A stretch of DNA of 64,000 bases, taken from Spirosoma foliorum (GTDB lineage: Bacteria; Bacteroidota; Bacteroidia; Cytophagales; Spirosomataceae). The translations under genes were made by a program, and so were the position numbers. The stretch is from assembly GCF_014117325.1 (NCBI RefSeq), contig NZ_CP059732.1:3609001-3673000 (forward strand), read 5' to 3'. Each line of letters starts with the position of its first letter. Positions within the stretch are counted from its first letter, which is position 1. This document shows positions 1 to 64,000 of the stretch, piece after piece. The notes beneath the pieces were generated by a model. It did no database searches and had not been told where the DNA came from. It saw only the letters and a program-made list of their open reading frames with translations.

Positions 1-213
1 CGTCTCGCCCGTTGTCTGCCCGGTGGCTATAGCTCCAACCGCAATATTGGCAATAGCAAAGCTGCCCAATGTTAATCCCAGAGTTTTTTGATGTTTAATT
101 CGCTGTTCGCTAAACGCGCTTAATTCGGGCGGAGGGGACTGGCGCTGGGCTGTGGCCGCACTCCCCAATAGAAGCGAGCCAGCAGTCAGCAGAAGATGTC
201 GAAGTGGGTTCAT
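1..213 (-). CDS. Secreted hypothetical protein, 3' part outside window
   Basis: The reading frame starts with ATG at 213 and runs open through position 1, so only the first 71 residues are visible. They begin MNPLRHLLLTAGSLLLGSAA and continue to an Ala-Gln, a typical Bacteroidota signal peptide with cleavage near residue 22. After it comes ELSAFSEQRIKHQKTLGLTL and a hydrophobic Ala/Gly/Ile-rich stretch, probably a membrane segment. I do not recognise the family firmly; it recalls small Bacteroidota membrane proteins of unknown function. It lies on the same strand as mobA and 43 bases downstream of it. Confidence 0.6.
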   Translation of the reverse strand, partial: MNPLRHLLLTAGSLLLGSAATAQRQSPPPELSAFSEQRIKHQKTLGLTLGSFAIANIAVGAIATGQTTGET

Positions 214-256
214 ACAGATTGTTTTTGGGTATGAACCTGAATCCCAGACCGATGTT

Positions 257-829
257 TTATAAACCCAACTTCGCTCTGGCCGCTGGGTCATTGATATTGG
301 TTAATTCCCGAATGTCGGGCGGGGTCAGTAGCTGGACATCATTTTGTTGAAGCAATTGTCGTGGCGAATAAACTCCATCAGCAATGGCTTGGTGTAAAAT
401 TGGCCCAAAAGCAGGTTCGTAAATACCCAACAGAGGTTCGGGTAAGTGCCCATCCGAATCGTAGAAAACCGTCGCTTTTTTTGCCGGGTTCCGGCCTTTT
501 ACAAGTGCATCGAGCGATTGAACGGTCAATAAGGGCATATCGCAGGCTACAACGAACCAGGCCGCTTCAGCATCGTATTGAAACGCCGACAGAATTCCGT
601 TGAGTGGCGTCGGAATAGCAAACGCATCAACAATACGAAGCTGATCCGAATCCATCAGTTCGTTGGCCTGCATTGCATTCACCGACCAGAAAACGACGCT
701 ACAATACGGCCTAAGCAATTCGGTCAGGTGCTCACGTTGGGGTTTTCTATGATAGACCAACTGTGATTTATCCTGACCCATTCGGGTGCTTCGGCCACCA
801 GCCAAAACTAATCCGTTCAACTTACTCAC
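257..829 (-). CDS. mobA: Molybdenum cofactor guanylyltransferase MobA
   Basis: MobA transfers GMP from GTP to molybdopterin-Mo to make the guanine dinucleotide form of the cofactor, in the cytoplasm. The N-terminus has the nucleotidyltransferase signature LAGGRSTRMGQDK (residues 9-21), with the GG loop and Lys that bind GTP. CDMPLL near residue 96 holds the Mg-binding Asp of the family. At 190 aa it matches the usual MobA length. Its start overlaps the end of moaC by 8 bases, so the two are probably co-translated. The bis-MGD role is inferred from family; NTP-transferases for related cofactors look similar, but the cofactor-gene context favours MobA. Confidence 0.9.
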   Translation of the reverse strand: MSKLNGLVLAGGRSTRMGQDKSQLVYHRKPQREHLTELLRPYCSVVFWSVNAMQANELMDSDQLRIVDAFAIPTPLNGILSAFQYDAEAAWFVVACDMPLLTVQSLDALVKGRNPAKKATVFYDSDGHLPEPLLGIYEPAFGPILHQAIADGVYSPRQLLQQNDVQLLTPPDIRELTNINDPAARAKLGL

Positions 830-1295
830 GACGAAAATCGCGTTTACCGCCCGTTTTTTCCATGAGCTTGGTTTCCTTGATTATGATGTCGTGCGAGAAG
901 GCTTTGCACATATCGTAAATAGTCAAAGCCGCAACCGATGCCCCTACCAACGCTTCCATCTCGACACCCGTTTTGCCTTCGGTCGATACCAGGCAGTTCA
1001 CAATAGCATCCGTTCCTTCGGTCGTAATTGTAATCTGGCAATTATCCAGGCCGAGCGAATGGCAGAGTGGAATCAGGTCGTCAGTTCGTTTAGCAGCCAT
1101 TGTCCCTGCAATGATAGCCGTCTGAAATACGGGACCTTTCTTCGTAGCAATATCGGCGCCTGTCAGGTGTTGCATAATAGCTGGCCCCAATGCAACGATA
1201 CTCTGGGCGCGAGCTGTTCGACGGGTAACGATTTTCGCTCCTACGTCGACCATTGCCGGATTTCCTTCGGCGTTGAGATGCGAAAATTCGCTCAT
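822..1295 (-). CDS. moaC: Cyclic pyranopterin monophosphate synthase MoaC
   Basis: MoaC acts with MoaA in the first step of molybdenum cofactor synthesis, turning 3',8-cyclo-GTP into cyclic pyranopterin monophosphate. The 157-residue length is typical. Visible family features are FSHLNAEGNPAMVDVGAK at the N-terminus, KKGPVFQTAIIAGTMAAKRT with catalytic lysines, DDLIPLCHSLGLDNCQI, and TEGKTGVEMEALVGASVAAL with the conserved Met-Glu pair. It sits 13 bases after the toxin gene and overlaps mobA downstream. moaA is not in the window. Confidence 0.95.
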   Translation of the reverse strand: MSEFSHLNAEGNPAMVDVGAKIVTRRTARAQSIVALGPAIMQHLTGADIATKKGPVFQTAIIAGTMAAKRTDDLIPLCHSLGLDNCQITITTEGTDAIVNCLVSTEGKTGVEMEALVGASVAALTIYDMCKAFSHDIIIKETKLMEKTGGKRDFRRE

Positions 1296-1308
1296 AAAAG
1301 TTAATCCC

Positions 1309-1608
1309 TTATTTAGGTGGAAATTTCTTGTAAATATCTCCTCTACTCAAAATTGTAATGACAATCGCAGCGGCAGTTTGCTCGTTAGCCGGGGGCATAT
1401 ACTCCACTCCCATTCGCCAGCCACCAATTCGAATCCGGTAATAATTCTGATCTTTTTTCTGACCTTCCAGGTATTTGTAATCGACACCAGAACTTTCCAG
1501 ATCAGTAGCCTTCTCCAATTCGTCTAAAACCTCTCGAACAGATTGCTGAATTTTAGATGGCAATTTTTGTAGTTCTTTAACGAAAGATTTACGAACAGTT
1601 ATTTCCAT
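1309..1608 (-). CDS. RelE/ParE-family toxin
   Basis: This 99-residue basic protein has the RelE-fold layout: an N-terminal helix pair (VRKSFVKELQKLPSKIQQSV), a YRIRIGGWRMGVEY strand pair near residues 55-70, and a C-terminal ILSRGDIYKKFPPK. RelE toxins are mRNA interferases that cut transcripts at the ribosome; this one shows the conserved Arg and Tyr positions but I cannot tell RelE from HigB subtype. It starts inside the last codons of the upstream antitoxin gene (10-base overlap), the usual coupled order antitoxin then toxin. The pair stands between moaC and moeA, which would otherwise be neighbours. Confidence 0.8.
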   Translation of the reverse strand: MEITVRKSFVKELQKLPSKIQQSVREVLDELEKATDLESSGVDYKYLEGQKKDQNYYRIRIGGWRMGVEYMPPANEQTAAAIVITILSRGDIYKKFPPK

Positions 1609-1892
1609 CCCATCTGGGTTTTTAAGTCAGCCAGAGAGATAGTTGGCTCATCGGCGCGAGCTTCCATAATTTTAGCCATCAAATAATCATCAACATCTTC
1701 GTTTTCAATTAGTTGAATTATCTTTTCCACTTCATCAACAGAGAAATTATTTCGTTTTTTTTTCGTAGCAAAGCTAACTGGCGAGATTCCTATTTTCTTC
1801 GCGATGTAATCATTTCGATAACCGGCAACGTCAATAAGGCTTCCGATGTGAGCAACCAGATTTTTATAATTACTAACAATTTCCGTGGCCAT
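1599..1892 (-). CDS. Antitoxin with helix-turn-helix, partner of RelE-type toxin
   Basis: A 97-residue protein encoded immediately upstream of and overlapping the toxin. Residues 20-60 (DVAGYRNDYIAKKIGISPVSF then KKKRNNFSVDEVEKIIQLI) look like a Cro/XRE-type helix-turn-helix, and the acidic tail (EDVDDYLMAKIMEARADEPT) would be the toxin-wrapping segment. Antitoxins of this kind repress their own promoter. A good -7 box lies at 1920-1927, 28 bases before the start. Family assignment rests on layout and context rather than a named motif. Confidence 0.7.
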   Translation of the reverse strand: MATEIVSNYKNLVAHIGSLIDVAGYRNDYIAKKIGISPVSFATKKKRNNFSVDEVEKIIQLIENEDVDDYLMAKIMEARADEPTISLADLKTQMGWK

Positions 1893-1919
1893 CCGTTAGT
1901 TTTTGTTAATCGTACATGG

Positions 1920-1927
1920 CAAATATA
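1920..1927 (-). promoter_or_regulatory. -7 promoter box of toxin-antitoxin operon
   Basis: On the minus strand this reads TATATTTG, a perfect match to the Bacteroidota -7 consensus TAnnTTTG. It lies 28 bases upstream of the antitoxin ATG. No convincing -33 TTTG is visible. Short ATTTG/CAAAT arms around it could be the antitoxin's own operator. Confidence 0.5.
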
Positions 1928-2026
1928 AGGGTAAATTTGTACAACTATTCTACTAAGCTAAAAGCTCCCCCAGCCGAAAACTATTTTTTCATTGTACATT
2001 GTTCATTATTCATTTTCCATTAACCT

Positions 2027-3241
2027 ATGCTTTCCGTTTCCGACGCTTTCTCGATTACTCAACAACAACTGCTTTCACTCCCAACCGAAACCGTTTCGCT
2101 TCTCGATGCCAACGGTCGCGTTCTACGTGAAGCTATTCGGGCCGACCGCGACTTTCCACCTTTCAATCGAGTGGCGATGGACGGAATCGCCATTCGATTT
2201 GCCGATTACGCAGCGGGGCAACGTACGTTTCGGGTTATTGGTATACAACGTGCGGGGCAGCCTCAGCAAACGCTACAGGATGCGGGTACTTGCCTGGAAG
2301 TAATGACGGGGGCCATGTTGCCTATTGGCGCCGATACGATAGCCCGTTATGAAGAGATTCGGATTGTGGATGGGCAGGCAAGCATTGTTGTTGAAAACAC
2401 GCCTTTTGGCCCAATTCAGATGGGTATGCACATTCACCCGCAGGCTACCGACCGTCGGGCGGGCGACGAACTCATGTCTGTTGGCACACGTCTTGGTCCT
2501 TCCGAATTAGCTGTGGCCGCTTCGGTGGGTCAATCCACGTTGCTGGTTACGGCACTGCCTCGTGTTGCTCTCGTCTCAACCGGCGATGAATTAGTCGACG
2601 TTGCTAGTACGCCCCTGCCCTATCAGATTCGCCGATCAAACACCTATATGCTTCAGACAGCACTAGTGTCGCTGGGGATTCAGGCCACCTTACATCATAT
2701 TGTCGATGATGAAGAGCAGTTAGAAAAAGGCTTAGAAGACTTACTCGCAACTAACGATATGTTGATTCTTAGTGGTGGAGTTTCGGCGGGCAAAGCTGAT
2801 TTTGTGCCTGATACACTGGAGAAACTGGGTGTACAAAAGCATTTTCACAAGATCGACCAGCGCCCTGGCAAACCACTCTGGTTTGGCACATCTCCATCCG
2901 GCAAAACGGTCTTTGCGCTACCCGGAAATCCTGTTTCAACCGTACTCTGTGCGTATCGATATGTCCTGCCTTATCTGCGCGTATCACTTGGGTTAGCTCC
3001 TGCCCCCATTCGGTATGCTCAATTAGCTGAATCTGTGACATTCAAACCGAATATGACTTATTTTCTGCCCGTTCGACTAACGTCCGAAATGGATGGTCGG
3101 ACGTTGGCTCATCCATTGCCGGGCTCGGGTTCTGCCGACTTTGCCAACCTGTTGGCAGCCGATGGCTTTATGGAATTCCCCCCCAATCAGTCGGACTTTG
3201 GTGTGGGCGATAGTTTTCAAGTTTGGGAAACGATCCGGTAG
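2027..3241 (+). CDS. moeA: Molybdopterin molybdotransferase MoeA
   Basis: MoeA inserts molybdate into adenylylated molybdopterin. The protein is 404 aa, the usual size. It shows the domain I/II start (SVSDAFSITQQQL), the RDFPPFNRVAMDGIAIR segment around residues 43-60, GDELV in the MPT-binding domain near 185, LSGGVSAGKADFVPDTLEKL near residue 248-267, and ALPGNPVSTVLCAYRYVLP near 300. It runs opposite to moaC-mobA, with the toxin-antitoxin pair and its own short leader between. A palindromic repeat begins 24 bases after the stop. Confidence 0.95.
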   Translation: MLSVSDAFSITQQQLLSLPTETVSLLDANGRVLREAIRADRDFPPFNRVAMDGIAIRFADYAAGQRTFRVIGIQRAGQPQQTLQDAGTCLEVMTGAMLPIGADTIARYEEIRIVDGQASIVVENTPFGPIQMGMHIHPQATDRRAGDELMSVGTRLGPSELAVAASVGQSTLLVTALPRVALVSTGDELVDVASTPLPYQIRRSNTYMLQTALVSLGIQATLHHIVDDEEQLEKGLEDLLATNDMLILSGGVSAGKADFVPDTLEKLGVQKHFHKIDQRPGKPLWFGTSPSGKTVFALPGNPVSTVLCAYRYVLPYLRVSLGLAPAPIRYAQLAESVTFKPNMTYFLPVRLTSEMDGRTLAHPLPGSGSADFANLLAADGFMEFPPNQSDFGVGDSFQVWETIR

Positions 3242-3264
3242 GAAATGGAATCGTTTACAGCCTC

Positions 3265-3356
3265 TTTTTGTCATGCTGACGAAGGAAGCATCTTAAATTT
3301 TCCAGAACAATTCGTTTGGATACATTAAGATGCTTCCTTCGTCAGCATGACAAAAA
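3265..3356. repeat. Family A palindrome, 32-bp perfect arms
   Basis: Arms at 3265-3296 and 3325-3356 are exact reverse complements, separated by 28 bases. The outer part TTTTTGTCAT...ATGACAAAAA is shared with five other loci in the window (27094, 31621, 35974, 49725, 63644), but the inner part differs in both arms together, so pairing is kept. It lies between the convergent moeA and DJ-1 genes. It lacks the T-run of an intrinsic terminator directly after a compact stem. Confidence 0.9.
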
Positions 3357-3380
3357 CATAGAGAATAACCCTAAGCAGCT

Positions 3381-4247
3381 CTACTTTCTCTCTGCTGCCG
3401 CTTTACCTGACTGTTCAACAACCAACCCTTCATTAGGCTTCCACTTATCATACTCCATGTAACGGGCGGTCTGCGTAGCTACAGCAAGGCCTTTCAGTTT
3501 CGCAACTACGTGGAGCGCGCCGTCAATACCAGCCGATACGCCCGCCGTTGTGATCACCTGACCATTGTCGACAAAGCGGGTGTTTCGGAGTATTTTGGCT
3601 TTGGGCGTTGCCTTTTGCAAATTGTCGATGTAGTTGTGAAACGTGGTAGCTTGTTTACCATCCAGCAAGCCCGCTTTCGCTAGTAAGCCAGCTCCTGTAC
3701 AAACCGACAGCATAATTTCGGCATCCTGCGAACAGGCTTTTATCCAGTCGATCAATACTTTATCCTCAATAAACGGGCCGGTTTGGCCACCGGGCAACAC
3801 CACAATATCTGGCTTCGGGCAGTCGGCAAGGCTATAGTTGGGTACAATTTTAATGAAACCCTGGCTAGTGATAGGCGCTTTCGTAAGCGAAACCGTATAC
3901 ACATTGAAGCCTTCTGTTGAGGCAAATACCTCGCTAGGCCCCGAAAAATCAAGTACCTCAACGCCGTTATGAATAAAGATGGCCACGTTGCGCTTCGTCG
4001 ACTTTTTCTGACCATTCCGAAGTGAGTCCATCAGAGCAACGCTCCGTTTAACGAAAGGCATACCGCAATGTTTGCAAACGCCGGGAGCATCATGGCGTTC
4101 CAGATCGCAGGCGTTATTACAGGGTTCACAATAATAAGCCATTAAGACTTCCTTATTGCCCGACTTCTGGGCACACGCATAACCAACTGACACGAGTAAT
4201 AGGTAACTTAAAATCAGGTAACGGATATTGATGAGTAGTGAATTCAT
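3381..4247 (-). CDS. Secreted DJ-1/PfpI-family protein with N-terminal cysteine cluster
   Basis: The ATG at 4247 gives a signal peptide (NSLLINIRYLILSYLLLVSV then Ala-Gln) and avoids the overlap with the upstream regulator that a longer frame would cause. After the signal is a four-cysteine zinc-ribbon-like segment (YYCEPCNNACDL then GVCKHCGMP), seen in periplasmic metal-binding modules. The rest is a DJ-1/PfpI class I glutamine-amidotransferase-like domain with the nucleophile-elbow motif LSVCTGAGLLAKAGLLDG. The Cys-centred motif matches isonitrile hydratase/ThiJ proteins, but the substrate is unknown. It follows the AraC-type gene by 11 bases and is probably co-transcribed. Confidence 0.8.
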   Translation of the reverse strand: MNSLLINIRYLILSYLLLVSVGYACAQKSGNKEVLMAYYCEPCNNACDLERHDAPGVCKHCGMPFVKRSVALMDSLRNGQKKSTKRNVAIFIHNGVEVLDFSGPSEVFASTEGFNVYTVSLTKAPITSQGFIKIVPNYSLADCPKPDIVVLPGGQTGPFIEDKVLIDWIKACSQDAEIMLSVCTGAGLLAKAGLLDGKQATTFHNYIDNLQKATPKAKILRNTRFVDNGQVITTAGVSAGIDGALHVVAKLKGLAVATQTARYMEYDKWKPNEGLVVEQSGKAAAERK

Positions 4248-4258
4248 AAGCGTAAGTA

Positions 4259-5218
4259 TTAGGAGGTAAATGACTGTCTTACAGTAGCTGTAGTATTCGA
4301 TTTTTGCCAGATTCGGCGGAGTTGGCGTGCATCCTGAAAGCCACATTTAGCGGCAATGGCTTCCATAGTCATACCCGGATTATGCTGTAACGTTCGGGCC
4401 AATTCCAGCCTCAATTGGGTTGTATAATCGTGAATAGTCGTGCCCGTCTCTTTGCGAAAGATCCGCGTCAGGTTGCGGGTACTCATATTGGCAATTTCGG
4501 CCAGATCCTCCAACGTTGCTTTGGCTTCCAGATTGGCTATCAACCAGTCCTGCATCTGGTGAATAGCCACGTTCATGTGATTCCGATAATCGAGATAAAC
4601 GCTCTTTTGCGTATGCTCAGCTCCACGACGAAAATACACGACTAACTCTCGAGCGATTTTTGTCGCAAACAGAGGTCCCTCCTGCTCCTCCAGAATTGCT
4701 AAAGCCAGATCGATACCTGCTGTTATACCTGCGCTGGTATAGAGATTTCCATCCTTCACAAACAACCTGTCAGTTTGGGCCACCACTTTCGGATAAGTTG
4801 CCTGCAGTTCATCAATCCGTTTCCAGTGCGTCGTACATTTTCGGCCATCGAGCAATCCGGCTTGTGCCAGGATAAAAGCGCCTGTACACACCGAGCATAG
4901 GTACACGCCTTTTGCCTGTTGCTGCTGAAGCCAATCAAAGAAAATCGTCTCCTCGTTTAGCGCCGACCGAATGTATTCCATTTCCATGCCCGGCAGAAAA
5001 ATGTAATCACCCGGCTGGGTTTGGACCTCATTGTAGGGTAATACAGCACCGAAATTCAAGCCTGCCGAACTGGTAACTGAGCTTTGGAAAGAGCAATAGA
5101 TTAATTGATAAGGCGCCCCATATTCGGCAGCTTCGTAAAAAACTTGAATTGGTCCCGTCAGGTCAAGAACGTGTACGCGTGGTGGTACAACAAAAATCAC
5201 TTGTGCACTTCGAGCCAT
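4259..5218 (-). CDS. GlxA-type regulator: DJ-1/PfpI domain fused to AraC helix-turn-helix
   Basis: Residues 1-190 form a DJ-1/PfpI domain with the elbow LCSVCTGAFILAQAGLLDGR near residue 105. Residues 215-310 are an AraC/XylS DNA-binding domain: ATLEDLAEIANMSTRNLTRI is the first helix-turn-helix, and MTMEAIAAKCGFQDARQLRR the second. GlxA-family proteins usually regulate a neighbouring catabolic or detoxification gene in response to a ligand bound by the amidotransferase-like domain. The obvious target is the secreted DJ-1 paralogue directly downstream. The 319-aa length is standard. Confidence 0.9.
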   Translation of the reverse strand: MARSAQVIFVVPPRVHVLDLTGPIQVFYEAAEYGAPYQLIYCSFQSSVTSSAGLNFGAVLPYNEVQTQPGDYIFLPGMEMEYIRSALNEETIFFDWLQQQQAKGVYLCSVCTGAFILAQAGLLDGRKCTTHWKRIDELQATYPKVVAQTDRLFVKDGNLYTSAGITAGIDLALAILEEQEGPLFATKIARELVVYFRRGAEHTQKSVYLDYRNHMNVAIHQMQDWLIANLEAKATLEDLAEIANMSTRNLTRIFRKETGTTIHDYTTQLRLELARTLQHNPGMTMEAIAAKCGFQDARQLRRIWQKSNTTATVRQSFTS

Positions 5219-5315
5219 TGAGTCAATTAATTAGACCGTAAAAGTACAAGGCTATTTTCGTTTACAATGGCCAACAACCGGACATTTTGAGCCATCCATT
5301 TAGATACTGAAAATC

Positions 5316-5480
5316 TATCCCGTAGGGATCAAACAGCGTAGCGTTGGTAGATCAGTAATCTTTTGGGTCTGCAAGCGTGCCGTCAGGTACGCGACTAGTT
5401 ACGTACCTGACGGCACGCTAAGAAAGGGTCGGTTCAATATTTACTACCGACGCTACGCTGTTGGACCCCTACGGGATAGG
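5316..5480. repeat. Nested palindrome in a gene-free stretch
   Basis: The 350-base gap 5219-5571 holds no gene. Its centre is a compound palindrome: ATCCCGTAGGG (from about 5317) pairs with CCCTACGGGAT (to about 5477), AACAGCGTAGCG pairs with CGCTACGCTGTT, and GCGTGCCGTCAGGTACG pairs with CGTACCTGACGGCACGC. Three stems nest around a short centre near 5393. It resembles the multi-hairpin elements at 53363 and 56231 in form but not in sequence. Confidence 0.75.
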
Positions 5481-5516
5481 TATTCGATTTAATACTAAAA
5501 TCTAGTGGGCCGAATG

Positions 5517-5550
5517 AAAAAAGCGCTAATCCCGATTTGGAATTAGCGCT
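5517..5550 (-). terminator. Rho-independent terminator of the acyl carrier protein gene
   Basis: On the minus strand a 9-bp stem (AGCGCTAAT paired with ATTAGCGCT) with an 11-base loop is followed by six T residues. It sits 22 bases after the stop of the acyl carrier protein gene. This is the clearest intrinsic terminator in the window. Confidence 0.8.
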
Positions 5551-5571
5551 CTATCATAGAGGTGGGCATTT

Positions 5572-5817
5572 TCAATCAAAAATCATTTCATCGGCCAGGT
5601 AATTCTTCAACTGCCCAACCGTCTGGAGTTTCCACCAGTCTTCGTCGGGAATACGAATATTGAAACTGGTTTCAACCTGAAGCATTAAGTCGGTAATATC
5701 GAGCGAATCAAGTCCCAGGTCCCGAGCGAAACTGGCCTGATCAGTCAGAGCCGTTAAGCTGATGCCGATGCTGGCAAGAATCTCTTGAAGGCGGTTATTT
5801 ATTTGAGATAGTGTCAT
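5572..5817 (-). CDS. Acyl carrier protein
   Basis: An 81-residue acidic protein with the phosphopantetheine site in FARDLGLDSLDITDLMLQVE; the Ser in LDSLD near residue 38 would carry the prosthetic group. The rest fits the four-helix ACP fold (VETSFNIRIPDEDWWKLQTV). It carries acyl chains on a thioester in the cytoplasm. The tryptophan pair is unlike the main fatty-acid ACP, and no fab genes are adjacent, so it may serve a specialised lipid or natural-product pathway rather than general fatty-acid synthesis. It ends in a strong terminator. Confidence 0.85.
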   Translation of the reverse strand: MTLSQINNRLQEILASIGISLTALTDQASFARDLGLDSLDITDLMLQVETSFNIRIPDEDWWKLQTVGQLKNYLADEMIFD

Positions 5818-5855
5818 GGTTTTTAGGAGGAGGAGTTTTTTAGGGTTGTGGTATC

Positions 5856-5951
5856 TTGTTTACGATCTTCGGTTTACAGTTTACAGTTGGCTGACACGAA
5901 AGCAACTGTGCGTCGGCCAACTGTAAACTGTAAACCGAAGACCGTAAACAA
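5856..5951. repeat. Palindrome with 36-bp arms between ACP and RND genes
   Basis: Arms at 5856-5891 and 5916-5951 pair with one visible mismatch. The core word GTTTACAGTTTACAG does not recur elsewhere in the window. The right arm ends exactly where the stop codon of the RND pump begins. Confidence 0.85.
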
Positions 5952-8900
5952 TTAAGAAACAGCGACTTCTTCAACAACTTCCGCTGGTTTAGACTTGGCC
6001 CGGAAGTTCGTCCATTTTTCCTGAATCCGGTCTACGATGTAGTACATCATCGGCACCAGATAGACGGTTAGTACCATCGAACTGGATAATCCCCCGATCA
6101 GTACCCAGGCCAGTGAGTTTTTCCATTCGGCACCGGCACCCGAAGCGGTTGCAATCGGCACCATACCAATCACCATGGCAATAGTCGTCATCAGAATGGG
6201 ACGTAAGCGTTCTTCGCCAGCGTGTAGAATCGCTTGTTTGAAGTGTACTCCTTCGGCTTTCTGCTGGTTGGCAAAATCGACAATCAGGATAGCGTTTTTC
6301 ACAACCAAGCCTATGAGCATCAGCATACCCAGCATGGCGAAAATACCGATGTTCGACGAACTCAACGCCAGGGCCAGCAGCGCTCCAATTACCGCTACTG
6401 GAATTGAAAACAACACCACAAACGGATACACAAAGCTGTCGTAGAGCAACACCATGATGAAGTAAACGAGCATCAGACCAGCCAGCATCGCGATACCCAG
6501 CGACCCGAAGCCTTCACTTTGGTTTTTCGCATCGCCACCCCAGCTAACCGTTACGCCGGCAGGTAGCGGATTTTTCGCCAGATCAGCCTGAATCACAGCC
6601 GTTAAAGTCCCCGAACCAGTGCCCAATGTATTGGCCGTAACCGTAACCGACGAGCGACGATTTTTCCGTTCCAGCAACGAAGGCCCATTGCTCAGCGACA
6701 CGTTGGCGAACTCCGCCAGTCGCACCGAACGATTGGCCGATGGGCTGAAGAAGTTGATGTTCTTCACATCATCAGGATTTTTGCGGTCGAAGGCATCCAG
6801 CATGACACGGATGTCGTAATCTTCGCCATCATCCCGAAACTTGGAGTCATCGTTACCGGCAAAGGCGTTTTGCAACGTTCCGCCAACAGTTTGGATGTTC
6901 AGCCCCAGTTTTGCCATTTTCTCCCGGTCAATTTCGACCTGAACCTCAGGGTTTCCAGCCTCAACCGATACGTTTACGTCGTTGGCACCGGGTGTTTTAC
7001 TAATTCGGTTGGCCAACTCTTGCGCGGCTGCCAGATTCTGATTCACATCATTGCCACTCAGGAAAATCTCGATAGGCGCTGTACCCGAATTGACGATCCC
7101 AATAACCGACGAACCAAATTCAATAGCCGGGAAATGATCTTCCAGTTCCTTCCGAACATCCATCATGTACTGCTCCGTTGGCTTATGACCAGGTCGTTCC
7201 GAAGCATCGGCCAGTTGTACGGTTAATTCGGTACGGTTTGTTGAGCCTTGCCCTGTACTGTTGATCCCTGTGCTCGCTCCGCCCACGTTGGCGAAGATCG
7301 TTTGCACTTCCGATTTCTTACGGAGGTAGTTTTCAATAGCTCTCGATGTGAGGTTATTCTGCTGCAACGAAGCACTTTTGTCGAGTTTTACGGTGAGCAG
7401 AAACTTGCCCTGATCGCCTTGCGCAACGAACTCCGAGCCAATAATTCCCAGGCTCATTACCCAACCAGTGAAGACGAAAATGGCTATCAGAATTCCTGTG
7501 AACGCCAGTTTATGACTCAATACCCAGGCTAGGCTGCTATGATACCCGTTAGTCAGCGCAGTAAGCCCTTTTTCGAACCACAACAGGAACGCCTGAAATG
7601 GATTCTTGGGATTCAAATGTTCCAGTTTGGCGAGCATGGAAGTCAACCAGGGTGTCAGGGTAAAACTGACCAGTAAGCTAACCAGTGTGGCGAAGGCAAC
7701 GGTCAGCGAGAACTGCCGTAATAAATCGGCGATGACCGCATCAACGAATGTAATCGGCACGAATACTACCACAATTACTAGGGTAATGGCTACGGCCGCA
7801 AAGCCAATTTCACTTACGCCATCCAATGTGGCCCGCCAGCGATCTTTGCCCATTTCAAGGTGTCGCTGAATGTTTTCGAGCACCACAATGGAGTCATCGA
7901 CCAGAATACCAATCACGAGCGACAGAGCCAGCAGCGTCATCAGGTTGAGCGAATACCCCATTACGTACATGAACAGGAAAGCCGAAATCAGCGACGCTGG
8001 TACCGACACCATCACAATGAAAGCGTTTCGGAGGCTGTGCAGGAACAACAGCATTACAATGGCCACCAGTCCAACGGCCAGAATCAAATCGTGTGTAACG
8101 GCTTCGACCGATGCAAGGGTGAAAACACTGCTATCGTACGCAATGGCAAAATTGACCTTGTCTTTGGCATTTTCCTTTTCAACGACGGCCAGTTTTTCCT
8201 GAACTAGTTTACTGATTTCAACGGCGTTGGCATCCGACTGTTTCTTGATAAACAGACCGATACCGTTCTGACCATTGAAACGGCTGATGCTAGTCGGCTC
8301 AGTGATGCCGTCGGTTACGTTGGCAACATCACTCACGCGGATAGGGCTACCATTCGGTGGGGTTGCAACAACCAGTTTTCGAATATCATCCAGCGATGAA
8401 AATTTTCCGGCGAGCCGAAGCGTCATGTTTTCCGTCGTGCTTTTTACTTTTCCAGTTGGGAAGTCAAGGTTCGCCTGGTTGATTGCCTGCGTTACTTGTA
8501 GCAGCGACAGACCATAGTAATTCAGTTTATCGTCATTGACATTGATCCGAATTTCGCGCTTGTCGCCACCAACCATTGTAATGTCGGCAACACCTTTAAT
8601 TTGCTGAAGGATAGGCAGATACTTATCTTCTACCTGCTGATAAAACACTTCGTTAGGCAAGGTCGACGTAGCCAGTAACTGCATAATGGGCTGGTCGCTG
8701 GGCGATATTTTCGATAGCGAAGGCTGCTCGGCATCGTCGGGCAAATCGCTGACCATTTTATCGATTTCACGCTGGGCATCCTGTAAGGCCAGGTCGATGT
8801 CGGTTCCCGCTTTAAACTGAACCACAACAACCGACGCATTTTCGAACGAATTAGCTTTCACATCGTCGAGGTTATCCAGACCCGATATAGCATCCTCTAT

Positions 8901-9098
8901 TTTTCGGCTGATCTCCGTTTCAACTTCCGACGGAGCCGCGCCCGGATAAACCGTGGTGATCGTAATAACAGGGGTAGAAAATTCCGGCAGCAGCTCGTAG
9001 CTCAGCATCCGGTATGAAAACAGGCCACCTATGGTCAGAATCGCAAACAGCACGATAATGAGCGAGGGACGTTTGATAATGGTTTCGACAAATTTCAT
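5952..9098 (-). CDS. RND efflux pump, inner-membrane permease (HAE1/AcrB family)
   Basis: A 1048-residue proton-driven exporter of the inner membrane. Expected features are present: MKFVETIIKRPSLIIVLFAI as the first membrane helix, PGAAPSEVETEISRKIEDAI, LVIGILVDDSIVVLENIQRH with the paired Asp of TM4 used for proton relay, and the second-half repeat MLMLIGLVVKNAILIVDFAN. The hydrophobic-drug (HAE1) branch is more likely than heavy-metal (HME) pumps because the paired Asp and overall motifs fit it. It follows the adaptor gene by 13 bases in the order TolC, adaptor, permease. Confidence 0.93.
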   Translation of the reverse strand: MKFVETIIKRPSLIIVLFAILTIGGLFSYRMLSYELLPEFSTPVITITTVYPGAAPSEVETEISRKIEDAISGLDNLDDVKANSFENASVVVVQFKAGTDIDLALQDAQREIDKMVSDLPDDAEQPSLSKISPSDQPIMQLLATSTLPNEVFYQQVEDKYLPILQQIKGVADITMVGGDKREIRINVNDDKLNYYGLSLLQVTQAINQANLDFPTGKVKSTTENMTLRLAGKFSSLDDIRKLVVATPPNGSPIRVSDVANVTDGITEPTSISRFNGQNGIGLFIKKQSDANAVEISKLVQEKLAVVEKENAKDKVNFAIAYDSSVFTLASVEAVTHDLILAVGLVAIVMLLFLHSLRNAFIVMVSVPASLISAFLFMYVMGYSLNLMTLLALSLVIGILVDDSIVVLENIQRHLEMGKDRWRATLDGVSEIGFAAVAITLVIVVVFVPITFVDAVIADLLRQFSLTVAFATLVSLLVSFTLTPWLTSMLAKLEHLNPKNPFQAFLLWFEKGLTALTNGYHSSLAWVLSHKLAFTGILIAIFVFTGWVMSLGIIGSEFVAQGDQGKFLLTVKLDKSASLQQNNLTSRAIENYLRKKSEVQTIFANVGGASTGINSTGQGSTNRTELTVQLADASERPGHKPTEQYMMDVRKELEDHFPAIEFGSSVIGIVNSGTAPIEIFLSGNDVNQNLAAAQELANRISKTPGANDVNVSVEAGNPEVQVEIDREKMAKLGLNIQTVGGTLQNAFAGNDDSKFRDDGEDYDIRVMLDAFDRKNPDDVKNINFFSPSANRSVRLAEFANVSLSNGPSLLERKNRRSSVTVTANTLGTGSGTLTAVIQADLAKNPLPAGVTVSWGGDAKNQSEGFGSLGIAMLAGLMLVYFIMVLLYDSFVYPFVVLFSIPVAVIGALLALALSSSNIGIFAMLGMLMLIGLVVKNAILIVDFANQQKAEGVHFKQAILHAGEERLRPILMTTIAMVIGMVPIATASGAGAEWKNSLAWVLIGGLSSSMVLTVYLVPMMYYIVDRIQEKWTNFRAKSKPAEVVEEVAVS

Positions 9099-9111
9099 GA
9101 TTGTAGATTCG

Positions 9112-10161
9112 TTATTGCGCTACTACCAGCGTACCGTTTTGCAGGTTGATTTGACCGCTTGTAACCACTTGATCACCAACTTTCAGGCCCTTCGTAATTT
9201 CGTAGTAGTCGTTCGTTGTCGCACCAATTGCAACAGATTTTAGGATTGCTTTTCCGTTTTCAACTACATAAATCTGTGGTTCTTTAGCCGATCCGATAAT
9301 GGCCTGACGGGGTACACTCAACGTCTGGCTTTTTACTTTGTTGGTGTTCGCAATGGAACCGTACATACCCGCACGAAGCTTGTTTTGACCAGAGTTGCTA
9401 ACCGTAATTTCAACAGGGTAATTGTGAGCCGCATCGCCCTGAGCGGCAATCATCGAAATACGCCCGCTGAAATGAGCATCGGGATAAACTTCTGTTTCAA
9501 TTGGTAGTGTTTGTCCAACGTGGAATTGATTGATGGCTTTTTCAGGGATTTGAACTACTAATTTCAGCGTCGAGATGTCGGTCACTTTGGCAATAGGCGA
9601 TCCAACTGAAACAACAGAACCTTTCTCAACCATTTTCTCAGTGATGATTCCTGAAAACGGCGTCGTAACAGTTGTATTGGCAACCTGTTTCTGGAGTTGT
9701 TTGATTTGCGCCTGCGTTGAGCGAATATTGAGTTGTGTCCGTTCCAGATTAACGGCGGGTGTGGCGTCACCTTTTACCAGATTTTCGTAGCGTTTGAGGT
9801 CATTCTGATAACCTTCTAAGGTCACCTGGGCAGCTTCAATCTGGTACTTAAGCTGATCATCATCTAATTTGGCAATCAATCGACCTGCGCCAACGGTTTG
9901 ACCTTCTTCAATGGGTAACGCGATAATTTGGCCACCAGCCTGTGGCCGGATTTCAATTTCCCGGTTGGGTGAAAATGAACCCAAAAACTCGGTTTCCTGC
10001 GACAGGTTGCGTAATTCGGCAACGGCTGTCCGTACCCCTACCTTTTGATCAGCGTTGGGCTTATATACTTTTTCTTCAACTTCTTTTTTGTTGTTGACTA
10101 ATGTCCAGGCGGTTAGGCCAAGCGTGCCAACAAGAGCAAGTACTACCAAAATTCGTTTCAT
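9112..10161 (-). CDS. RND efflux periplasmic adaptor (membrane fusion protein)
   Basis: A 349-residue adaptor linking the permease to the outer-membrane channel. It has an N-terminal membrane anchor (ILVVLALVGTLGLTAWTLV), a lipoyl half-motif (GGQIIALPIEEGQTVGAG), a coiled-coil hairpin of about 65 residues (QIEAAQVTLEGYQ to QLQKQV), the second lipoyl half (TTPFSGIITEKMVEKGSVV) and the beta-barrel domain. There is no lipobox, so it is anchored by the helix. It lies between the TolC and permease genes of the same operon. Confidence 0.92.
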   Translation of the reverse strand: MKRILVVLALVGTLGLTAWTLVNNKKEVEEKVYKPNADQKVGVRTAVAELRNLSQETEFLGSFSPNREIEIRPQAGGQIIALPIEEGQTVGAGRLIAKLDDDQLKYQIEAAQVTLEGYQNDLKRYENLVKGDATPAVNLERTQLNIRSTQAQIKQLQKQVANTTVTTPFSGIITEKMVEKGSVVSVGSPIAKVTDISTLKLVVQIPEKAINQFHVGQTLPIETEVYPDAHFSGRISMIAAQGDAAHNYPVEITVSNSGQNKLRAGMYGSIANTNKVKSQTLSVPRQAIIGSAKEPQIYVVENGKAILKSVAIGATTNDYYEITKGLKVGDQVVTSGQINLQNGTLVVAQ

Positions 10162-10199
10162 GGCGTTGTTTGTAAGATTTTGCAGGTTGCGTTATGTTA

Positions 10200-10305
10200 A
10201 TGGATAATGAAAAATGGACAATGAAAAATGAATAATATTCTGAAATTCAATTGCTTAATTTCAATTCTTACCCATCATCCATTTTACATTATTCATTCAA
10301 TTAAT
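10200..10305. repeat. Imperfect palindrome rich in AATG/CATT words
   Basis: The 146-base gap between adaptor and TolC genes carries ATGGATAATG and AATGAATAAT on one side and ATTATTCATT plus CCATTTTACA on the other. It is a looser relative of the cleaner copy at 29917-29986. Confidence 0.55.
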
Positions 10306-10307
10306 GG

Positions 10308-11657
10308 TTAGCGATTGATTAAACTGCCAGTCGCTTTTTTCCAGTCTAATTCGGCCGTGCGAAGATTGACCAGCGTTGTTAAGTAGTTGTTTTGTGCGTC
10401 GCGAAGAGAGTTTTCGGCCTGGACAACATCGGTGATGTCGACCGTACCTTCCTTGAATTGGAGCTGAGTTTGCGTATAGACCTTTTCGGCTAATGTTACC
10501 TGGCTTTGATTTGTCGACAGGTTCTGTTGTTCGACTAGGAACTTGGTACGGGAATTAGCAATGTCCATCGAAATCGACTCACGAGTTTGGCGCAGTTGTA
10601 CATCCAGTTTCTGATCGTCGATTTTCTTCTGGCTCAGTTTGGCTTTCCGGGCCAGACCATCGAATACATTCCAGTTTAATTGAAGCCCTAACCAGTAACC
10701 GGGCAAGTTTTTAATGTATGAATTATCACCACCGATGGCATATACGCTGCTGTTCGCTACGCCATAGGCATTAACTGTAGGTACAAAGCTCGATTTGACG
10801 TTCTGCTGCTCTAAACCATTGATTACTTTCTGCTGATCAATCAGTTGCAAATCAGTCCGATTGATGGTGTATTCATTACTGGGTGCCACCGGGATCGTTT
10901 TTTCAATCCCCGTTGAGACCTGTAATGAGTCAGTTTGTGCTAATCCAGTCAGAAATTTCAGGTTATTAAGTAACTGATTATAAGTCGCCTGAAGGGATTC
11001 AATCTGGGTCTGCGACGCCGTTTTGCTGAGTTGCAGCCGGTCTACGTCGATACCCTGGGCCAATTGATTCTGACGACGTAATTCGGTAATTCGGATGAGC
11101 CGTTCAGTGGCAATCAGGTTGCTCCGCAGAAAGGCAATTTGCTGGGCCGTCGTTTGCAGGTTGTAATACGTAGCCGATACGTTGTAGGCCACATCTTCCT
11201 TTATTTTCTGCGTTTGCAGCGCCGACAAATTCCGGCTGGCTTTGGCGGCTTTTGTTGCAATCAGCAACGACTGATTATATAGGGCTTGTGTAGCCTGCAC
11301 CGTCGTTGACAGATTATACGGCAACCCAAATGCCACTGCCGAATACGACCCTTCAGGTCCACCGAAAACCGATGCCGGAATAACCTGACCCGGAATTTTT
11401 AGATAGCGTCGATAATCGCCCGACAAGTTCACCTGTGGCCGTGCACTGGCTCTTACTTCGGCAATTTGGGCTTCTGTTTTGATTTCGTCCAACCGGGCCG
11501 ATTGCACACTGAAGTTACTAGTCAATGCCTTGTTAATCAGCTGATCAAGCGTCTGATCTTGTGCTCGGGCTAACGAACTTCCCAATAATAAAGGAATGGC
11601 GCCAAGGTACCATCGAATGGTTCTGATCGATGGAGGTAATGAATTGACTTTAAACAT
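10308..11657 (-). CDS. TolC-family outer-membrane efflux channel
   Basis: A 449-residue outer-membrane factor with a signal peptide ending near ARAQDQ. It carries two TolC repeats of long amphipathic helices with the typical NFSVQSARLDEIKTEAQIAE and FKEGTVDITDVVQAENSLRD segments. It forms the trimeric channel through the outer membrane and periplasm for the RND pump encoded next. First gene of the operon; an AT-rich leader with GTTTAAAAC separates it from the TetR gene. Confidence 0.92.
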   Translation of the reverse strand: MFKVNSLPPSIRTIRWYLGAIPLLLGSSLARAQDQTLDQLINKALTSNFSVQSARLDEIKTEAQIAEVRASARPQVNLSGDYRRYLKIPGQVIPASVFGGPEGSYSAVAFGLPYNLSTTVQATQALYNQSLLIATKAAKASRNLSALQTQKIKEDVAYNVSATYYNLQTTAQQIAFLRSNLIATERLIRITELRRQNQLAQGIDVDRLQLSKTASQTQIESLQATYNQLLNNLKFLTGLAQTDSLQVSTGIEKTIPVAPSNEYTINRTDLQLIDQQKVINGLEQQNVKSSFVPTVNAYGVANSSVYAIGGDNSYIKNLPGYWLGLQLNWNVFDGLARKAKLSQKKIDDQKLDVQLRQTRESISMDIANSRTKFLVEQQNLSTNQSQVTLAEKVYTQTQLQFKEGTVDITDVVQAENSLRDAQNNYLTTLVNLRTAELDWKKATGSLINR

Positions 11658-11714
11658 TTTATTTAATTGATAATTTTAAAAATTTGTTTAAAACATGATC
11701 AAAAAAAAAAGCCC

Positions 11715-12359
11715 TTAAGCTTTTTCGTACTCAAATAAATAGGTCGTAATCATGTCAATGACCATTTTCTTATGCTGGTTGGCAAATTGGTCAAACTCGG
11801 CTTCGCTCATGTGCCACATTTTCATATGCATAGCTTTTCCGATGAACAGAAACTGAATATTACAAAAGATCATGGGCATGAGGTGCGTGGCACTTATTTC
11901 CCGAATCGTTCCAAGCTTAATTTCCTTCTGCAGTTGTTCTTCGAACAATGAGTGATGAATCTGTTTCATAACCCCCATACAACTCGCCATGCGATCCGGA
12001 TTGCGGTGTATTTCGTTCATAACGAAGAGCGACAGGCTTGGGTTTTCCTTCATCAGTTGAAAATCGTGCTCGATCAATTCGGCAATCTTTTCCCGGAGGC
12101 TAATTGGATGATTCATGATATCAATCATTCCGTTGAAGAACAATTGAACCATTTCCTCAAAAATACTCATGAACAACTTTTCCTTACTACGAAAATAGTA
12201 GTTCGTTAAAGCAATGTTAATACTAGCGGCTTCAGCAATATCTCGTGATGTAGCACCATCGAATCCCTTCTCCAGAAATACCCGCTTAGCAGCTTCCCGA
12301 ATGCGCTCTTCGGTTGACTTCGACGGGAGGGTGATGCTACAATCCATGTTCTTTTTCAT
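11715..12359 (-). CDS. TetR/AcrR-family repressor, probable regulator of the RND operon
   Basis: The 214-residue protein has an N-terminal TetR DNA-binding domain (TEERIREAAKRVFLEKGFDG, then ATSRDIAEAASINIALTNYY, with FRSKEKLFMSIFEEM) and a ligand-binding helical C-terminal domain. Such regulators commonly repress an adjacent efflux operon and are released by pump substrates. It lies 57 bases upstream of TolC on the same strand. A promoter with TACTTTTG and a perfect 11-bp inverted repeat stand directly upstream. Confidence 0.9.
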   Translation of the reverse strand: MKKNMDCSITLPSKSTEERIREAAKRVFLEKGFDGATSRDIAEAASINIALTNYYFRSKEKLFMSIFEEMVQLFFNGMIDIMNHPISLREKIAELIEHDFQLMKENPSLSLFVMNEIHRNPDRMASCMGVMKQIHHSLFEEQLQKEIKLGTIREISATHLMPMIFCNIQFLFIGKAMHMKMWHMSEAEFDQFANQHKKMVIDMITTYLFEYEKA

Positions 12360-12369
12360 GTTGACGGAT

Positions 12370-12400
12370 CAAAAGTATGTTGTTCTTAAGTAACAAACAA
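12370..12400 (-). promoter_or_regulatory. Promoter of the TetR gene
   Basis: The minus strand reads TACTTTTG at 12377-12370, a match to the Bacteroidota -7 box TAnnTTTG, with TTG at 12400-12398 placed 20 bases upstream as a -33 element. The ATG follows 11 bases downstream. Confidence 0.55.
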
Positions 12401-12439
12401 TTATTTTAAATAGTTTTTTTAAACAACCATTTAAAATAA
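12401..12439. promoter_or_regulatory. Probable TetR operator
   Basis: TTATTTTAAAT at 12401-12411 and ATTTAAAATAA at 12429-12439 are exact inverted 11-bp arms 17 bases apart, directly upstream of the TetR promoter. TTTAAA words recur before TolC (11686-11695). AT-richness makes chance more likely than usual. Confidence 0.45.
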
Positions 12440-12558
12440 CACTTAAACCTAAGAAATCAGCGAAATAATACAAATATAGCCATTATATACCAAACCGTTC
12501 TAATGACATATTGGGAGTTAACCTGATTCTAATCACGGGCATTCCGATCAAAAACCCA

Positions 12559-12566
12559 TATCTTTG
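12559..12566 (+). promoter_or_regulatory. -7 promoter box before DUF4254 gene
   Basis: TATCTTTG matches TAnnTTTG and lies 17 bases before the ATG at 12584. No clear -33 TTTG is visible at the expected distance. Confidence 0.5.
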
Positions 12567-12583
12567 CAAACGATTAATTGCCT

Positions 12584-13186
12584 ATGAACGCTACGTTTGC
12601 CAACGACATTTTTCGGCAGAGTATTCAGGATTACCACCTGACCGATTTTGTTGATACCCCCATTCAAAACCCGTATTCATCGAATGGTATTGCCTTTCTG
12701 TTATATCAGAAGAACTGGATCGATACGGTGCAATGGCACCTCGAAGATATAATCCGCAGCCCAACTATCCAACCTAGTGAGTTAGTGATGATCAAACGGC
12801 GAATCGACCAGTCGAACCAGGACCGCACCGATACCGTGGAGTTGATCGACAGTTGGTTTTCTGACCTGTTTTCAGATACTACACCTAAGCCAACTGCCCG
12901 AATGAACTCCGAAACACCAGCCTGGCTTCTCGACCGCATGTCGATTCTGCAACTTAAGCTCTATCACTTCCGCGAACAGGTCGAACGAACGTCCGTTTCC
13001 GAAGAACACCGCCTGAAAGCACAACAGAAGCTGGCTGTACTACTTGAGCAGGAACGTGATCTGGCTCGCTGCTTTGATGAGCTGATTGAAGACATTCAAA
13101 ATGGCGATCGGTACATGAAAGTTTACCGCCAGATGAAGATGTACAACGACCCTACATTGAATCCTGTACTTTACGGACAGTCATAA
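12584..13186 (+). CDS. DUF4254 domain protein
   Basis: About 200 residues, mainly helical and soluble, with no signal peptide. The NPYSSNGIAFLLYQKNWIDT segment and WHLEDIIRSP, then DQSNQDRTDTVELIDSWF, match the DUF4254 family found in Bacteroidota next to glycosyltransferases. Function is unknown. ATG at 12584 is preferred over an in-frame TTG two codons earlier because of the promoter box at 12559. It precedes a GT9 gene on the same strand, which suggests a link to lipopolysaccharide or glycan assembly. Confidence 0.8.
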   Translation: MNATFANDIFRQSIQDYHLTDFVDTPIQNPYSSNGIAFLLYQKNWIDTVQWHLEDIIRSPTIQPSELVMIKRRIDQSNQDRTDTVELIDSWFSDLFSDTTPKPTARMNSETPAWLLDRMSILQLKLYHFREQVERTSVSEEHRLKAQQKLAVLLEQERDLARCFDELIEDIQNGDRYMKVYRQMKMYNDPTLNPVLYGQS

Positions 13187-13188
13187 AT

Positions 13189-13255
13189 ATGTATGATATA
13201 TGATGTAGGATGTATGACTGTTTAGAACATATATCCTACATCATATATCATGTAC
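13189..13255. repeat. Palindrome of TATGATATATGATGTAGGAT type
   Basis: The gap between the DUF4254 and GT9 genes is almost wholly a near-perfect inverted repeat with arms of about 22-25 bp around GATATATGATGTAGGAT. It is a separate sequence family from the other palindromes in the window. Confidence 0.8.
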
Positions 13256-13268
13256 CATCCCTCCCGTC

Positions 13269-14333
13269 TTGAAAAAGAATCTTCTTCTCCTCCGCTTTTC
13301 GGCAATGGGTGATGTTGCCTTACTGGCTCCTGTGGTGCAGGCGTTCACCCAACGATATCCAGATGTGGGAATTACACTGGTGACGAGGGCTAAATTCGCC
13401 GTCTTTTTCGAGCAATTCCCAAACGTTCGAATCATTGGAGCCGACTTTGATGGGCAACATAAAGGCTTTATGGGGCTGGCTCGATTGTTCAATGAATTAC
13501 GACAGCTTGCTTCGTTTACAGTTGTGGTTGATGCTCACCAGAACCTGCGATCAGGCGTCCTGAAAAGTCTATTTCGATTTGTGGGGGTTCCGTCAGTGAC
13601 AATTGATAAAGGACGAGCGGAGAAAAAAGCCCTCATCCGAAAAGAGAATAAGGTTCGTAGGCAATTACGGCATAGCGTAGAACGATACGCTCAGATATTC
13701 GAAACAGCAGGTTTCCCTCTTCAGCCTGCCCGCCCGTTTCAGTTCCCACCCTTTTCCTCTGCCGAAGACGAGCTTCGTACATTTCTTAACAGTCAGACAA
13801 TTATTTCTGATACGCCCTGGCTTGGTATTGCTCCTTTTGCTCAACACGAGCAAAAAATGTGGCCCTTCGGCCGATTCGCCCCTTTACTCGAAAAGGTACT
13901 CGCAGATCAGCCGTGTACTATTTTTCTATTTGGGGGAGGAAGCGTTGAAATAGCTCAACTTGAAACCCTGCGCCAACAATTTCCGCAAGTGATTCTTGCT
14001 GCGGGTAAGCTTTCGATGGCAGCAGAGTTATTACTTATTTCTCAATTAACGGGGATGCTTTGCATGGATTCGGGCAATATGCACCTCGCGGCTTTGAGCG
14101 GTGTACCCGTACTATCAATCTGGGGAGCTACTCATCCCGACGCTGGTTTCGGTCCCTGGGGCCAGGGAGATGAGGCAATTCTTCAAATTTCCACCGATGT
14201 ACTTACTTGCCGCCCGTGCTCGGTGTTCGGAAATAAACCCTGCTGGCGAGGAGATTTAGCCTGCCTGAATGACATTTCAGTGGAGGTTGTGGCAAAACGG
14301 GTACGGGAGATGTTGAATGCCCGAAGGCAATAG
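13269..14333 (+). CDS. Glycosyltransferase family 9 (heptosyltransferase-like)
   Basis: A 354-residue GT-B enzyme of the family that adds heptose or related sugars to lipopolysaccharide core. The N-terminal LLLRFSAMGDVALLAPVVQA is the family's opening strand and Gly-Asp loop. The nucleotide-sugar domain shows LCMDSGNMHLAALSGVPVLS and IWGATHPDAGFGPWG. The start must be the TTG at 13269: the next ATG lies inside the conserved opening motif, and no in-frame ATG is found upstream. Donor and acceptor cannot be read from sequence. Confidence 0.87.
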   Translation: MKKNLLLLRFSAMGDVALLAPVVQAFTQRYPDVGITLVTRAKFAVFFEQFPNVRIIGADFDGQHKGFMGLARLFNELRQLASFTVVVDAHQNLRSGVLKSLFRFVGVPSVTIDKGRAEKKALIRKENKVRRQLRHSVERYAQIFETAGFPLQPARPFQFPPFSSAEDELRTFLNSQTIISDTPWLGIAPFAQHEQKMWPFGRFAPLLEKVLADQPCTIFLFGGGSVEIAQLETLRQQFPQVILAAGKLSMAAELLLISQLTGMLCMDSGNMHLAALSGVPVLSIWGATHPDAGFGPWGQGDEAILQISTDVLTCRPCSVFGNKPCWRGDLACLNDISVEVVAKRVREMLNARRQ

Positions 14334-14380
14334 CTCTATAATCCTGAGCTATTTACATGACCCCTTGTTGCTCTACGTTG

Positions 14381-14674
14381 TTAAGGAAGCTTCTCTCGTA
14401 GAATCTGCAAAATCAGCTCTTGACCAGCTTTCAGCTCTTCTTGGGTCGCGGCCAATTTTTCGTGGCTGGCCTTCAACTCTTCGAACTGTTTCTGCGTAGT
14501 TACAGTCAGGTTAGCTACAGCTCTGGCAGTGCTCTCTCCGGCAGCTTTAAGTTCTGCTTTGGTGCTAACAACCATCTCAACAAGTTGGCCGTGGCCCTCA
14601 ATCAGGCGATCAACTTTTTGAAGTACATCGGCCATTACTGGCTCAATCTGGTCAAGGCGCTTATTGGGGTTCAT
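14381..14674 (-). CDS. Small coiled-coil protein of unknown function
   Basis: From the ATG at 14674 the product is 97 residues, nearly all alpha-helical heptads (QIEPVMADVLQKVDRLIEGH, then EELKASHEKLAATQEELKAG). No signal peptide or catalytic motif. A -7 box (TATATTTG on the minus strand at 14706-14699) lies 25 bases upstream and supports this start over a longer reading frame. It stands between two GT9 genes that face each other. I do not recognise a family. Confidence 0.6.
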   Translation of the reverse strand: MNPNKRLDQIEPVMADVLQKVDRLIEGHGQLVEMVVSTKAELKAAGESTARAVANLTVTTQKQFEELKASHEKLAATQEELKAGQELILQILREKLP

Positions 14675-14698
14675 AGTATCAAACACAAAAGGAATGCC

Positions 14699-14706
14699 CA
14701 AATATA
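14699..14706 (-). promoter_or_regulatory. -7 promoter box of coiled-coil gene
   Basis: Minus strand TATATTTG, matching TAnnTTTG, 25 bases before the ATG at 14674. No -33 element is obvious. Confidence 0.4.
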
Positions 14707-14760
14707 AACACTTTTGACGCATTCATCTACATGTAAAATCGCAAATTTTGCTCCGACCAT

Positions 14761-15756
14761 CTACTCGAATTTCTTTTTTGCTCTTAACTCTTTCACTTCA
14801 AAATCGAACGGGAGGCTGTTCATACACTTGAAGTGTTTCATAGGGCAATTTCCCGAGCTGGTAGCTGAACAGGGTCGGCAACCCAGGCTGGGAGTCTCAA
14901 GCCGGACATGGGGCGTTTTGTAGGGATAAAATCCAAACTGGGGCGTTGTGCTCCCCCATATAGAATATACTTTCTTGCGAAAAGCAGCCGCAATGTGCAT
15001 CAGCCCTGTATCATGACTGAACACTACTCGGGCCTGTTGTAGCAAAGACGCAGACTGGTTGAGATTAAATTGGCCACAAGCATTGTAGATATGCCGTTCG
15101 CCAAGGGCTTTTACTATATCATTTCCCCGCTTACGATCAGCTTCGTCGCCTAGCAGGACAATCGGGTAATTGATCTTAAGGCATAACTCAATCATACGCA
15201 AAACCGGCAGTCGGCGGGTTGGACTTTGGCCGCCAATGGCATAAGCCACAAACCCATTCTGGTGCGTTTCGGGAAGCCAGTCTCGTTCAACTTCGTCTTT
15301 GTAAGGAATGAAATAATCCAGCCCCCGCCCGTCGTTTTCAACGCCCAGCGGTTGTATTGCTGCCATGTATCGGTCAACGATATGTTGCTCAGGCATAGCG
15401 TTCACTTTCCATCGAATATACAGCCACTCCCGAAAGGGTTGTTTTGCAACGCTGTAGGATCTGCACCCTAAAGTCGCTTTGATTAGGCGGGTTTGAAACG
15501 TGTTTTGCAGATCAACCACATAATCAAACTGTTCGGCGCGAAGCTCTTTGATTAGTTTAACCAGACTACCGTTGCTATAATGTGTTTGGGCAATGTGTGG
15601 GTTGTAGTCGACGATTGACCGATAGGACTGTTGTGTGCAGAAATGCACGATTGCATTTGGAATTTGCTGCTTTATACAGCGAATAACAGGCGTTGTAAGC
15701 ACAACATCACCGATAGATGTAAACTGTAGAATCAAGATTTTTATCGGTCGTCTCAT
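14761..15756 (-). CDS. Glycosyltransferase family 9 (heptosyltransferase-like)
   Basis: A 331-residue GT-B enzyme. The opening ILILQFTSIGDVVLTTPVIR is the GT9 signature. The C-terminal domain contains VVFSHDTGLMHIAAAFRKKV and YSIWGSTTPQFGFYPY, the nucleotide-sugar binding region. It is only distantly similar to the other GT9 at 13269 and points towards it. Likely role is adding a sugar to the lipopolysaccharide core at the inner face of the membrane. Confidence 0.88.
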   Translation of the reverse strand: MRRPIKILILQFTSIGDVVLTTPVIRCIKQQIPNAIVHFCTQQSYRSIVDYNPHIAQTHYSNGSLVKLIKELRAEQFDYVVDLQNTFQTRLIKATLGCRSYSVAKQPFREWLYIRWKVNAMPEQHIVDRYMAAIQPLGVENDGRGLDYFIPYKDEVERDWLPETHQNGFVAYAIGGQSPTRRLPVLRMIELCLKINYPIVLLGDEADRKRGNDIVKALGERHIYNACGQFNLNQSASLLQQARVVFSHDTGLMHIAAAFRKKVYSIWGSTTPQFGFYPYKTPHVRLETPSLGCRPCSATSSGNCPMKHFKCMNSLPFDFEVKELRAKKKFE

Positions 15757-15772
15757 GTTGTGATTATTTATA

Positions 15773-15780
15773 CAAAACTA
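15773..15780 (-). promoter_or_regulatory. -7 promoter box of second GT9 gene
   Basis: Minus strand TAGTTTTG, matching TAnnTTTG, 17 bases upstream of the ATG at 15756 and downstream of the DUF4249 stop at 15809. Confidence 0.45.
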
Positions 15781-15808
15781 TCTTTTTTTGTCACAACTTC
15801 CCAACCGA

Positions 15809-16885
15809 TTAATAAGTCCACCAACGGGGTTTCGTTGGAGTCTGATAAAGGCTATTTTCGCAGGTGATACAGGGAGGATTGGTTGGATAAGGCACATTGA
15901 CGGGCAAATCGACTAAAGGGTTCCCTTTACCCGAACTCCGATCGACGTACAGATAAGTTACCGAAACGCCCATAGCGCCAAAATAGCCGTAGACCACCTC
16001 GCTAGGATTGCTTGTGCAACGTAAATTACCCTGCACCGACGACGGAGCTGCATCGAAAAGCCCGCCCGTATTACTCGTCAATTGCTTTACGCTCTTCCAG
16101 AATTCATACGTGCCCCGACTTAGCGCTTGTTGCTCAATTTCGATATAATAGCGGCTTAAAGAGGTAAATGGAACTTCCGCAATTGGCTGCCTACTAATAG
16201 CTTTTCCGTTAATGTTCACGTCGGAATTGATATTGATACAGTTATAACAGCGGGTAATATTCCAGCAATCGGTACAGCAGGAAATACCCGTATAACTATT
16301 AATGCGAGAAACATATGTTTTCTGGCACACATCGGTAAACTCATAATGCGTCCAGTTCCATTTATAATAGTTGCCCAACGTATCAGGGTCTTTAGTATCC
16401 AGATAGACATTCCAGATTTGCTTTGATGCTGTTGATCCAGTCGCCGGTGTATAAACCGATTCAGAATAGGCATTTAAAATAGGTGGAGCGGCCGATAATA
16501 ACTCAGTGTCCGACTCATACCGTTTGCCCGCTTTGGTCTGAATGGTCAATTTATAGCGCCGACCCACCACGCCCTGAATACCGCTAGCCGCCGTCTGATA
16601 GGTACCAATGGGCGATTCTTTCAATACTTCCTGATTTCCCAGATTGTCTGTAATGCTAACCGTTGCGCCAGATTCTACCAGGTTCAGACTTTTGAAGGAA
16701 TAGTCGGCTGTGTTGCTCAGCTTAATAATGTATGGACCTGGCTGATTGGTAATCTGGCCTTCAACAACTAACGACGATGGAATACTGAGTGTGTCGGGCT
16801 GAAAAGGTGTTATGCAGGAAAACACAACAGCAATCAGCCCCAGAAAGCTACTTAATGCGATAATACCTCGTTTATACAAACTCAT
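15809..16885 (-). CDS. DUF4249 lipoprotein, third of three paralogues
   Basis: A 358-residue protein with a lipoprotein signal (LGLIAVVFSC, Cys about residue 24) followed by the DUF4249 opening PFQPDTLSIPSSLVVEGQIT. Mid-protein is a cysteine cluster GISCCTDCWNITRCYNC and near the C-terminus a CxxC in PCITCENSLYQTP. DUF4249 proteins are surface lipoproteins of unknown function encoded beside TonB receptors. Strong similarity to the next two genes upstream indicates tandem duplication. Last gene of the receptor operon. Confidence 0.88.
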   Translation of the reverse strand: MSLYKRGIIALSSFLGLIAVVFSCITPFQPDTLSIPSSLVVEGQITNQPGPYIIKLSNTADYSFKSLNLVESGATVSITDNLGNQEVLKESPIGTYQTAASGIQGVVGRRYKLTIQTKAGKRYESDTELLSAAPPILNAYSESVYTPATGSTASKQIWNVYLDTKDPDTLGNYYKWNWTHYEFTDVCQKTYVSRINSYTGISCCTDCWNITRCYNCININSDVNINGKAISRQPIAEVPFTSLSRYYIEIEQQALSRGTYEFWKSVKQLTSNTGGLFDAAPSSVQGNLRCTSNPSEVVYGYFGAMGVSVTYLYVDRSSGKGNPLVDLPVNVPYPTNPPCITCENSLYQTPTKPRWWTY

Positions 16886-16903
16886 TCGATTTTTTAAACT
16901 AGC

Positions 16904-17974
16904 TTAAAACTGCCACCAGCGTGGTTGAATAGGGGTCCGATATAAACTATTTTCGCAAACAACGCAGGGAGAAGGCGTGGGAATAACAACTGGTGGGTCC
17001 AGATCGGGAGTGCCTTGCCCGGTACTTCGATCCACATTAATATATTGTTCAGCTATACCTGTCGCTCCAAAGTACCCATAAACCAATGTAGCTGGGTCAT
17101 TTATACAGTGTAAATTTCCCTGGACCGTAGACGGAGCCGCATCGAACAGCCCTCCGGTATTGCTGACCAAGCCTTTCACACTTTTCCAGAATTCGTAAGC
17201 TCCTTTACTGATAGCTTGTTGCTGCACTTCGAGGTAATACTTACTGGTTGATTTGTAGGGAACCCGCATGATAGACTGGCGGCTAATGGCCTGCCCATTG
17301 ATATTCACATCGGAACTTAGATTGATACAGGTATAACAGCGGGTAATATTCCAGCAGTTGGAACAACACCCCAGACCAGATAAATAGCTTTGACCGGTAA
17401 TTTCCTTGGTTGAGCAGACAGCTGTGAACTCATAATGCGTCCAGTTCCATTTGTAATAGTTGCCCGGCGCTTCAGGGTCTTTGGTATCTATATACACATT
17501 CCACCCCTGGTTTTGGGCAAAATTTACCCCGCCCGACTCGATGGAATACTCATAATACAGTTTCGTAATTGGCGGAGCTGCCTGTAACACTTCGGCCTCC
17601 GATTCATACTGTTTCCCCGCTTTCGTCTGAATCGTCAGCTTGTAACTACGCCCTGCAACACCTCGGATACCATTGGCTGCTGTTGTGTACGTTCCTCCGG
17701 GCGATTGCTCTGTTAGTGTTTCCTTATTGCCAAGATTATCGGAGATCGTAACAACGGCCCCGGTTTCGAGCAGGTTTAAACTCGCGTAGGAATAGTCGGC
17801 TGTGCGCGTCAATTTCACAGTATACGGACCTGCCTGATCGGTGATCTGTCCTTCGACAATCAATGACGTAGCTATACTGACCCTGTCGGGCTGGAATTCC
17901 GTTATGCACGAAACGACCAATGCCATCAACAGCAAGACCGCATATTGCCAGATTCCTTTTCCGAAACTATTCAT
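16904..17974 (-). CDS. DUF4249 lipoprotein, second of three paralogues
   Basis: Start at 17974 gives a lipoprotein signal of 23 residues ending VVSC, like its paralogues; an ATG at 17989 is also possible. The body shares long near-identical stretches with the gene at 15809 (for instance NYYKWNWTHYEFT and GLFDAAPS), including the cysteine cluster GCCSNCWNITRCYTC and the C-terminal VVCENSLYRTP. Tethered at the outer membrane by its lipid, it probably works with the TonB receptor upstream. Function unknown. Confidence 0.87.
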   Translation of the reverse strand: MNSFGKGIWQYAVLLLMALVVSCITEFQPDRVSIATSLIVEGQITDQAGPYTVKLTRTADYSYASLNLLETGAVVTISDNLGNKETLTEQSPGGTYTTAANGIRGVAGRSYKLTIQTKAGKQYESEAEVLQAAPPITKLYYEYSIESGGVNFAQNQGWNVYIDTKDPEAPGNYYKWNWTHYEFTAVCSTKEITGQSYLSGLGCCSNCWNITRCYTCINLSSDVNINGQAISRQSIMRVPYKSTSKYYLEVQQQAISKGAYEFWKSVKGLVSNTGGLFDAAPSTVQGNLHCINDPATLVYGYFGATGIAEQYINVDRSTGQGTPDLDPPVVIPTPSPCVVCENSLYRTPIQPRWWQF

Positions 17975-18011
17975 TGTCGCCTTTCTCATCTTAGTCAAAG
18001 TAGAATGAACC

Positions 18012-19064
18012 CTACCACCAACGCGGCTTCACAGGAGTCCGGTACTGGCTATTCTCACAAACAATACAAGCTGATAGCGATGCTATTGTATAAACCGGGT
18101 TCGTGTAAACTGGCCGGCCAATGGCATTACTCCGATCTACCAGCACGTGGCTAACCGACTCTCCCACAGCCCCAAAATACCCGTAGGCAGCGGCTCCTGA
18201 ACCAGAAACCGAATGAATATTTCCCACTATACTTCCTGGTGCTGCATCAAACAAACCACCCGTATTCGTCACTTGCTGTCTCGCTGCTTTAAAGAACTCA
18301 TAAATACCCTTACTCAACCGCTGCTGGGTTACTTCCAGGTAATATTTTTCGCCGGAAGTATAAGGTACACGCGTAATAAACTGTCGACTGATTGAATTTC
18401 CGTTGATGTTCACATCAGACATAATATTGATGCAGTTGATGTAACAACGGGTAATATCCCAACAGTCGGAGCAACAGGGAATTCCTTCATAATGGTTTGT
18501 CACATACACCAGCTTACAAACATTTGTAAACTCGTAATGAGCCCATTCCCAGCGGTAGAAATCGCCGGGCGTTTCGGGGTCTTTACTGTCAACGTAGACA
18601 TCCCATCCATTGGCTTGTCCGTTATCTGACGCTCCCGATTGATACCGATATTCGTAATACAATCGACCAATCGGTGGCGATGCTTTTATCTGTTCTGTCT
18701 CTGACTCATATTGTTCGCCATTTTGGGTTTTAATCGTCAGTTTATAGGTTCTACCCGCCACGCCCTGTATACTCGATGTCCTATAGTTTCCGCCCGGCGA
18801 TTGTTCTATAAGAGTTTCCTTATTCCCCAGATCATCCGAAATAATTACCGTTGCCCCGGTTTCGAGCAGGTTTAAGCTCTTGTACGAGTAGTCGGCGGTG
18901 CGCGTCAATTTCACAAAATAGGGCCCCGGTTGATCGGTAATCAATCCTTCTACAACCAAAGCGGGCGGTATACTGATACTGTCTGGCTGATACTCGGTCA
19001 CACACGAAATAACCAGTACCAAAACCAGTAAGAACGGTGCGTATACGTAGCCGCGCGACCACAT
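18012..19064 (-). CDS. DUF4249 lipoprotein, first of three paralogues
   Basis: A 350-residue lipoprotein (LVLVLVISC lipobox) with the DUF4249 start TEYQPDSISIPPALVVEG. It is the most diverged of the three, yet keeps the cysteine cluster GIPCCSDCWDITRCYINC and the CIVCENSQYRTP tail. Its ATG overlaps the stop of the receptor gene (TGATG), so translation is probably coupled to the receptor. Confidence 0.88.
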   Translation of the reverse strand: MWSRGYVYAPFLLVLVLVISCVTEYQPDSISIPPALVVEGLITDQPGPYFVKLTRTADYSYKSLNLLETGATVIISDDLGNKETLIEQSPGGNYRTSSIQGVAGRTYKLTIKTQNGEQYESETEQIKASPPIGRLYYEYRYQSGASDNGQANGWDVYVDSKDPETPGDFYRWEWAHYEFTNVCKLVYVTNHYEGIPCCSDCWDITRCYINCINIMSDVNINGNSISRQFITRVPYTSGEKYYLEVTQQRLSKGIYEFFKAARQQVTNTGGLFDAAPGSIVGNIHSVSGSGAAAYGYFGAVGESVSHVLVDRSNAIGRPVYTNPVYTIASLSACIVCENSQYRTPVKPRWW

Positions 19065-21470
19065 CAGAATTTAAAATTATAGGTCAACGATGGAAAAGCT
19101 GTTCCGAAAATTGACAGCTTATACGCATCGGTAGCAGAGGCAGGACTCAGTTTATAGAAGATCGAATACGCGTTTTTGTGAGCGTACACATTGTAAACGG
19201 AAAAGACCCAACTGCTCTGGTTTTTCTTTTTCTTGAGCGGATTTTGCTCAAACGTCATCGAAAAATCGAGCCGGTGATAATCAGGAACCCGCTGTTGATT
19301 TCGGTCGACATAGATCGGAACCAGTACCCCGGCCACACGGGCAATGGCTGCGGGTTGCGTGGTTGGGCGGCCTGTGCTATACGTAAAATTGAGCGACATG
19401 CTAAACCAGGCTGTTGGTCGGTGCGTAGCCAGTACGTTCAGTGTATGCGGCTTGTCGTAATTCGCCGGATATGGATTGCCATTGTTTACTCGTTCGCTGG
19501 TGTAGGGGCTGTCCATAGTCAGGAATGTGCGGGCAAAGGTGTAGCTCATAAAACCTGTCCAGCGACCTTTATTTTTTCGTAGCAATCCTTCAAATCCGTA
19601 AGCTTGCCCCTTTCCCTGTACAATCTGAGTTTCTACTGCCTGGGCTAGTTGCAACTCAGCACCGTCGCGATAGTCAATCGCATTCGTCAGGGTTTTATAA
19701 TATACTTCGCCCGATACTTCAATGGCATTGTCTGACGTATTTCGGAAATAACCTAACGACCACTGATCGGCAATGACCGGTTTTGTGTACTGATCACTCA
19801 AATGCCAGCGAGAAGTCGGCAAAGCGGCCGTTGTATTCGTCACTTGCTGAATATATTGACGCAATCGGCTATAGCCTGCTTTAATCGCTTTCCCCTCGCC
19901 TACCGACCAGCGGATTGCCAGTCGAGGCTCCAGCCCGCCCGTAGAATGGTAAATTTTGCCAGCTCCATACGTTTGAGTCGATGTGACGGTTTCATCTTGA
20001 CGAGGCCCGTTTTCCTGATACGTTCGTACTGTGGCAGGCCCTCGACTCAATAATGCCGAATAGCGCAAACCGGCTACTAAGGCTACGTTTGTATTGATTT
20101 TCCACTCGTCCTGAATGTAAGCTGCCAGTTCGTAGGCTCGTTCACGGTCAAGATCTACCGGCAGTACGTTGGAATAGGGACCAGGCGTCCGGGTGTTGGG
20201 TTGAATTAAATAATCGATAGCGCTAAGGCCCACCTGCCACTGATGCGTCTCGTTGGGTGTAAATGTCAGATCGGATTTGATCTGTTTGTGCCACACGCCC
20301 GACTCAAGTTGGAACGCATTCGATGAATCGGGCGATGATAAATTGGCCCGATATCGACTCAAAATAACCGCCGTCGCCAGATTGACTTGCTTATTCATGA
20401 AGTAATTCCAGCGCAATACGGCATTCGACGTCTGATAGTTGAACTGGGTCGACGACGCATTGATCTCCTGCCCCGAGAGCGAATCAGACGCCAGCTTGAA
20501 AATATCTTTACTGATATAACCTGTCAGGGTAATCGTGTTTTTCTCATCTGGCTGATACTTAAGTTTCGTCGTCACATCATAGAAGTTGGCCTTTGTTCCT
20601 CTCAGGTTCGGCGGAGCTATCTTGAACAGAAAATCATTGAACGAAGCCCGGCCAGCCGCCAGGAATGACAGTTTGTTTTTGATCAGTGGCCCTTCAACCG
20701 CCAACCGGCTTGAGATAATGCCAATTCCTCCGTTGATACCCCATTTCTCCGCATCAGGCTCTTTGATTTTCACATCCAGCACCGATGACGCTCGACCTCC
20801 ATACGCAGCCGCAACGCCCCCCCCGATTCAGGGTTACGTTGCTCACAACATCGGGATTGAACACCGAGAAAAAACCCATCAAATGGCTGGAATTGAAAAC
20901 AGGGGCATCATCAAAAAGAATCAAATTCTGATCCGCACTGCCCCCTCGAACGTTATAGCCGGGTGCCCCCTCGCCTACCGTTGTTACACCGGGCAATAGC
21001 AGAAGGCTGCGCACGATATCCACCTCGCCCATCAACGGCGGGATGCGCCGGATGCTTTTTATGGTTAATTGGGAAACACCGATTTCAATTTTACGCACGT
21101 TGCGATCCGGTGCTTCACTCGTCACGACAACCTCTTCCAGGTCTTTCGAATCATCTTCCATCGTGATTTCACGGAAGAGCGTTTTTTGCAGCGAAATCGT
21201 GTCCTGCTTAGACCTATAGCCTACGTGTGAAAACCGCAGAATGTAATTCCCTGGCGGAAGCTGCACCGTATAGAACCCATCCTTTGCCGTTACGTAGCCT
21301 TTGGATACGTTCAGTACTACGATGTTCACTCCCTGAATAGGCTTACCCGTTTTCACATCCTTGACATAGCCCGTCGCCGAAAACGTAGGTCCGTTAGGAT
21401 TTACTCGTTGCTGGGCAACTGCCCCATTGATCAGACAAAACGACAGTAACAGTAAACGTAAAAAACGCAT
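19064..21470 (-). pseudogene. TonB-dependent receptor, frameshifted in a G8 tract
   Basis: Two overlapping frames make up one receptor of about 800 residues. The first (21470 to about 20820) has a signal peptide, a carboxypeptidase-like domain (GYVKDVKTGKPIQGVNIVVL) and the plug (GAPGYNVRGGSADQNLILFD). The second (to 19064) has the rest of the plug and the beta-barrel ending in YNFKF, an outer-membrane C-terminal Phe. At 20817-20824 the coding strand has eight G; reading seven gives NRGGVAAAYGGRASSVLDVK, the expected plug sequence, so the lesion is one extra G. It may be phase variation or a sequencing error. Apart from this the gene is intact. Three DUF4249 genes follow. Confidence 0.88.
20817..20824 (-). 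repeat. G8 homopolymer at the receptor frameshift
   Basis: Eight consecutive C on the plus strand, G on the coding strand, inside the plug domain of the TonB receptor. One base fewer restores the reading frame exactly. Confidence 0.9.
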
Positions 21471-21614
21471 AGAACCAGGTTTAGAAAGCGCGGATTAGCC
21501 AGCAGGAATATTACTAACGATAGATAGGTTAATCCTATAAAAGGGGTAATCTACTTGATTTACCCTATTTCTATTGTCATTAACCAATAATTAATATTCC
21601 TTAGCTAACCTAAC

Positions 21615-22361
21615 TTATGCTCTCTTACGCACGTTCTCCCGTCGCTGTTGCAGGTAGTCGTTCATACTTTCATCTTCCTTCTTACCGGGGTAGAGCAGTT
21701 TTGCTATTAGAGTATGCACTTTTGTACACGGGTTGTGATTGGAGTAATCAGTTTGTCCAGCAAATACTGCCTCCAACCTCTCAGCCCACAAAATTGCTTG
21801 TTCTTGATTTCCGTGCTTAATGAGCAGGTCATACATTTCCCGGCTATTTTTATTATAAGCAAAAGGAAGTCCCATTTTTTGAGCTAACTCTTTCTCAAGC
21901 TTGGCTTTATACTGGCCACGAGACATACCATGCTGGACGAATTGAAAATGAAGGAGGAACCACAGTTCAAAAGCTTCATTGGTCCAAGCACAGTGAACGC
22001 CGACATCACGCCCTTTAGAAATTGCATTATTAAACCGTTGTGCAGGAAAGTCATCTCTATCAAATACTGCCCAGACTTCATCAAACACTCTCCCCGAAAA
22101 CTCTTCTTGACGCTTACGAATTTCTAAAGCGTCATTGACAACAGTAAGTGGATCATGACCAGTCCCTTCCGCATGAAGGTCTACCATCTCAATCATCCCT
22201 GGCCGCAAACTCTTTTTAAGCCCATTGAAGTAATTCGGCTCAGTTTCAGTCCCTTCACAAACGATCAAATAGTACTTACGTTTGGCTTGGATATCCTGTT
22301 TTCGGGAAGTTTCTTGACGAGCAAATCGCTTACTATCAACTTTAATCGCTTTTCTGGCCAT
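21615..22361 (-). CDS. rloB: RloB-like protein, putative TOPRIM-type nuclease
   Basis: A 248-residue protein with the RloB opening KYYLIVCEGTETEPNYFNGL and VWAVFDRDDFPAQRFNNAI around residues 97-115. The Glu in VCEG and the DRDD acidic pair sit on predicted strand ends as in TOPRIM folds, which is my inference. RloB genes were first noted within restriction-modification loci. Its ATG overlaps the stop of the ATPase gene (TGATG), so the two form one unit. The C-terminal MNDYLQQRREN is encoded by the same 32 bases as the end of polX, so the tail seems to be borrowed from polX at the insertion point. Confidence 0.85.
   Translation of the reverse strand: MARKAIKVDSKRFARQETSRKQDIQAKRKYYLIVCEGTETEPNYFNGLKKSLRPGMIEMVDLHAEGTGHDPLTVVNDALEIRKRQEEFSGRVFDEVWAVFDRDDFPAQRFNNAISKGRDVGVHCAWTNEAFELWFLLHFQFVQHGMSRGQYKAKLEKELAQKMGLPFAYNKNSREMYDLLIKHGNQEQAILWAERLEAVFAGQTDYSNHNPCTKVHTLIAKLLYPGKKEDESMNDYLQQRRENVRKRA
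21634..21665. repeat. 32-bp direct repeat, copy at the end of rloB
   Basis: Identical to 23756-23787 over 32 bases and in the same orientation. Similarity stops sharply on both sides. It lies in the last codons of rloB and marks one edge of the ATPase/RloB module. Confidence 0.95.
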
Positions 22362-23632
22362 CAGGATGCTAGTTTCGATAGATCACCAATGAATGGAATA
22401 GCTCCGTAGCGTCCCCGAATATAGTCCTCCTCAAACGAACGGTCTTTACGGACTTTTGTGCCATCTTCTTCCTGATATTCAACTAATGAATAGAGACTTG
22501 TTGCTCCATATTGGTCTTTTTCAGTGAAATAAATCTGATCGCGTCTGAATAGCTTGCCTGAGAGAAGATTCGTATCATGAGTTGCAAAAATCAATTGTGC
22601 ATTATTCGGATTTAATTCAGGTTGGTTGAATAGACGAATAATCGCTTGAGTCATTAGGGGGTGTAACTTGGCATCAAGTTCGTCAACTATTAAGACGCCA
22701 CTATCTTCCAATGTATCGAAAATTGACCCCGACAAATCGAATAATTTATTTGTGCCAGACGACTCATTTTTATCTAAATCAAAAAATTCGTAGCCTATTA
22801 ATTTTTTCTCTGCATCAAATTTTTGGTGATGTGTTTCAATAGTTGTTAACTTCCCATCTTTTAAACCATCCACCAAAAGTCTTTTAAATTCATCGGTAAA
22901 TCCGGTTAGATCGTCAATTGGAAAAGATTCTTGCCCGAAGCTTATATTATTAATTCCTAAGTCAACCCTATTGATAAATTTCAATAAATTAGATTGATCA
23001 TTTTTTTCTATATTTCTCATAGTAAATCTCCGAAGTCTTTCATGAGATATACCAGAAATAGATACAAGCTGGCTAAACCACTCCAGAATTCGCTTAGCTA
23101 ATTCTCCATTGAATTGGTCACATATAGCCAGAAATAATGCATTATCACGTGTTCTCTCTTCTAATCCTTTACCTTCTTTAAAATCTTTAAATACGTTAAT
23201 TTCATTCTTTTCTCGTAGAAAAAGTGTTTTTTCCTGTTCTTTCCGAGCCATGAACAACCATTCTGATTGCACTACTTTTCGATCAACCTCAAAGCCGTAA
23301 CGATATCGAATGCCACCAAGTAAAAATAACACCTCAAAGTAGCTAGGCTTCCCTTCCGTTTCTGTACTAAGTCGAAATGGCTCAACCTCAATAGAATCTG
23401 TTGAAGAATGTCTAGATGAAGTTGTTACAATCAGGCTCATAGTCTCCATTGCCTTCAACACATTCGACTTCCCACTTGCATTAGCCCCGTATATGACCGC
23501 ACTTCGCAATAACTTATAACGCCCTGCATCAATCAACTGATCGCGGTGTTCGCTGATTGACGCTGCGTCTAACCGCAAAGTCTGTCGGTCTTTGATCGAA
23601 AGAAAATTGCCAACACTGAATTCAATAAGCAT
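22361..23632 (-). CDS. AAA15-type ATPase (RloA-like), partner of RloB
   Basis: About 423 residues from the ATG at 23632. It begins LIEFSVGNFLSIKDRQTLRL, standard for AAA15/OLD-like ABC ATPases. Walker A is YGANASGKSN near residue 50; the C-terminal half has Walker B and D-loop SGVLIVDELDAKLHPLMTQ and the H-loop FATHDTNLL. Between them is a long helical arm. Such ATPases sense phage or DNA ends and license a partner nuclease (Gabija, PARIS, OLD); here the partner would be RloB. Base composition is visibly more AT-rich than in flanking polX. Confidence 0.85.
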   Translation of the reverse strand: MLIEFSVGNFLSIKDRQTLRLDAASISEHRDQLIDAGRYKLLRSAVIYGANASGKSNVLKAMETMSLIVTTSSRHSSTDSIEVEPFRLSTETEGKPSYFEVLFLLGGIRYRYGFEVDRKVVQSEWLFMARKEQEKTLFLREKNEINVFKDFKEGKGLEERTRDNALFLAICDQFNGELAKRILEWFSQLVSISGISHERLRRFTMRNIEKNDQSNLLKFINRVDLGINNISFGQESFPIDDLTGFTDEFKRLLVDGLKDGKLTTIETHHQKFDAEKKLIGYEFFDLDKNESSGTNKLFDLSGSIFDTLEDSGVLIVDELDAKLHPLMTQAIIRLFNQPELNPNNAQLIFATHDTNLLSGKLFRRDQIYFTEKDQYGATSLYSLVEYQEEDGTKVRKDRSFEEDYIRGRYGAIPFIGDLSKLAS

Positions 23633-23659
23633 AAGGAGGTAAAGATTATTACAATTCAA

Positions 23660-23702
23660 AAATGACTAAAATTTGAGAAAAAATCTCAAATTTTAGTCAT
23701 TT
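23660..23702. terminator. Perfect hairpin between polX and the ATPase gene
   Basis: AATGACTAAAATTTGAGA (23661-23678) pairs fully with 23684-23701 around a five-base loop. On the minus strand the stem runs into TTTTT, so it could end polX transcription. It lies inside the segment bounded by the 32-bp repeats, so it came with the module. It may equally be a repeat of the palindrome class. Confidence 0.6.
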
Positions 23703-23742
23703 TATATATCTTTCTAACAAGTACTCCAAGAATCTTCAATTA

Positions 23743-25446
23743 TTATCCCCGAATTTTCTCCCGTCGCTGTTGCAGGTAGTCGTTCATTTCTGGTAAGGTC
23801 AGTGCATTAAAGGTCATGGCTTTGGTTAAGCCCCCTTTTCGGCCAACGGCCACGCCATAGTGCATATCCAGCAAACCAGCCAAATCGTGCGCGTCGGGGT
23901 TAATACTGAGCATGACGCCCTGCTGCATGGCATACTCGATCCAGCGCCAGTCGATATCGAGACGGTACGGGCTGGCGTTGATTTCGATCACGACGTTGTG
24001 TTCAGCACAGGCGTCGATGATGGCCCGGTGATCGATGGGGTAACCTTCTCGAGCTAGTAACAATCGGCCGGTTGGGTGGCCAAGAATCGTTGTGTATGGG
24101 TTTTCGATGGCCTTAAGCAAGCGTGTGGTTGCTTTTTCGAGCGACATCGTTAGGGTTTGGTGGACAGACGCCACGACATAATCGAAGGTGGCTAGTGTAG
24201 CATCATCGTAATCTAAGGAACCGTCGCTTAAGATATCTGACTCAATGCCCTTGAAAATACGGAAGTCATCGCCAAAACCTTTGTTAAGTTCATCAATTTC
24301 AAGTTGTTGCTGTTGTACCCGTTCCGCATCCAGCCCGCCCGCGTAGGAAGCCGTTTTGGAGTGGTCGGCAATACCGAAATACGTTAAACCCAATTCGCGG
24401 CAGTAAGCCGCCATACCCGCCACCGATTGCTTCCCATCCGACCACGTACTGTGGTTATGGAGCGTTCCGCGAAGGTCTTCCCAGGTTACGAGCTCGTCGT
24501 TATGGTGGCGACTTGCCCAGCGAAAGGCGAAGTCATCTTCGCGCATTTCAGGAACGATGTAGGGCAAGCCTGCCCGTTCATAAATCGCGGTTTCGACGGT
24601 ATCTGTCGTTGTGTAAGCTGCCTGCAAAAGCGATACGCCTGTAGGTCCAGCCTGTTTCAAGTGAGGCTCGGCAGCGCTATGAATAAACAATTGCTGGTCG
24701 ATCTGGCTGGCAGAATAAAACAGAATTTCCACCTGCACATCGAATCCATTGAGTTGCCCACGCCACACAAACGGCGACGATTCTCGTTCATTTTGAACCA
24801 GATTGGGCAAATTGCTCAACGTCAGCATGGCCGATACAGGATCGCTGGTTTGGACGAGTAATTGTATCGTATCGACTTCCTGTGCTTTCAAACGAACCTG
24901 CCCACTGACTTCAACTCGCTCAAAGTGTTTTATCAGTTCATCATGTAACATATTGGCGATCATGGCCGCTTTATCCATACGCACTTTGCCCTGTTGCTCC
25001 TGCAAAAACTCCAGAGCAGCCAGAATTTTCTCCTGCGTGCTAGCCCCAAAGCCTTTGATCTTCGCAATCTGACCGTTCTCTCCCGCTAGCTGCAAATCAC
25101 GCAGGTTGTCGATACCCAGCTCACGCCATAATGTACGTACTTTCTTGACACCCAGCCCTTTGATACGAAACATATCCAGCACGCCCGACGGTGTTTCGGC
25201 CATTAACTCATCAAGTTCAGTCAGGCGGCCTGTTTCAGCAATCTCGCGGATTTTCTGAGCAATGGATTTACCAACGCCTTGCAGCTTAACTAACTCGTCT
25301 ACAGGCAAGTTAGCCAGATCGGCAGTTGATTTATCCAGGTTAAACGCGGCTGTCTGGAAGGTACGAGTCTTAAATTGATCGCGGTCGTGGAGTTCCATTA
25401 ACCGGGCCGTTAGTTCGAGCAGGTCAACGATTTCGGAATTAGTCAT
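23743..25446 (-). CDS. polX: PolX-type protein: HhH, degenerate polymerase X and PHP domains
   Basis: A 567-residue protein of the bacterial PolX family (DNA repair polymerase/exonuclease). Residues 1-150 hold helix-hairpin-helix motifs (LVKLQGVGKSIAQKI, FRIKGLGVKKVRTL, KIKGFGASTQEKI). The polymerase active site is eroded: the GSxRR motif is GQVRL and the DxD pair is DTIQ. The C-terminal PHP domain is intact, with LHNHSTWSDGK, GIADHSKTASY, IFKGIESDILSDGS, VVASVHQ, LGHPTGR and SINPDAH. So it is probably a nuclease without polymerase activity. Its last codons carry the 32-bp repeat. Confidence 0.9.
   Translation of the reverse strand: MTNSEIVDLLELTARLMELHDRDQFKTRTFQTAAFNLDKSTADLANLPVDELVKLQGVGKSIAQKIREIAETGRLTELDELMAETPSGVLDMFRIKGLGVKKVRTLWRELGIDNLRDLQLAGENGQIAKIKGFGASTQEKILAALEFLQEQQGKVRMDKAAMIANMLHDELIKHFERVEVSGQVRLKAQEVDTIQLLVQTSDPVSAMLTLSNLPNLVQNERESSPFVWRGQLNGFDVQVEILFYSASQIDQQLFIHSAAEPHLKQAGPTGVSLLQAAYTTTDTVETAIYERAGLPYIVPEMREDDFAFRWASRHHNDELVTWEDLRGTLHNHSTWSDGKQSVAGMAAYCRELGLTYFGIADHSKTASYAGGLDAERVQQQQLEIDELNKGFGDDFRIFKGIESDILSDGSLDYDDATLATFDYVVASVHQTLTMSLEKATTRLLKAIENPYTTILGHPTGRLLLAREGYPIDHRAIIDACAEHNVVIEINASPYRLDIDWRWIEYAMQQGVMLSINPDAHDLAGLLDMHYGVAVGRKGGLTKAMTFNALTLPEMNDYLQQRREKIRG
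23756..23787. repeat. 32-bp direct repeat, copy at the end of polX
   Basis: Encodes MNDYLQQRRE near the polX C-terminus. Exact match, including all synonymous positions, to 21634-21665. Confidence 0.95.
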
Positions 25447-25579
25447 GAGAAAACGGTCATTTACTCCGCAAGTTAGGCAATCGGTCAGATTTTCGGGGGA
25501 TTTGACGCCAACGCGAGTCTACCTTTACTTCGCCAGCGAGCTAATTCACTGACAGTCAAACCAACTTAAACTCAAGATC

Positions 25580-25885
25580 ATGGAATCGATGACAACAATG
25601 CCTGAGCGCGATAATTACCTCTGGAAAAAAGCCAAAGCCCGTGTCGGCTTTCGGATTCATCTCCGCACGTATCTAATCATCAATGCTGGCCTGTGGCTCA
25701 TCTGGGTCTTTACCAATTTTGCATTCCGTTCGTCGGGGCACTACGGCTCTATTTTCCCCTGGCCTTTCTTCCCCATGATTGGTTGGGGCATTGGCCTAGC
25801 TTCTCATTATTTGGGCGTCTATCACAGCAATGAACGCTCAATGATTGAGGAAGAATATCAGAAGTTAGTGAACCAGCAGCGCTAG
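25580..25885 (+). CDS. 2TM-domain protein
   Basis: A 101-residue protein with a short charged N-terminus (RDNYLWKKAKARVGFRIHLR), two membrane segments (TYLIINAGLWLIWVFTNFAF and FFPMIGWGIGLASHYLGVY) and a charged tail (NERSMIEEEYQKLVNQQR). This is the 2TM domain layout common in Bacteroidota, sometimes fused to LytS or LytTR regulators. Function unknown. The monooxygenase gene follows after 8 bases. Confidence 0.85.
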   Translation: MESMTTMPERDNYLWKKAKARVGFRIHLRTYLIINAGLWLIWVFTNFAFRSSGHYGSIFPWPFFPMIGWGIGLASHYLGVYHSNERSMIEEEYQKLVNQQR

Positions 25886-25893
25886 GAAAATCG

Positions 25894-27090
25894 ATGACAA
25901 TCAACACGAAAAAAGCAATCCTGATTGGGTGTGGAATTTCTGGCCCTATGATGGCGCTGTTTCTCAAACAAATCGGAATTGAAGCCACTATTTATGAAGC
26001 TCAAACGCAGCATAGAGATGATGCTGGGGCTTTTTTAGGGCTTACGCCCAATGGCTTAAACATCCTGAAACAATTTATTCCGCTTAAATCTATTCTCACC
26101 GATTTTACACCCGGAAAAATGACATTCTTCAATGCGAAGAATAAGAACATTGGGGAAATCGATAATGTAAATCAAAAAGAATTATACGGTGCCGAAACGG
26201 TACAACTAAAACGAGGAGTGCTGAATAAAACAATTCGAGAAGTTGCCACAGCCAATGGAATTAACATAGAATTAGGTAAGAAACTGATATCAATTCAACA
26301 GAATGAACCATCAGCGACTGCTTTTTTCGAAGATGGCACAAGCGCCACTGCCGATTTTATCATCGGTTGCGATGGTATTCATTCAGCAACCCGCAAATCA
26401 ATATTCCCGAACGGACCAAAATTATCGTATACCGGTTTGCTCTCGACGGGCGGTTTTACGAAGCTGCCGAATGTAGAAGATTTATATGGCTCAATCCGAA
26501 TGACGTTTGGGGAGAAGGCGTTTTTCGCCTATGCGGTTTCTAATCTGGGCGACGTCTGGTGGTTCAATAATATCTCGCAGGAAAAAGAACCAGCAAAAAA
26601 TGAGCTAAGCAAGCTAGAGCTGGATCAACTCAAGAACACGTTACTGAACCTGCATAAACACGACCCAGCCCCCATTACCGACATTATTAAATCGGCCCAG
26701 AAAGTAGAAATTTATCCGATTTATGACATTCCGTTTTTAGAAAAATGGCACAAGGGCCGTGTTTGCCTGATTGGCGATTCGGCCCATGCCACAGCACCGC
26801 ATATCGGGCAGGGAGCATCACTAGCGCTGGAGGACACAATCGTTTTAGCCAAATGCATCCGGGATTTGCCCACCCTGGAGGAAGCATTTGCTAAATTCCA
26901 GACATTACGGCAACGTCGCGTACAAAAGATGGTTAAAGAGGCTCGAAAAGTTGGTGACAATAAAACCGTGCCCAATAAATTCCAGCAGTTTTTCAGGGAC
27001 TTACTATTGCCCTTCTTCGTCAAGATGGAAGCAAAAAAAATGGCCTGGGTCTACTCGTATAAAGTTGACTGGGAGGAGAAAGTAGTTTGA
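25894..27090 (+). CDS. FAD-dependent monooxygenase (class A flavoprotein)
   Basis: A 398-residue flavoprotein. The dinucleotide-binding AILIGCGISGPMMALFLKQI is at the N-terminus, the DG motif IIGCDGIHSATRKS near residue 165, and the FAD-ribityl motif CLIGDSAHATAPHIGQGASL near residue 290. These are the marks of p-hydroxybenzoate-hydroxylase-like enzymes, which hydroxylate small aromatic or polyketide substrates with NAD(P)H. TetX-type drug-inactivating enzymes share the layout, but nothing here points to a specific substrate. Confidence 0.88.
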   Translation: MTINTKKAILIGCGISGPMMALFLKQIGIEATIYEAQTQHRDDAGAFLGLTPNGLNILKQFIPLKSILTDFTPGKMTFFNAKNKNIGEIDNVNQKELYGAETVQLKRGVLNKTIREVATANGINIELGKKLISIQQNEPSATAFFEDGTSATADFIIGCDGIHSATRKSIFPNGPKLSYTGLLSTGGFTKLPNVEDLYGSIRMTFGEKAFFAYAVSNLGDVWWFNNISQEKEPAKNELSKLELDQLKNTLLNLHKHDPAPITDIIKSAQKVEIYPIYDIPFLEKWHKGRVCLIGDSAHATAPHIGQGASLALEDTIVLAKCIRDLPTLEEAFAKFQTLRQRRVQKMVKEARKVGDNKTVPNKFQQFFRDLLLPFFVKMEAKKMAWVYSYKVDWEEKVV

Positions 27091-27093
27091 TTT

Positions 27094-27187
27094 CTTTGTC
27101 ATTCCGACGATAGGAGGAATCTCAAGGTTTCCTTACTCTCAAATAAGGATAATTCAAGATTCCTCCTGGCGTCGGAATGACAAAAAA
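27094..27187. repeat. Family A palindrome
   Basis: Arms TTTGTCATTCCGACG...GGAGGAATCT near 27095-27125 and its complement near 27154-27185, imperfect at the inner end (GATAGG against CTGGC). It lies between the convergent monooxygenase and pentapeptide genes. Confidence 0.9.
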
Positions 27188-27192
27188 TAGGA

Positions 27193-27759
27193 TTAGCCCT
27201 TAATAACCAGATCATATTTGGTCAACAAACCGGGCAAATTTTGTAACGAGAACTTGGCTTTTTTCAGCTTATTTTCGTCTGGATTTAGTTCTAAATTATA
27301 GGAACTCGAAAAATCAACCTGGGCCAAATCATTCCCTTCAAATCTGGCAAATTCCAGATCGCAGCTTTTAAAGATGGTTCCAGTTAGTTCACAACGTATA
27401 AAGTGAGCTTCCCGGATTGAACAGTCGATAAACTTAGCTTTCTTCAGTTTACGATTCAGGAAAGCTGTGTTATCCAGCTGGCACTCCTGAAAATTGGCAT
27501 GAAATCCGAAAGCATTGCATTGCCCGAAATCAACATACGCCAGCTTGCAATTGAAAAAATTGACGTCGAAGAGTTTTACATTTCCCAACCCAACTCTCGT
27601 TAAATTGCATTCCTCGAAACGGCAATTAATAAAATTCGAGTTGGCAAACTCGATGCGGGACAAATCCAGTTTTTTGAATGTACAGTGTTCAAATTCATGA
27701 TTCGTCCATTGCTCCGGCAAGTCCTCGAGTTGAGTAAATACCTGTTTATAATACTCCAT
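27193..27759 (-). CDS. Pentapeptide-repeat protein, Qnr-like
   Basis: A 188-residue protein built of A(D/N)LxF-like pentapeptides, for example FKKLDLSRIEFANSNFINCR and FRFEECNLTRVGL-type units, forming a right-handed beta-helix. The break SSSYNLELNPDENKLKKAKF near residue 155 and the end GLLTKYDLVI resemble Qnr and McbG proteins, which mimic DNA and shield gyrase. A role in fluoroquinolone tolerance is only inference. No transporter or toxin gene lies beside it; thyA is upstream on the same strand. Confidence 0.85.
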   Translation of the reverse strand: MEYYKQVFTQLEDLPEQWTNHEFEHCTFKKLDLSRIEFANSNFINCRFEECNLTRVGLGNVKLFDVNFFNCKLAYVDFGQCNAFGFHANFQECQLDNTAFLNRKLKKAKFIDCSIREAHFIRCELTGTIFKSCDLEFARFEGNDLAQVDFSSSYNLELNPDENKLKKAKFSLQNLPGLLTKYDLVIKG

Positions 27760-27795
27760 TCTTATTTGTCAAAAACCGCTCAATTATGAACCTTC

Positions 27796-28590
27796 CTAAA
27801 CCGCCACAGGCGCTTTGATAGCCGGATAAGGATCGTAGTTTTCGAGCGTGAAATCTGCATAGGTAAAATCAAACACCGATTTTACATCCGGATTCAGACG
27901 CATGGTGGATAATGGGCGTGGTTCGCGGGCGAGCTGCGTTTCAACCTGCTCCAGGTGGTTCAGGTACAAGTGCGTATCTCCACCTGTCCAGATAAACTCG
28001 TGAGCAGTGTAGCCGCACTCCTGCGCAATCATCATGGTGAACAACGCGTAACTGGCAATATTGAAAGGCACGCCCAGAAATACGTCAGCGCTACGTTGGT
28101 AAAGCTGGCAGGATAGCTTCCCATCAGCCACGTAAAACTGCATAAGAAGATGGCAGGGAGGCAACGCCATGTTTGGCACATCGGCCGGATTCCAGGCCGA
28201 AATAATCATTCGACGCGAATCAGGTGAGTTTTTCAACTGCTTCAATACGTCCTGCAATTGATCGATCACTTGTCCATTGGGAGCTGCCCAGCTACGCCAT
28301 TGTTTGCCATAAACGGGACCTAAATCGCCGTTTTCGTCAGCCCACTCATCCCAGATCGACACGCCATTGTCTTTCAGGTATTTGATGTTTGTATCGCCTT
28401 TGATGAACCACAGTAATTCGTGAATAATGGACTTGGTGTGAACTTTCTTGGTGGTCAATAACGGGAAGCCGTCTTGCAGATTGAAACGCATCTGGTAGCC
28501 AAAAACGCTGATGGTTCCGGTGCCGGTGCGGTCTGTTTTGCGAGTGCCTTTCTGAAGAATATGGCGAAGCAGGTCGTGATATTGTTGCAT
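27796..28590 (-). CDS. thyA: Thymidylate synthase ThyA
   Basis: Makes dTMP from dUMP using methylene-tetrahydrofolate. From the ATG at 28590 the protein is 264 aa, the same length as E. coli ThyA. The nucleophile Cys is in [14 protein letters not shown], dUMP-binding residues in [20 protein letters not shown], and the start [16 protein letters not shown] is the conserved Arg-containing loop. The C-terminal APVAV closes the active site. No folA neighbour is present. Confidence 0.96.
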
Positions 28591-28642
28591 GAACAAAAAT
28601 CGGAAGTCGAGCGTCGTCAGGCAAACTTTAGAGCAAATAAAT

Positions 28643-28672
28643 AACCCCGCCCTCTGTGAAAAGAGCGGGGTT
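28643..28672 (-). terminator. Terminator after the small cysteine-rich gene
   Basis: AACCCCGC and GCGGGGTT form an 8-bp GC-rich stem, followed on the minus strand by ATTTATTTG. It lies 30 bases past the stop of the small secreted protein and before thyA. Confidence 0.5.
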
Positions 28673-28701
28673 GGTCATGGAATTAAGTTTCAGTCAGCGA
28701 C

Positions 28702-28857
28702 TTACGCCTTGGCTTTTTTCATACAGCAGGCATGACTACCTTTTTCGCAGGATGCCGACTTGGCTTTTTTTACTTTCTTCTCTTTACTGACTTCGCCAGC
28801 AAATGAAACAGTAGTTAGGGTGGTCAGCAGGGCCAGACCAAGTAAGGCTTTTTTCAT
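28702..28857 (-). CDS. Small secreted cysteine-containing peptide (51 aa)
   Basis: A short gene with a clear signal peptide (MKKALLGLALLTTLTTVSFA) and a 31-residue mature part rich in Lys, with three cysteines in SCEKGSHACCMKKAKA. The CEKG..CC arrangement suggests metal or disulfide use. It has an ATG, a convincing signal and a terminator-like hairpin after it, which makes it a real gene despite its size. No family recognised; similar tiny secreted proteins occur in related genomes. Confidence 0.65.
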   Translation of the reverse strand: MKKALLGLALLTTLTTVSFAGEVSKEKKVKKAKSASCEKGSHACCMKKAKA

Positions 28858-28934
28858 GGTAAATGCTGTTATTAAGGTTCTTAACGCATTAACGCGTTCC
28901 GACGAAATTTATGCAAAAACCACGCCATTCGTTT

Positions 28935-29040
28935 TTAAACACAGAGTTAACGGAGGTTAACACGGAGAACACGGAAGAATTGTCATTAAAAGAAATATAT
29001 CTGTGCTCTCCGTGTTAACCTCCGTTAACTCTGTGTTTAA
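28935..29040. repeat. Palindrome with 34-bp perfect arms (family E)
   Basis: Arms at 28935-28968 and 29007-29040 begin TTAAACACAGAGTTAACGG and are exact complements, with a 38-base loop. The right arm supplies the OsmC stop codon at 29037-29039. Ends of this element recur at 63552-63715. Confidence 0.9.
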
Positions 29041-29498
29041 GCCTCAATTTCAAATGAATACGTTATCTCTGTCGAAGGGCGCAGTTGGGCAGTTGCTGAG
29101 CAGTATTTATCCATCGACAGGTCGATGGCCCGTTTTACTTTCTCAGGATTTAACTCACCTTTTAGCAAGTAAGTAATATGAATTTTCTTGAACGGAGCTG
29201 GAATGGCATCTTTTTCGCGTAACCCATCCACTTTCAGACGGAAGTCTTCGATGACCTGTTTCTGTTTTTTCAAAATCAGGATAACATCGATGGCTGAACA
29301 ACCAGCCAGACCCATCAACATCATTTCCATTGGTCGTGCTCCGGCATTATGACCACCAATATCCGTAGCGGCATCGATGTGTTGCGCCACACCCGATTTA
29401 CCTAAAGCTTCAAAATGAAAAGCGTCGTCGACACGAACGAGCTCAACTTGCATGGTAGTGTATTCCTGAATGGCATCAACTGGTTGTGAATCAATCAT
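29037..29498 (-). CDS. OsmC-family protein
   Basis: A 153-residue member of the OsmC/Ohr peroxiredoxin-like family, which reduces organic hydroperoxides with paired cysteines. The first Cys is in LMGLAGCSAIDVILILKKQK and the second in MDKYCSATAQL, both at family positions. An ATG at 29453 would trim 15 residues and may be the true start, since the domain begins there. The stop codon lies within a palindromic repeat. Confidence 0.88.
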   Translation of the reverse strand: MIDSQPVDAIQEYTTMQVELVRVDDAFHFEALGKSGVAQHIDAATDIGGHNAGARPMEMMLMGLAGCSAIDVILILKKQKQVIEDFRLKVDGLREKDAIPAPFKKIHITYLLKGELNPEKVKRAIDLSMDKYCSATAQLRPSTEITYSFEIEA

Positions 29499-29559
29499 TG
29501 TCTTTTTTGCGTTTATCAGGTGAAGTGTTTATTTTCACCATCTCAAAGTAAATAAAATC

Positions 29560-29913
29560 ATGTCCGAAAAATTCACCGACGACCTCTTCGACCTCAAAAA
29601 CGACCGGCGGTTAAGCGTGTATCTCTACCGGGCTGGCTTTGGAGCCTGGTTGCTCTACATCGTATCGGGTGCGCAGTTTATGCAATCGGTGCGCATTTAT
29701 CGAACAGATTTTGGGGTGTTCTCGTTCTTTCTGATGGTGATGGGTTTATCGGCTTCCATGATTTACGATTACTATCATCACCCTGCCGAGTTCGCCCAAA
29801 AGAAGAAATGGCTGGCATTCAGCTATTTGGTTTTAGCAGGCCTGGTTTACTTCTTTATTCTTCACAACGAGCCAATCACTTTAGAGCACCTTTTGGGGCA
29901 GGGGTTATTCTAA
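29560..29913 (+). CDS. Small membrane protein of unknown function
   Basis: A 117-residue protein with three hydrophobic segments: AGFGAWLLYIVSGAQFM, FSFFLMVMGLSASMIYDY and WLAFSYLVLAGLVYFFIL, and an acidic cytoplasmic N-terminus. No motif recognised. It is divergent from OsmC with 61 bases between starts. Confidence 0.65.
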   Translation: MSEKFTDDLFDLKNDRRLSVYLYRAGFGAWLLYIVSGAQFMQSVRIYRTDFGVFSFFLMVMGLSASMIYDYYHHPAEFAQKKKWLAFSYLVLAGLVYFFILHNEPITLEHLLGQGLF

Positions 29914-29916
29914 ATA

Positions 29917-29986
29917 AATGGATAATGAGCAATGAATAATTGACAATGATTTATTGCCCGTCATTATTCATTGCTCATTATCCATT
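29917..29986. repeat. Palindrome of ATGGATAATGAGCAATGAAT type (family C)
   Basis: Arms at 29917-29940 and 29963-29986 are exact 24-bp complements. The words match the looser repeat at 10200-10305. A one-armed trace (CATTGTTCATTATTCATT) lies at 1995-2012 before moeA. Confidence 0.85.
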
Positions 29987-29992
29987 ATTACA

Positions 29993-30123
29993 CTAGTCAG
30001 CCACTTTCGCAATCACACGCTGATAACGAGTCAGTTGTGGTGTTCCTGAATCGGTTACTTCAAGAATCAGGTGGATTGTTTTTCCGGCGATAGCATCCTG
30101 GGGGCTGAACTACCCAGCACTCA
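29993..30123 (-). pseudogene. C-terminal remnant of an Sde182-like (DUF1593) gene
   Basis: The minus strand read from about 30120 to the TAG at 29993 gives PQDAIAGKTIHLILEVTDSG then [16 protein letters not shown]. This matches the last 35 residues of the Sde182-like proteins at 36075 and 40522 (for example [20 protein letters not shown]). Only this tail remains, directly after the kinase stop. It shows that a third copy once ended the operon. Confidence 0.75.
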
Positions 30124-30124
30124 C

Positions 30125-31606
30125 TTAGTTGATCACCGCTTGCCAACCGGCATAATCGATAGCTACTTTTTCCTGCCCTGCACCGGGATTAACCTCTTCT
30201 TTAGTCAAATTAATGGAGCTTAAATAAGCCAGATCTTTATAAATACCCGCTTTCAGACCAGCCAAATAAGCAGCACCTTGCGCAGACACATCCGGCATAC
30301 CTTTATTAACGACCGATTTACCCAGCAAGTCGGCTAAGAACTGAAGCACAAACTTATTGGCACTGATACCGCCGTTCACCATGAGTTCTTCCAGCGAAAT
30401 GCCGGTATCCTGCTCCATCGCCACAATAACATCCTTAATCTGGTACGGAATGGACTCTAACGCTGCCCGGACGATGTGATTTTTAGTCGATCCGAACGTC
30501 AACCCTGAAATAGATGCTTTACGAGACATTTGCCAGTGCGGAGCGCCTAAGCCGCTGAATGCCGGGATAATATAAACGCCACCATTATCGGTCACCGCCG
30601 TTGCCATCGTTTCCGTTTCGCGACTTTCGGCGAACAATTCCAGCGTGTTTTTCAACCATTCGATAGTCGCTCCACAAGTGACAATGACGCCTTCTAACGC
30701 ATAATCGACGCGCTCTTCGGTACTCCAGCAAATGGTAGTCACCATACCGTGGTTCGAGGTCGTTACGGCTTCACCGATGTTCATGATAATCGAACACCCT
30801 GTACCTAACGTCGCTTTGGCGGTACCCGGCGAGAAACAACCTTCGCCAAACGCAGCCGCATGGGAGTCGCCAATGAGGCTGGTGATTGGGATACTATGGT
30901 CGAATAAACCATTGAAATTCGATTCACCAAAGTATGCCGAAGATGGTTTCGGTTCTGGCAGATTCAGCTTCGACAAACCAAACGTAGCTAGCAATTCCTG
31001 ATCCCAGCTTAGTGTTTTCAGGTTAAAAAACAGGGTCCGGGATGCGTTGGTATAATCGGTCAGGTAGCACTTACCGTTGGTTAGTTTATAAAGCAGCCAG
31101 GTATCTACGGTTCCAAAATACGCTTTCCCAGCATCGATAGCCTGCCGAACTTTCTCATCGTTTTCGTTGAGCCAGATCAGTTTGCTTCCTGAAAAATAAG
31201 GATCAATGAACAGCCCGGTTTTCGCCTGAATCGTCTCTTCCAATCCTTCGGCTTTTAGTCGCTCGCAAACGCCAATAGATCGTTTACACTGCCAGACAAC
31301 CGCATTATGCAACGGCTCGCCCGACTCGTCCCAAACGATAAATGTCTCGCGCTGATTCGAAATCCCACAGGCATTAATCGCCTTTAGATCACCGCCTTCA
31401 GCGGCAAATGTGCCAATGCACTTGCCGACAGACGTGAGCACATTTCGAAAAATTTCGTCTGGAACTTGTTCAACGTAGCCATCGCCGAAGTAATTGGTTT
31501 TCAGTGGTTCCGAAGCACGCGCAACAACACGCCCTTCGGCATCAAACAGAAGCGTTTTGGTGCTGCTAGTGCCCTGGTCGATGGCAAGAATGTAGGAATT
31601 GGTCAT
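30125..31606 (-). CDS. FGGY-family carbohydrate kinase
   Basis: About 493 residues from the ATG at 31606 (a longer frame would begin before the repeat). The phosphate-1 motif is YILAIDQGTSSTKTLLFDAE; ISNQRETFIVWDESGEPLHN and WQCKRS resemble glycerol kinases; the ATP domain has LGTGCSIIMNIGE and MVNGGISANKFVLQFLADLL. FGGY kinases phosphorylate ketoses or polyols. Placed after a sugar importer and in one operon with a split transketolase, it probably phosphorylates a ketopentose or branched ketose rather than glycerol. Confidence 0.85.
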   Translation of the reverse strand: MTNSYILAIDQGTSSTKTLLFDAEGRVVARASEPLKTNYFGDGYVEQVPDEIFRNVLTSVGKCIGTFAAEGGDLKAINACGISNQRETFIVWDESGEPLHNAVVWQCKRSIGVCERLKAEGLEETIQAKTGLFIDPYFSGSKLIWLNENDEKVRQAIDAGKAYFGTVDTWLLYKLTNGKCYLTDYTNASRTLFFNLKTLSWDQELLATFGLSKLNLPEPKPSSAYFGESNFNGLFDHSIPITSLIGDSHAAAFGEGCFSPGTAKATLGTGCSIIMNIGEAVTTSNHGMVTTICWSTEERVDYALEGVIVTCGATIEWLKNTLELFAESRETETMATAVTDNGGVYIIPAFSGLGAPHWQMSRKASISGLTFGSTKNHIVRAALESIPYQIKDVIVAMEQDTGISLEELMVNGGISANKFVLQFLADLLGKSVVNKGMPDVSAQGAAYLAGLKAGIYKDLAYLSSINLTKEEVNPGAGQEKVAIDYAGWQAVIN

Positions 31607-31620
31607 TTTTTTAATGTCAA

Positions 31621-31704
31621 TTTTTGTCATTCCGACGCCAGGAGGAATCTCAAGTTTCCTATTGATAAAGCTTGAGATTCCTCCTGGCGTCGGAATGACA
31701 AAAA
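31621..31704. repeat. Family A palindrome, 34-bp perfect arms
   Basis: Arms at 31621-31654 and 31671-31704 are exact complements (TTTTTGTCATTCCGACGCC...CTCAAG) with a 16-base loop. It sits inside the sugar operon between permease and kinase genes. Confidence 0.95.
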
Positions 31705-31708
31705 ACTG

Positions 31709-32689
31709 CTATTCACTCTTCGAATTTGATTTATCAATAATTACCGCCAACAGGATCACGAACCCTTTCACGACCTGCTGCCAGAACGGCGATACGTTGA
31801 GGAGGACCAACCCGTTGTTCAATACACCGATGATAATAGCCCCCTGCACAGTTCCCAAAATACTCCCCCGCCCACCTGACAATGACGTTCCGCCGATCAC
31901 TACAGCCGCAATGGAATCTAACTCATAACTGGTTCCCGCATTCGGCTGAGCTGAGTCTAATCGGGAAGTAACGAGTAGACCGCCAACAGCCGCAAGAGCC
32001 CCTGCGATAGTATAGACGGCTATTTTGATTTTATTGATATTCACTCCCGACAGGCGAGCCGCACTTTCGCTGCCGCCAATGGCGTATATGTAACGCCCCA
32101 GTCGGGTTTTATTGGTAATCAAGACGGCAACGACTACGATAATGGCCGATAACCAAACGGGTAACGGAATCCCTAAAAACCAGCCTGTTCCCAGAAAAGT
32201 GAACGAATCACCGAGGCCAGTGATTGGAAAGCCTTCTGTCCAGAGCATCGTCAATCCACGGGCGATGGTCAGCATGGCCAGTGTCGCTACGAAGGGTGGC
32301 AGTTTGAATCGCGTAATAGCCCAGCCGTTGAACCAGCCCAACCCAGAACCCGTAATCAACCCGGCCAATGTGGCACCTAACAACGTAAAGCCGATATACA
32401 GATTCTGTGATGGAAGTTGAATGCCATTGCGCAATAAGCCCGCTGTGATAGCCCCCGAAAGCGCCAGTACCGAACCGACGGATAAGTCGATACCCGCCGT
32501 GAGTACCACGAGCGTCATGCCCGTAGAAATGCAGACGTTGACCGAAATCTGCCGTAGTACATTCCAGAAGTTGGCAACCGTCAGAAATTTATCGGACATC
32601 AGGCTGATTCCCAGGCACAGAATGAACAGAGCAATCAGGGATTGAAAGCGCGTTAGAAAAGGACGATAGGAAGTTAAGGTGGCTTGCAT
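31709..32689 (-). CDS. Ribose-type ABC transporter permease
   Basis: A 326-residue RbsC-like permease with 8-10 membrane helices. Family marks are TGMTLVVLTAGIDLSVGSVL, PPFVATLAMLTIARGLTMLW, YAIGGSESAARLSGVNINKI and VIGGTSLSGGRGSILGTVQG. It forms the channel for a periplasmic-binding-protein sugar importer with the ATPase (32770) and binding protein (35005). It is separated from the ATPase by a palindrome. Confidence 0.93.
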   Translation of the reverse strand: MQATLTSYRPFLTRFQSLIALFILCLGISLMSDKFLTVANFWNVLRQISVNVCISTGMTLVVLTAGIDLSVGSVLALSGAITAGLLRNGIQLPSQNLYIGFTLLGATLAGLITGSGLGWFNGWAITRFKLPPFVATLAMLTIARGLTMLWTEGFPITGLGDSFTFLGTGWFLGIPLPVWLSAIIVVVAVLITNKTRLGRYIYAIGGSESAARLSGVNINKIKIAVYTIAGALAAVGGLLVTSRLDSAQPNAGTSYELDSIAAVVIGGTSLSGGRGSILGTVQGAIIIGVLNNGLVLLNVSPFWQQVVKGFVILLAVIIDKSNSKSE

Positions 32690-32704
32690 ATATGTAAAGA
32701 ATGT

Positions 32705-32790
32705 AATGAGCGAAAGAGTGAATGAGTGAAAGAGCGTAAAAAACTTGCATCAGCTTTGCGCTCATTCACTCATTCACTCTTTCGCTCATT
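32705..32790. repeat. Palindrome of GAGCGAAAGAGTGAATGAGT type (family F)
   Basis: Arms at 32705-32735 and 32760-32790 pair with one mismatch in 31. The arms are themselves tandem GAGTGAAT/GAGTGAAA words. The right arm encodes the last residues and the stop of the ATPase gene at 32770. Confidence 0.9.
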
Positions 32791-34291
32791 TGATATTGAA
32801 ATAGCGGCTTTGAGTATCAAATCTTCCGATGCGTCCGCAATGGCCATTTCAGCCGTTAGGGTGCCTTCGCACAGGACAAGGATACGATCCGAAATAGCCA
32901 GAATTTCAGGCAGTTCGGAGGATACGACGATAATACCCATACCCTCATCAGCCAGTTGCAGAATGAGTTTATAGATTTCGTTCTTGGCGTTCACATCAAT
33001 GCCCCTCGTGGGCTCATCGAGCATCAACAGTTTTGGGTTTGTGGCCAGCCATTTCGACAGCACGATTTTCTGCTGATTCCCTCCGCTCAGATTTTTAGCG
33101 ACTTGCTTCTCCGAAGGCGTTTTGATCCGCAAATCGGCAATGTATTTTTTGGCTAACGAAGTTTCTTTTTTTCTGACTCAGGAAACCCGTTTGTTCAATG
33201 CTCTCCAGAGCCGTCAGACTTATATTGGTTTGCACATCCATCCCCAGCACTAACCCATCTTTTTTACGATCTTCCGGCACCAATGCCAGTCCCGATTTGA
33301 TTGCGTCAATCGGAGCCTTAAATTTAACCGGCTGACTATCAATAGTAATTACGCCACTAGTACGCTTTGCATGAAGGCCAAACAGGGTTTCTAAAAGTTC
33401 GGTGCGACCCGCTCCCATGAGCCCAAAAATGCCAACCACCTCGCCCCTACCGACCGTGAACGAAATGTCTTTTAGCTGATTCTCTTGTGTGCGAATCGGG
33501 TGCTTAAGACACAGGTTTTCGACCGAAAGAAGTGGTTGGTGTACCCGTTCCGTCGATTGTCGTCGGATGCTCTTCACATCCCGACCCACCATTTTTCGGA
33601 TGAGTGTATCATGATCAATTCCCTGCATACTGCCCGATTCGATTGACTTTCCATCACGCAAAACGGTATAGCGGTCGGCAATCGTGAACAGCTCATCTAG
33701 CTTATGCGAGATGTAAACAATGGCTTTGTTCTCGCGTCGGAGGTCGTTGATGATCGTGAACAGAACGGCGACCTCGCTCTCTGTAATGGCCGACGTCGGC
33801 TCGTCCATAATAATCACTTCCGACTCAACCAACAGGGCTTTAGCAATCTCAACTACCTGTTGTTGACCCACTTTCAATTCTGCGACTAATGTATCGGGGT
33901 CAATATCTAGCCGGAGTTTTTCGAGGAGTTCACGGGTTCGGAGTCGCATGGCTTTCTGATCGAGGGTGCCCCAGCGCGTCGTGATTTCTCGCCCAAGAAA
34001 GATGTTTTCTGTGATGCTCAGATACGGAATCAGATTTAGCTCCTGGTGGATAATCGCAATGCCACAAGCCTGTGCATCACGAATCGAATTGAAGCGGACT
34101 GGCTCCCCATTGAACCGAATCTGCCCTTCATAGTCTGGATAAACACCCGACAGGATTTTCATTAGCGTCGACTTCCCCGCTCCATTTTCGCCAATCACAG
34201 CAGTTACCTGACCCGCCAAAAATTCAAGGCAGACCTGGTCCAGGGCAGTTACTCCCGCAAATCGTTTGGTGATATTTTCTGCTACTAACAT
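32770..34291 (-). pseudogene. Ribose-type ABC transporter ATPase, frameshifted in an A7 tract
   Basis: Two overlapping frames together make one RbsA-like ATPase of about 500 residues with two nucleotide-binding domains. The upstream frame (ATG 34291) has the first complete domain (IGENGAGKSTLMKILSGVYP, VIIMDEPTSAITESEV) and the second Walker A region (GLMGAGRTELLETLF). The downstream frame has the second signature [20 protein letters not shown] and Walker [14 protein letters not shown]. The break is in seven A on the coding strand (33166-33172); six A gives [20 protein letters not shown] and full continuity. One extra base: sequencing error, recent inactivation or a slippage switch. Confidence 0.87.
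33166..33172 (-). repeat. A7 homopolymer at the ABC ATPase frameshift
   Basis: Seven T on the plus strand, A on the coding strand. Removing one A restores a continuous second nucleotide-binding domain. Confidence 0.85.
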
Positions 34292-34316
34292 AGGGCGCGG
34301 GGTCAATAGAACGCTG

Positions 34317-34373
34317 ATTATTATGATTAAGTAAGATCTTTTTGATCATATAAATCATGACAATCTGCGGTCT
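34317..34373. repeat. Degenerate ATGAT-word inverted repeat (family I)
   Basis: The gap before the ATPase gene contains ATTATTATGATTAAG on one side and CATGACAATCTGCGG on the other, loosely inverted. It resembles the elements at 37525 and 51211. Confidence 0.5.
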
Positions 34374-34998
34374 ATAATTTTATCGGAATTACCTCTACAT
34401 TATCCAGATGCAAATGCTCTTTATTCAGTTCGATAGCTCCGACAAACTTCACCGTATTTCCTACCTTCGCACTAGCTCGAAAAGGGGGCACAACTTTCTT
34501 ACGAATAATCGCATTGAGTTCAGCCGATACATTATTGAGGTCCATCGTATTGTCGAACTCGATAATCTTGATCAGGCCCGACGCATCCCGCACGGCATTA
34601 CCAAAAATGTATTCCGTTGCCAGCTTTACAGATTCGCCGGAGGGCAGCGAAATCGTCACGTCATTATCGTTAATGGCCGTTAGTTTACCTTCGCCCTTGA
34701 CCAGAAAGTAGCGGATGTTGCCGATGCCCAATGCGTGAGAATAGGTATCGACCGCTTTCTCCCTGTCGGTTTTCAATGATGAAAGTAGCATCGATAAATC
34801 GGTTGCGGAGGTTGCGCTGGCTGGTAATAACTTCGTAGTCCAGAATGTCTGCGCATAGGCGGTCGCATTGAACTTCTCGCCAGCACTGGAGCCTGAATTA
34901 GCGTTTACCTCATCCAGCTTTTTGAAATAGACTGAGTTGTAGGCGACAACCGCCAAGAGAACCAGAAGAATCGAGTAGTTGAGTGCGTTTTTCGGCAT
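34372..34998 (-). CDS. DUF2291 protein of sugar ABC transporter locus
   Basis: A 208-residue protein with one N-terminal hydrophobic segment (YSILLVLLAVVAYNSVYF) and a periplasmic domain containing SHALGIGNIRYFLVKGEG and NVSAELNAIIRKKVVPPFRA. DUF2291 genes occur in ribose-type ABC importer operons, but their role is not established; an accessory to the binding protein is likely. It ends 65 bases before the ATPase start and begins 6 bases after the binding-protein stop. Confidence 0.85.
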   Translation of the reverse strand: MPKNALNYSILLVLLAVVAYNSVYFKKLDEVNANSGSSAGEKFNATAYAQTFWTTKLLPASATSATDLSMLLSSLKTDREKAVDTYSHALGIGNIRYFLVKGEGKLTAINDNDVTISLPSGESVKLATEYIFGNAVRDASGLIKIIEFDNTMDLNNVSAELNAIIRKKVVPPFRASAKVGNTVKFVGAIELNKEHLHLDNVEVIPIKL

Positions 34999-35004
34999 GA
35001 TTCG

Positions 35005-35964
35005 TCAGGATTTTTTAGCAGTTGGATAATCCTTGATATTCGCCTGATCAACTAGTTCGACAGCTACGGGTATCTTCTTAGCAAAATCCCGTTTGCCTTT
35101 AAAATACGCATCAGCGAACTCAGCGGCTGTTTTGGCCATCGTTTGGGGTGATTGCAAGCCCGTTGCTTTGATCTTGCCATCGCGGATGGAATTCATCACA
35201 TCATCGGCCCCATCGAAACCAAAAACGGCTACGTCTTTCGCTTTTCCAGCGGCCACCAGCGCCTGATACGCCCCCATTGCCATCGCATCGTTTCCGCAAA
35301 AAACCGCGTTGACATCGGGGTGAGCCTGCAAAATAGATTCCAGCACTTCCATCGCCTTATTTCGGTCGAAATCAGCGCTTTGCTGAGCCACCATCTTAAA
35401 GTTCGGATACTGATCAACCACGCTATGAAAGCCTTTCGAGCGGTTCCAGGTGTTGTTGTCGCCGACCAATCCCAGAATTTCGACGTAGTTAATTGGGGCA
35501 TCTTTCGCTTTCGTTCGCAGCGTTTGCACAAAGTATTTCCCAATAGCCACGCAGCCGGAGTAATTGTCGGACAAAATCTGGCAGGTCGCGGCCTGGGGTG
35601 AGTTGACTTCCCGGTCCATACAGAATACCGGAATGCCTGCCTCAATGGCCTTCCGCGCATTCACAATCGACCCATCAGAATCCGTCGGGTTGAGCAGAAT
35701 GGCGTTGAAGCCCGACACAATGGCGTTTTCGAAATGGTCGCTCTCCAGGGCCGTGTTGTTCTGCGAGTCGAAGATTTTGGTCTCGTAACCCAACGCCTTC
35801 GCCTGAGCTGCTGCCGTTTCGGCCAACACCACAAACCAGGGATTGTTGAGCGTCGACACAATCACCGCTACCTTCTTCGGCTGGTTAGTAGCTGACTTAT
35901 TCGTACAGCTTCCGATCAGGAAGAGGATAAAAAGCAATAGAAAAATGATTCTTCGACTGTTCAT
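35005..35964 (-). CDS. Sugar ABC transporter substrate-binding lipoprotein (RbsB-like)
   Basis: From the ATG at 35964 the protein has a lipobox signal (IIFLLLFILFLIGSC) and a 290-residue periplasmic binding domain: VAVIVSTLNNPWFVVLAETA, NPTDSDGSIVNARKAIEAGI, PVFCMDREVN, VFCGNDAMAMGAYQALVAAG and VFGFDGADDVMNSIRDGKI. This is the D-ribose/D-allose binding-protein family. A longer frame would run through the palindromic repeat just upstream and is rejected. It captures the sugar released by the hydrolases of the operon. Confidence 0.92.
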   Translation of the reverse strand: MNSRRIIFLLLFILFLIGSCTNKSATNQPKKVAVIVSTLNNPWFVVLAETAAAQAKALGYETKIFDSQNNTALESDHFENAIVSGFNAILLNPTDSDGSIVNARKAIEAGIPVFCMDREVNSPQAATCQILSDNYSGCVAIGKYFVQTLRTKAKDAPINYVEILGLVGDNNTWNRSKGFHSVVDQYPNFKMVAQQSADFDRNKAMEVLESILQAHPDVNAVFCGNDAMAMGAYQALVAAGKAKDVAVFGFDGADDVMNSIRDGKIKATGLQSPQTMAKTAAEFADAYFKGKRDFAKKIPVAVELVDQANIKDYPTAKKS

Positions 35965-35973
35965 GAGGCTTAG

Positions 35974-36057
35974 TTTTTTTGTCATTCCGACGATAGGAGG
36001 AATCTCAATTTTCTCAATAATCAAGCTTGAGATTCCTCCTATCGTCGGAATGACAAC
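35974..36057. repeat. Family A palindrome
   Basis: Arms near 35979-36008 and 36027-36056, TTGTCATTCCGACGATAGGA and complement, nearly perfect. It lies in the operon between the Sde182-like and binding-protein genes. Confidence 0.92.
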
Positions 36058-36074
36058 CACAGGATGACAAAAAA

Positions 36075-37496
36075 TTATGGCATTATCGTTACAATCACTC
36101 GCTGATAGCGCGTCAAAGCCGGGGTGCCTTTATCGGTTACGGCCAGAATGAAATGCATCGTTTCGGGCTTGGTTACTTTCGGGGCCGTAAACGAGGCCAC
36201 TTTCTGCTGACTGTTGCTAACCTTAGGCAACCGACTACCGGCATAGGTGCCTACTTCGGGATAGTAAATCCATTCATACGTCAACTCATTACCATCCGGG
36301 TCAGTTGAGCCTTCGGCGCTAAGAGTCACCGTTTCTCCGCTTTTAGCCTGTAATTGGTTGGCGTGGCTCAACCTGGCTACAGGCGGATGATTCGCTTCCT
36401 TATAGGGTTTAGTCGTCCAGTTGATGCGGGCCGCAAAATCGTTTTGATACGCTTGTCGCCACCGCCAGATCGTCGCTTTGTTGCTCGCATACCAACCACC
36501 GTCAATTCCTTTTACCTGATCTTCCGCGTCCGTCCAGATCGGTCGGGTTTCGGGTTCAAGAAACCACTTACGGGTTCGGGGTGTGTAGAGTTCATAACGA
36601 CCACCCCAGCTCCCGTAATTCGGATGCTCAGGGTCGCTTAATCCATTGTCGATCAGGTTAAAAAAGCTGGGCGTGTCGCCTTCCATAATGTAATCTGTGT
36701 GCGGATGCTCGGCTCCCAATGGCCCGTGATTCTTACGAATGTTCGCATCCAGCCAGGCATTATTGACAATATTGGAATCGGGCCCTGCGAAACCGGGAGC
36801 ATAGGGAAACACATCTCCACTGATCCCCCGCCAGGTCGACGGTTCATACCCACCAAGGGCATGAAAACCGGGGCTGACAATGTAGAACAGATTCGGGAAT
36901 GTTTTGCGCAACCACGGCCCCGAATCATCCTGATCGGAAATGGTATACACACGAAGCTTAGCCACAAACTTGTCAACCTCTTCGGGCGTACGCGTCTGGC
37001 GAACTTTCCAAAGTGCCTGCGCCAGACAGTTCGCTCCTCCCCAAACGGGCACCCAAACCGGCCGGTCATCCTTTTTATCAACCACAGCAATAATATGCTC
37101 CGACCCTTCTGAATCGTTGCCTGATCCAACGGCATCCATACCATATTTGGGAATAGCAGGTTTGATAACACTCAGAAGATAAGCCGTTTCGGGGTAGCCT
37201 TTTTCGTGGAGCAGCAGATTATTCCGAACCTTCCCATAGGCTTCTACGATTCGCCGAATCCGTTCGGGGGCAATCCGTTTTTGCTGGTGAACAGAAGTTG
37301 TGGCAATCAGTCCTTCTACATCCCATTGATTCACATATGTCAGGAAACGCACCAGCGACTGCGCATCGTCGGGCTCATTTTCAATGTCGGTTAGCACCAA
37401 TACCCGCAGTTTTTGAGGGGGGGGGGATTGGGCGAAACTGGGCGTAGATAAGCTCGCCAGCAAGAGTAGGACTATTAAGAAATAGATGCGTTTCAT
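36075..37496 (-). CDS. Sde182-like (DUF1593) nucleoside-hydrolase-fold protein
   Basis: About 473 residues from the ATG at 37496, with a signal peptide ([18 protein letters not shown]). The nucleoside-hydrolase-like domain opens [20 protein letters not shown], keeping the Asp cluster that binds calcium in nucleoside hydrolases, with [20 protein letters not shown] later. The C-terminal 90 residues ([20 protein letters not shown] to [20 protein letters not shown]) are an Ig-like domain. Family member Sde182 binds cellulose; enzymatic activity is unproven. A C9 tract follows the signal peptide. Confidence 0.88.
37418..37426 (-). repeat. C9 homopolymer in the Sde182-like gene
   Basis: Nine G on the plus strand, C on the coding strand, encoding the prolines just after the signal peptide (AQSPPPQKL). 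The gene is in frame at this length. Confidence 0.9.
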
Positions 37497-37524
37497 GTGA
37501 GGTTTAGGAAAAATATAGAACACG

Positions 37525-37584
37525 GATTTTTATGATTGTCATGATAAAAAATGATCTTAATGAATCATAACGATCATAAAAATC
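37525..37584. repeat. Palindrome of GATTTTTATGATTGTCATGA type (family I)
   Basis: Arms GATTTTTATGATTGTCATGAT at 37525-37545 and a near-complement at 37564-37584. It lies between the transketolase C-half and Sde182-like genes. Confidence 0.8.
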
Positions 37585-37606
37585 TGCCGGGGCCGCCCGT
37601 GCGGTT

Positions 37607-38584
37607 CTATTGTAGCAACTTCAGCGCTTCTTCGGCAATGCCATCTTCCGACAGACCATAGTGATTAAAAATTTCTACCTGCGAGCCGGTAACGGTATAT
37701 TCATCGGGGATAGCCATGATTTTGAACTTGTTACGAAACCCGTTCTGTATCAGAAATGAGGCACAGGCTTCACCCAATCCGCCAAACACACTATGTTCCT
37801 CAACCGTCAGAATAGGGCAACCTTTAGTCGCTACAGTCGCCAGTAGATCGTAGTCCAGCGGTTTAATCGTGTGCATACTCACGACCGTCGCGTGAATGCC
37901 GTGTGCACTTTCTAGCTGGCGGGCTGCCTGAAGCGCGGGATAAACAGTCTCACCAGTTGCCACCAGCACCAGATCGTCGCCCTCGTTCACAATTCGACCT
38001 TTGCCAAATTCAAATTGCTGGTTCTCTTCAGATAAGAGTGGCATCGCTTTTTTACCGAATCGAAGATAGATCGGATGCTCGGTTTCGGCAGCCAGACGAA
38101 TAGCTTGCTCGGTTTCGAAGTTATCCGCAGGGGCTACGATGATCAGATTATGCACGGCCCGAAGTGCTGCAAAATCGTGCAGACTGTGGTGGGTAGAACC
38201 CAAGGCACCATAACTCACTCCGGCACTGATACCCACCAGTTTTACTGGATTATCCGAGTAAGCAACGTCGGTTTTGATTTGCTCGAACGACCGGGCCGTC
38301 AGAAAACAGGCAGGCGAAACGGCAAAAACTTTTTTACCCGTAGACGCCAGTCCGGCGGCCACACCGACCAGATTCTGTTCAGCGATCCCGATTTCGATAT
38401 GCTGCGCCGGATACTTCTGCCCGAACGGCACCAACTTTCCCGATCCTCGCGAATCGCTGGTCACGACCAGAATCTGTTTATCGGTAGCCGCCAGCTCCTG
38501 TAACGTGTTTGAAAACACATCCAGGTTTGCCCGGTCCACGCTAGGATGGGCTTTTTTATCAGTCACTACACTCACTTCTCCCAT
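37607..38584 (-). CDS. Transketolase, C-terminal subunit
   Basis: A 325-residue protein with the pyrimidine-binding and C-terminal domains of transketolase: VTSDSRGSGKLVPFGQKYPA, IEIGIAEQNLVGVAAGLAST with the catalytic Glu, GSTHHSLHDFAALRAVHNLI, and LTVEEHSVFGGLGEACASFL. It needs the N-terminal half encoded at 39699; the two are split by a nucleoside hydrolase gene. Split transketolases are common, but a dedicated copy in a catabolic operon points to cleavage of an unusual ketose phosphate. Confidence 0.92.
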   Translation of the reverse strand: MGEVSVVTDKKAHPSVDRANLDVFSNTLQELAATDKQILVVTSDSRGSGKLVPFGQKYPAQHIEIGIAEQNLVGVAAGLASTGKKVFAVSPACFLTARSFEQIKTDVAYSDNPVKLVGISAGVSYGALGSTHHSLHDFAALRAVHNLIIVAPADNFETEQAIRLAAETEHPIYLRFGKKAMPLLSEENQQFEFGKGRIVNEGDDLVLVATGETVYPALQAARQLESAHGIHATVVSMHTIKPLDYDLLATVATKGCPILTVEEHSVFGGLGEACASFLIQNGFRNKFKIMAIPDEYTVTGSQVEIFNHYGLSEDGIAEEALKLLQ

Positions 38585-38608
38585 AGTTGTATTGATTGGA
38601 TGAACTCG

Positions 38609-39649
38609 TTACGGATTCATCAATTCCAGTTTGGCGAAAAAATCAGCGAACATCAGGTGCGTATCCAGCTGGGTATACACTCGAATCGGTCGGCCCGTAT
38701 GGTTGTGTGCATAGGTCCCGGCCTGATTGATGCGTGGAGCCTGCCGAACGACATACTGACTTGACGAAGGGTCCGGCTCAAACGACGACTGAAGGGCTGT
38801 AAGCAGCACTAGCGGACTATCGCCCAGAATATAGGTTTCGCCGATATTGATAAACCGCTGAATACGAGTCATTAATGTCTCCAGGGTTCCGCTCAGGTAA
38901 GCGCCAATTTGGCCACGCGGCTTTACTTTTGTTAGTAGTTGCGCATACGACAGCAGGCATTGCCGGTACACGTTCCGGGGTATTTGCCACAAATGCAGGG
39001 ACGATCGATTGAAGACCGCCCGAGCGGCCGCCTGATCGATGTTCAGATTGTATTCTACTTCCGAATAACCCGGTGGTGGCAAGGCTAGCTCACTATACTC
39101 AGGTCCGCCAATCCAGATGAGCGTCAGCTTGTTGGCAATCAGCGGATTGGTCAACGCAGCCGACGCGATTTCGGTAAGTCCGGCACCACAAACCACGTAT
39201 AACGGTGTTTTCGTATCGGTACGTAACGCTTCCTGAATGATGAAGTTGACGGCTTCGTTTTTAACCGGGGTACTGTCATTCACCATCGCGGTGTTCGATC
39301 CGGCAAAGACGGGAATGCTTTTAGTCACTTTCATCGCCTGCAACACTTCCTTTGCCTTTTTGGCGGCATTGTCGGCCTGTATTTTCGACGGATCAAAACC
39401 ATCCTGCGCGTTTAAGTGCGATCCGATAATTGCCCGAATCTCCACTGAAGGCGACATCAGTAAGTGAGCCAATTGGAACAATCCATCAGGATCGCCACTG
39501 AAATCGTTATCCACGATGACGCGCATACGAGGCTCCACCGCTGCTAGCCCTTTCGATTGCCCGAAGGTTGAGAATGAGGCTGTGAGACAGAGTAATACAA
39601 TCAGCCCAAAATTCCACAGGCGCAAACCCATTGTCATAAATTTTTCCAT
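38609..39649 (-). CDS. Secreted nucleoside hydrolase-family protein
   Basis: A 346-residue protein with a signal peptide (GLIVLLCLTASFSTFGQS). The start RVIVDNDFSGDPDGLFQLAH keeps Asp residues that chelate calcium in inosine-uridine hydrolases (DxDxxxDD), with Asn and Phe in place of the usual Thr and Pro. NKLTLIWIGGPEY and IYILGDSPLVLLTAL-like segments follow. Family enzymes cleave N-ribosides; because this one is exported it may release ribose or another sugar outside the cytoplasm. It lies between the two transketolase genes. Confidence 0.85.
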   Translation of the reverse strand: MEKFMTMGLRLWNFGLIVLLCLTASFSTFGQSKGLAAVEPRMRVIVDNDFSGDPDGLFQLAHLLMSPSVEIRAIIGSHLNAQDGFDPSKIQADNAAKKAKEVLQAMKVTKSIPVFAGSNTAMVNDSTPVKNEAVNFIIQEALRTDTKTPLYVVCGAGLTEIASAALTNPLIANKLTLIWIGGPEYSELALPPPGYSEVEYNLNIDQAAARAVFNRSSLHLWQIPRNVYRQCLLSYAQLLTKVKPRGQIGAYLSGTLETLMTRIQRFINIGETYILGDSPLVLLTALQSSFEPDPSSSQYVVRQAPRINQAGTYAHNHTGRPIRVYTQLDTHLMFADFFAKLELMNP

Positions 39650-39655
39650 TGGTTT

Positions 39656-39712
39656 TATTCACTCAATCACTCATTCATTCATTCAATCACTCAATCATTC
39701 AATCACTCAATT
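39656..39712. repeat. Tandem CAATCACT/CATTCATT repeat
   Basis: About seven imperfect 7-8 bp units (TCAATCAC, TCATTCAT and variants) run from the hydrolase leader into the end of the transketolase N-half gene. The repeat supplies the stop codon of that gene at 39699-39701. Confidence 0.75.
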
Positions 39713-40508
39713 CCGCCAATGCCTGTTCGTATTGTTCCTTGTTGGGTACGCCGTGGTGCCACTTCAGCTGATTTTCCATGTAGCTGACGCCTTTGCCTTT
39801 TACGGTATTCGCGATAATCAGGCTGGGTTTTCCGGCTTCGAAGGGGAGCGCATCGAAGGCTTCCATCATGGCTCCCAAATCGTGTCCGTCAACCTGCCGC
39901 ACAGACCAGCCAAAGGCTTCGAACTTCTTGTCGAGGGGATCGGTACTACACACATCGGCCGTGGGAGCGGTAATTTGCAAACCGTTTTTATCGACAATAG
40001 CGCAGAGGTTATCGAGCTTATACTGAGGAGCTAACAGTGCCGCTTCCCAGTTAGACCCCTCGGGCAATTCGCCATCGCCCAGTAAGGTGAAGACCCGAAA
40101 TGGCTTCTCATCCAGCTTGGCCGAGATCGCTGTACCGACGCTGAGTGGCAATCCATGACCCAGCGAACCCGTATTTTGCTCAACCCCCGCTACTTTTTTG
40201 GTAGGATGGCCAATGTAGTGCGACTTGTATTTACACAGGGTCTCCAGGTCCGATTCAGGGAAAAAACCTTTATCGGCCAGCACCACATAGAGCGCTTCGA
40301 CCGTATGCCCTTTGCTTTGAATATAGCGGTCCCGATCCGGCGATTTGGCTGTTTCGGGGCTGACATTCAGGACATAATTGTAGAGGACATTCAGGATGTC
40401 GATGCACGACAAACTTCCGCCGGTATGGCCAGCGTTGGCCCCAACAATGTATTTGAGAATATTCCGGCGATAGTTCACCGATTTTTGAGCTAATTCGTTG
40501 ATTGTCAT
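39699..40508 (-). CDS. Transketolase, N-terminal (thiamine diphosphate) subunit
   Basis: A 269-residue subunit with the cofactor-binding region: GANAGHTGGSLSCIDILNVL, SKGHTVEALYVVLADKG, NTGSLGHGLPLSVGTAISAK, and the ThDP motif LGDGELPEGSNWEAALLAP with the final Asn-like KNGLQ. It pairs with the C-half at 37607. Its last codons fall in a tandem repeat. Confidence 0.92.
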   Translation of the reverse strand: MTINELAQKSVNYRRNILKYIVGANAGHTGGSLSCIDILNVLYNYVLNVSPETAKSPDRDRYIQSKGHTVEALYVVLADKGFFPESDLETLCKYKSHYIGHPTKKVAGVEQNTGSLGHGLPLSVGTAISAKLDEKPFRVFTLLGDGELPEGSNWEAALLAPQYKLDNLCAIVDKNGLQITAPTADVCSTDPLDKKFEAFGWSVRQVDGHDLGAMMEAFDALPFEAGKPSLIIANTVKGKGVSYMENQLKWHHGVPNKEQYEQALAELSD

Positions 40509-40521
40509 AACTGATTCAAAA

Positions 40522-42135
40522 TCACTTCTCTCGTACCTTAATAATGATCCGTTGATACTTGGTCAGGGCTGGCGTCCCATTGTCGGTTGCTTCCAGAATA
40601 AGATGAATCGTTTGACCACCTACAACTTCCTTCGGAATCAGTACGTCCACGTGCGCCGAAGTCGGATTCGAGATCGTCACTTTAGGCGTTTGATTACCTA
40701 TCGGCAATTGCCACCAGTTGATGGAAACCGCATTTCCATCGGGCTCCGAAACAGCCCCCGTGAGTCGTATTTTCTCGCCAGCATTGGCCATTACTGTCAA
40801 CGGCCCTGCGATTCTCACAACCGGTTCATGATTAGCATCGGCATACTTAGGAGTTACAGACCACTTAAGTCGGGCGGCAAAGTCACGTTGCGCAGCCGGG
40901 AAAAAATTAGGAAAAGACAGTTCATCACCACTTTTGGTCGCCCGAGTATTCGCCGTGCTAAGTGCGTTTGCCATGGCGTTGGCGCTGGTATCCTGAGGGG
41001 TTGCAAACGAAAAACCTACGGCATCCCGGTTGCCAATTCCACGACCACCCCAGCCACCATACGAACCTGATTCATAGGCTCGTAATCCATTCCCCAACAT
41101 ATTCATAAAGGTGTGGTCGTCTCCTTCGCCCAGCCAGGAGTTTTTCGGCTGTACGGGCATCCAGACTACATAGCCCATTTTCTTCAGTTCCTCATTCGTG
41201 TGGCCAGCCAGACCAAAATAATCCATGATGTCGCCTTTCACCATCTGCTTCCCATCGCCCCAAACCCGGTATAAGGCCCCCATTGGGCCACGGTCCAATA
41301 CGTTTTCTTTCATCCAGGCGGGCGTCAAATAGGGCGCATTTTCAGGCTTGGCCCCCAACTGCGCTCCATATCCATAATTTGGCCCTTCCTTAAATTGCCG
41401 GTACTCCATATCTGGCCAGTTCGGTTTTATGTAGCTGGCGTAGGTATCGTCCTGATCGCCAGAAGGCAGCAGCACAACTTTTCGCGACACTTTCTTTTTG
41501 ATCACATCCCATTCAGTTGTGTATTCATATTGCTCCTGAATGGCTTTGAGCGCACGGGCAATCGTACTTGCCCCGCCCCAGGCGGTAATAAAAAGAGGAC
41601 CAGGTTTATCATCCAGCATCAGCGATTTAATCAGGTCCGAACCCGCCGAATTCTTGGAAATATCGCCGTCGAACTCAATATTGCCATAGCGAATTTTTGA
41701 CTGGAGGTCAGTTGGCGTGGGATAATTGGCGTTATGTACTTTCAGGTTCGGGTATACTTTCGCATACGCCCCAACCGCATCGTGAATGAAGCGCTCGTCT
41801 TTAGCCCAACGCCATGATTCACAAGGGCATATATTCAAACCAAATCGACTATATTCTCGTCCCGGAACGGCCCATTTTGTCCCCTTCCCATCCCCTTTCC
41901 AGTGAAATTGGCTACTGGCATAAATGAGTCCTTCCACGTCCAGGTCGCTACTATATAGTAAAAACCGGATCAGTGAGTTATTGTCATCCAGTTCTGGATC
42001 GGCGGTTATAATGATGCGGGGGCGGGCCTGCTTACCCGTAGGTTGGGCGTTTGCACGGGTTGTCAAAAAGTACAGCATGAACAGCCCGAGGTAAAGGCAG
42101 ACACTCCACTGTAAACGTAGTCGATGTAACCGCAT
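40522..42135 (-). CDS. Sde182-like (DUF1593) nucleoside-hydrolase-fold protein
   Basis: From the ATG at 42135 the protein is about 537 residues with a signal peptide (WSVCLYLGLFMLYFLTTRAN). It opens RPRIIITADPELDDNNSLIR, the same Asp-rich motif as in the 36075 paralogue, and has AWGGASTIARALKAIQEQYE and the C-terminal Ig-like domain ending VTISNPTS to ALTKYQRIIIKV. A GTG at 42195 or ATG at 42171 are alternative starts. It contains extra insertions compared with the paralogue, so the two probably bind different glycans or glycosides. Confidence 0.86.
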   Translation of the reverse strand: MRLHRLRLQWSVCLYLGLFMLYFLTTRANAQPTGKQARPRIIITADPELDDNNSLIRFLLYSSDLDVEGLIYASSQFHWKGDGKGTKWAVPGREYSRFGLNICPCESWRWAKDERFIHDAVGAYAKVYPNLKVHNANYPTPTDLQSKIRYGNIEFDGDISKNSAGSDLIKSLMLDDKPGPLFITAWGGASTIARALKAIQEQYEYTTEWDVIKKKVSRKVVLLPSGDQDDTYASYIKPNWPDMEYRQFKEGPNYGYGAQLGAKPENAPYLTPAWMKENVLDRGPMGALYRVWGDGKQMVKGDIMDYFGLAGHTNEELKKMGYVVWMPVQPKNSWLGEGDDHTFMNMLGNGLRAYESGSYGGWGGRGIGNRDAVGFSFATPQDTSANAMANALSTANTRATKSGDELSFPNFFPAAQRDFAARLKWSVTPKYADANHEPVVRIAGPLTVMANAGEKIRLTGAVSEPDGNAVSINWWQLPIGNQTPKVTISNPTSAHVDVLIPKEVVGGQTIHLILEATDNGTPALTKYQRIIIKVREK

Positions 42136-42195
42136 AAGGTTTTGGATTTGAGGCTGTTTGACCGGATTCATCGGTAGGGCTACCAGAACATTCAC

Positions 42196-43086
42196 TTATT
42201 TTTTCGACTGAGTCATAAACCCCTGCTGCGCGAGCCAATCGGCAAATCGGTCAATCCAATGATCAGTTGGTATATTTTGCTTGTTCATCCCGAAACCGTG
42301 TCCTCCTTTAGCATACATGTGTAGCTCGGCGGGTTGTTTTGCCGCCAGCCATTTACTGTACAACTCTACGCTATGTGGAGCCAGATTTAGTTGATCGTCG
42401 GATGCGCAGACAGCAAACAATCGTGGCGCATCCGCTGCGACCGTACCTTGAAGCGAAGCGGGCATATACGGATAAATGGGCGCTACAAACGCCGGTTTGT
42501 TCTCAGGAGTATAGTTGAAAGCTGCGGAAGCCGTCACGGTACCACCCGCCGAAAAGCCCAGAATACCAATGCGATTAGGATCGATTCCATAATCGGCCGC
42601 GTGTTTCCGCACGTAGGCAATGGCTGCTTTACCGTCAGCAATTGATAGTGGAATGGTCGCTTTATTCTCCGCATCCCATTCGGCCTTGCGCGGCCCGTTA
42701 ATGCCCGCCATCATATCGGCAAACGGGTCGTCGGTGTTGATATAGGCCGTACGGTATTTCAGGACAAATGCAGTAACGCCTTTCTTCGCTAACCAGGTAG
42801 CGACATCATTTCCTTCGTTATCAATGGACAGAAAATGAAAGCCTCCACCTGGGCAAATAATCACAGATGTGCCATTGGCAACGGCCGGATCTGCCGGAAA
42901 TACCGTAATCGATGGGTTGACGACGTTAAAGACCGTCATCAGTTTTATCGCATTGGCATTATTCTTTTTCTCAACCCAATTCCAATTTTCGGAACCGGGT
43001 GCCGGACCGTCGTAGATTCGAATTTCTTTTTGCTGCGCCTGGGCAACGCCGGATAACAGGAGGAAAAGCAGGAGGATTTTCTTCAT
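42196..43086 (-). CDS. Secreted alpha/beta-hydrolase (acetyl-esterase-like)
   Basis: A 296-residue protein with signal peptide (ILLLFLLLSGVAQAQQ). The oxyanion region is SVIICPGGGFHFL, the nucleophile elbow RIGILGFSAGGTVTASA, and the acid and His are in FAVCASDDQLNLAPH and MYAKGGHGFGM. This is the acetyl-xylan-esterase-like group, which removes acyl groups from plant glycans. It fits as a deacylating step before hydrolysis and import. It follows the isomerase, with a long palindrome between. Confidence 0.87.
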   Translation of the reverse strand: MKKILLLFLLLSGVAQAQQKEIRIYDGPAPGSENWNWVEKKNNANAIKLMTVFNVVNPSITVFPADPAVANGTSVIICPGGGFHFLSIDNEGNDVATWLAKKGVTAFVLKYRTAYINTDDPFADMMAGINGPRKAEWDAENKATIPLSIADGKAAIAYVRKHAADYGIDPNRIGILGFSAGGTVTASAAFNYTPENKPAFVAPIYPYMPASLQGTVAADAPRLFAVCASDDQLNLAPHSVELYSKWLAAKQPAELHMYAKGGHGFGMNKQNIPTDHWIDRFADWLAQQGFMTQSKK

Positions 43087-43130
43087 GGATGGTTTAGGTT
43101 AGGGTCAATTAGTCTAGCATTACATCATTT

Positions 43131-43230
43131 TACCCCACCCCAACCCCTCCCCTGAAAACAAGGGAGGGGCTAGAGGAGGCCGATTCTACACCCCTCTCCT
43201 GTTTTCAGGGGAGGGGACGGGGGTGGGGTA
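43131..43230. repeat. CCCCTCCCC palindrome (family G)
   Basis: Left arm from TACCCCACCCC (43131) through CCCCTCCCCTGAAAAC and right arm GTTTTCAGGGGAGGGG to GGGTGGGGTA (43230), with a few mismatches. Related to the element at 58510. Confidence 0.85.
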
Positions 43231-43237
43231 GATCACC

Positions 43238-44656
43238 CTAATGACTATAAACCTCCCAGCCCATGTAGTTTTCCATGGATTCTTTAAGGATACCTGCCGT
43301 TTTGGAAGCATTCATCACGACATGGTGTTCGAACCCATTCCGGCAGATGTACTGCATCAGCCCCTGTAGGTTATCGATCTGAGCTACAGCGCGGTTACCA
43401 AAGGTATTCAGGGCATCGTCGGTCAGGGCACCTTCGCCAATGTAGGCTTTTATGATGCCTTTAGGATCGTCGGTACTAATGCGTCCGAAGGTGAGCGGAG
43501 AGGCTGGTGTGCGGCCTGCCAATGCGCCATAGGTGTTTTCTTCCCCAACAGTTGTTCCCAAAATTGGGGCCGTGCTGATTTCAATATCGGGCAGGAACGA
43601 CTTGGCCCAGTTACCGCAGTGGAACAGTACGCACTTGTTTTCGTCGTCGGCGTAATTGTTGTTCCAATCGACCAGTGCACTTGGCGAGCCCGATGCCAAT
43701 TGCATGGCGTACATGCTCAACGTACCCGTAACATCGACCTCACAGGCGCTTGGGAGCATATTTTCGCTCATGATGCTCATGCTCGTGCAGACGTTACAGC
43801 CATAATTTTGCTGAACGGAAGTCCAGCATTGAATCGCCGTTGCGTCCAGCGAGTACTCAGCCATGAAGTTGTTCAGGACAACATCTAACTTGGCAATCTG
43901 AACGAGCTTGTCGTCGGGTGTCCGACCAGTTGGTGTATACGCTTTAATCGCATCGAGCCGTTCTTTCACCGCCTGATCGGCTGCTGTTAGTTTATTAGCA
44001 TTCCCCAGAATCTCGGATAAATCGACGGTAACGACCGAAATGCCGTTGCGCTGGAGGATTTTTTCACTGTAACGAACCGTATTAAATCCACCCGGACGGG
44101 CTCCAATTGCCCCAATCCGAACATTCCGTAGGCCCTTTACCACCCGGCATACCGCTTTGAAGTTGAGCAAATCAGCATGGAAGCTAGGATCGGATGGATG
44201 CACGACGTGTTTTGTCGTCAGTGAATACTTAATCCCGAACTGATATAGGTTATTACAAACCGAAATTTTGCCGCACCACGCATCCCGCCGACGGGCAACG
44301 TCCAGTCGATTTAAGTCATCGGGGTAGGCTTGAATCAATACCGGCACATCCAAACGAGCCCATTTCAGGGTTTCGGCCACCCCTTTTTCATCGCCGAAAT
44401 TGGGCAGAACGACCAGCACCCCCATAATTTCATCGGCATGTTTCCGAAACAGCTCTGCACATTTCTGCGCTTCCTGAAACGTTTCAACGCCCCCAAGCTT
44501 CGTGGCCGATTCATCCAGCATGATGGGTTTAATACCCGCTTTCTCAAAAGCTTCCAGCAGATCGGCCCGGCACTCGGCCACTAATTTATCGGGAAAGAAA
44601 TCCCGGTTGCCAATAATGACACCTATGGTTGCAGGAGTACCGCTTTTTACGCTCAT
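43238..44656 (-). CDS. L-fucose/L-arabinose-isomerase-family protein
   Basis: A 472-residue protein of the fucose-isomerase fold. The metal site is visible: Glu in LPSACEVDVTGTLSMYA, and Asp and His in DWNNNYADDENKCVLFHCGN. These enzymes interconvert aldoses and ketoses with Mn2+. First gene of the sugar operon, so probably the first cytoplasmic step; the actual sugar is unknown. A strong promoter lies upstream. Confidence 0.86.
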   Translation of the reverse strand: MSVKSGTPATIGVIIGNRDFFPDKLVAECRADLLEAFEKAGIKPIMLDESATKLGGVETFQEAQKCAELFRKHADEIMGVLVVLPNFGDEKGVAETLKWARLDVPVLIQAYPDDLNRLDVARRRDAWCGKISVCNNLYQFGIKYSLTTKHVVHPSDPSFHADLLNFKAVCRVVKGLRNVRIGAIGARPGGFNTVRYSEKILQRNGISVVTVDLSEILGNANKLTAADQAVKERLDAIKAYTPTGRTPDDKLVQIAKLDVVLNNFMAEYSLDATAIQCWTSVQQNYGCNVCTSMSIMSENMLPSACEVDVTGTLSMYAMQLASGSPSALVDWNNNYADDENKCVLFHCGNWAKSFLPDIEISTAPILGTTVGEENTYGALAGRTPASPLTFGRISTDDPKGIIKAYIGEGALTDDALNTFGNRAVAQIDNLQGLMQYICRNGFEHHVVMNASKTAGILKESMENYMGWEVYSH

Positions 44657-44725
44657 GGTTTAGTCTCTCTAATTCTGGTCAGTAGGGGTATTGCCGGGCA
44701 TTAAATGAATCACTCGCGACCCGAG

Positions 44726-44755
44726 CAAAGGTAAAAACAATAATTCGAAAACAAA
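44726..44755 (-). promoter_or_regulatory. Promoter of the 14-kb sugar operon
   Basis: On the minus strand TACCTTTG (44733-44726) matches TAnnTTTG and TTTG (44755-44752) stands 18 bases upstream as the -33 element. The isomerase ATG is about 70 bases downstream. This is the best full promoter match seen in the window. Confidence 0.6.
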
Positions 44756-44949
44756 ACAAACAAACAATAAACAAAGTCAGGAAAATATTCCTCAAAAATT
44801 CAAACCCCAAGATAGTTTCTTAGTTTAAATCTAGATAATATAGTACAATAAAATGACTAATAAGATCAAAACAGTCGATTATTTAGTATTTATCCTAACT
44901 ATAATTAAAAAATAACACGAATACTTTCGTTTACTTTCTAAATGGCGAC

Positions 44950-44957
44950 TACTTTTG
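44950..44957 (+). promoter_or_regulatory. -7 promoter box of the decayed rhamnosidase gene
   Basis: TACTTTTG, matching TAnnTTTG, 29 bases before the ATG at 44987. The promoter seems to have outlived the gene. The rest of the 44657-44941 gap is AT-rich with nothing else recognised. Confidence 0.45.
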
Positions 44958-44986
44958 CGTTTATACTGCTTAGTCTCTCCATTTAC

Positions 44987-45563
44987 ATGAAAAAAGGCCT
45001 TTCGTTCATCTGTCTACTCTTATCATTTGTATCGCCTGTCCTAGCTCAGAAGCAGGCTACCTGGATCTGGTATCCGGGTGATTTTGAGATCTGGTTAGGG
45101 AACAACATGCAGAATCGGCGGACTGAGCGAACCATCTTTCTGCCCCCTTTCTGGAAATTAGACAGCCACTACAATCTGATTGATTTTCACAAGGATTTCG
45201 ATCTGACGCAGGCCGAAGCTGTCAACTACCTACCTCTAAATTCAAGCTCACAACGAAAGAGATGGAAGCTGTAACCGTCGACAAAAAAGCAGGCTCTTCC
45301 TACTCGATTTTGGAAAAGAAACCTTTGGCTTTATCAAGCTGAAAGGGCTTTCGGGCAAGGGAAACGTGAACATTTACTACGGTGAATCGCCCGAAGAAAC
45401 GCGCGATACGGCTCATGCTGAGACAACAGACTTCCTTCAAATCAATCAGACACAGCAACACGATTCGGTGATGGAGTTGACGAAAGCGTTTCGGTACGTG
45501 AATGTGCAGTTTGACGGCAATGTGTCTCGGAATGGGGTTTCCATGCTGTACGAACAAACATAA
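44987..45563 (+). pseudogene. Remnant of an alpha-L-rhamnosidase-like gene
   Basis: The start is a good signal peptide (KKGLSFICLLLSFVSPVLAQ) followed by ATWIWYPGDFEIWLGNNMQN and RTERTIFLPPFWKLDSHYN, the N-terminus of Bacteroidota family 78-like rhamnosidases. After DLTQAEAVNY the match jumps to another frame (KFKLTTKEMEAVTVD), with about a hundred residues apparently missing, then shifts again to LLDFGKETFGFIKLKGLSGK and YGESPEETRDTAHAETTDFL, and stops after VSMLYEQT, before the catalytic domain. Deletion, frameshifts and truncation make it non-functional. Confidence 0.75.
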
Positions 45564-45625
45564 ATTGTAGAAAATTAAAATAGCTTCTGGCATTTTTGCT
45601 GTTCACCAGCCGAAATCAACCCTAC

Positions 45626-46420
45626 ATGATTAAATTATTTAGCCTTTACTGTCTCATTGCCCTAGCCATTTTAACATCTGGCAGGTCTTTCGCTCAGACC
45701 AAAACCCTGGCGGCAAAAGAAAATGAACTTGTATCGCTCTATGCTAAACTAAAAGGAGATCCTGACCAAATCGATAAGAACGCTACCAGGTTCGCGAACG
45801 AGTTGGCCGCAGTGCTAAAAGCGAATCCTGCTACGCTAACTTACCCATTCAAAAAATTAACAGACAAGATTTTCTGCTTTACGCAAACCTCTGCCGATGG
45901 AAAGTTCAGGGTATACAGTTGGGATACAGAATCGGGTGGTACGATGCATTTTTTCAATCAGATTTATCAATGGAGCGATAATTCGAAGGTATTCACCAAA
46001 GTCCTTAAATACAGTGAAGAAGAAGGTGGTGATGCTGGATATTTCTGTTCAAAAATTTACACGGTGACGATTAAAAACAAGAACTACTATCTGGTCATTT
46101 CAAACGGAGTGTATTCTACAAAAGATGCTTCTCAATCGATTTCCGTTTTTACGATCGATAATGAAAAACTCAACGATACAGTTGAGCTATTTAAAACCAA
46201 AACAAGTACACTGAACAGAATTGATGTTGGGTTCGATTTTTTCAGTGTCGTTGATCGACCCGAAAGACCTTTGGAATTAATCACGTACGACGATAAACGA
46301 AAAATCGTCTACATACCCGTTGTCGATGATCAGGGGAAGGTGTCGAAACGGAATATTCTATACCAACTTAAGGGAAGCTATTTTGAGTTTATTGGCATTG
46401 AAACTGGTAAACGGAACTAA
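45626..46420 (+). CDS. Secreted hypothetical protein
   Basis: From the ATG at 45626 about 264 residues with a signal peptide (IKLFSLYCLIALAILTSGRS then Phe-Ala-Gln). The mature part has a helical start (AAKENELVSLYAKLKGDPDQ) and a beta-rich body with DGKFRVYSWDTESGGTMHFF and YCSKIYTVTIKNKNYYLVIS. I do not recognise a family. No operon partner. Confidence 0.7.
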   Translation: MIKLFSLYCLIALAILTSGRSFAQTKTLAAKENELVSLYAKLKGDPDQIDKNATRFANELAAVLKANPATLTYPFKKLTDKIFCFTQTSADGKFRVYSWDTESGGTMHFFNQIYQWSDNSKVFTKVLKYSEEEGGDAGYFCSKIYTVTIKNKNYYLVISNGVYSTKDASQSISVFTIDNEKLNDTVELFKTKTSTLNRIDVGFDFFSVVDRPERPLELITYDDKRKIVYIPVVDDQGKVSKRNILYQLKGSYFEFIGIETGKRN

Positions 46421-46437
46421 TTTTCGACTAAACATGC

Positions 46438-46872
46438 TTAAAGATTCTTATAGCGCATAGAATCTAACAGTCTACGAAATTCAACGGGGGTAAGTATTGG
46501 AACAGGAGGAAATAAGCCCTGAATTTTTCTAAGCTCAAGAATATGCTTATCGGCCGTTACAAGACAGTCAACGTTTGCCCCAATAGCACAGTCAACAAAC
46601 TTGTTATCATCAGGATCAATTTCGATTAGCTGATACTTGTAGGTTGGTTCAAAACGTCGCGTATTTTCGGCAATAAGTAGTATCGAAGTGACAATTTCAG
46701 CCGTTCGTTCAGTATACTTCCAGCAAAGCATCTCCGTGTATTCCGTCAGGATTTCGTTACTAAATACCCAACAAAACTCTTCGTTAGCGAAGCTATCATA
46801 CACCCAGCGAGTTTCATCAAGTTTTGCAATAGAGGATAGCAATACATTGGTATCAATGACCGCCTGAATCAT
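46438..46872 (-). CDS. PIN-domain toxin
   Basis: A 144-residue PIN protein. IQAVIDTNVLLSSIAK carries the first catalytic Asp, FSNEILTEYTEML the conserved Glu, and DPDDNKFVDCAIGANVDCLV then TADKHIL the remaining acidic residues. PIN toxins are ribonucleases that cut tRNA, rRNA or mRNA. It overlaps the upstream antitoxin gene by 4 bases (ATGA), the usual arrangement. Confidence 0.87.
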   Translation of the reverse strand: MIQAVIDTNVLLSSIAKLDETRWVYDSFANEEFCWVFSNEILTEYTEMLCWKYTERTAEIVTSILLIAENTRRFEPTYKYQLIEIDPDDNKFVDCAIGANVDCLVTADKHILELRKIQGLFPPVPILTPVEFRRLLDSMRYKNL

Positions 46873-47123
46873 AAATTGTTACGGATCTGTTTCAGATGCT
46901 CTGTCCGGTTGTCAAAATGAGCATCTATCGCTACATCTTTCGCTGTTATTCTTTTTTCCTGCATCACTTTATCCATCTCCACATCTAATTCAGCATTCAG
47001 GTGCCGAACTAATGTCCTTTTTAGTGATGACAACTCATCGGCACTCATCGTGCGATGCTGAAAAAGGTCCAGCAACACCATTTGTGCCTCATTCAGTTTG
47101 GCCGGCTGTTTACCTATCTGCAT
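46869..47123 (-). CDS. Antitoxin of the PIN toxin
   Basis: A small protein of about 84 residues from the ATG at 47123 (a longer frame needs TTG). It is helical and charged: KLNEAQMVLLDLFQHRTMSA and ELSSLKRTLVRHLNAELDVE, with a basic-acidic tail (AHFDNRTEHLKQIRNN). No clear DNA-binding motif. Its position and 4-base overlap with the PIN gene define it. Confidence 0.7.
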   Translation of the reverse strand: MQIGKQPAKLNEAQMVLLDLFQHRTMSADELSSLKRTLVRHLNAELDVEMDKVMQEKRITAKDVAIDAHFDNRTEHLKQIRNNL

Positions 47124-47267
47124 ACTACTCAACAATTAAGATGTCTTACCCAAAGGTCCACCAATGCTCACAATTTACAAAAAGCTGAAGCCAAGGCAAG
47201 TTTCAATCCTACAATACTCTTTAAACAGCTAGCAGGCACAAAATCTCACCAATTACTCAGAAAAATT

Positions 47268-47316
47268 TGTGTAGTCAAATAACTACACATAAATTTGTAG
47301 TCAAATAGCTACACAA
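47268..47316. promoter_or_regulatory. Twin operators of the ArsR-type regulator
   Basis: Site 1 (47268-47289) is TGTGTAGT, six bases, ACTACACA, a perfect inverted repeat. Site 2 (47295-47316) has the same GTAGTCAAATA core with CTACACAA on the right and overlaps the start codon. The GTAG words are 26 bases apart. Dyads of this kind are classical ArsR-family operators and imply autorepression. Confidence 0.7.
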
Positions 47317-47639
47317 TGAATTTACGACGAGACGTTTTCCAGGCCATAGCCGACCCAACCCGACGAGCTATCCTCCTTTTGGTAGCTTCACAAGCCATGA
47401 CGGCGGGGGCCATAGCAGCCAACTTCGACACCGCCCGCCCCACTGTATCCAAGCACTTACACATCCTCACGGAGTGCGAATTATTGAAACAGGAACAGAC
47501 TGGCAGAGAGATTTACTATCATATTAATGCTCAAAAAATGAAAGAAGTCGCTGATTTTATTGAGCCATTCCGCCAGATGTGGGATGACCGCTTCAACAAG
47601 CTGGAAGCCATCATGAAAAACTATCAATCCAACAAATAG
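47316..47639 (+). CDS. ArsR-family transcriptional regulator
   Basis: A 107-residue winged-helix protein: [40 protein letters not shown] (recognition helix) and [20 protein letters not shown] (wing). No metal-binding CxC is present, so it belongs to the ArsR/SRPBCC-operon group that controls its own operon. Two palindromic sites sit on its start. Four genes follow on the same strand. Confidence 0.92.
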
Positions 47640-47645
47640 ACGCTC

Positions 47646-48128
47646 ATGGAACGTAAAACCAAGGTCCATGCCGAAGATGGGAAACAGGAGTTACAGATAA
47701 CGCGGGAGTTCGATTTACCGCTGGAGTTGCTGTTTAAAGCCTACGTGGAGCCCGAAATCGTTGAGCAATGGATGGGAACGAAAGTGCTGAAACTCGAAAA
47801 CAGAAAGCATGGTAGCTGGCAATTCGAAACCACCGATCCCAAGGGCAATAAGCACGGGTTCAATGGGGTAATTCATGAGTTTGTTCCGAACCAGACCATC
47901 ATCCGGACATTCGAAATGGAAAATGCTCCCATGGGGGTTCAGCTAGAGTTTCTGGAATTTGAAGAACTAACTCCCGACACCAGCAAACTCATCATGCATG
48001 TCGTCTATAAATCCGTCTCGATCAGAAATCAGGTATTACAACTGCCTTTTGCTCAGGGTATAAACATGGCTCACAATCGACTTCAACACGTAGTAAGCAA
48101 CTTAACAAATCATGACAAAGCGCGATAA
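47646..48128 (+). CDS. SRPBCC (AHSA1-like) domain protein
   Basis: A 160-residue START-like protein: ITREFDLPLELLFKAYVEPE, EQWMGTKVLKLENRKHGSWQ and FNGVIHEFVPNQTIIRTFEM. The AHSA1 subgroup has a hydrophobic cavity for small ligands; function unknown. It follows the ArsR gene by 6 bases and overlaps the DoxX gene by 17. Confidence 0.9.
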   Translation: MERKTKVHAEDGKQELQITREFDLPLELLFKAYVEPEIVEQWMGTKVLKLENRKHGSWQFETTDPKGNKHGFNGVIHEFVPNQTIIRTFEMENAPMGVQLEFLEFEELTPDTSKLIMHVVYKSVSIRNQVLQLPFAQGINMAHNRLQHVVSNLTNHDKAR

Positions 48129-48504
48129 AATCATTTATTGGATTGCTACCCTCTGGCTTTCCCTAGGCATGCTGTCGACTGGTGTAGTACAACTGATACA
48201 AGCAAAAGAAGGGCAGGGTGGCGCCGATATGATTACGCATCAAGGCTACCCTTTATACCTATTACCTTTGCTGGGTATCTGCAAAATTCTGGGCGTTATC
48301 GCCATTCTTGTCCCCAAATTCCCTGTGGTAAAGGAATGGGCGTACGCTGGCTTTTTCTTTATGATGGCAGGCGCTATAGTTTCGCACATCGCATCGGGCG
48401 ATTCGATCGGTTCGGCAATGCCAGCCCTGTTGCTTTTAGTCCTGACAGTGGTATCGTGGTATTTCAGACCAGTCGACCGGAAAATCAGTTCAGTTCTTCA
48501 ATAA
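48112..48504 (+). CDS. DoxX-like membrane protein
   Basis: A 130-residue four-helix membrane protein: ATLWLSLGMLSTGVVQLIQA, YPLYLLPLLGICKILGVIAI, WAYAGFFFMMAGAIVSHIAS and MPALLLLVLTVVSWYF. The DoxX family; activity unknown, often in stress-linked operons. Its start lies inside the SRPBCC gene, so translation is coupled. Confidence 0.87.
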   Translation: MTKRDKIIYWIATLWLSLGMLSTGVVQLIQAKEGQGGADMITHQGYPLYLLPLLGICKILGVIAILVPKFPVVKEWAYAGFFFMMAGAIVSHIASGDSIGSAMPALLLLVLTVVSWYFRPVDRKISSVLQ

Positions 48505-49092
48505 ATGCAGCCCATGAATCCTAAGGTTGATTGGTATTTTACGAAAGCCGAAAAGTGGCAGAAAGAAGTGGAGCAGTTGCGAACAATCATTCTCGACTGT
48601 GGGCTGACCGAAGAATTAAAATGGGGTTGTCCTTGCTATACATTTCAGCAACGCAACATTGTTCTCATTCACGACTTTAAAGAATACTGCGCACTGTTGT
48701 TTTTCAAAGGCGCTTTGTTGCACGATGCCAATGGTATTCTTATCCAACAAACGGAGAATGTGCAGGCAGCTCGCCAGGTTCGGTTCACCAATGTTCGCGA
48801 CATTGTAGAGATGACCTCCACGCTGAAAGCCTACATTTATGAGGCTATTGAAGTCGAAAAAGCAGGCTTGAAAGTACTGCTCAAAACAACAGCAGAATTC
48901 GCCGTTCCCGAAGAATTCCAAGCCAAACTAGACGAAAATCCAGCCTTAAAAACGGCCTTTGACTCACTGACGCCGGGTAGACAACGAGCTTATCTTTTTC
49001 ATTTTTCACAGCCCAAGCAAGCCAAAACGCGTGAATCAAGAATTGACAAAAGCATTCAACAGATTCTCGATGGAAAAGGGCTAAATGAGTAG
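48505..49092 (+). CDS. YdeI/OmdA-family DUF1801 protein
   Basis: A 195-residue protein. The N-terminal DUF1801 domain (VEQLRTIILDCGLTEELKWG and CPCYTFQQRNIVLIHDFKEY) is followed by the OmdA-like C-terminal segment (AKLDENPALKTAFDSLTPGR and KAKTRESRIDKSIQQILDGK). Its ATG directly follows the DoxX stop. Family linked to acid and metal stress in some bacteria. Confidence 0.88.
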   Translation: MQPMNPKVDWYFTKAEKWQKEVEQLRTIILDCGLTEELKWGCPCYTFQQRNIVLIHDFKEYCALLFFKGALLHDANGILIQQTENVQAARQVRFTNVRDIVEMTSTLKAYIYEAIEVEKAGLKVLLKTTAEFAVPEEFQAKLDENPALKTAFDSLTPGRQRAYLFHFSQPKQAKTRESRIDKSIQQILDGKGLNE

Positions 49093-49113
49093 GAAACAGT
49101 AAACAACAGCACC

Positions 49114-49677
49114 ATGACTAACAAAAAAGAATTATCACCAGAACAGTGCCAAGACCTTCTCAGCGTATTGAAAATCCGTTTTGAAAAAAACAGGGACCGT
49201 CATCAGGGACTTAACTGGAGTTCTGTACAGGCAAAGCTGGAGGTAAGTCCTGAAAAATTATGGTCCCTCGATGAGATGGAAGTTACCGGCGGGGAACCCG
49301 ATGTTGTAGGATACGATGAAACAACGGGCGAATATATTTTTTACGATTGCTCGGTCGAAAGCCCCAAAGGTCGCCGAAGTATTTGTTACGACCGGACCGC
49401 CTGGGAATCCCGGAAAGAGAACAAACCCGAAAATACGGTTATGGATATGGCCGCCGAGATGGGAATTGAGGTGCTAACGGAAGAACAATATCGGGGGTTA
49501 CAGCAACTTGGGAAGTTCGATTTAAAAACATCAAGCTGGATCGTAACCCCTGCTCCTATCCGAAAACTCGGCGGTGCTCTCTTTTGTGATCGTCGTTACG
49601 ATACTGTTTTCACCTATCACAACGGCGCCGAATCTTACTATGCCGCCAGAGGATTCCGAGGTTCGCTGAGAGTGTAG
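49114..49677 (+). CDS. DUF4256 protein
   Basis: A 187-residue soluble protein with the DUF4256 sequence marks: RFEKNRDRHQGLNWSSVQAK, MEVTGGEPDVVGYDETTGEY and FYDCSVESPKGRRSICYDR, ending WIVTPAPIRKLGGALFCDRR. Function unknown. Last gene of the ArsR operon, as often seen in soil Bacteroidota. Confidence 0.9.
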   Translation: MTNKKELSPEQCQDLLSVLKIRFEKNRDRHQGLNWSSVQAKLEVSPEKLWSLDEMEVTGGEPDVVGYDETTGEYIFYDCSVESPKGRRSICYDRTAWESRKENKPENTVMDMAAEMGIEVLTEEQYRGLQQLGKFDLKTSSWIVTPAPIRKLGGALFCDRRYDTVFTYHNGAESYYAARGFRGSLRV

Positions 49678-49724
49678 CACTTACAAGATTTTAACCACAG
49701 AGGCTGTTTTAAACTGAATAGTTC

Positions 49725-49803
49725 TTTGTCATTTCGACGCAGGAGAAATCTCAATCTTACCTATTAGTCAAGCTTGAGATTTCTCCTGCGTCGAAATGAC
49801 AAA
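49725..49803. repeat. Family A palindrome variant, 30-bp perfect arms
   Basis: Arms at 49725-49754 and 49774-49803: TTTGTCATTTCGACGCAGGA and complement. The inner GAGAAATCTCAA differs from other copies in both arms together. Confidence 0.95.
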
Positions 49804-49825
49804 AAAGCAATCTAGGCTTTTAAAA

Positions 49826-50116
49826 CTAGCTTCCTGCAATTGGAGACCCGAAAATGCCAACCGCAAGCTCTATCCAGATAAGGACCAGCGCTACCAGAAT
49901 AACGACACAAAGTGCGATTCGGTACTCCTTTTTAGTCACTGTTCGCAGAACAAGCTCACACATTAGTCCCGTCCCGAACAACAGAACCCCAGCAACGATA
50001 AAATCGAACGGTGACCAATTCACTTCGTTTGTGAACTGCATCGCAATAAATGGAATCAGTAGTAACGTGGTGGCTGTTAGCAGAATACCAGTAAGTCTTG
50101 TGTTCTGAGTGATCAT
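49826..50116 (-). CDS. Small membrane protein
   Basis: A 96-residue protein with three hydrophobic segments (TGILLTATTLLLIPFIAMQF, FDFIVAGVLLFGTGLMCELV, ALCVVILVALVLIWIELAVG) and little else. Family not recognised, although similar proteins are common in Bacteroidota. Confidence 0.65.
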   Translation of the reverse strand: MITQNTRLTGILLTATTLLLIPFIAMQFTNEVNWSPFDFIVAGVLLFGTGLMCELVLRTVTKKEYRIALCVVILVALVLIWIELAVGIFGSPIAGS

Positions 50117-50244
50117 AGCTAGTCCTGTTTTAAAAACAATAGCAAAATTAATAAAGTACTTTGTATTTCAAAGTATGAACATAAAAAAATTGCACCAGCC
50201 CTATTAAACACATAACCTAGTGGTTACAGCTGCAAATTTCATTC

Positions 50245-51057
50245 TCACTCAGTACTAAGCTTTTGTTGCACATTTTTTACAAATTCAACAGAAACTCCCG
50301 CTATCTCGGCAATTTGTTCAATCGTCAAGGATAACTTGGTGAGTAGATTTTTTACAAACCGTTCCTCAGCTTTCTCCTCTCCTTTATCGAAACCTCTTAG
50401 GTAGAGAACATCCCTTTCTTCGCTGATAAACTTAGCAATACTATCCATAGTAGTCTTTAATGTAAGCTCCAAATTACGCAACTGCGCCAACACACGCAAC
50501 TGACTAAAGTATCTATTTAACGACAAATCGCCTTCAGTCGTTTCTTCAATACGCCCAATAATACGCTTCAGGACATCCTCTGGAGATTTGTCGCTGAAAT
50601 TGGCTAATACAGCTAAAAGAACTTCTTCAGGTTGATTCGATTTAAGGAAAAGCTCAACGTCAAGCTGAATAAACGCAACCAGAGGAAAACGGAATTGCAA
50701 GCAGTCTACCTCAATTTGAGTAGGCATTTGTGGCTGACTTGGCCCGAGAAAGATTACAAACTGGCGGACCGGGGTTTTATATTTTCTCATCAGCATGATA
50801 AAATAATCAGCCATACGGTAAACCATCTCTGACTCGTCAACTAATTGAAATTCAATGTGAAGTACAAACGTAACTCCCTTCGCATCAGTAATTTTTTTTA
50901 ATACATCCGGTTTTCGCTCTTTTGTGTGCTGAAGATCATCAGGTAACTCCTCCGACTCAACTGCCGTAATACCAAAAATATTCTCCAACAGACTCGGCAA
51001 GACGACTTCTATATTCTCTTTAAAAATCTTGTCATATTGACTGGCCTGCTTTCCCAT
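50245..51057 (-). CDS. Rpn/PD-(D/E)XK-like nuclease-family protein
   Basis: A 270-residue protein with the Rpn-like layout: SQYDKIFKENIEVVLPSLLE, then a PD-(D/E)xK-type core with Asp in KERKPDVLKKITD and Glu in FVLHIEFQLVDESEMVYRMA (ExQ). The second half is helical and charged, ending GVSVEFVKNVQQKL. Rpn proteins are recombination-promoting nucleases, often mislabelled as transposases. No partner gene. Confidence 0.78.
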   Translation of the reverse strand: MGKQASQYDKIFKENIEVVLPSLLENIFGITAVESEELPDDLQHTKERKPDVLKKITDAKGVTFVLHIEFQLVDESEMVYRMADYFIMLMRKYKTPVRQFVIFLGPSQPQMPTQIEVDCLQFRFPLVAFIQLDVELFLKSNQPEEVLLAVLANFSDKSPEDVLKRIIGRIEETTEGDLSLNRYFSQLRVLAQLRNLELTLKTTMDSIAKFISEERDVLYLRGFDKGEEKAEERFVKNLLTKLSLTIEQIAEIAGVSVEFVKNVQQKLSTE

Positions 51058-51210
51058 AAAGCAAAATTAGTCAAAATGAGAAAAGTAACTTTAGTAGTTA
51101 TAAAAATACACTTAATTATGTGCTAATATCCTATAATTACCAGAGAAAATAGCAGATTTTATAGGAGATTATTACTATTAATTTTGATTTTTATACTATT
51201 CAACCTCTTC

Positions 51211-51294
51211 AGATAGAAGACAGATTATACTGATTACTATGATTTTCACAGATCATTATTAATCATAATACTCATACTAATCTGCGTTCTATCC
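51211..51294. repeat. Inverted repeat in the gap before GH127 (family I)
   Basis: Left AGATAGAAGACAGATTATAC (from 51211) matches the complement of AATCTGCGTTCTATCC (to 51294) with several mismatches. The 51058-51309 gap is otherwise AT-rich with no gene. Confidence 0.65.
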
Positions 51295-51309
51295 TAGCTA
51301 TTCAGTGAT

Positions 51310-53349
51310 ATGAATCTGAATAAGAAATCAATCAGGTGCGCTTCTCTGCTAATTGCCCTGATGCCATTGGCGCAAGTTGCATTAGGCCAAACCAACGCCC
51401 TTGTCAATACGTCGAAAAGTAAGTTTGCCCGACTGGAAAGTGCCGATCTGAACGCCGTGAAATGGACAACTGGTTTCTGGGCGGATCGCTTTGCCGTTTG
51501 TCGGGATTCGATGGTGCCACACTTATGGAATACCTATACCGACGCCAACATTAGCCACGCCTTTCGCAACTTCGAGATTGCTGCGGGTCTGGAATCGGGC
51601 AACTTTAAAGGTCCTTCCTTTCACGATGGCGATTTCTACAAAATGCTGGAGTCTGTGGCGAGTATGTATGCGCTCACTAAAGACAAAAAGCTGGATGAGC
51701 AGATGGATAAAGCCATCTCCGTAATTGGCAAAGCGCAGGCTCCCGACGGCTATGTCTACACGAAAGCTATTATCCAGCAGAAGAAAACGGGCGAGACGAA
51801 GATGTTTGATGATAAGCTCAGCTTTGAGGCTTATAACTTTGGACACCTGATGACAGCCGCCTGCGTACATTACCGTGCTACAGGCAAGACTTCTCTCTTA
51901 AACATCGCCAAAAAAGCCACCGATTTTCTAATTGGTTTTTATACTAATGCTAGCCCCGAGCAAGCCCGTAATGCCATCTGCCCGTCGCACTACATGGGTA
52001 TTACCGAAATGTACCGTACCACCCGCGACCCGAAATACCTGGCCTTAGCGCAAAAGCTAATCGACATTCGGGGACTTTCGGAAGGAACAGATGACAACTC
52101 AGATCGGGTGCCTTTTCGGAAAATGAAAAAGGTAATCGGCCATGCTGTGCGCGCTAATTATCTGTTTGCAGGATTCGCCGACGTCTTTGCCGAAACGGGC
52201 GATAGTACGTTGCTTTCGACACTGGATTTGCTGTGGGATGATGTCGTCAATCACAAAATGTACGTAACGGGTGGTTGTGGTGCACTCTACGATGGCGTTT
52301 CGCCCGAAGGCACTGCTTACAAGCCTGAATCAGTACAGAAAATTCACCAGGCTTATGGTAAAGCGTATCAACTGCCTAATCATTCGGCTCACAACGAAAC
52401 CTGCGCCAACATTGGTAACCTGCTTTGGAATTACCGAATGCTGCAAATTACGGGTGACGCCAAGTATGCTGATGTAATGGAGTTGGCTCTGTACAACAGC
52501 ATTCTGTCGGGTATCAGTCTGGATGGGAATAAGTTTTTCTACACTAATCCCCTGAGTGCGTCGGATGATTATCCGTATCAGATGCGCTGGATGGGCGGTC
52601 GCCAAAACTATATCCGCCTGTCGAATTGCTGCCCGCCTAACACTGTCCGTACCATTTCGGAAGTGAGTAACTACGCTTACAGCATTTCAGATAAAGGACT
52701 GTGGTTGAATCTATTCGGCAGTAATCAGTTGAACACGACGCTCAAAGATGGATCGGCTATTCGACTGACCCAAACCACGAATTATCCCTGGGATGGCGCG
52801 ATTAGCCTTCAACTCGAGCAAGTACCCGCCAAGCCTTTTTCGGTATTTGTTCGAATTCCTGGCTGGTGCCAGGGTGCAACGATAACTATAAACGGAAAGC
52901 CCGCCATGACTAATCTTCAGGCAGGTACTTACGCTGAACTCAGCAAAAAATGGGCTCCTGGCGACAAAGTGGAAATCAACCTGCCGATGCCCGTTAAACT
53001 CATGGAAGCGAATCCCCTGGTCGAAGAAAATCGTAATCAGGTGGCGGTCAAACGCGGACCAATCGTGTACTGTGCGGAATCAGTAGACAATCAAACGGCG
53101 AAATTAAATAACATTGGGTTATCGACTAAGGTAAAGTTCAAACCGAGCCTTATCAAGGTTAACAACAGCGAAGTGATGGCGCTGGAGGGCGACGCCAAAC
53201 TCCTGAACGAAGGCAATTGGGCAAACCAATTGTACCGTGAAGTGTCGGATAAAGTACCCCAAACGACTAGCATTCGCCTAATTCCATACTACGCTTGGGC
53301 CAATCGCGGTCATTCGGAAATGGAAGTCTGGATTCCGCTGATTCGGTAA
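51310..53349 (+). CDS. GH127-family glycoside hydrolase (beta-L-arabinofuranosidase-like)
   Basis: A 679-residue secreted protein (signal LLIALMPLAQVALGQ). Residues that hold zinc and the nucleophile Cys in GH127 are present: HNETCANIGNLLWNYRML (Glu and Cys) and LSNCCPPNTVRTISEVS (paired Cys). An alpha/alpha-barrel is followed by beta domains (PFSVFVRIPGWCQGATITIN). GH127 enzymes release beta-L-arabinofuranose or, in pectin degraders, aceric acid; the specificity is unclear here. Confidence 0.88.
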   Translation: MNLNKKSIRCASLLIALMPLAQVALGQTNALVNTSKSKFARLESADLNAVKWTTGFWADRFAVCRDSMVPHLWNTYTDANISHAFRNFEIAAGLESGNFKGPSFHDGDFYKMLESVASMYALTKDKKLDEQMDKAISVIGKAQAPDGYVYTKAIIQQKKTGETKMFDDKLSFEAYNFGHLMTAACVHYRATGKTSLLNIAKKATDFLIGFYTNASPEQARNAICPSHYMGITEMYRTTRDPKYLALAQKLIDIRGLSEGTDDNSDRVPFRKMKKVIGHAVRANYLFAGFADVFAETGDSTLLSTLDLLWDDVVNHKMYVTGGCGALYDGVSPEGTAYKPESVQKIHQAYGKAYQLPNHSAHNETCANIGNLLWNYRMLQITGDAKYADVMELALYNSILSGISLDGNKFFYTNPLSASDDYPYQMRWMGGRQNYIRLSNCCPPNTVRTISEVSNYAYSISDKGLWLNLFGSNQLNTTLKDGSAIRLTQTTNYPWDGAISLQLEQVPAKPFSVFVRIPGWCQGATITINGKPAMTNLQAGTYAELSKKWAPGDKVEINLPMPVKLMEANPLVEENRNQVAVKRGPIVYCAESVDNQTAKLNNIGLSTKVKFKPSLIKVNNSEVMALEGDAKLLNEGNWANQLYREVSDKVPQTTSIRLIPYYAWANRGHSEMEVWIPLIR

Positions 53350-53362
53350 ATTTTTTTTATCA

Positions 53363-53440
53363 GTGATGTCGGGTTCTTCAACCCGGCACAGTAAGGTTTC
53401 TTAAAACCTCGCTGTGTCAGGTTGAAGAACCTGACACCAC
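53363..53440. repeat. Multi-hairpin palindrome with AGGTTT core (family H)
   Basis: Outer arms GTGATGTC and GACACCAC pair loosely; within are hairpins GTCGGGTT/AACCCGGC and CAGGTT/AACCTG, and a central AGGTTT/AAACCT. The arms pair both with each other and internally. Confidence 0.75.
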
Positions 53441-53464
53441 ATTCACGACAAACCAATTCCTGGC

Positions 53465-56209
53465 ATGCCTTCCTACAAATATTTCTCCTTCACACTCTTC
53501 TTATTCGTTATCTCTTTTCAGCCATCAACGGCACAGACAAATAAGAACGTCACCATCGTCGTCCCGGCATCCACCCATGTGCGGATTACTTTTGGCGCTG
53601 AGAAGCTGAAACAGGCGTTAACAAAAGCTGGCTATCAGGCGACGATAACTCAGGGAACGAAAGCAAGCGGTAATCAACAGATTGTGATTGGGTTATGGTC
53701 AGACAATGCCATCAAGCAAGTTGCTTCTAATTATGCGCTTACAGCATCCAGGGATACAAGTAAAGAAGGCTTCACGATTCAGAAAGATGCTCAAAAACCA
53801 CTGCTCATAGCCGGAACTGACCCATCCGGCACATTGTACGGTTGTCTGGAGCTGGCATCGCAGATAACCGAAACCGGCAAACTTCCCGGAAAAATCAGCC
53901 TGACCGATAAGCCCGAAATGGTGCTTCGTGGTACCTGTGTGGGTGTTCAGAAGCCTACCTATCTACCCGGTCGGGATGTGTATGAATATCCTTATACGCC
54001 CGAAACGTTTCCCTGGCTGTACGACAAGGCGCTGTGGATTCGCTACCTGGATATGATGGTCGAGAATCGCTATAACTCATTGTATTTGTGGAACGGACAT
54101 CCATTTGCCTCGCTGGTTCGGTTGAAAGATTATCCATATGCGGTGGAAGTCGATGAGGCTACCTTTAAAAAGAATGAGGAGATGTTCAGTTTCTTGACCG
54201 AAGAGGCCGATAAACGGGGTATTTGGGTGATTCAAATGTTTTATAACATCATCGTTTCAAAACCTTTCGCGGAACATCACCACATTAAAACCCAGGACCG
54301 CAACCGGCCAATTATCCCGCTCATTGCCGATTATACCCGAAAATCAATTGCGGCCTTTGTTGAAAAATACCCTAATGTTGGGTTGCTCATTGCGCTGGGT
54401 GAAGCCATGGAAGGCGTTGGGCAGGACGATGTGGACTGGTTTACCAAAACCATTATTCCGGGCGTAAAAGATGGATTGAAAGCCCTCCGCAAAACGACCG
54501 AACCCCCCATTGTACTCCGTGCCCATGATACCGATGCACCTCGCGTCATGAAAGCTGCTTTGCCCTTGTATAAGAACCTATACACCGAAGCCAAGTTCAA
54601 TGGTGAAGCCCTGACCACCTATACACCACGGGGTAAATGGGCCGAGTTGCACCGTACACTCAGTAACATTGGTACGGTTCAAATTGAAAATGTGCACATT
54701 CTGGCTAACCTGGAGCCGTTCCGCTACGGTTCTGCCGATTTTATTCAGAAGTCGGTGCAGGCGATGCACAGTGTGTATGGTGCCAACGGATTGCATCTTT
54801 ACCCGCAAGCTTCGTACTGGGATTGGCCCTACACCGCCGACAAAACGTCCCCTCGCCTACTCCAACTCGACCGTGACTGGATTTGGTACAAAACCTGGGG
54901 CCGATACGCCTGGAAATCAGGCCGAAGTCGCCCTGAGGAGGTTAACTTCTGGGGCAATCAATTAGCCGAGAAATATGGCTTACCACTCGATAAAGGGAAA
55001 GATGTTCTGGAAGCCTACGAGCAAACGGGAGAGATTTCTCCGAAGCTATTACGTCGATACGGCATTACCGATGGCAATCGCCAAACCCTGACCTTAGGCA
55101 TGTTAATGACCCAACTCATAAATCCCTTCCGCTACGGTCTGCTAACCTTGCTGTACGAATCCGAAGCTCCTGAAGGCGAGATGATTATCGACTACGCCGA
55201 GAAGGACTGGAAACATGAAAAACACATTGGCGAAACCCCTGTTCAGATAGCCGATGAAGTCGTAGAGCACGGTAAAAAAGCCATCCTGGCGATTGACAAA
55301 GCAGCTGGTACCGTCCCCAAAAACAAGGCGGAATTTGCCCGCTTTCGAAACGATGTTTATTGCCAGGATGCCATGGCGAATTTCTACGCCCAAAAAGCTC
55401 GGGCTGCATTGGCGGTTCTGCGGTACAAATATTCCAATGACGTTCGTGATCTCGACAAGGCGTTGCCTTTACTGGAAAGCAGCGTCAATCACTACACTGA
55501 CCTTGTGAAATTGACGAAAGATAACTATCTGTATGCCAACAGCATGCAAACAAAACAGCGTAAAATTCCCATGCGGGGTGTCGATGCGACCTATATAACC
55601 TGGGAAGAAATGTTACCGGTTTATCAGAAAGAACTGGATCGTTTCAAACATGTCATTGATTCACTAAAATCAACGACCAACACAGTCGCCAAGCAAGTTG
55701 TACCGCTTAACTCAGCAACCGTTACGCTGGAATCTCCTCAGACTGAAACCTTTTCCATCGAAAAAGGGCAGCGTGTTTTTTCGGATACAGCTGCTGCTAT
55801 TAGTGATTTTGCGCCAGAACTAAAGAACGTAAAAGGGCTGAAATTAGCCAAAGCGAAACAGCAAACGGAGCGCACCAGCCTGACATTCTCGACCACGGAA
55901 CCGGTTAAGTTGTTGATCGGCTTTTTCAACGAAAAGAACCCCAAATACCTGCCAACGCCCGAGCTCGAAACGGATGCAAGTGCTAACGATTACGGGCAGT
56001 CGGAGATAAAGATTTCAAACGCAATTCTAGTAGCTGGGTTACCACCCGTAAACATTCACGCCTATTCATTCAAAGCCGGTAAGCACACGCTGAATCTGGG
56101 TAAAGGCGCTTGTTTATTGATAGGCTTTATAAATGGCAATCAAGAGATTACGCCCTTTGACGCTGGTCTTGCTGGGAATAAAAAGAATATCGATTGGCTG
56201 TTTGAGTAA
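53465..56209 (+). CDS. Alpha-glucuronidase-like glycosyl hydrolase
   Basis: A 914-residue secreted protein (signal FTLFLFVISFQPSTAQ). Residues 27-150 are a GH67-N-like domain (AEKLKQALTKAGYQATITQ, IAGTDPSGTLYGCLELASQI) and residues 160-500 a likely TIM-barrel (YLDMMVENRYNSLYLWNGHP, EEADKRGIWVIQMFYNI, LLIALGEAMEGVGQDDVDWF). This is the alpha-glucuronidase-family superclass; alpha-D-galacturonidase is another possibility. Catalytic acids cannot be assigned securely. It follows the GH127 gene and may share its transcript. Confidence 0.7.
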   Translation: MPSYKYFSFTLFLFVISFQPSTAQTNKNVTIVVPASTHVRITFGAEKLKQALTKAGYQATITQGTKASGNQQIVIGLWSDNAIKQVASNYALTASRDTSKEGFTIQKDAQKPLLIAGTDPSGTLYGCLELASQITETGKLPGKISLTDKPEMVLRGTCVGVQKPTYLPGRDVYEYPYTPETFPWLYDKALWIRYLDMMVENRYNSLYLWNGHPFASLVRLKDYPYAVEVDEATFKKNEEMFSFLTEEADKRGIWVIQMFYNIIVSKPFAEHHHIKTQDRNRPIIPLIADYTRKSIAAFVEKYPNVGLLIALGEAMEGVGQDDVDWFTKTIIPGVKDGLKALRKTTEPPIVLRAHDTDAPRVMKAALPLYKNLYTEAKFNGEALTTYTPRGKWAELHRTLSNIGTVQIENVHILANLEPFRYGSADFIQKSVQAMHSVYGANGLHLYPQASYWDWPYTADKTSPRLLQLDRDWIWYKTWGRYAWKSGRSRPEEVNFWGNQLAEKYGLPLDKGKDVLEAYEQTGEISPKLLRRYGITDGNRQTLTLGMLMTQLINPFRYGLLTLLYESEAPEGEMIIDYAEKDWKHEKHIGETPVQIADEVVEHGKKAILAIDKAAGTVPKNKAEFARFRNDVYCQDAMANFYAQKARAALAVLRYKYSNDVRDLDKALPLLESSVNHYTDLVKLTKDNYLYANSMQTKQRKIPMRGVDATYITWEEMLPVYQKELDRFKHVIDSLKSTTNTVAKQVVPLNSATVTLESPQTETFSIEKGQRVFSDTAAAISDFAPELKNVKGLKLAKAKQQTERTSLTFSTTEPVKLLIGFFNEKNPKYLPTPELETDASANDYGQSEIKISNAILVAGLPPVNIHAYSFKAGKHTLNLGKGACLLIGFINGNQEITPFDAGLAGNKKNIDWLFE

Positions 56210-56230
56210 GGCAGTCGATATTCTTTTTAT

Positions 56231-56345
56231 TGTGGCGTCAGATGCTTACATCTGACGCTGTGAGGTTTCTCAAAACCTCGTTTTATACATACTAGTTCGG
56301 TTTTAAGAAACCTCACAACGTCGGTTATTAGTAATCGACGCCACA
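56231..56345. repeat. Multi-hairpin palindrome with GAGGTTTCT core (family H)
   Basis: Outer TGTGGCGTC (56231) pairs with GACGCCACA (to 56345), and TGAGGTTTCT with AGAAACCTCA. The words between differ in the two arms, yet each is itself a small hairpin (CGTCAGATG/CATCTGACG on the left). Confidence 0.8.
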
Positions 56346-56449
56346 TCAAAACGCTTTATGAAAAGCCCTGTTTGAGCTGGTACCTTTAGATGCATGTTAC
56401 GTTTTGGTCATTACCTTGCATCTTATTTGCAATAGGGTAAATCCAACGT

Positions 56450-57145
56450 ATGACGACTGGCCAAAACGCGCATTTGCTACTGGTTGAAGATGAACCCAAG
56501 GTAGCAACGTTCATAAAAAAAGGGCTTCAAACGCAAGCTTACACGGTAGAAGTGGCCTTGACGGGCGAGGAAGGCAAAAAACTCTTCGATTCAACGGCCT
56601 TCGATCTGGTTATTCTGGATGTCAATCTGCCCGATATCAGTGGTCTTGACCTGGCCGAATATATCCGTGGGAAGAAAGCGCAGTTGCCCATTCTTATGTT
56701 AACAGCGCTGGACACTACGGCCGATAAGCTGCTGGGCTTCGATGCGGGTGCTGATGACTACCTGGCCAAACCATTTGATTTCTTGGAACTATTGGCTCGA
56801 CTCAAAGCCCTCCTTCGCCGGTCGACTCCGGCCGAAGAAGTTGGTCGAATTCTACGCGTATCCGATCTGGAGCTTGATTTACACGAACGGGTAGCCCGAC
56901 GAAGAGGGCAAACGATTGAACTGACTGCCCGCGAATTTGCGCTGTTGGAATACCTGATGCGCAATGCCGGACGAGTGGTGTCGCGGGTAGATATAGCCGA
57001 GCAGGTTTGGGATATCGGTTTTGATACGGGCACAAATGTGATTGACGTTTATGTGAGTTACCTGCGTGCCAAAATCGACAAAGATTCGCCCGTTAAACTG
57101 ATTCACACCCTGATTGGCATGGGGTATGTGCTGAAAGAAAAATGA
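56450..57145 (+). CDS. OmpR-family response regulator
   Basis: A 231-residue regulator. The receiver domain has acidic EDEPK, phospho-acceptor Asp in FDLVILDVNLPDISGLDLAE and Lys in DYLAKPFDFLELLARL. The C-terminal winged helix has RRRGQTIELTAREFALLEYL and DVYVSYLRAKIDKDSP. It overlaps the kinase gene by 4 bases (ATGA). A likely binding array lies at 58579-58622. Confidence 0.94.
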   Translation: MTTGQNAHLLLVEDEPKVATFIKKGLQTQAYTVEVALTGEEGKKLFDSTAFDLVILDVNLPDISGLDLAEYIRGKKAQLPILMLTALDTTADKLLGFDAGADDYLAKPFDFLELLARLKALLRRSTPAEEVGRILRVSDLELDLHERVARRRGQTIELTAREFALLEYLMRNAGRVVSRVDIAEQVWDIGFDTGTNVIDVYVSYLRAKIDKDSPVKLIHTLIGMGYVLKEK

Positions 57146-58503
57146 GCCTCCGCAATCGACTGACTCTTCTGTTCACCGCCAGTGTCTCGGTCTTGCTGGC
57201 CTTTTTCTGCCTGCTACTGTTTCTGGTGGCCCGACAATACGTATCGAACGAATTCCAGACTCGCTTACGGTCCGAAGCGTTGACGGCAGGGCATTTATTA
57301 GTTGGTCGCGAGCCGGTTGGCCCTACGTTATTCAAACTGATCGACAAAAATCAGTTAACGGTTTTGCCACAGGAAGAGATCATTATTTACAATCATCAAA
57401 ATCAATTAATCTACGAAAGTGGTACTGATTACCTAACTATTACCCCCGGAATATTAAAGCGAGTTCGGCAAGTACGAACGCTCCACTGGCGCGATAAAGA
57501 ACGGGATGTGGTAGGCATTTTTTTTACCGAGAATCAAACTCCTTCGGTCATTTTTGCCTCAGCCATCGACATCTTTGGTGGGCGTACCATTCAGAGTCTG
57601 GCGTATATTCTGACCATTGGCTGGTTTCTGATGACGGCCCTGATGGTGATCGTCGGACGATTTTATGCGGGCCGCACCCTGCAGCCCATCTCTCAGATTA
57701 ACAGACGGATAGACGAGATTACGGCCTCAAATCTATCGCTACGCTTATCCGAAGGCGCCAGTGGTGACGAACTCGCTCAACTGGCCCGACGATTCAACCG
57801 GATGCTTACCCGGCTTGAAGAAGCTTTTAGCCTACAACGATCGTTTGTATCGCATGCCTCACACGAGTTACGCACCCCGCTAACAGCCATTACGGGCCAG
57901 TTAGAGGTTTCGCTGTTGGCCGATGATGAACCCGATGAACTTCGGGCAACTTTACACTCGGTGCTGGACGATGTACGGGGATTAAATCGAATGGTCAATG
58001 GATTGCTGGCACTAGCCAAAGCGAACATGGACGAATCGTCGGTGCCAATGGGCCTTGTTCAACTGGATGTTCTGCTGGACAAAATTCGACTTGATTTTCA
58101 GCGACTTCAACCAAACTACACGATTCATACCCATCTGATACCACCCGATGCACCCGGCAGTCTGTGGCAATTAATCGGTAGTGAACCTCTGCTACAAACG
58201 GCCATTTTTAATCTGATCGATAATGGTGGCAAGTTTTCACCAGACCATACTGTATCCGTTACCTTATCGGCCACTAGTAGCTCGATTCAGCTGAGTGTTC
58301 ATAATGATGGCTCGCTCATTCCAACTGATCAGTTAGCCGTCATCTTTGTCCCTTTCCAGCGAGGCCGAAATGCCAGCGGACGACCAGGTTACGGTATCGG
58401 CCTACCCCTCGCCGAACGAATTATTCAACTACACCAGGGTACTATTCAGGTCGAATCCTCAGTCGATGCGGGGACTACGTTTATAGTCACGCTGCCTCAT
58501 TAA
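57142..58503 (+). CDS. Sensor histidine kinase
   Basis: A 453-residue membrane kinase: first helix LTLLFTASVSVLLAFFCLLL, periplasmic sensor of about 130 residues, second helix LAYILTIGWFLMTALMVIVG, HAMP (RTLQPISQINRRIDEITASN), H-box SFVSHASHELRTPLTAITGQ, N-box NLIDNGGKFSP, and G-box GRPGYGIGLPLAERIIQLHQ. Pairs with the OmpR-type regulator encoded upstream. The domain order resembles CusS-like kinases but the signal is unknown. Confidence 0.93.
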   Translation: MSLRNRLTLLFTASVSVLLAFFCLLLFLVARQYVSNEFQTRLRSEALTAGHLLVGREPVGPTLFKLIDKNQLTVLPQEEIIIYNHQNQLIYESGTDYLTITPGILKRVRQVRTLHWRDKERDVVGIFFTENQTPSVIFASAIDIFGGRTIQSLAYILTIGWFLMTALMVIVGRFYAGRTLQPISQINRRIDEITASNLSLRLSEGASGDELAQLARRFNRMLTRLEEAFSLQRSFVSHASHELRTPLTAITGQLEVSLLADDEPDELRATLHSVLDDVRGLNRMVNGLLALAKANMDESSVPMGLVQLDVLLDKIRLDFQRLQPNYTIHTHLIPPDAPGSLWQLIGSEPLLQTAIFNLIDNGGKFSPDHTVSVTLSATSSSIQLSVHNDGSLIPTDQLAVIFVPFQRGRNASGRPGYGIGLPLAERIIQLHQGTIQVESSVDAGTTFIVTLPH

Positions 58504-58509
58504 CTTCCC

Positions 58510-58560
58510 CTTCACCCCCGGCCCCTCTCCTGCTTTTCAGGAGAGGGGCCGGGGTTGAAG
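58510..58560. repeat. CCCCTCTCCTG palindrome (family G)
   Basis: Arms CTTCACCCCCGGCCCCTCTC to 58532 and complement from 58538, separated by five bases. Almost perfect. It sits 7 bases after the kinase stop and could end transcription, but no T-run follows. Confidence 0.85.
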
Positions 58561-58578
58561 TAAACTACGATAGCATTT

Positions 58579-58622
58579 CTAATGCCGTTCTAATGCGGCT
58601 CTAACACGAGCCTAACGCTGGG
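58579..58622 (+). promoter_or_regulatory. Four direct repeats at 11-bp spacing, probable response-regulator site
   Basis: CTAA begins at 58579, 58590, 58601 and 58612, exactly 11 bases apart; following bases are TGC, TGC, CAC and CGC. OmpR/PhoB regulators bind tandem direct repeats with this spacing. ACCTTTG at 58628-58634 may be the core promoter. The array lies 86 bases before the small secreted gene and just after the two-component genes. Confidence 0.65.
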
Positions 58623-58707
58623 GTATGACCTTTGTACTGTCATTCAGTTGGAACCCGTTTTCCGGTTCTCTTCAGGATTGACAACTACTTAAACAACAAA
58701 AGAAGCC

Positions 58708-59109
58708 ATGAAAACTTACTTGTTTATACTCGCCTTAAGTGGTCTTTCGATCCTAACGGCTTCGGCCCAGGACGATTCCAAATTACGGAACGACGTTACC
58801 TATTCGGCCAATAATTATAAACACCCTAACAAAGCGGCTACCGCTCGGAAGTGGGAATCGAAACAAGGAATTGAGGTTAACGCGCCTGGTCTTGCCCGCG
58901 GGCCAATGACTAGCTATAAGCAGCCCGTGCCGAACGCTATCCCGGCTGGCGGTGTGGTGACTACCCATACGCCAGACATGGATGTGGCCAAACATAATTA
59001 CAAGCACAATTACAAAATTCAGCGGGTTAGTCTGTCCAATCCAGGCGATAAGTCTGCTTCGGAAGTAGCGAACAAACCACAGTCTCAAGCCACTACCGAA
59101 GGCAATTAA
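58708..59109 (+). CDS. Small secreted protein, probable two-component target
   Basis: A 133-residue protein with a clear signal peptide (MKTYLFILALSGLSILTASA). The mature part is basic and low in structure, with NYKHPNKAATARKWESKQGI and a repeated HNYKHNYK. No family recognised. It lies downstream of the two-component system and of the four 11-bp repeats, which makes it the likely regulated gene. Confidence 0.7.
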   Translation: MKTYLFILALSGLSILTASAQDDSKLRNDVTYSANNYKHPNKAATARKWESKQGIEVNAPGLARGPMTSYKQPVPNAIPAGGVVTTHTPDMDVAKHNYKHNYKIQRVSLSNPGDKSASEVANKPQSQATTEGN

Positions 59110-59172
59110 GAAGCTGTCCATTGCGATTAAACATTCGTTATGAAGCTTTTCTTTTCAATCTAACTTATTCTC

Positions 59173-59345
59173 AACGACATGAGCATGTTGAGCGTACTCA
59201 AGCTCGAAGTTCAACACGTAATCGTATGTGGTCAGTATGGTTGTGGCGGGGTAGCAGCCGTTATGGTCAGCAACAGGTTGGCCTGATCGACAACTGGCTA
59301 CGTTATATCAAAGATGTGTATTGGCTAGAACCCGTGTACGCCTAA
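59173..59345 (+). pseudogene. Fragment of a beta-carbonic anhydrase gene
   Basis: One frame from 59173 reads NDMSMLSVLKLEVQHVIVCG then QYGCGGVAAVM, and after a shift the next frame reads GLIDNWLRYIKDVYWL to the stop at 59343. This is the zinc-site region of beta-carbonic anhydrases, CGHYGCGG in working enzymes. The zinc His is replaced by Gln, the frame is broken, and both ends of the gene are missing. It is a decayed remnant. Confidence 0.75.
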
Positions 59346-59388
59346 AAGCGGCCTGCCAATTAGTTCTTCAATAGCGTGCGATTACCCG

Positions 59389-59427
59389 GCAGGGCTGCCA
59401 GTTTATTGGCCAGCCCTGCTTCTATTA
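59389..59427 (+). terminator. Possible terminator
   Basis: GCAGGGCTG at 59389-59397 pairs with CAGCCCTGC at 59411-59419, followed by TTCTATT. It lies between the carbonic anhydrase remnant and the TerB-like gene. The T-run is weak. Confidence 0.4.
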
Positions 59428-59459
59428 CCTAAAACTTATCCTTTAACTACTCAACAACC

Positions 59460-59813
59460 ATGTATTCTCCCGATTTATCGATGAGTCTGGGCAGTATTGT
59501 TTATGCCTTATCCAAACTAGATGGTCGCCTTCATAAACAGGAACAGTGGGCCGTTAAAGCGCTTCTGGCGCAGGGGCCTTATGGCGATTTAGCTCTTTCA
59601 GCTTTCTTTCTGCGGGAAAACACGGGCGAACCTGGACACGATGCCTATGCATTTGGCATGCGTCGGTTAGTGGCGAAGCGGCTCGAGCTTACAGAACACA
59701 TCAAGAAACGATTCGTTCGTATTCTCCTGCGGGTTGCCGGAGCACACAACGGTATCTCGCCGGAGGAACGATTGTTTATTCGGCAATTTTGGCGAGACAT
59801 CCGGGCGCTCTAA
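59460..59813 (+). CDS. TerB-like helical protein
   Basis: A 117-residue all-helical protein: LGSIVYALSKLDGRLHKQEQ, KRLELTEHIKKRFVRILLRV and AGAHNGISPEERLFIRQFWR. The DGRxxxxE and NGxSxEE helices match the metal-binding pairs of TerB/DUF533-like folds. Role unknown. It converges on the receptor gene with 4 bases between. Confidence 0.65.
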   Translation: MYSPDLSMSLGSIVYALSKLDGRLHKQEQWAVKALLAQGPYGDLALSAFFLRENTGEPGHDAYAFGMRRLVAKRLELTEHIKKRFVRILLRVAGAHNGISPEERLFIRQFWRDIRAL

Positions 59814-59817
59814 CGCC

Positions 59818-62262
59818 TTAGTCTACCCTACCCTTTTCTGAATCGGCGGCATTGTCGGCATGTCTTCGTTTTCGCGCAAAGGTCTCTTTACCAAACTGGT
59901 AGGTAAAGGCCAGGCCAATTCTTCGGGTATCGGTTTCGTTGGTATGAAAAGCTGCAGCTTGTTGTAGGCTAACCGTTTGATCGGTTGGTTTCCATGAATG
60001 AAAAATATCCTCTAGTGTAAGCCGAAGACTGCCTTTGTTCTGCAATATTTTCTTTTGCACGGCAGCAGCAAGCCGAAAGCGAGGATTGGTTATAGTTTGC
60101 CCGGAAATGCTTTTACCCGAATAAAAACTGCTCAACTCACCTGCCCATCCTTTGTCGAATTTGAATTGATTGAACAAATCCATTCGTACAGTGTACAAAC
60201 CAGGGGTAAGATTTTCAGAATAGGCCGTACCATTGAGTGCCATCCGTCCGATCAGCCCATTGGCGTTAATAGTCCACCATTTTGTAGGCGACAGCGATAG
60301 ATTGGTGGCAAGACCCAGAATATAACCACTGGCTACGTTGCCGGGACGGATGTAAAAAATATCGCCTACGGCCTGCGTTAACTGAAAAATCACATCCGTA
60401 AATCGACCGTATTGGATCGCAATACCAATGTATTGTTTGTGCTGGTATTTGAGTTCGTACTGATAATTGTACTGGGGCTTAAGGTAGGGATTACCTGTTG
60501 TGAACGAATACTGATCCCGATAAAACAAAAAGGGGTTAAGCGACTGGTAATTAGGCCGATTTATGCGTCGGGTAACGCTGGCAGTCAATGTATTATTTCC
60601 GACACTATCTACTTTATAGCTAAGAAAAGCGGTTGGGAATAAACTTGTATACGTCCTGTTAAACGATGTTTCGGCGACCTCAGGATTCCCTAATTGACGC
60701 CCGGTTATCTGCGTATTTTCGAGCCGGAAGCCACCCTGTGTTGCGAACCGCTTCCACTCTTTTCGGAAGTTGATGTATCCCGCATGGATAATTTCGTGGT
60801 AGGTAAAGTGATTAGACTTTGTATAATCGGGCGTCTGGATAGCGCCCACTACGGCGTAATACTGCGAGTTGTTGTCATTGTCGACCACGCTCGATTTAAT
60901 CCCGGCTTCCAGTTTTGCTTTATTTCGTAGCGGATGCACATAATCGGCTTTGGCCGAGTAAATCGTAATGTCCGACGGCAGACTATACACAAACTGATTG
61001 TTGTTAATGAGCGCCCCATCGGGTTGATTAACAGCGGTTTTTAGTACCTGATCGCCCGTCGAATTATAGGTGATATAATTCAGATCTGCACTCAGTTCCC
61101 GTCCCGTATCCTTGAATTTATGCAGAACATTGGCGTTGGCGCTGGTATTCAGCCACGGGTAATTACCATCGGTAAAGCCCGTTCCAATTGAACTTAATTC
61201 CGAACGTTGACCATAAGTTTTACTGGTATAATCGAGTCTATCCTGCCTGGATCGATTTTGAATCGCCACGAGGAACCCATAAGTCGTATTCGTCGACGCG
61301 GCATAATCCATACCCAATCTGGCCATACCACCGTGGCTAGTGTAGGTATATTGATTCTGCAATTGCACCGACGAGTTTATCGCCCCAGTAGCATCATAAA
61401 ATGTCCGGTCATACACATCCGTTGAGTAATTACCATCTTTGTTATAGCCGACACTTCCGAACAGATTTACCTTCCTGTGATTGTAATTCAGGTTAACCAC
61501 ATCATTACTTCGACTCGTAACGCCCTGACTATAACTGGCCGAGACACTGCCGGTAAAGCCCTGTACCCGATTGCGTTTCAGTCGAATATTAATGATCGAA
61601 CTGCCAGCTGCATCGTATTTGGCGGGCGGGTTGGTCATCAGTTCCAGTTTATCCAAAGAGCCACCCGGCAAGGATTTCAAATAAGCCGCCAAATCCTGCC
61701 CCGACATATACGTGGGCCGACCATCGACCAGGACGAGCACACCCGTTTTTCCGTTCAGGCTGATTTCTCCGTCAGTGCCCACCGTAACGCCGGGTGTTTT
61801 TTCCAGTACTTCCAGGGTATTGCTGCCCGCACTGCCAATCATGGCATCTACATTCACGATGGTTTTGTCAAGCTCCTGCTCAATCATTGGTCGCTTAGCC
61901 ACTACGGTTACTTCTTTCAGCGTTGTTTTTGAAGGACTTACGATAAACACGGGCAAGTCGATAATCGGGTGCTGGTCATCAATGGTTATTATTCCAGTTC
62001 GGTAGTCGTTATTTCCGACGCTTGTCACTTGTAGACGATAGCTGCCATTCGAGAGGTTTTTAAAGGTAAATTTTCCGCTTACGCTGGTCAACTCACCGAG
62101 TAGCTGCGTTGAATCAGTCACGTTAATCAGTCGAATGGTGGCACCTGGTATGGGTTCATTCTGGAGATCCTTCACGAGCCCATTGATGAGTTTGGTCTGC
62201 CCGTGGGCAGATAAGGAAATGGCTACCACAAAACAGAAGATAATTAGCAAAACAGGTCGCAT
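59818..62262 (-). CDS. Outer-membrane beta-barrel receptor with carboxypeptidase-like domain
   Basis: An 814-residue protein with signal peptide (LIIFCFVVAISLSAHGQ), a carboxypeptidase-like regulatory domain (GLVKDLQNEPIPGATIRLIN), a plug (EVTVVAKRPMIEQELDKTIV, VLVDGRPTYMSGQDLAAYLK) and a long barrel with aromatic strand ends to YQFGKET. This is the OMP_b-brl_3 group of TonB-like receptors, whose substrate is unknown. No SusD partner is present. The LytS/LytTR pair stands divergently upstream and may regulate it. Confidence 0.87.
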   Translation of the reverse strand: MRPVLLIIFCFVVAISLSAHGQTKLINGLVKDLQNEPIPGATIRLINVTDSTQLLGELTSVSGKFTFKNLSNGSYRLQVTSVGNNDYRTGIITIDDQHPIIDLPVFIVSPSKTTLKEVTVVAKRPMIEQELDKTIVNVDAMIGSAGSNTLEVLEKTPGVTVGTDGEISLNGKTGVLVLVDGRPTYMSGQDLAAYLKSLPGGSLDKLELMTNPPAKYDAAGSSIINIRLKRNRVQGFTGSVSASYSQGVTSRSNDVVNLNYNHRKVNLFGSVGYNKDGNYSTDVYDRTFYDATGAINSSVQLQNQYTYTSHGGMARLGMDYAASTNTTYGFLVAIQNRSRQDRLDYTSKTYGQRSELSSIGTGFTDGNYPWLNTSANANVLHKFKDTGRELSADLNYITYNSTGDQVLKTAVNQPDGALINNNQFVYSLPSDITIYSAKADYVHPLRNKAKLEAGIKSSVVDNDNNSQYYAVVGAIQTPDYTKSNHFTYHEIIHAGYINFRKEWKRFATQGGFRLENTQITGRQLGNPEVAETSFNRTYTSLFPTAFLSYKVDSVGNNTLTASVTRRINRPNYQSLNPFLFYRDQYSFTTGNPYLKPQYNYQYELKYQHKQYIGIAIQYGRFTDVIFQLTQAVGDIFYIRPGNVASGYILGLATNLSLSPTKWWTINANGLIGRMALNGTAYSENLTPGLYTVRMDLFNQFKFDKGWAGELSSFYSGKSISGQTITNPRFRLAAAVQKKILQNKGSLRLTLEDIFHSWKPTDQTVSLQQAAAFHTNETDTRRIGLAFTYQFGKETFARKRRHADNAADSEKGRVD

Positions 62263-62502
62263 GGTGTATGTTTAAGAGCACGGCTCAATAAGATGATGAG
62301 CAAATATTGGCGGGGTGGAGCGGCTCAGAAACTAATTGTGTCGGACAACAGGATCAGTCTGACAGAATCCATTTTTGGGATGTCGAATTGCTTCGTACGC
62401 GTTTACCGAGATTTCGTCAGCTATTTTTACGTGTCTGTCCTGTACGTTTAGCGGTCTCGATTTGCGTGTTCAGCTTTGTACCTCCCAATTCATCAAGTGA
62501 TC

Positions 62503-63546
62503 GTGAAAAAAGAACAAAACACAGGTGTAAACGAGCTAACCGGATTACAGAAGCATCTGCTCATCTGCGTGCTTTCCGCAGTTCCAATCTATCTGATCAT
62601 CAATTTGTATACGCAAACGGTGGTGGAAAAAGACGATGAAGAAGCGGCCCTGGCTGGCACATTTCTTTGTCTGGTTGGCATTTACTTTGGCCGATACCTT
62701 GCGCATTTGTGGATACCCGCCAACAAAAAGGTTCCCAGTTGGCTATTAGTTTTTTTACCCCTGCTACTGACTGGCTTCGCGTTTGTGATTGCGCAGTTTG
62801 CCAACAGTTTACGTAGCCATTCGGATCAGTTAATGTTTGTCATCTTTCTGATCTTACCGTTCTTTCTCTTTTGCGTACTAAGCGGCCTTTTCCTTAAACT
62901 AATCAGAACCCGAATAAACAGCCAGTTGCAGGAGGCAAGAGCCCAGGCGCAACAAAGTCAGAGTGAACTCCATTTGCTACAATCGCAGTTAAGCCCTCAT
63001 TTTCTGTTCAATACGCTGAATAATCTGTACGGTCTTTCGATTTCGCAGCCAGATAAAACACCAACGCTTTTATTGAAACTCGCTGACCTATTACGGTATT
63101 CTGTATACGACGCTAAAGAGTTGTTTGTGCCTCTGCTCGATGAATTAGCGTACATTAACAATTACATTGAGTTCGAGAAAATACGCATTGGCAATCGACT
63201 TGACTTAACAACGTCAATAGAAAGTGGAATCGACCCGGCAATCAAGATTGCCCCAATGCTCCTGATCGTCTTCATTGAAAATGCGTTTAAGCATTCGAAG
63301 AATACGCTGGATCAGAAAATTGTTGTTGATATTCAGGTAAAAGTATGGGCTAATTCAATTCTATTTTCTGTAAAAAACTCCTTCGGCCCTGCTGATAACA
63401 AACAGGATGCGCTGGAAAAAAGTAGTGGACTTGGTCTTGTTAATGTCAGAAAACGACTTGATTTATTATATCCCAATAGGCATGACCTGACTATTCAGGA
63501 TACTGATGGATTTTATACGGTTTTGTTACAACTTCGGGTAAAGTGA
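62503..63546 (+). CDS. LytS-type sensor histidine kinase
   Basis: About 347 residues with four membrane segments (KHLLICVLSAVPIYLIINLY, LAGTFLCLVGIYFGRYL, WLLVFLPLLLTGFAFVIAQ, MFVIFLILPFFLFCVLSGLF) and a LytS catalytic region: LLQSQLSPHFLFNTLNNLYG (phospho-His), YINNYIEFEKIRIGNRLDLT and APMLLIVFIENAFKHSKN, with G-box SSGLGLVNVRKRLDLLYP. There is no ATG; GTG at 62503 is chosen, but GTG at 62497 or TTG at 62476 would also serve. It pairs with the regulator at 63728. Confidence 0.88.
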   Translation: MKKEQNTGVNELTGLQKHLLICVLSAVPIYLIINLYTQTVVEKDDEEAALAGTFLCLVGIYFGRYLAHLWIPANKKVPSWLLVFLPLLLTGFAFVIAQFANSLRSHSDQLMFVIFLILPFFLFCVLSGLFLKLIRTRINSQLQEARAQAQQSQSELHLLQSQLSPHFLFNTLNNLYGLSISQPDKTPTLLLKLADLLRYSVYDAKELFVPLLDELAYINNYIEFEKIRIGNRLDLTTSIESGIDPAIKIAPMLLIVFIENAFKHSKNTLDQKIVVDIQVKVWANSILFSVKNSFGPADNKQDALEKSSGLGLVNVRKRLDLLYPNRHDLTIQDTDGFYTVLLQLRVK

Positions 63547-63551
63547 TTTTA

Positions 63552-63715
63552 TTAAACACAGAGTGGTTCGTCACTGAGACCCAGAGAATACAGAGTTATA
63601 TTGAGAAGCTAATTAAATTCTTAATAGTCAATAAACTATGCTTTTTTTGTCATTCCTCTTGGCGTCGGAATGACAAAAATCCATATTATTTATCACCCTG
63701 GCCCTCTGTGTTTAA
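63552..63715. repeat. Family E element with a short family A element inside
   Basis: TTAAACACAGAG at 63552-63563 pairs with CTCTGTGTTTAA at 63704-63715, the ends of the element at 28935. Between lies TTTTTGTCATTCC (63644-63656) facing GGAATGACAAAAA (63667-63679), a shortened family A copy. Confidence 0.75.
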
Positions 63716-63727
63716 TACCCTTCTAAA

Positions 63728-64000
63728 ATGAAGACTGTCAGTTGTTTAATTGTTGATGATGAGCCGATTGCGCGGGAGATCATACAAACCTATTGCAATC
63801 ATTTGCCCATTCTGACTGTGGTTGCCTCCTGCGATAATGCCATCGCGACCAAAGCTGAATTACAAAAGCAATCAGTCGATATTTTGTTTTTAGACATCAA
63901 CATGCCCGTTCTGAATGGCATTTCTTTTTTGAAAACGCTCAAAAATCAGCCACAGGTGATTTTCACAACGGCCTATAAAGAATATGCACTAGACGCGTTT
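63728..64000 (+). CDS. Response regulator, receiver domain (LytTR-type), cut by window end
   Basis: Only the first 91 residues are visible: KTVSCLIVDDEPIAREIIQT with the acidic pair, the phospho-Asp in DILFLDINMPVLNGISFLKT, and FTTAYKEYALDAF. The DIDMP-type motif and the AFDY-like end are typical of LytTR regulators in this phylum, though the DNA-binding domain lies outside. It forms a pair with the LytS kinase upstream. Confidence 0.9.
   Translation, partial: MKTVSCLIVDDEPIAREIIQTYCNHLPILTVVASCDNAIATKAELQKQSVDILFLDINMPVLNGISFLKTLKNQPQVIFTTAYKEYALDAF

Follow-up and report, generated by a model that had tools for sequence, protein, structure and literature searches.

A predicted AbiL defence module at the 3' end of polX in Spirosoma foliorum, bordered by copies of the polX tail

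Many small defence systems lack a mobility enzyme of their own, and how they move is a question. We followed up one locus that raises it in Spirosoma foliorum, in a window of 64,000 nucleotides (GCF_014117325.1, NZ_CP059732.1, positions 3,609,001-3,673,000 of the forward strand; this whole stretch is the window, and all coordinates below refer to it), where two genes lie between exact copies of the last codons of polX. How did they come to sit there? Our leading answer, to which we give a probability of about 75%, is that an AbiL module inserted into the last codons of polX and duplicated part of its target, without a recombinase of its own. The features on which this reading is built are as follows.

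19064..21470, minus strand: TonB-dependent receptor gene, frame-broken here (Pfam TonB_dep_Rec_b-barrel, Plug, CarbopepD_reg_2)
21471..21614, minus strand: native polX downstream spacer, now behind RloB (aligned to the empty sites of G034 and G014); by eye it holds a terminator-like hairpin
21615..21665, minus strand: displaced native polX 3' end, MNDYLQQRRENVRKRA plus stop, in the RloB frame (16 codons from M, like the polX of G034 and G014)
21615..22361, minus strand: AbiLii/RloB, 248 aa including the captured tail (Pfam RloB 1.9e-47; PADLOC AbiLii 7.9e-28)
21634..21665, no strand assigned: right repeat copy (32 bp), within RloB (exact match)
21666..23755, minus strand: inserted segment, 2,090 bp (from the ORF list and the polX/receptor adjacency in 28 of 36 genus genomes)
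22361..23632, minus strand: AbiLi-type AAA ATPase, 423 aa from a conserved ATG (PADLOC AbiLi 1.3e-97; Pfam AAA_21 8.7e-39)
23659..23703, no strand assigned: perfect inverted repeat with 20-bp arms between polX and AbiLi (repeat search)
23743..23755, minus strand: present polX end past the repeat, KIRG plus stop (the post-polX sequence of G034 and G014 is unmatched from here on)
23743..25446, minus strand: polX, DNA polymerase X family, the target gene (Pfam HHH_8, HHH_5, PHP)
23756..23787, no strand assigned: left repeat copy (32 bp), within the 3' end of polX (exact match)

A preliminary description of this DNA reported an exact 32-bp coding repeat bounding an ATPase/RloB module, and the sequence bears this out: the two copies are identical at 32 of 32 bases, lie 2,122 bp apart and have no third counterpart in the 8.85-Mb genome when up to 3 mismatches are allowed. 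Among the five exact direct repeats of at least 20 bp found within 6 kb in the window, this one is the longest. Translation and alignment agree with the further claims that both copies are in frame for MNDYLQQRRE and that identity ends abruptly on both sides. The ORF list holds just two ORFs of at least 100 aa between the copies, AbiLi and RloB, and neither is a recombinase or integrase by Pfam.

These adjacent ORFs match the PADLOC profiles for an AbiLi ATPase and AbiLii/RloB, the pair by which AbiL is recognized. What had been described as a 2.1-kb ATPase and RloB unit in the polX 3' end can therefore be specified by profile as an AbiL abortive-infection system, with a predicted role in phage defence. 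Family membership suggests a phage-triggered ATPase sensor paired with a TOPRIM-type effector; a sequence search of the PDB gave no match for RloB (E up to 1) or for AbiLi (E up to 0.01). The inverted repeat ahead of AbiLi has the core WTGAGA-N5-TCTCAW at 23673-23689, and similar palindromes lie 5' of AbiLi at other loci, away from polX, so we set aside the idea that this hairpin behind polX is a transposon end.

Which of the two ends is the native one was read from the flanks. RloB's last six codons, its stop and the spacer match the native 3' end of polX in the nearest relatives, whereas the sequence that now follows polX does not. In the alignment to G034 (S. arboris), 92 of 114 columns past the right copy are identical, compared to 60 of 132 past the left copy, and the alignment to G014 agrees (85/114 and 64/128). 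When the flanks are joined, 293 of 358 columns are identical to G034 with 4 gap columns, compared to 246 of 380 with 48 gap columns for polX in its present form. The displaced piece thus exceeds the 32 bp, running from 21665 down to the RloB stop at 21615 (16 codons and stop) and on into native downstream sequence. Since it is the sequence behind RloB and not that behind polX that matches the relatives, the 16-residue tail of RloB and its stop are displaced polX, as the preliminary description had proposed for the tail, and the present polX end is best read as having come with the insert. RloB accordingly reads in frame into the native polX end and uses polX's old stop codon. The claim that polX was kept intact holds in part: the gene, matched in 140 of the 149 genomes searched (S. 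foliorum included), stays open, but in the alignment its present last codons do not lead on into native sequence, and we judge that KIRG and its stop came with the insert. Tail length had been considered as proof of direction and is weakened by the finding that 14 codons from M, the length of the present polX tail, is the commonest in the genus (22/36, with 16 codons in 5/36), so the direction argument rests on the flank alignment. KIR also recurs at the polX ends of G034, G014 and G024. An end this ordinary is compatible with an element that brought a polX end with it, the outcome of attachment-site integration, and so counts against our reading.

We then compared 36 Spirosoma genomes. A TonB receptor lies directly behind polX in 28 of them, with its ORF starting 43-192 nt behind the gene, and by this alignment of gene orders the AbiL insert interrupts the common arrangement. 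The preliminary description expected a single polX tail in relatives lacking the module, and these 28 genomes present such empty sites with one target copy. The interval is occupied by AbiL in 3 of the 36 genomes and by other cargo in 1 of 36. In S. telluris (G016) and S. validum (G009), AbiL sits at the same place and the polX-tail copies are short or decayed: the downstream copy is 19 bp at 95% identity in S. telluris (E 7.6e-4) and 18-19 bp, exact, in S. validum, each of them weak on its own. The search for other cargo between polX tails, also proposed at the outset, led to G001, where an unrelated 3.8-kb insert lies between 92-bp polX-tail copies (95.7% identical) and whose close sister G019 has an empty site. 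The four G001 ORFs scanned comprise ORFs without a Pfam match, a carboxypeptidase-regulatory-like protein and a transposase remnant. Compared to G019, the two G001 copies have 2 changed bases in common; 4 further changes occur in the left copy alone and 1 in the right alone. Given the polX-like ends, one border copy may have been borne by the element.

The borders of these inserts resemble each other in part. The repeat starts at the same M codon in S. foliorum and S. telluris. In G001 it begins 107 nt ahead of the stop, and in S. validum, where earlier bases have decayed, about 17 nt ahead. S. foliorum and G001 have almost the same left breakpoint, at or just after CGACGGGA. Target copies measure 32, 19, 18 and 92 bp, of which those of 18 and 19 bp look like decayed remnants and may once have been longer. 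As aligned, polX-tail copies border cargo in three other genomes of the genus and at least three junction structures can be told apart: AbiL in S. foliorum and S. telluris, AbiL in S. validum, and the unrelated cargo of G001. A search with the 35-residue tail across the 36 whole genomes gave clear second copies only in S. foliorum and G001 and did not recover the short S. telluris and S. validum copies; at the loci L071, L083 and L097, whose contigs are short behind polX, a distant second copy could be missed. The presence of cargo at the polX end of other Spirosoma genomes hints at a docking site for elements without an insertion enzyme.

Such tail copies are rare elsewhere. None was found behind 60 polX genes of other genera, and control gene ends (ORFs of at least 200 aa with at least 3 kb behind them, matches below 19 bp dropped) had a downstream copy of their tail in 5 of 876 cases, three of which are tandem lipoprotein paralogues and two 20-bp matches. 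The Fisher p value was 0.0028 with the S. foliorum genome and 0.027 without it; leaving S. foliorum out, it was 0.008 if the paralogues were also dropped and 0.0026 if the 19-bp rule was lifted for polX and kept for the controls. The idea that AbiL always duplicates its target is unsupported at six loci away from polX (L121-L124, L126 and L127), none of which has a listed repeat at both module borders (L121 starts 197 nt before AbiLi, and L127 was judged on 5 of 11 repeat families), or behind ispF in G020, where neither border repeat nor tail copy was seen. The G013 module is split over two contigs, which places its far border outside this tail-copy check. Two further candidates were discarded: the changes at the ispF end in G016 and G001, which we read as frameshifts rather than insertions, and a 195-bp repeat in L122, which by eye sits upstream in tandem nucleotidyltransferase-like genes and is unrelated to the borders.

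A polX-like C-terminus, scored as a pattern in the last 40 residues, was present in 2 of the 120 RloB homologues listed of 1,183 found, those of S. foliorum and S. telluris, both of which adjoin polX; the other 118 lack it. On these 120 we reject the tail as a common RloB feature, and none of those listed away from polX carries it; had they done so, this would have told against the preliminary description. The RloB/polX junction falls at the same codon in S. foliorum and S. telluris, and the last RloB window before it has 0.84 identity between them, the highest in RloB, although one AbiLi window also reaches 0.84. In the polX tree (last 120 columns dropped) S. foliorum branches outside the pair of G034 and G016, and the site in G034 is empty. 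RloB of S. foliorum and G016 group together with support 90 (43 of the 120 listed homologues, P0003-P0045; G109, G070 with its in-frame stop and a partial G013 copy left out), whereas AbiLi of S. foliorum (10 of 12 loci; the distant G033 and G077 left out) groups with that of G009, G002, G020 and G013 and not G016, so the module seems to have recombined. Dating S. foliorum against G016 by silent sites was ruled out because divergence is too high. Since the junction is common to both species to the codon, their copies are probably one old insertion, and if so, the perfect 32 bp in S. foliorum would call for a recent re-insertion or gene conversion and not a fresh target duplication. Vertical descent without an empty site had been named as evidence against insertion at this locus; empty sites do exist in the genus, but the S. 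telluris copy is probably the same old insertion.

Several other explanations have to be weighed against our reading. That two short coding ends came to look alike by chance or convergence is extremely improbable, and we found no point for it: the match is exact over 32 bp including silent positions and has just two genome copies, native downstream sequence runs on behind RloB, and relatives have empty sites. Because polX retains about 58% of third codon positions relative to its nearest relatives, nine identical third positions between copies diverged that long have p of about 0.007, which makes chance identity very unlikely even leaving aside that RloB carries the peptide. We also consider it quite unlikely that site-specific integration brought the unit in through an attachment site at the 3' end of polX, with a tyrosine recombinase acting in trans on a decayed or satellite element whose own polX end restored the gene and displaced the native end, in the manner of islands at tRNA genes. 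The restored gene with a polX-like end of ordinary length and the displaced native fragment fit this well, one site has been used repeatedly, the nearly constant left breakpoint of S. foliorum and G001 hints at site specificity, and the genome has 17 PF00589 matches. However, the nearest of these is about 208 kb away, no integrase lies in the S. foliorum insert, the AbiL inserts of G016 and G009 amount to two ORFs of at least 80 aa between polX and the receptor, the four ORFs scanned in the G001 cargo match no integrase family, and the repeat starts differ among the genomes. The likeness to integration at tRNA 3' ends that the preliminary description drew is partial: the restored gene and the displaced fragment agree with it, and the lack of an integrase between the repeats limits the comparison.

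An exchange of the whole polX-cargo-receptor stretch between species by flank recombination, with the repeats as relics of an original event, is unlikely as well; it would explain why one site holds AbiL alleles or the G001 cargo and why the AbiLi and RloB trees conflict over G016, yet it fails on its own to explain the origin of at least three junction structures. The S. foliorum right flank, by eye, looks closest to G034 rather than to a G016-like donor, and G034 outscores G014 in the flank alignment, in which these two genomes were scored and G016 was not. It is nearly an even bet, by comparison, that a single old insertion descended vertically in S. foliorum and S. telluris and was lost in S. 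arboris, with gene conversion and no recent movement keeping the S. foliorum copies identical, as the polX tree with its empty G034 site, the shared junction and the RloB grouping would suggest; the AbiLi grouping speaks against it, and it requires conversion over a 32-bp tract.

Under the reading we prefer, a compact AbiL module consisting of a palindromic leader, AbiLi and AbiLii/RloB would have entered the last codons of polX in the Spirosoma lineage, with part of the target duplicated and no recombinase in the module. polX would have gained its end from the insert, and the native end, from MNDYLQQRRE through the stop and the spacer, would have ended up behind RloB. The DNA was most likely joined by repair of a break in or near polX, or by a RecA-type exchange between copies of its tail. 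The repeat may also allow precise loss and renewed gain of the unit, which would account for the empty site of the sister S. arboris as well as for the perfect 32 bp of S. foliorum. With preserved borders, an empty close sister for one filled site and different cargo at one gene end, the joining step is testable, and the locus offers a concrete route by which a defence protein could acquire a foreign C-terminus. More tentatively, and with the odds somewhat against it, the last codons of polX may serve small integrase-free cargo in Spirosoma as a permanent docking site, where units enter and leave through polX-tail copies and each entry can supply the host gene with a new end while its former end passes to the cargo, so that the polX C-terminus would pass to a defence protein as an in-frame domain. 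Among open-licence papers, screened by titles and abstract openings, none apparent to us describes such movement of AbiL or insertion into polX.

Parts of this arrangement have counterparts in known systems. Like the AbiL of Lactococcus, the module is by profile a two-gene operon of an ATPase (AbiLi) and a RloB/TOPRIM-type AbiLii, but here it is chromosomal and its AbiLii has a polX-derived tail. The minimal mobile elements of Neisseria hold differing cargo between conserved flanking genes, as does the polX-receptor interval, which differs in having target copies at its borders and no sign of transformation-borne transfer. Genomic islands at the 3' ends of tRNA or protein genes (Islander; SGI1 at trmE) likewise restore the target and displace the native fragment to the far end, whereas the insert here lacks an integrase, is only about 2 kb long and has an unfixed repeat start. 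Closest in kind are the restriction-modification units that insert with long target duplications (Nobusato et al. 2000 and Furuta et al. 2010, as described in PMC3874152, PMC3031569, PMC4978471 and PMC1643837), for which a review gives lengths on the order of 100 bp. In those accounts, as here, defence-type genes without a recombinase lie between direct target copies of variable length and the empty site is known. Here, however, the repeats are 18-92 bp, the same gene end has been used repeatedly in one genus, insertion into the last codons has made cargo and target swap ends, and the cargo is AbiL or, in G001, unrelated ORFs. Since that cargo is not restriction-modification, the locus is better regarded as a variant than as a plain member of insertion with long target duplication.

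The preliminary description claimed that the ATPase/RloB module is bordered by two 32-base in-frame copies of one sequence, and this was borne out: the copies are identical, lie 2,122 bp apart and each encode MNDYLQQRRE in frame, while a search of the 8.85-Mb genome of Spirosoma foliorum, allowing up to three mismatches, found no third. The repeat is the longest exact direct repeat of the window (within 6 kb). Between its copies, the only ORFs of at least 100 aa are an AAA_21 ATPase and RloB, both on the minus strand, which match the PADLOC profiles AbiLi (1.3e-97) and AbiLii (7.9e-28), respectively. PMC12409363 and PMC10440598 describe AbiL as an abortive-infection system from Lactococcus made up of two genes, and AbiLii/RloB as kin to TOPRIM domains of the OLD type. 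The same genome encodes another RloB relative elsewhere, a distant one at 34% identity (G000:C1:638318-638698). The features of the window are as follows.

21634-21665, one copy of the 32-bp repeat
23756-23787, the other copy of the 32-bp repeat
23673-23689, palindrome WTGAGA-N5-TCTCAW, upstream of AbiLi
19064-21470, TonB-receptor gene, its reading frame disrupted close to a stretch of eight G; the unbroken genes of S. validum and of G014, another Spirosoma, have seven
27092-27187, REP-like palindrome with 44-nt arms; an exact 31-bp part of it recurs at 31675-31705

The receptor gene of S. telluris is likewise frame-broken, and the break may reflect phase variation, decay or sequencing error.

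We compared the polX 3′ region of the window with those of 40 relatives, 35 of them from the same genus, giving 36 genus genomes with the window included. A TonB-receptor ORF starts 43-192 nt 3′ of polX in 28 of the 36; its identity is Pfam-confirmed in S. arboris and the window and is taken from a similar start elsewhere. Four genomes (G003, G020, G022, and G031) carry other genes behind polX and showed no polX-tail copy, and the remaining four (S. foliorum, S. telluris, S. validum, and G001) carry cargo between polX and the receptor, with a polX-tail copy at the far border. At loci L100 (G037) and L101 (G072), from another genus, polX is separated from a receptor-like ORF by two ORFs, with no polX-tail copy.

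The sequence behind RloB matches that behind polX in S. arboris in 92 of 114 columns, compared to 60 of 132 for the sequence behind the present polX; with G014 as the reference, the figures are 85/114 and 64/128. By these alignments, the native polX 3′ sequence is the stretch behind RloB. RloB ends in 16-codon pieces, MNDYLQQRRENVRKRA in S. foliorum and MTDYLQRRRTKIRKKL in S. telluris, and 16 codons is also the polX tail length of the neighbours S. arboris and G014, while polX itself ends after 14 codons in S. foliorum and 20 in S. telluris. Tail length alone is weak proof, since 14 codons is the commonest length in the genus (22/36) and 16 codons occurs in 5/36. The flank alignments indicate that the present polX end arrived with the insert and that RloB took the native polX end and stop codon; the present end could be a former polX end in its own right. 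These flanks, and the 28 genomes with the receptor behind polX, support the proposed insertion of a module into the polX 3′ end. The suggested polX origin of the RloB tail also held, as a polX-like C-terminus occurs only in S. foliorum and S. telluris among the 120 RloB homologues listed of 1,183 found, and those listed from other loci end earlier.

The polX tree, (G014,(S. foliorum,(S. arboris, S. telluris))), with supports of 0.977 and 0.979, places S. arboris, whose site is empty, inside the clade of the two carriers. The RloB/polX junction is common to S. foliorum and S. telluris codon for codon, and the RloB tree joins them (support 90), while the AbiLi tree places S. foliorum with S. validum, G002, G020, and G013 rather than with S. 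telluris (supports 97 and 99). Identity between the two carriers is highest within RloB in the final window before the junction (0.84), and an AbiLi window also reaches 0.84. The likely course is a single old insertion at this junction, after which the module recombined internally and was lost from S. arboris. In S. foliorum, gene conversion or re-insertion would have followed, since an identity over 32 bases is not likely to have persisted from a split after which 58% of polX third positions are identical.

S. validum carries AbiL at the same polX position, with RloB ending short of the border; the polX copy lies outside the gene and is exact over its last 18-19 bases, including the stop codon, and decayed upstream of those. 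Other cargo between two polX-tail copies, which the preliminary description proposed searching for, was found in G001, where 3.8 kb of other genes lie between 92-bp copies (95.7% identical), and its close sister G019 (polX 95.1% identical) has an empty site. Four ORFs of this cargo were scanned: one matched a DDE_Tnp_4 transposase, two had no match, and the fourth had a weak carboxypeptidase-regulatory domain match under the cut-off. The S. validum and G001 insertions look like separate events. Among the controls, direct downstream tail copies were found in 0/60 polX genes of other genera, 0/5 in a further set, and 5/876 other gene ends, three of these five being lipoprotein paralogues in tandem (one at L093, two at L132) and two being 20-bp matches. 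Fisher tests of polX against controls gave p = 0.0028 with S. foliorum and 0.027 without it; the latter became 0.008 with the paralogues removed and 0.0026 when the exclusion of matches shorter than 19 bp was lifted for polX and retained for controls. These figures are modest, and the position of the copies at cargo borders adds weight outside the tests.

A GAGA-N-TCTC palindrome lies 29-106 nt before AbiLi in 8 of 10 close loci (12 AbiLi loci examined), at polX, ispF and other sites, and is absent before AbiLi in G070 and G109; of two distant loci, G033 has it at 213 nt and G077 has none. Five places in the S. foliorum genome carry its strict 17-bp form, WTGAGA-N5-TCTCAW. The palindrome looks like an AbiL operator or transcript hairpin, possibly an operator for autoregulation, and its presence before AbiLi at these different sites disfavours an element end. 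AbiL lies directly 3′ of ispF in two species (L122 of G020 and L128 of G013), another gene lies immediately 3′ of ispF in G022 and G031, and no ispF-tail copy was seen at the G020 AbiL locus.

As for mechanism, the repeated use of one gene end, a left breakpoint nearly common to S. foliorum and G001, and the polX-like present polX end argue against purely random insertion, and keep alive both an integrase supplied in trans and exchange via homologous recombination. The S. foliorum genome has 17 PF00589 matches, the nearest ~208 kb away. Insertion with long target duplication is described for restriction-modification units in PMC3031569, PMC4978471, and PMC1643837; the event here is unusual in that gene ends were exchanged and one protein-coding site was used repeatedly.
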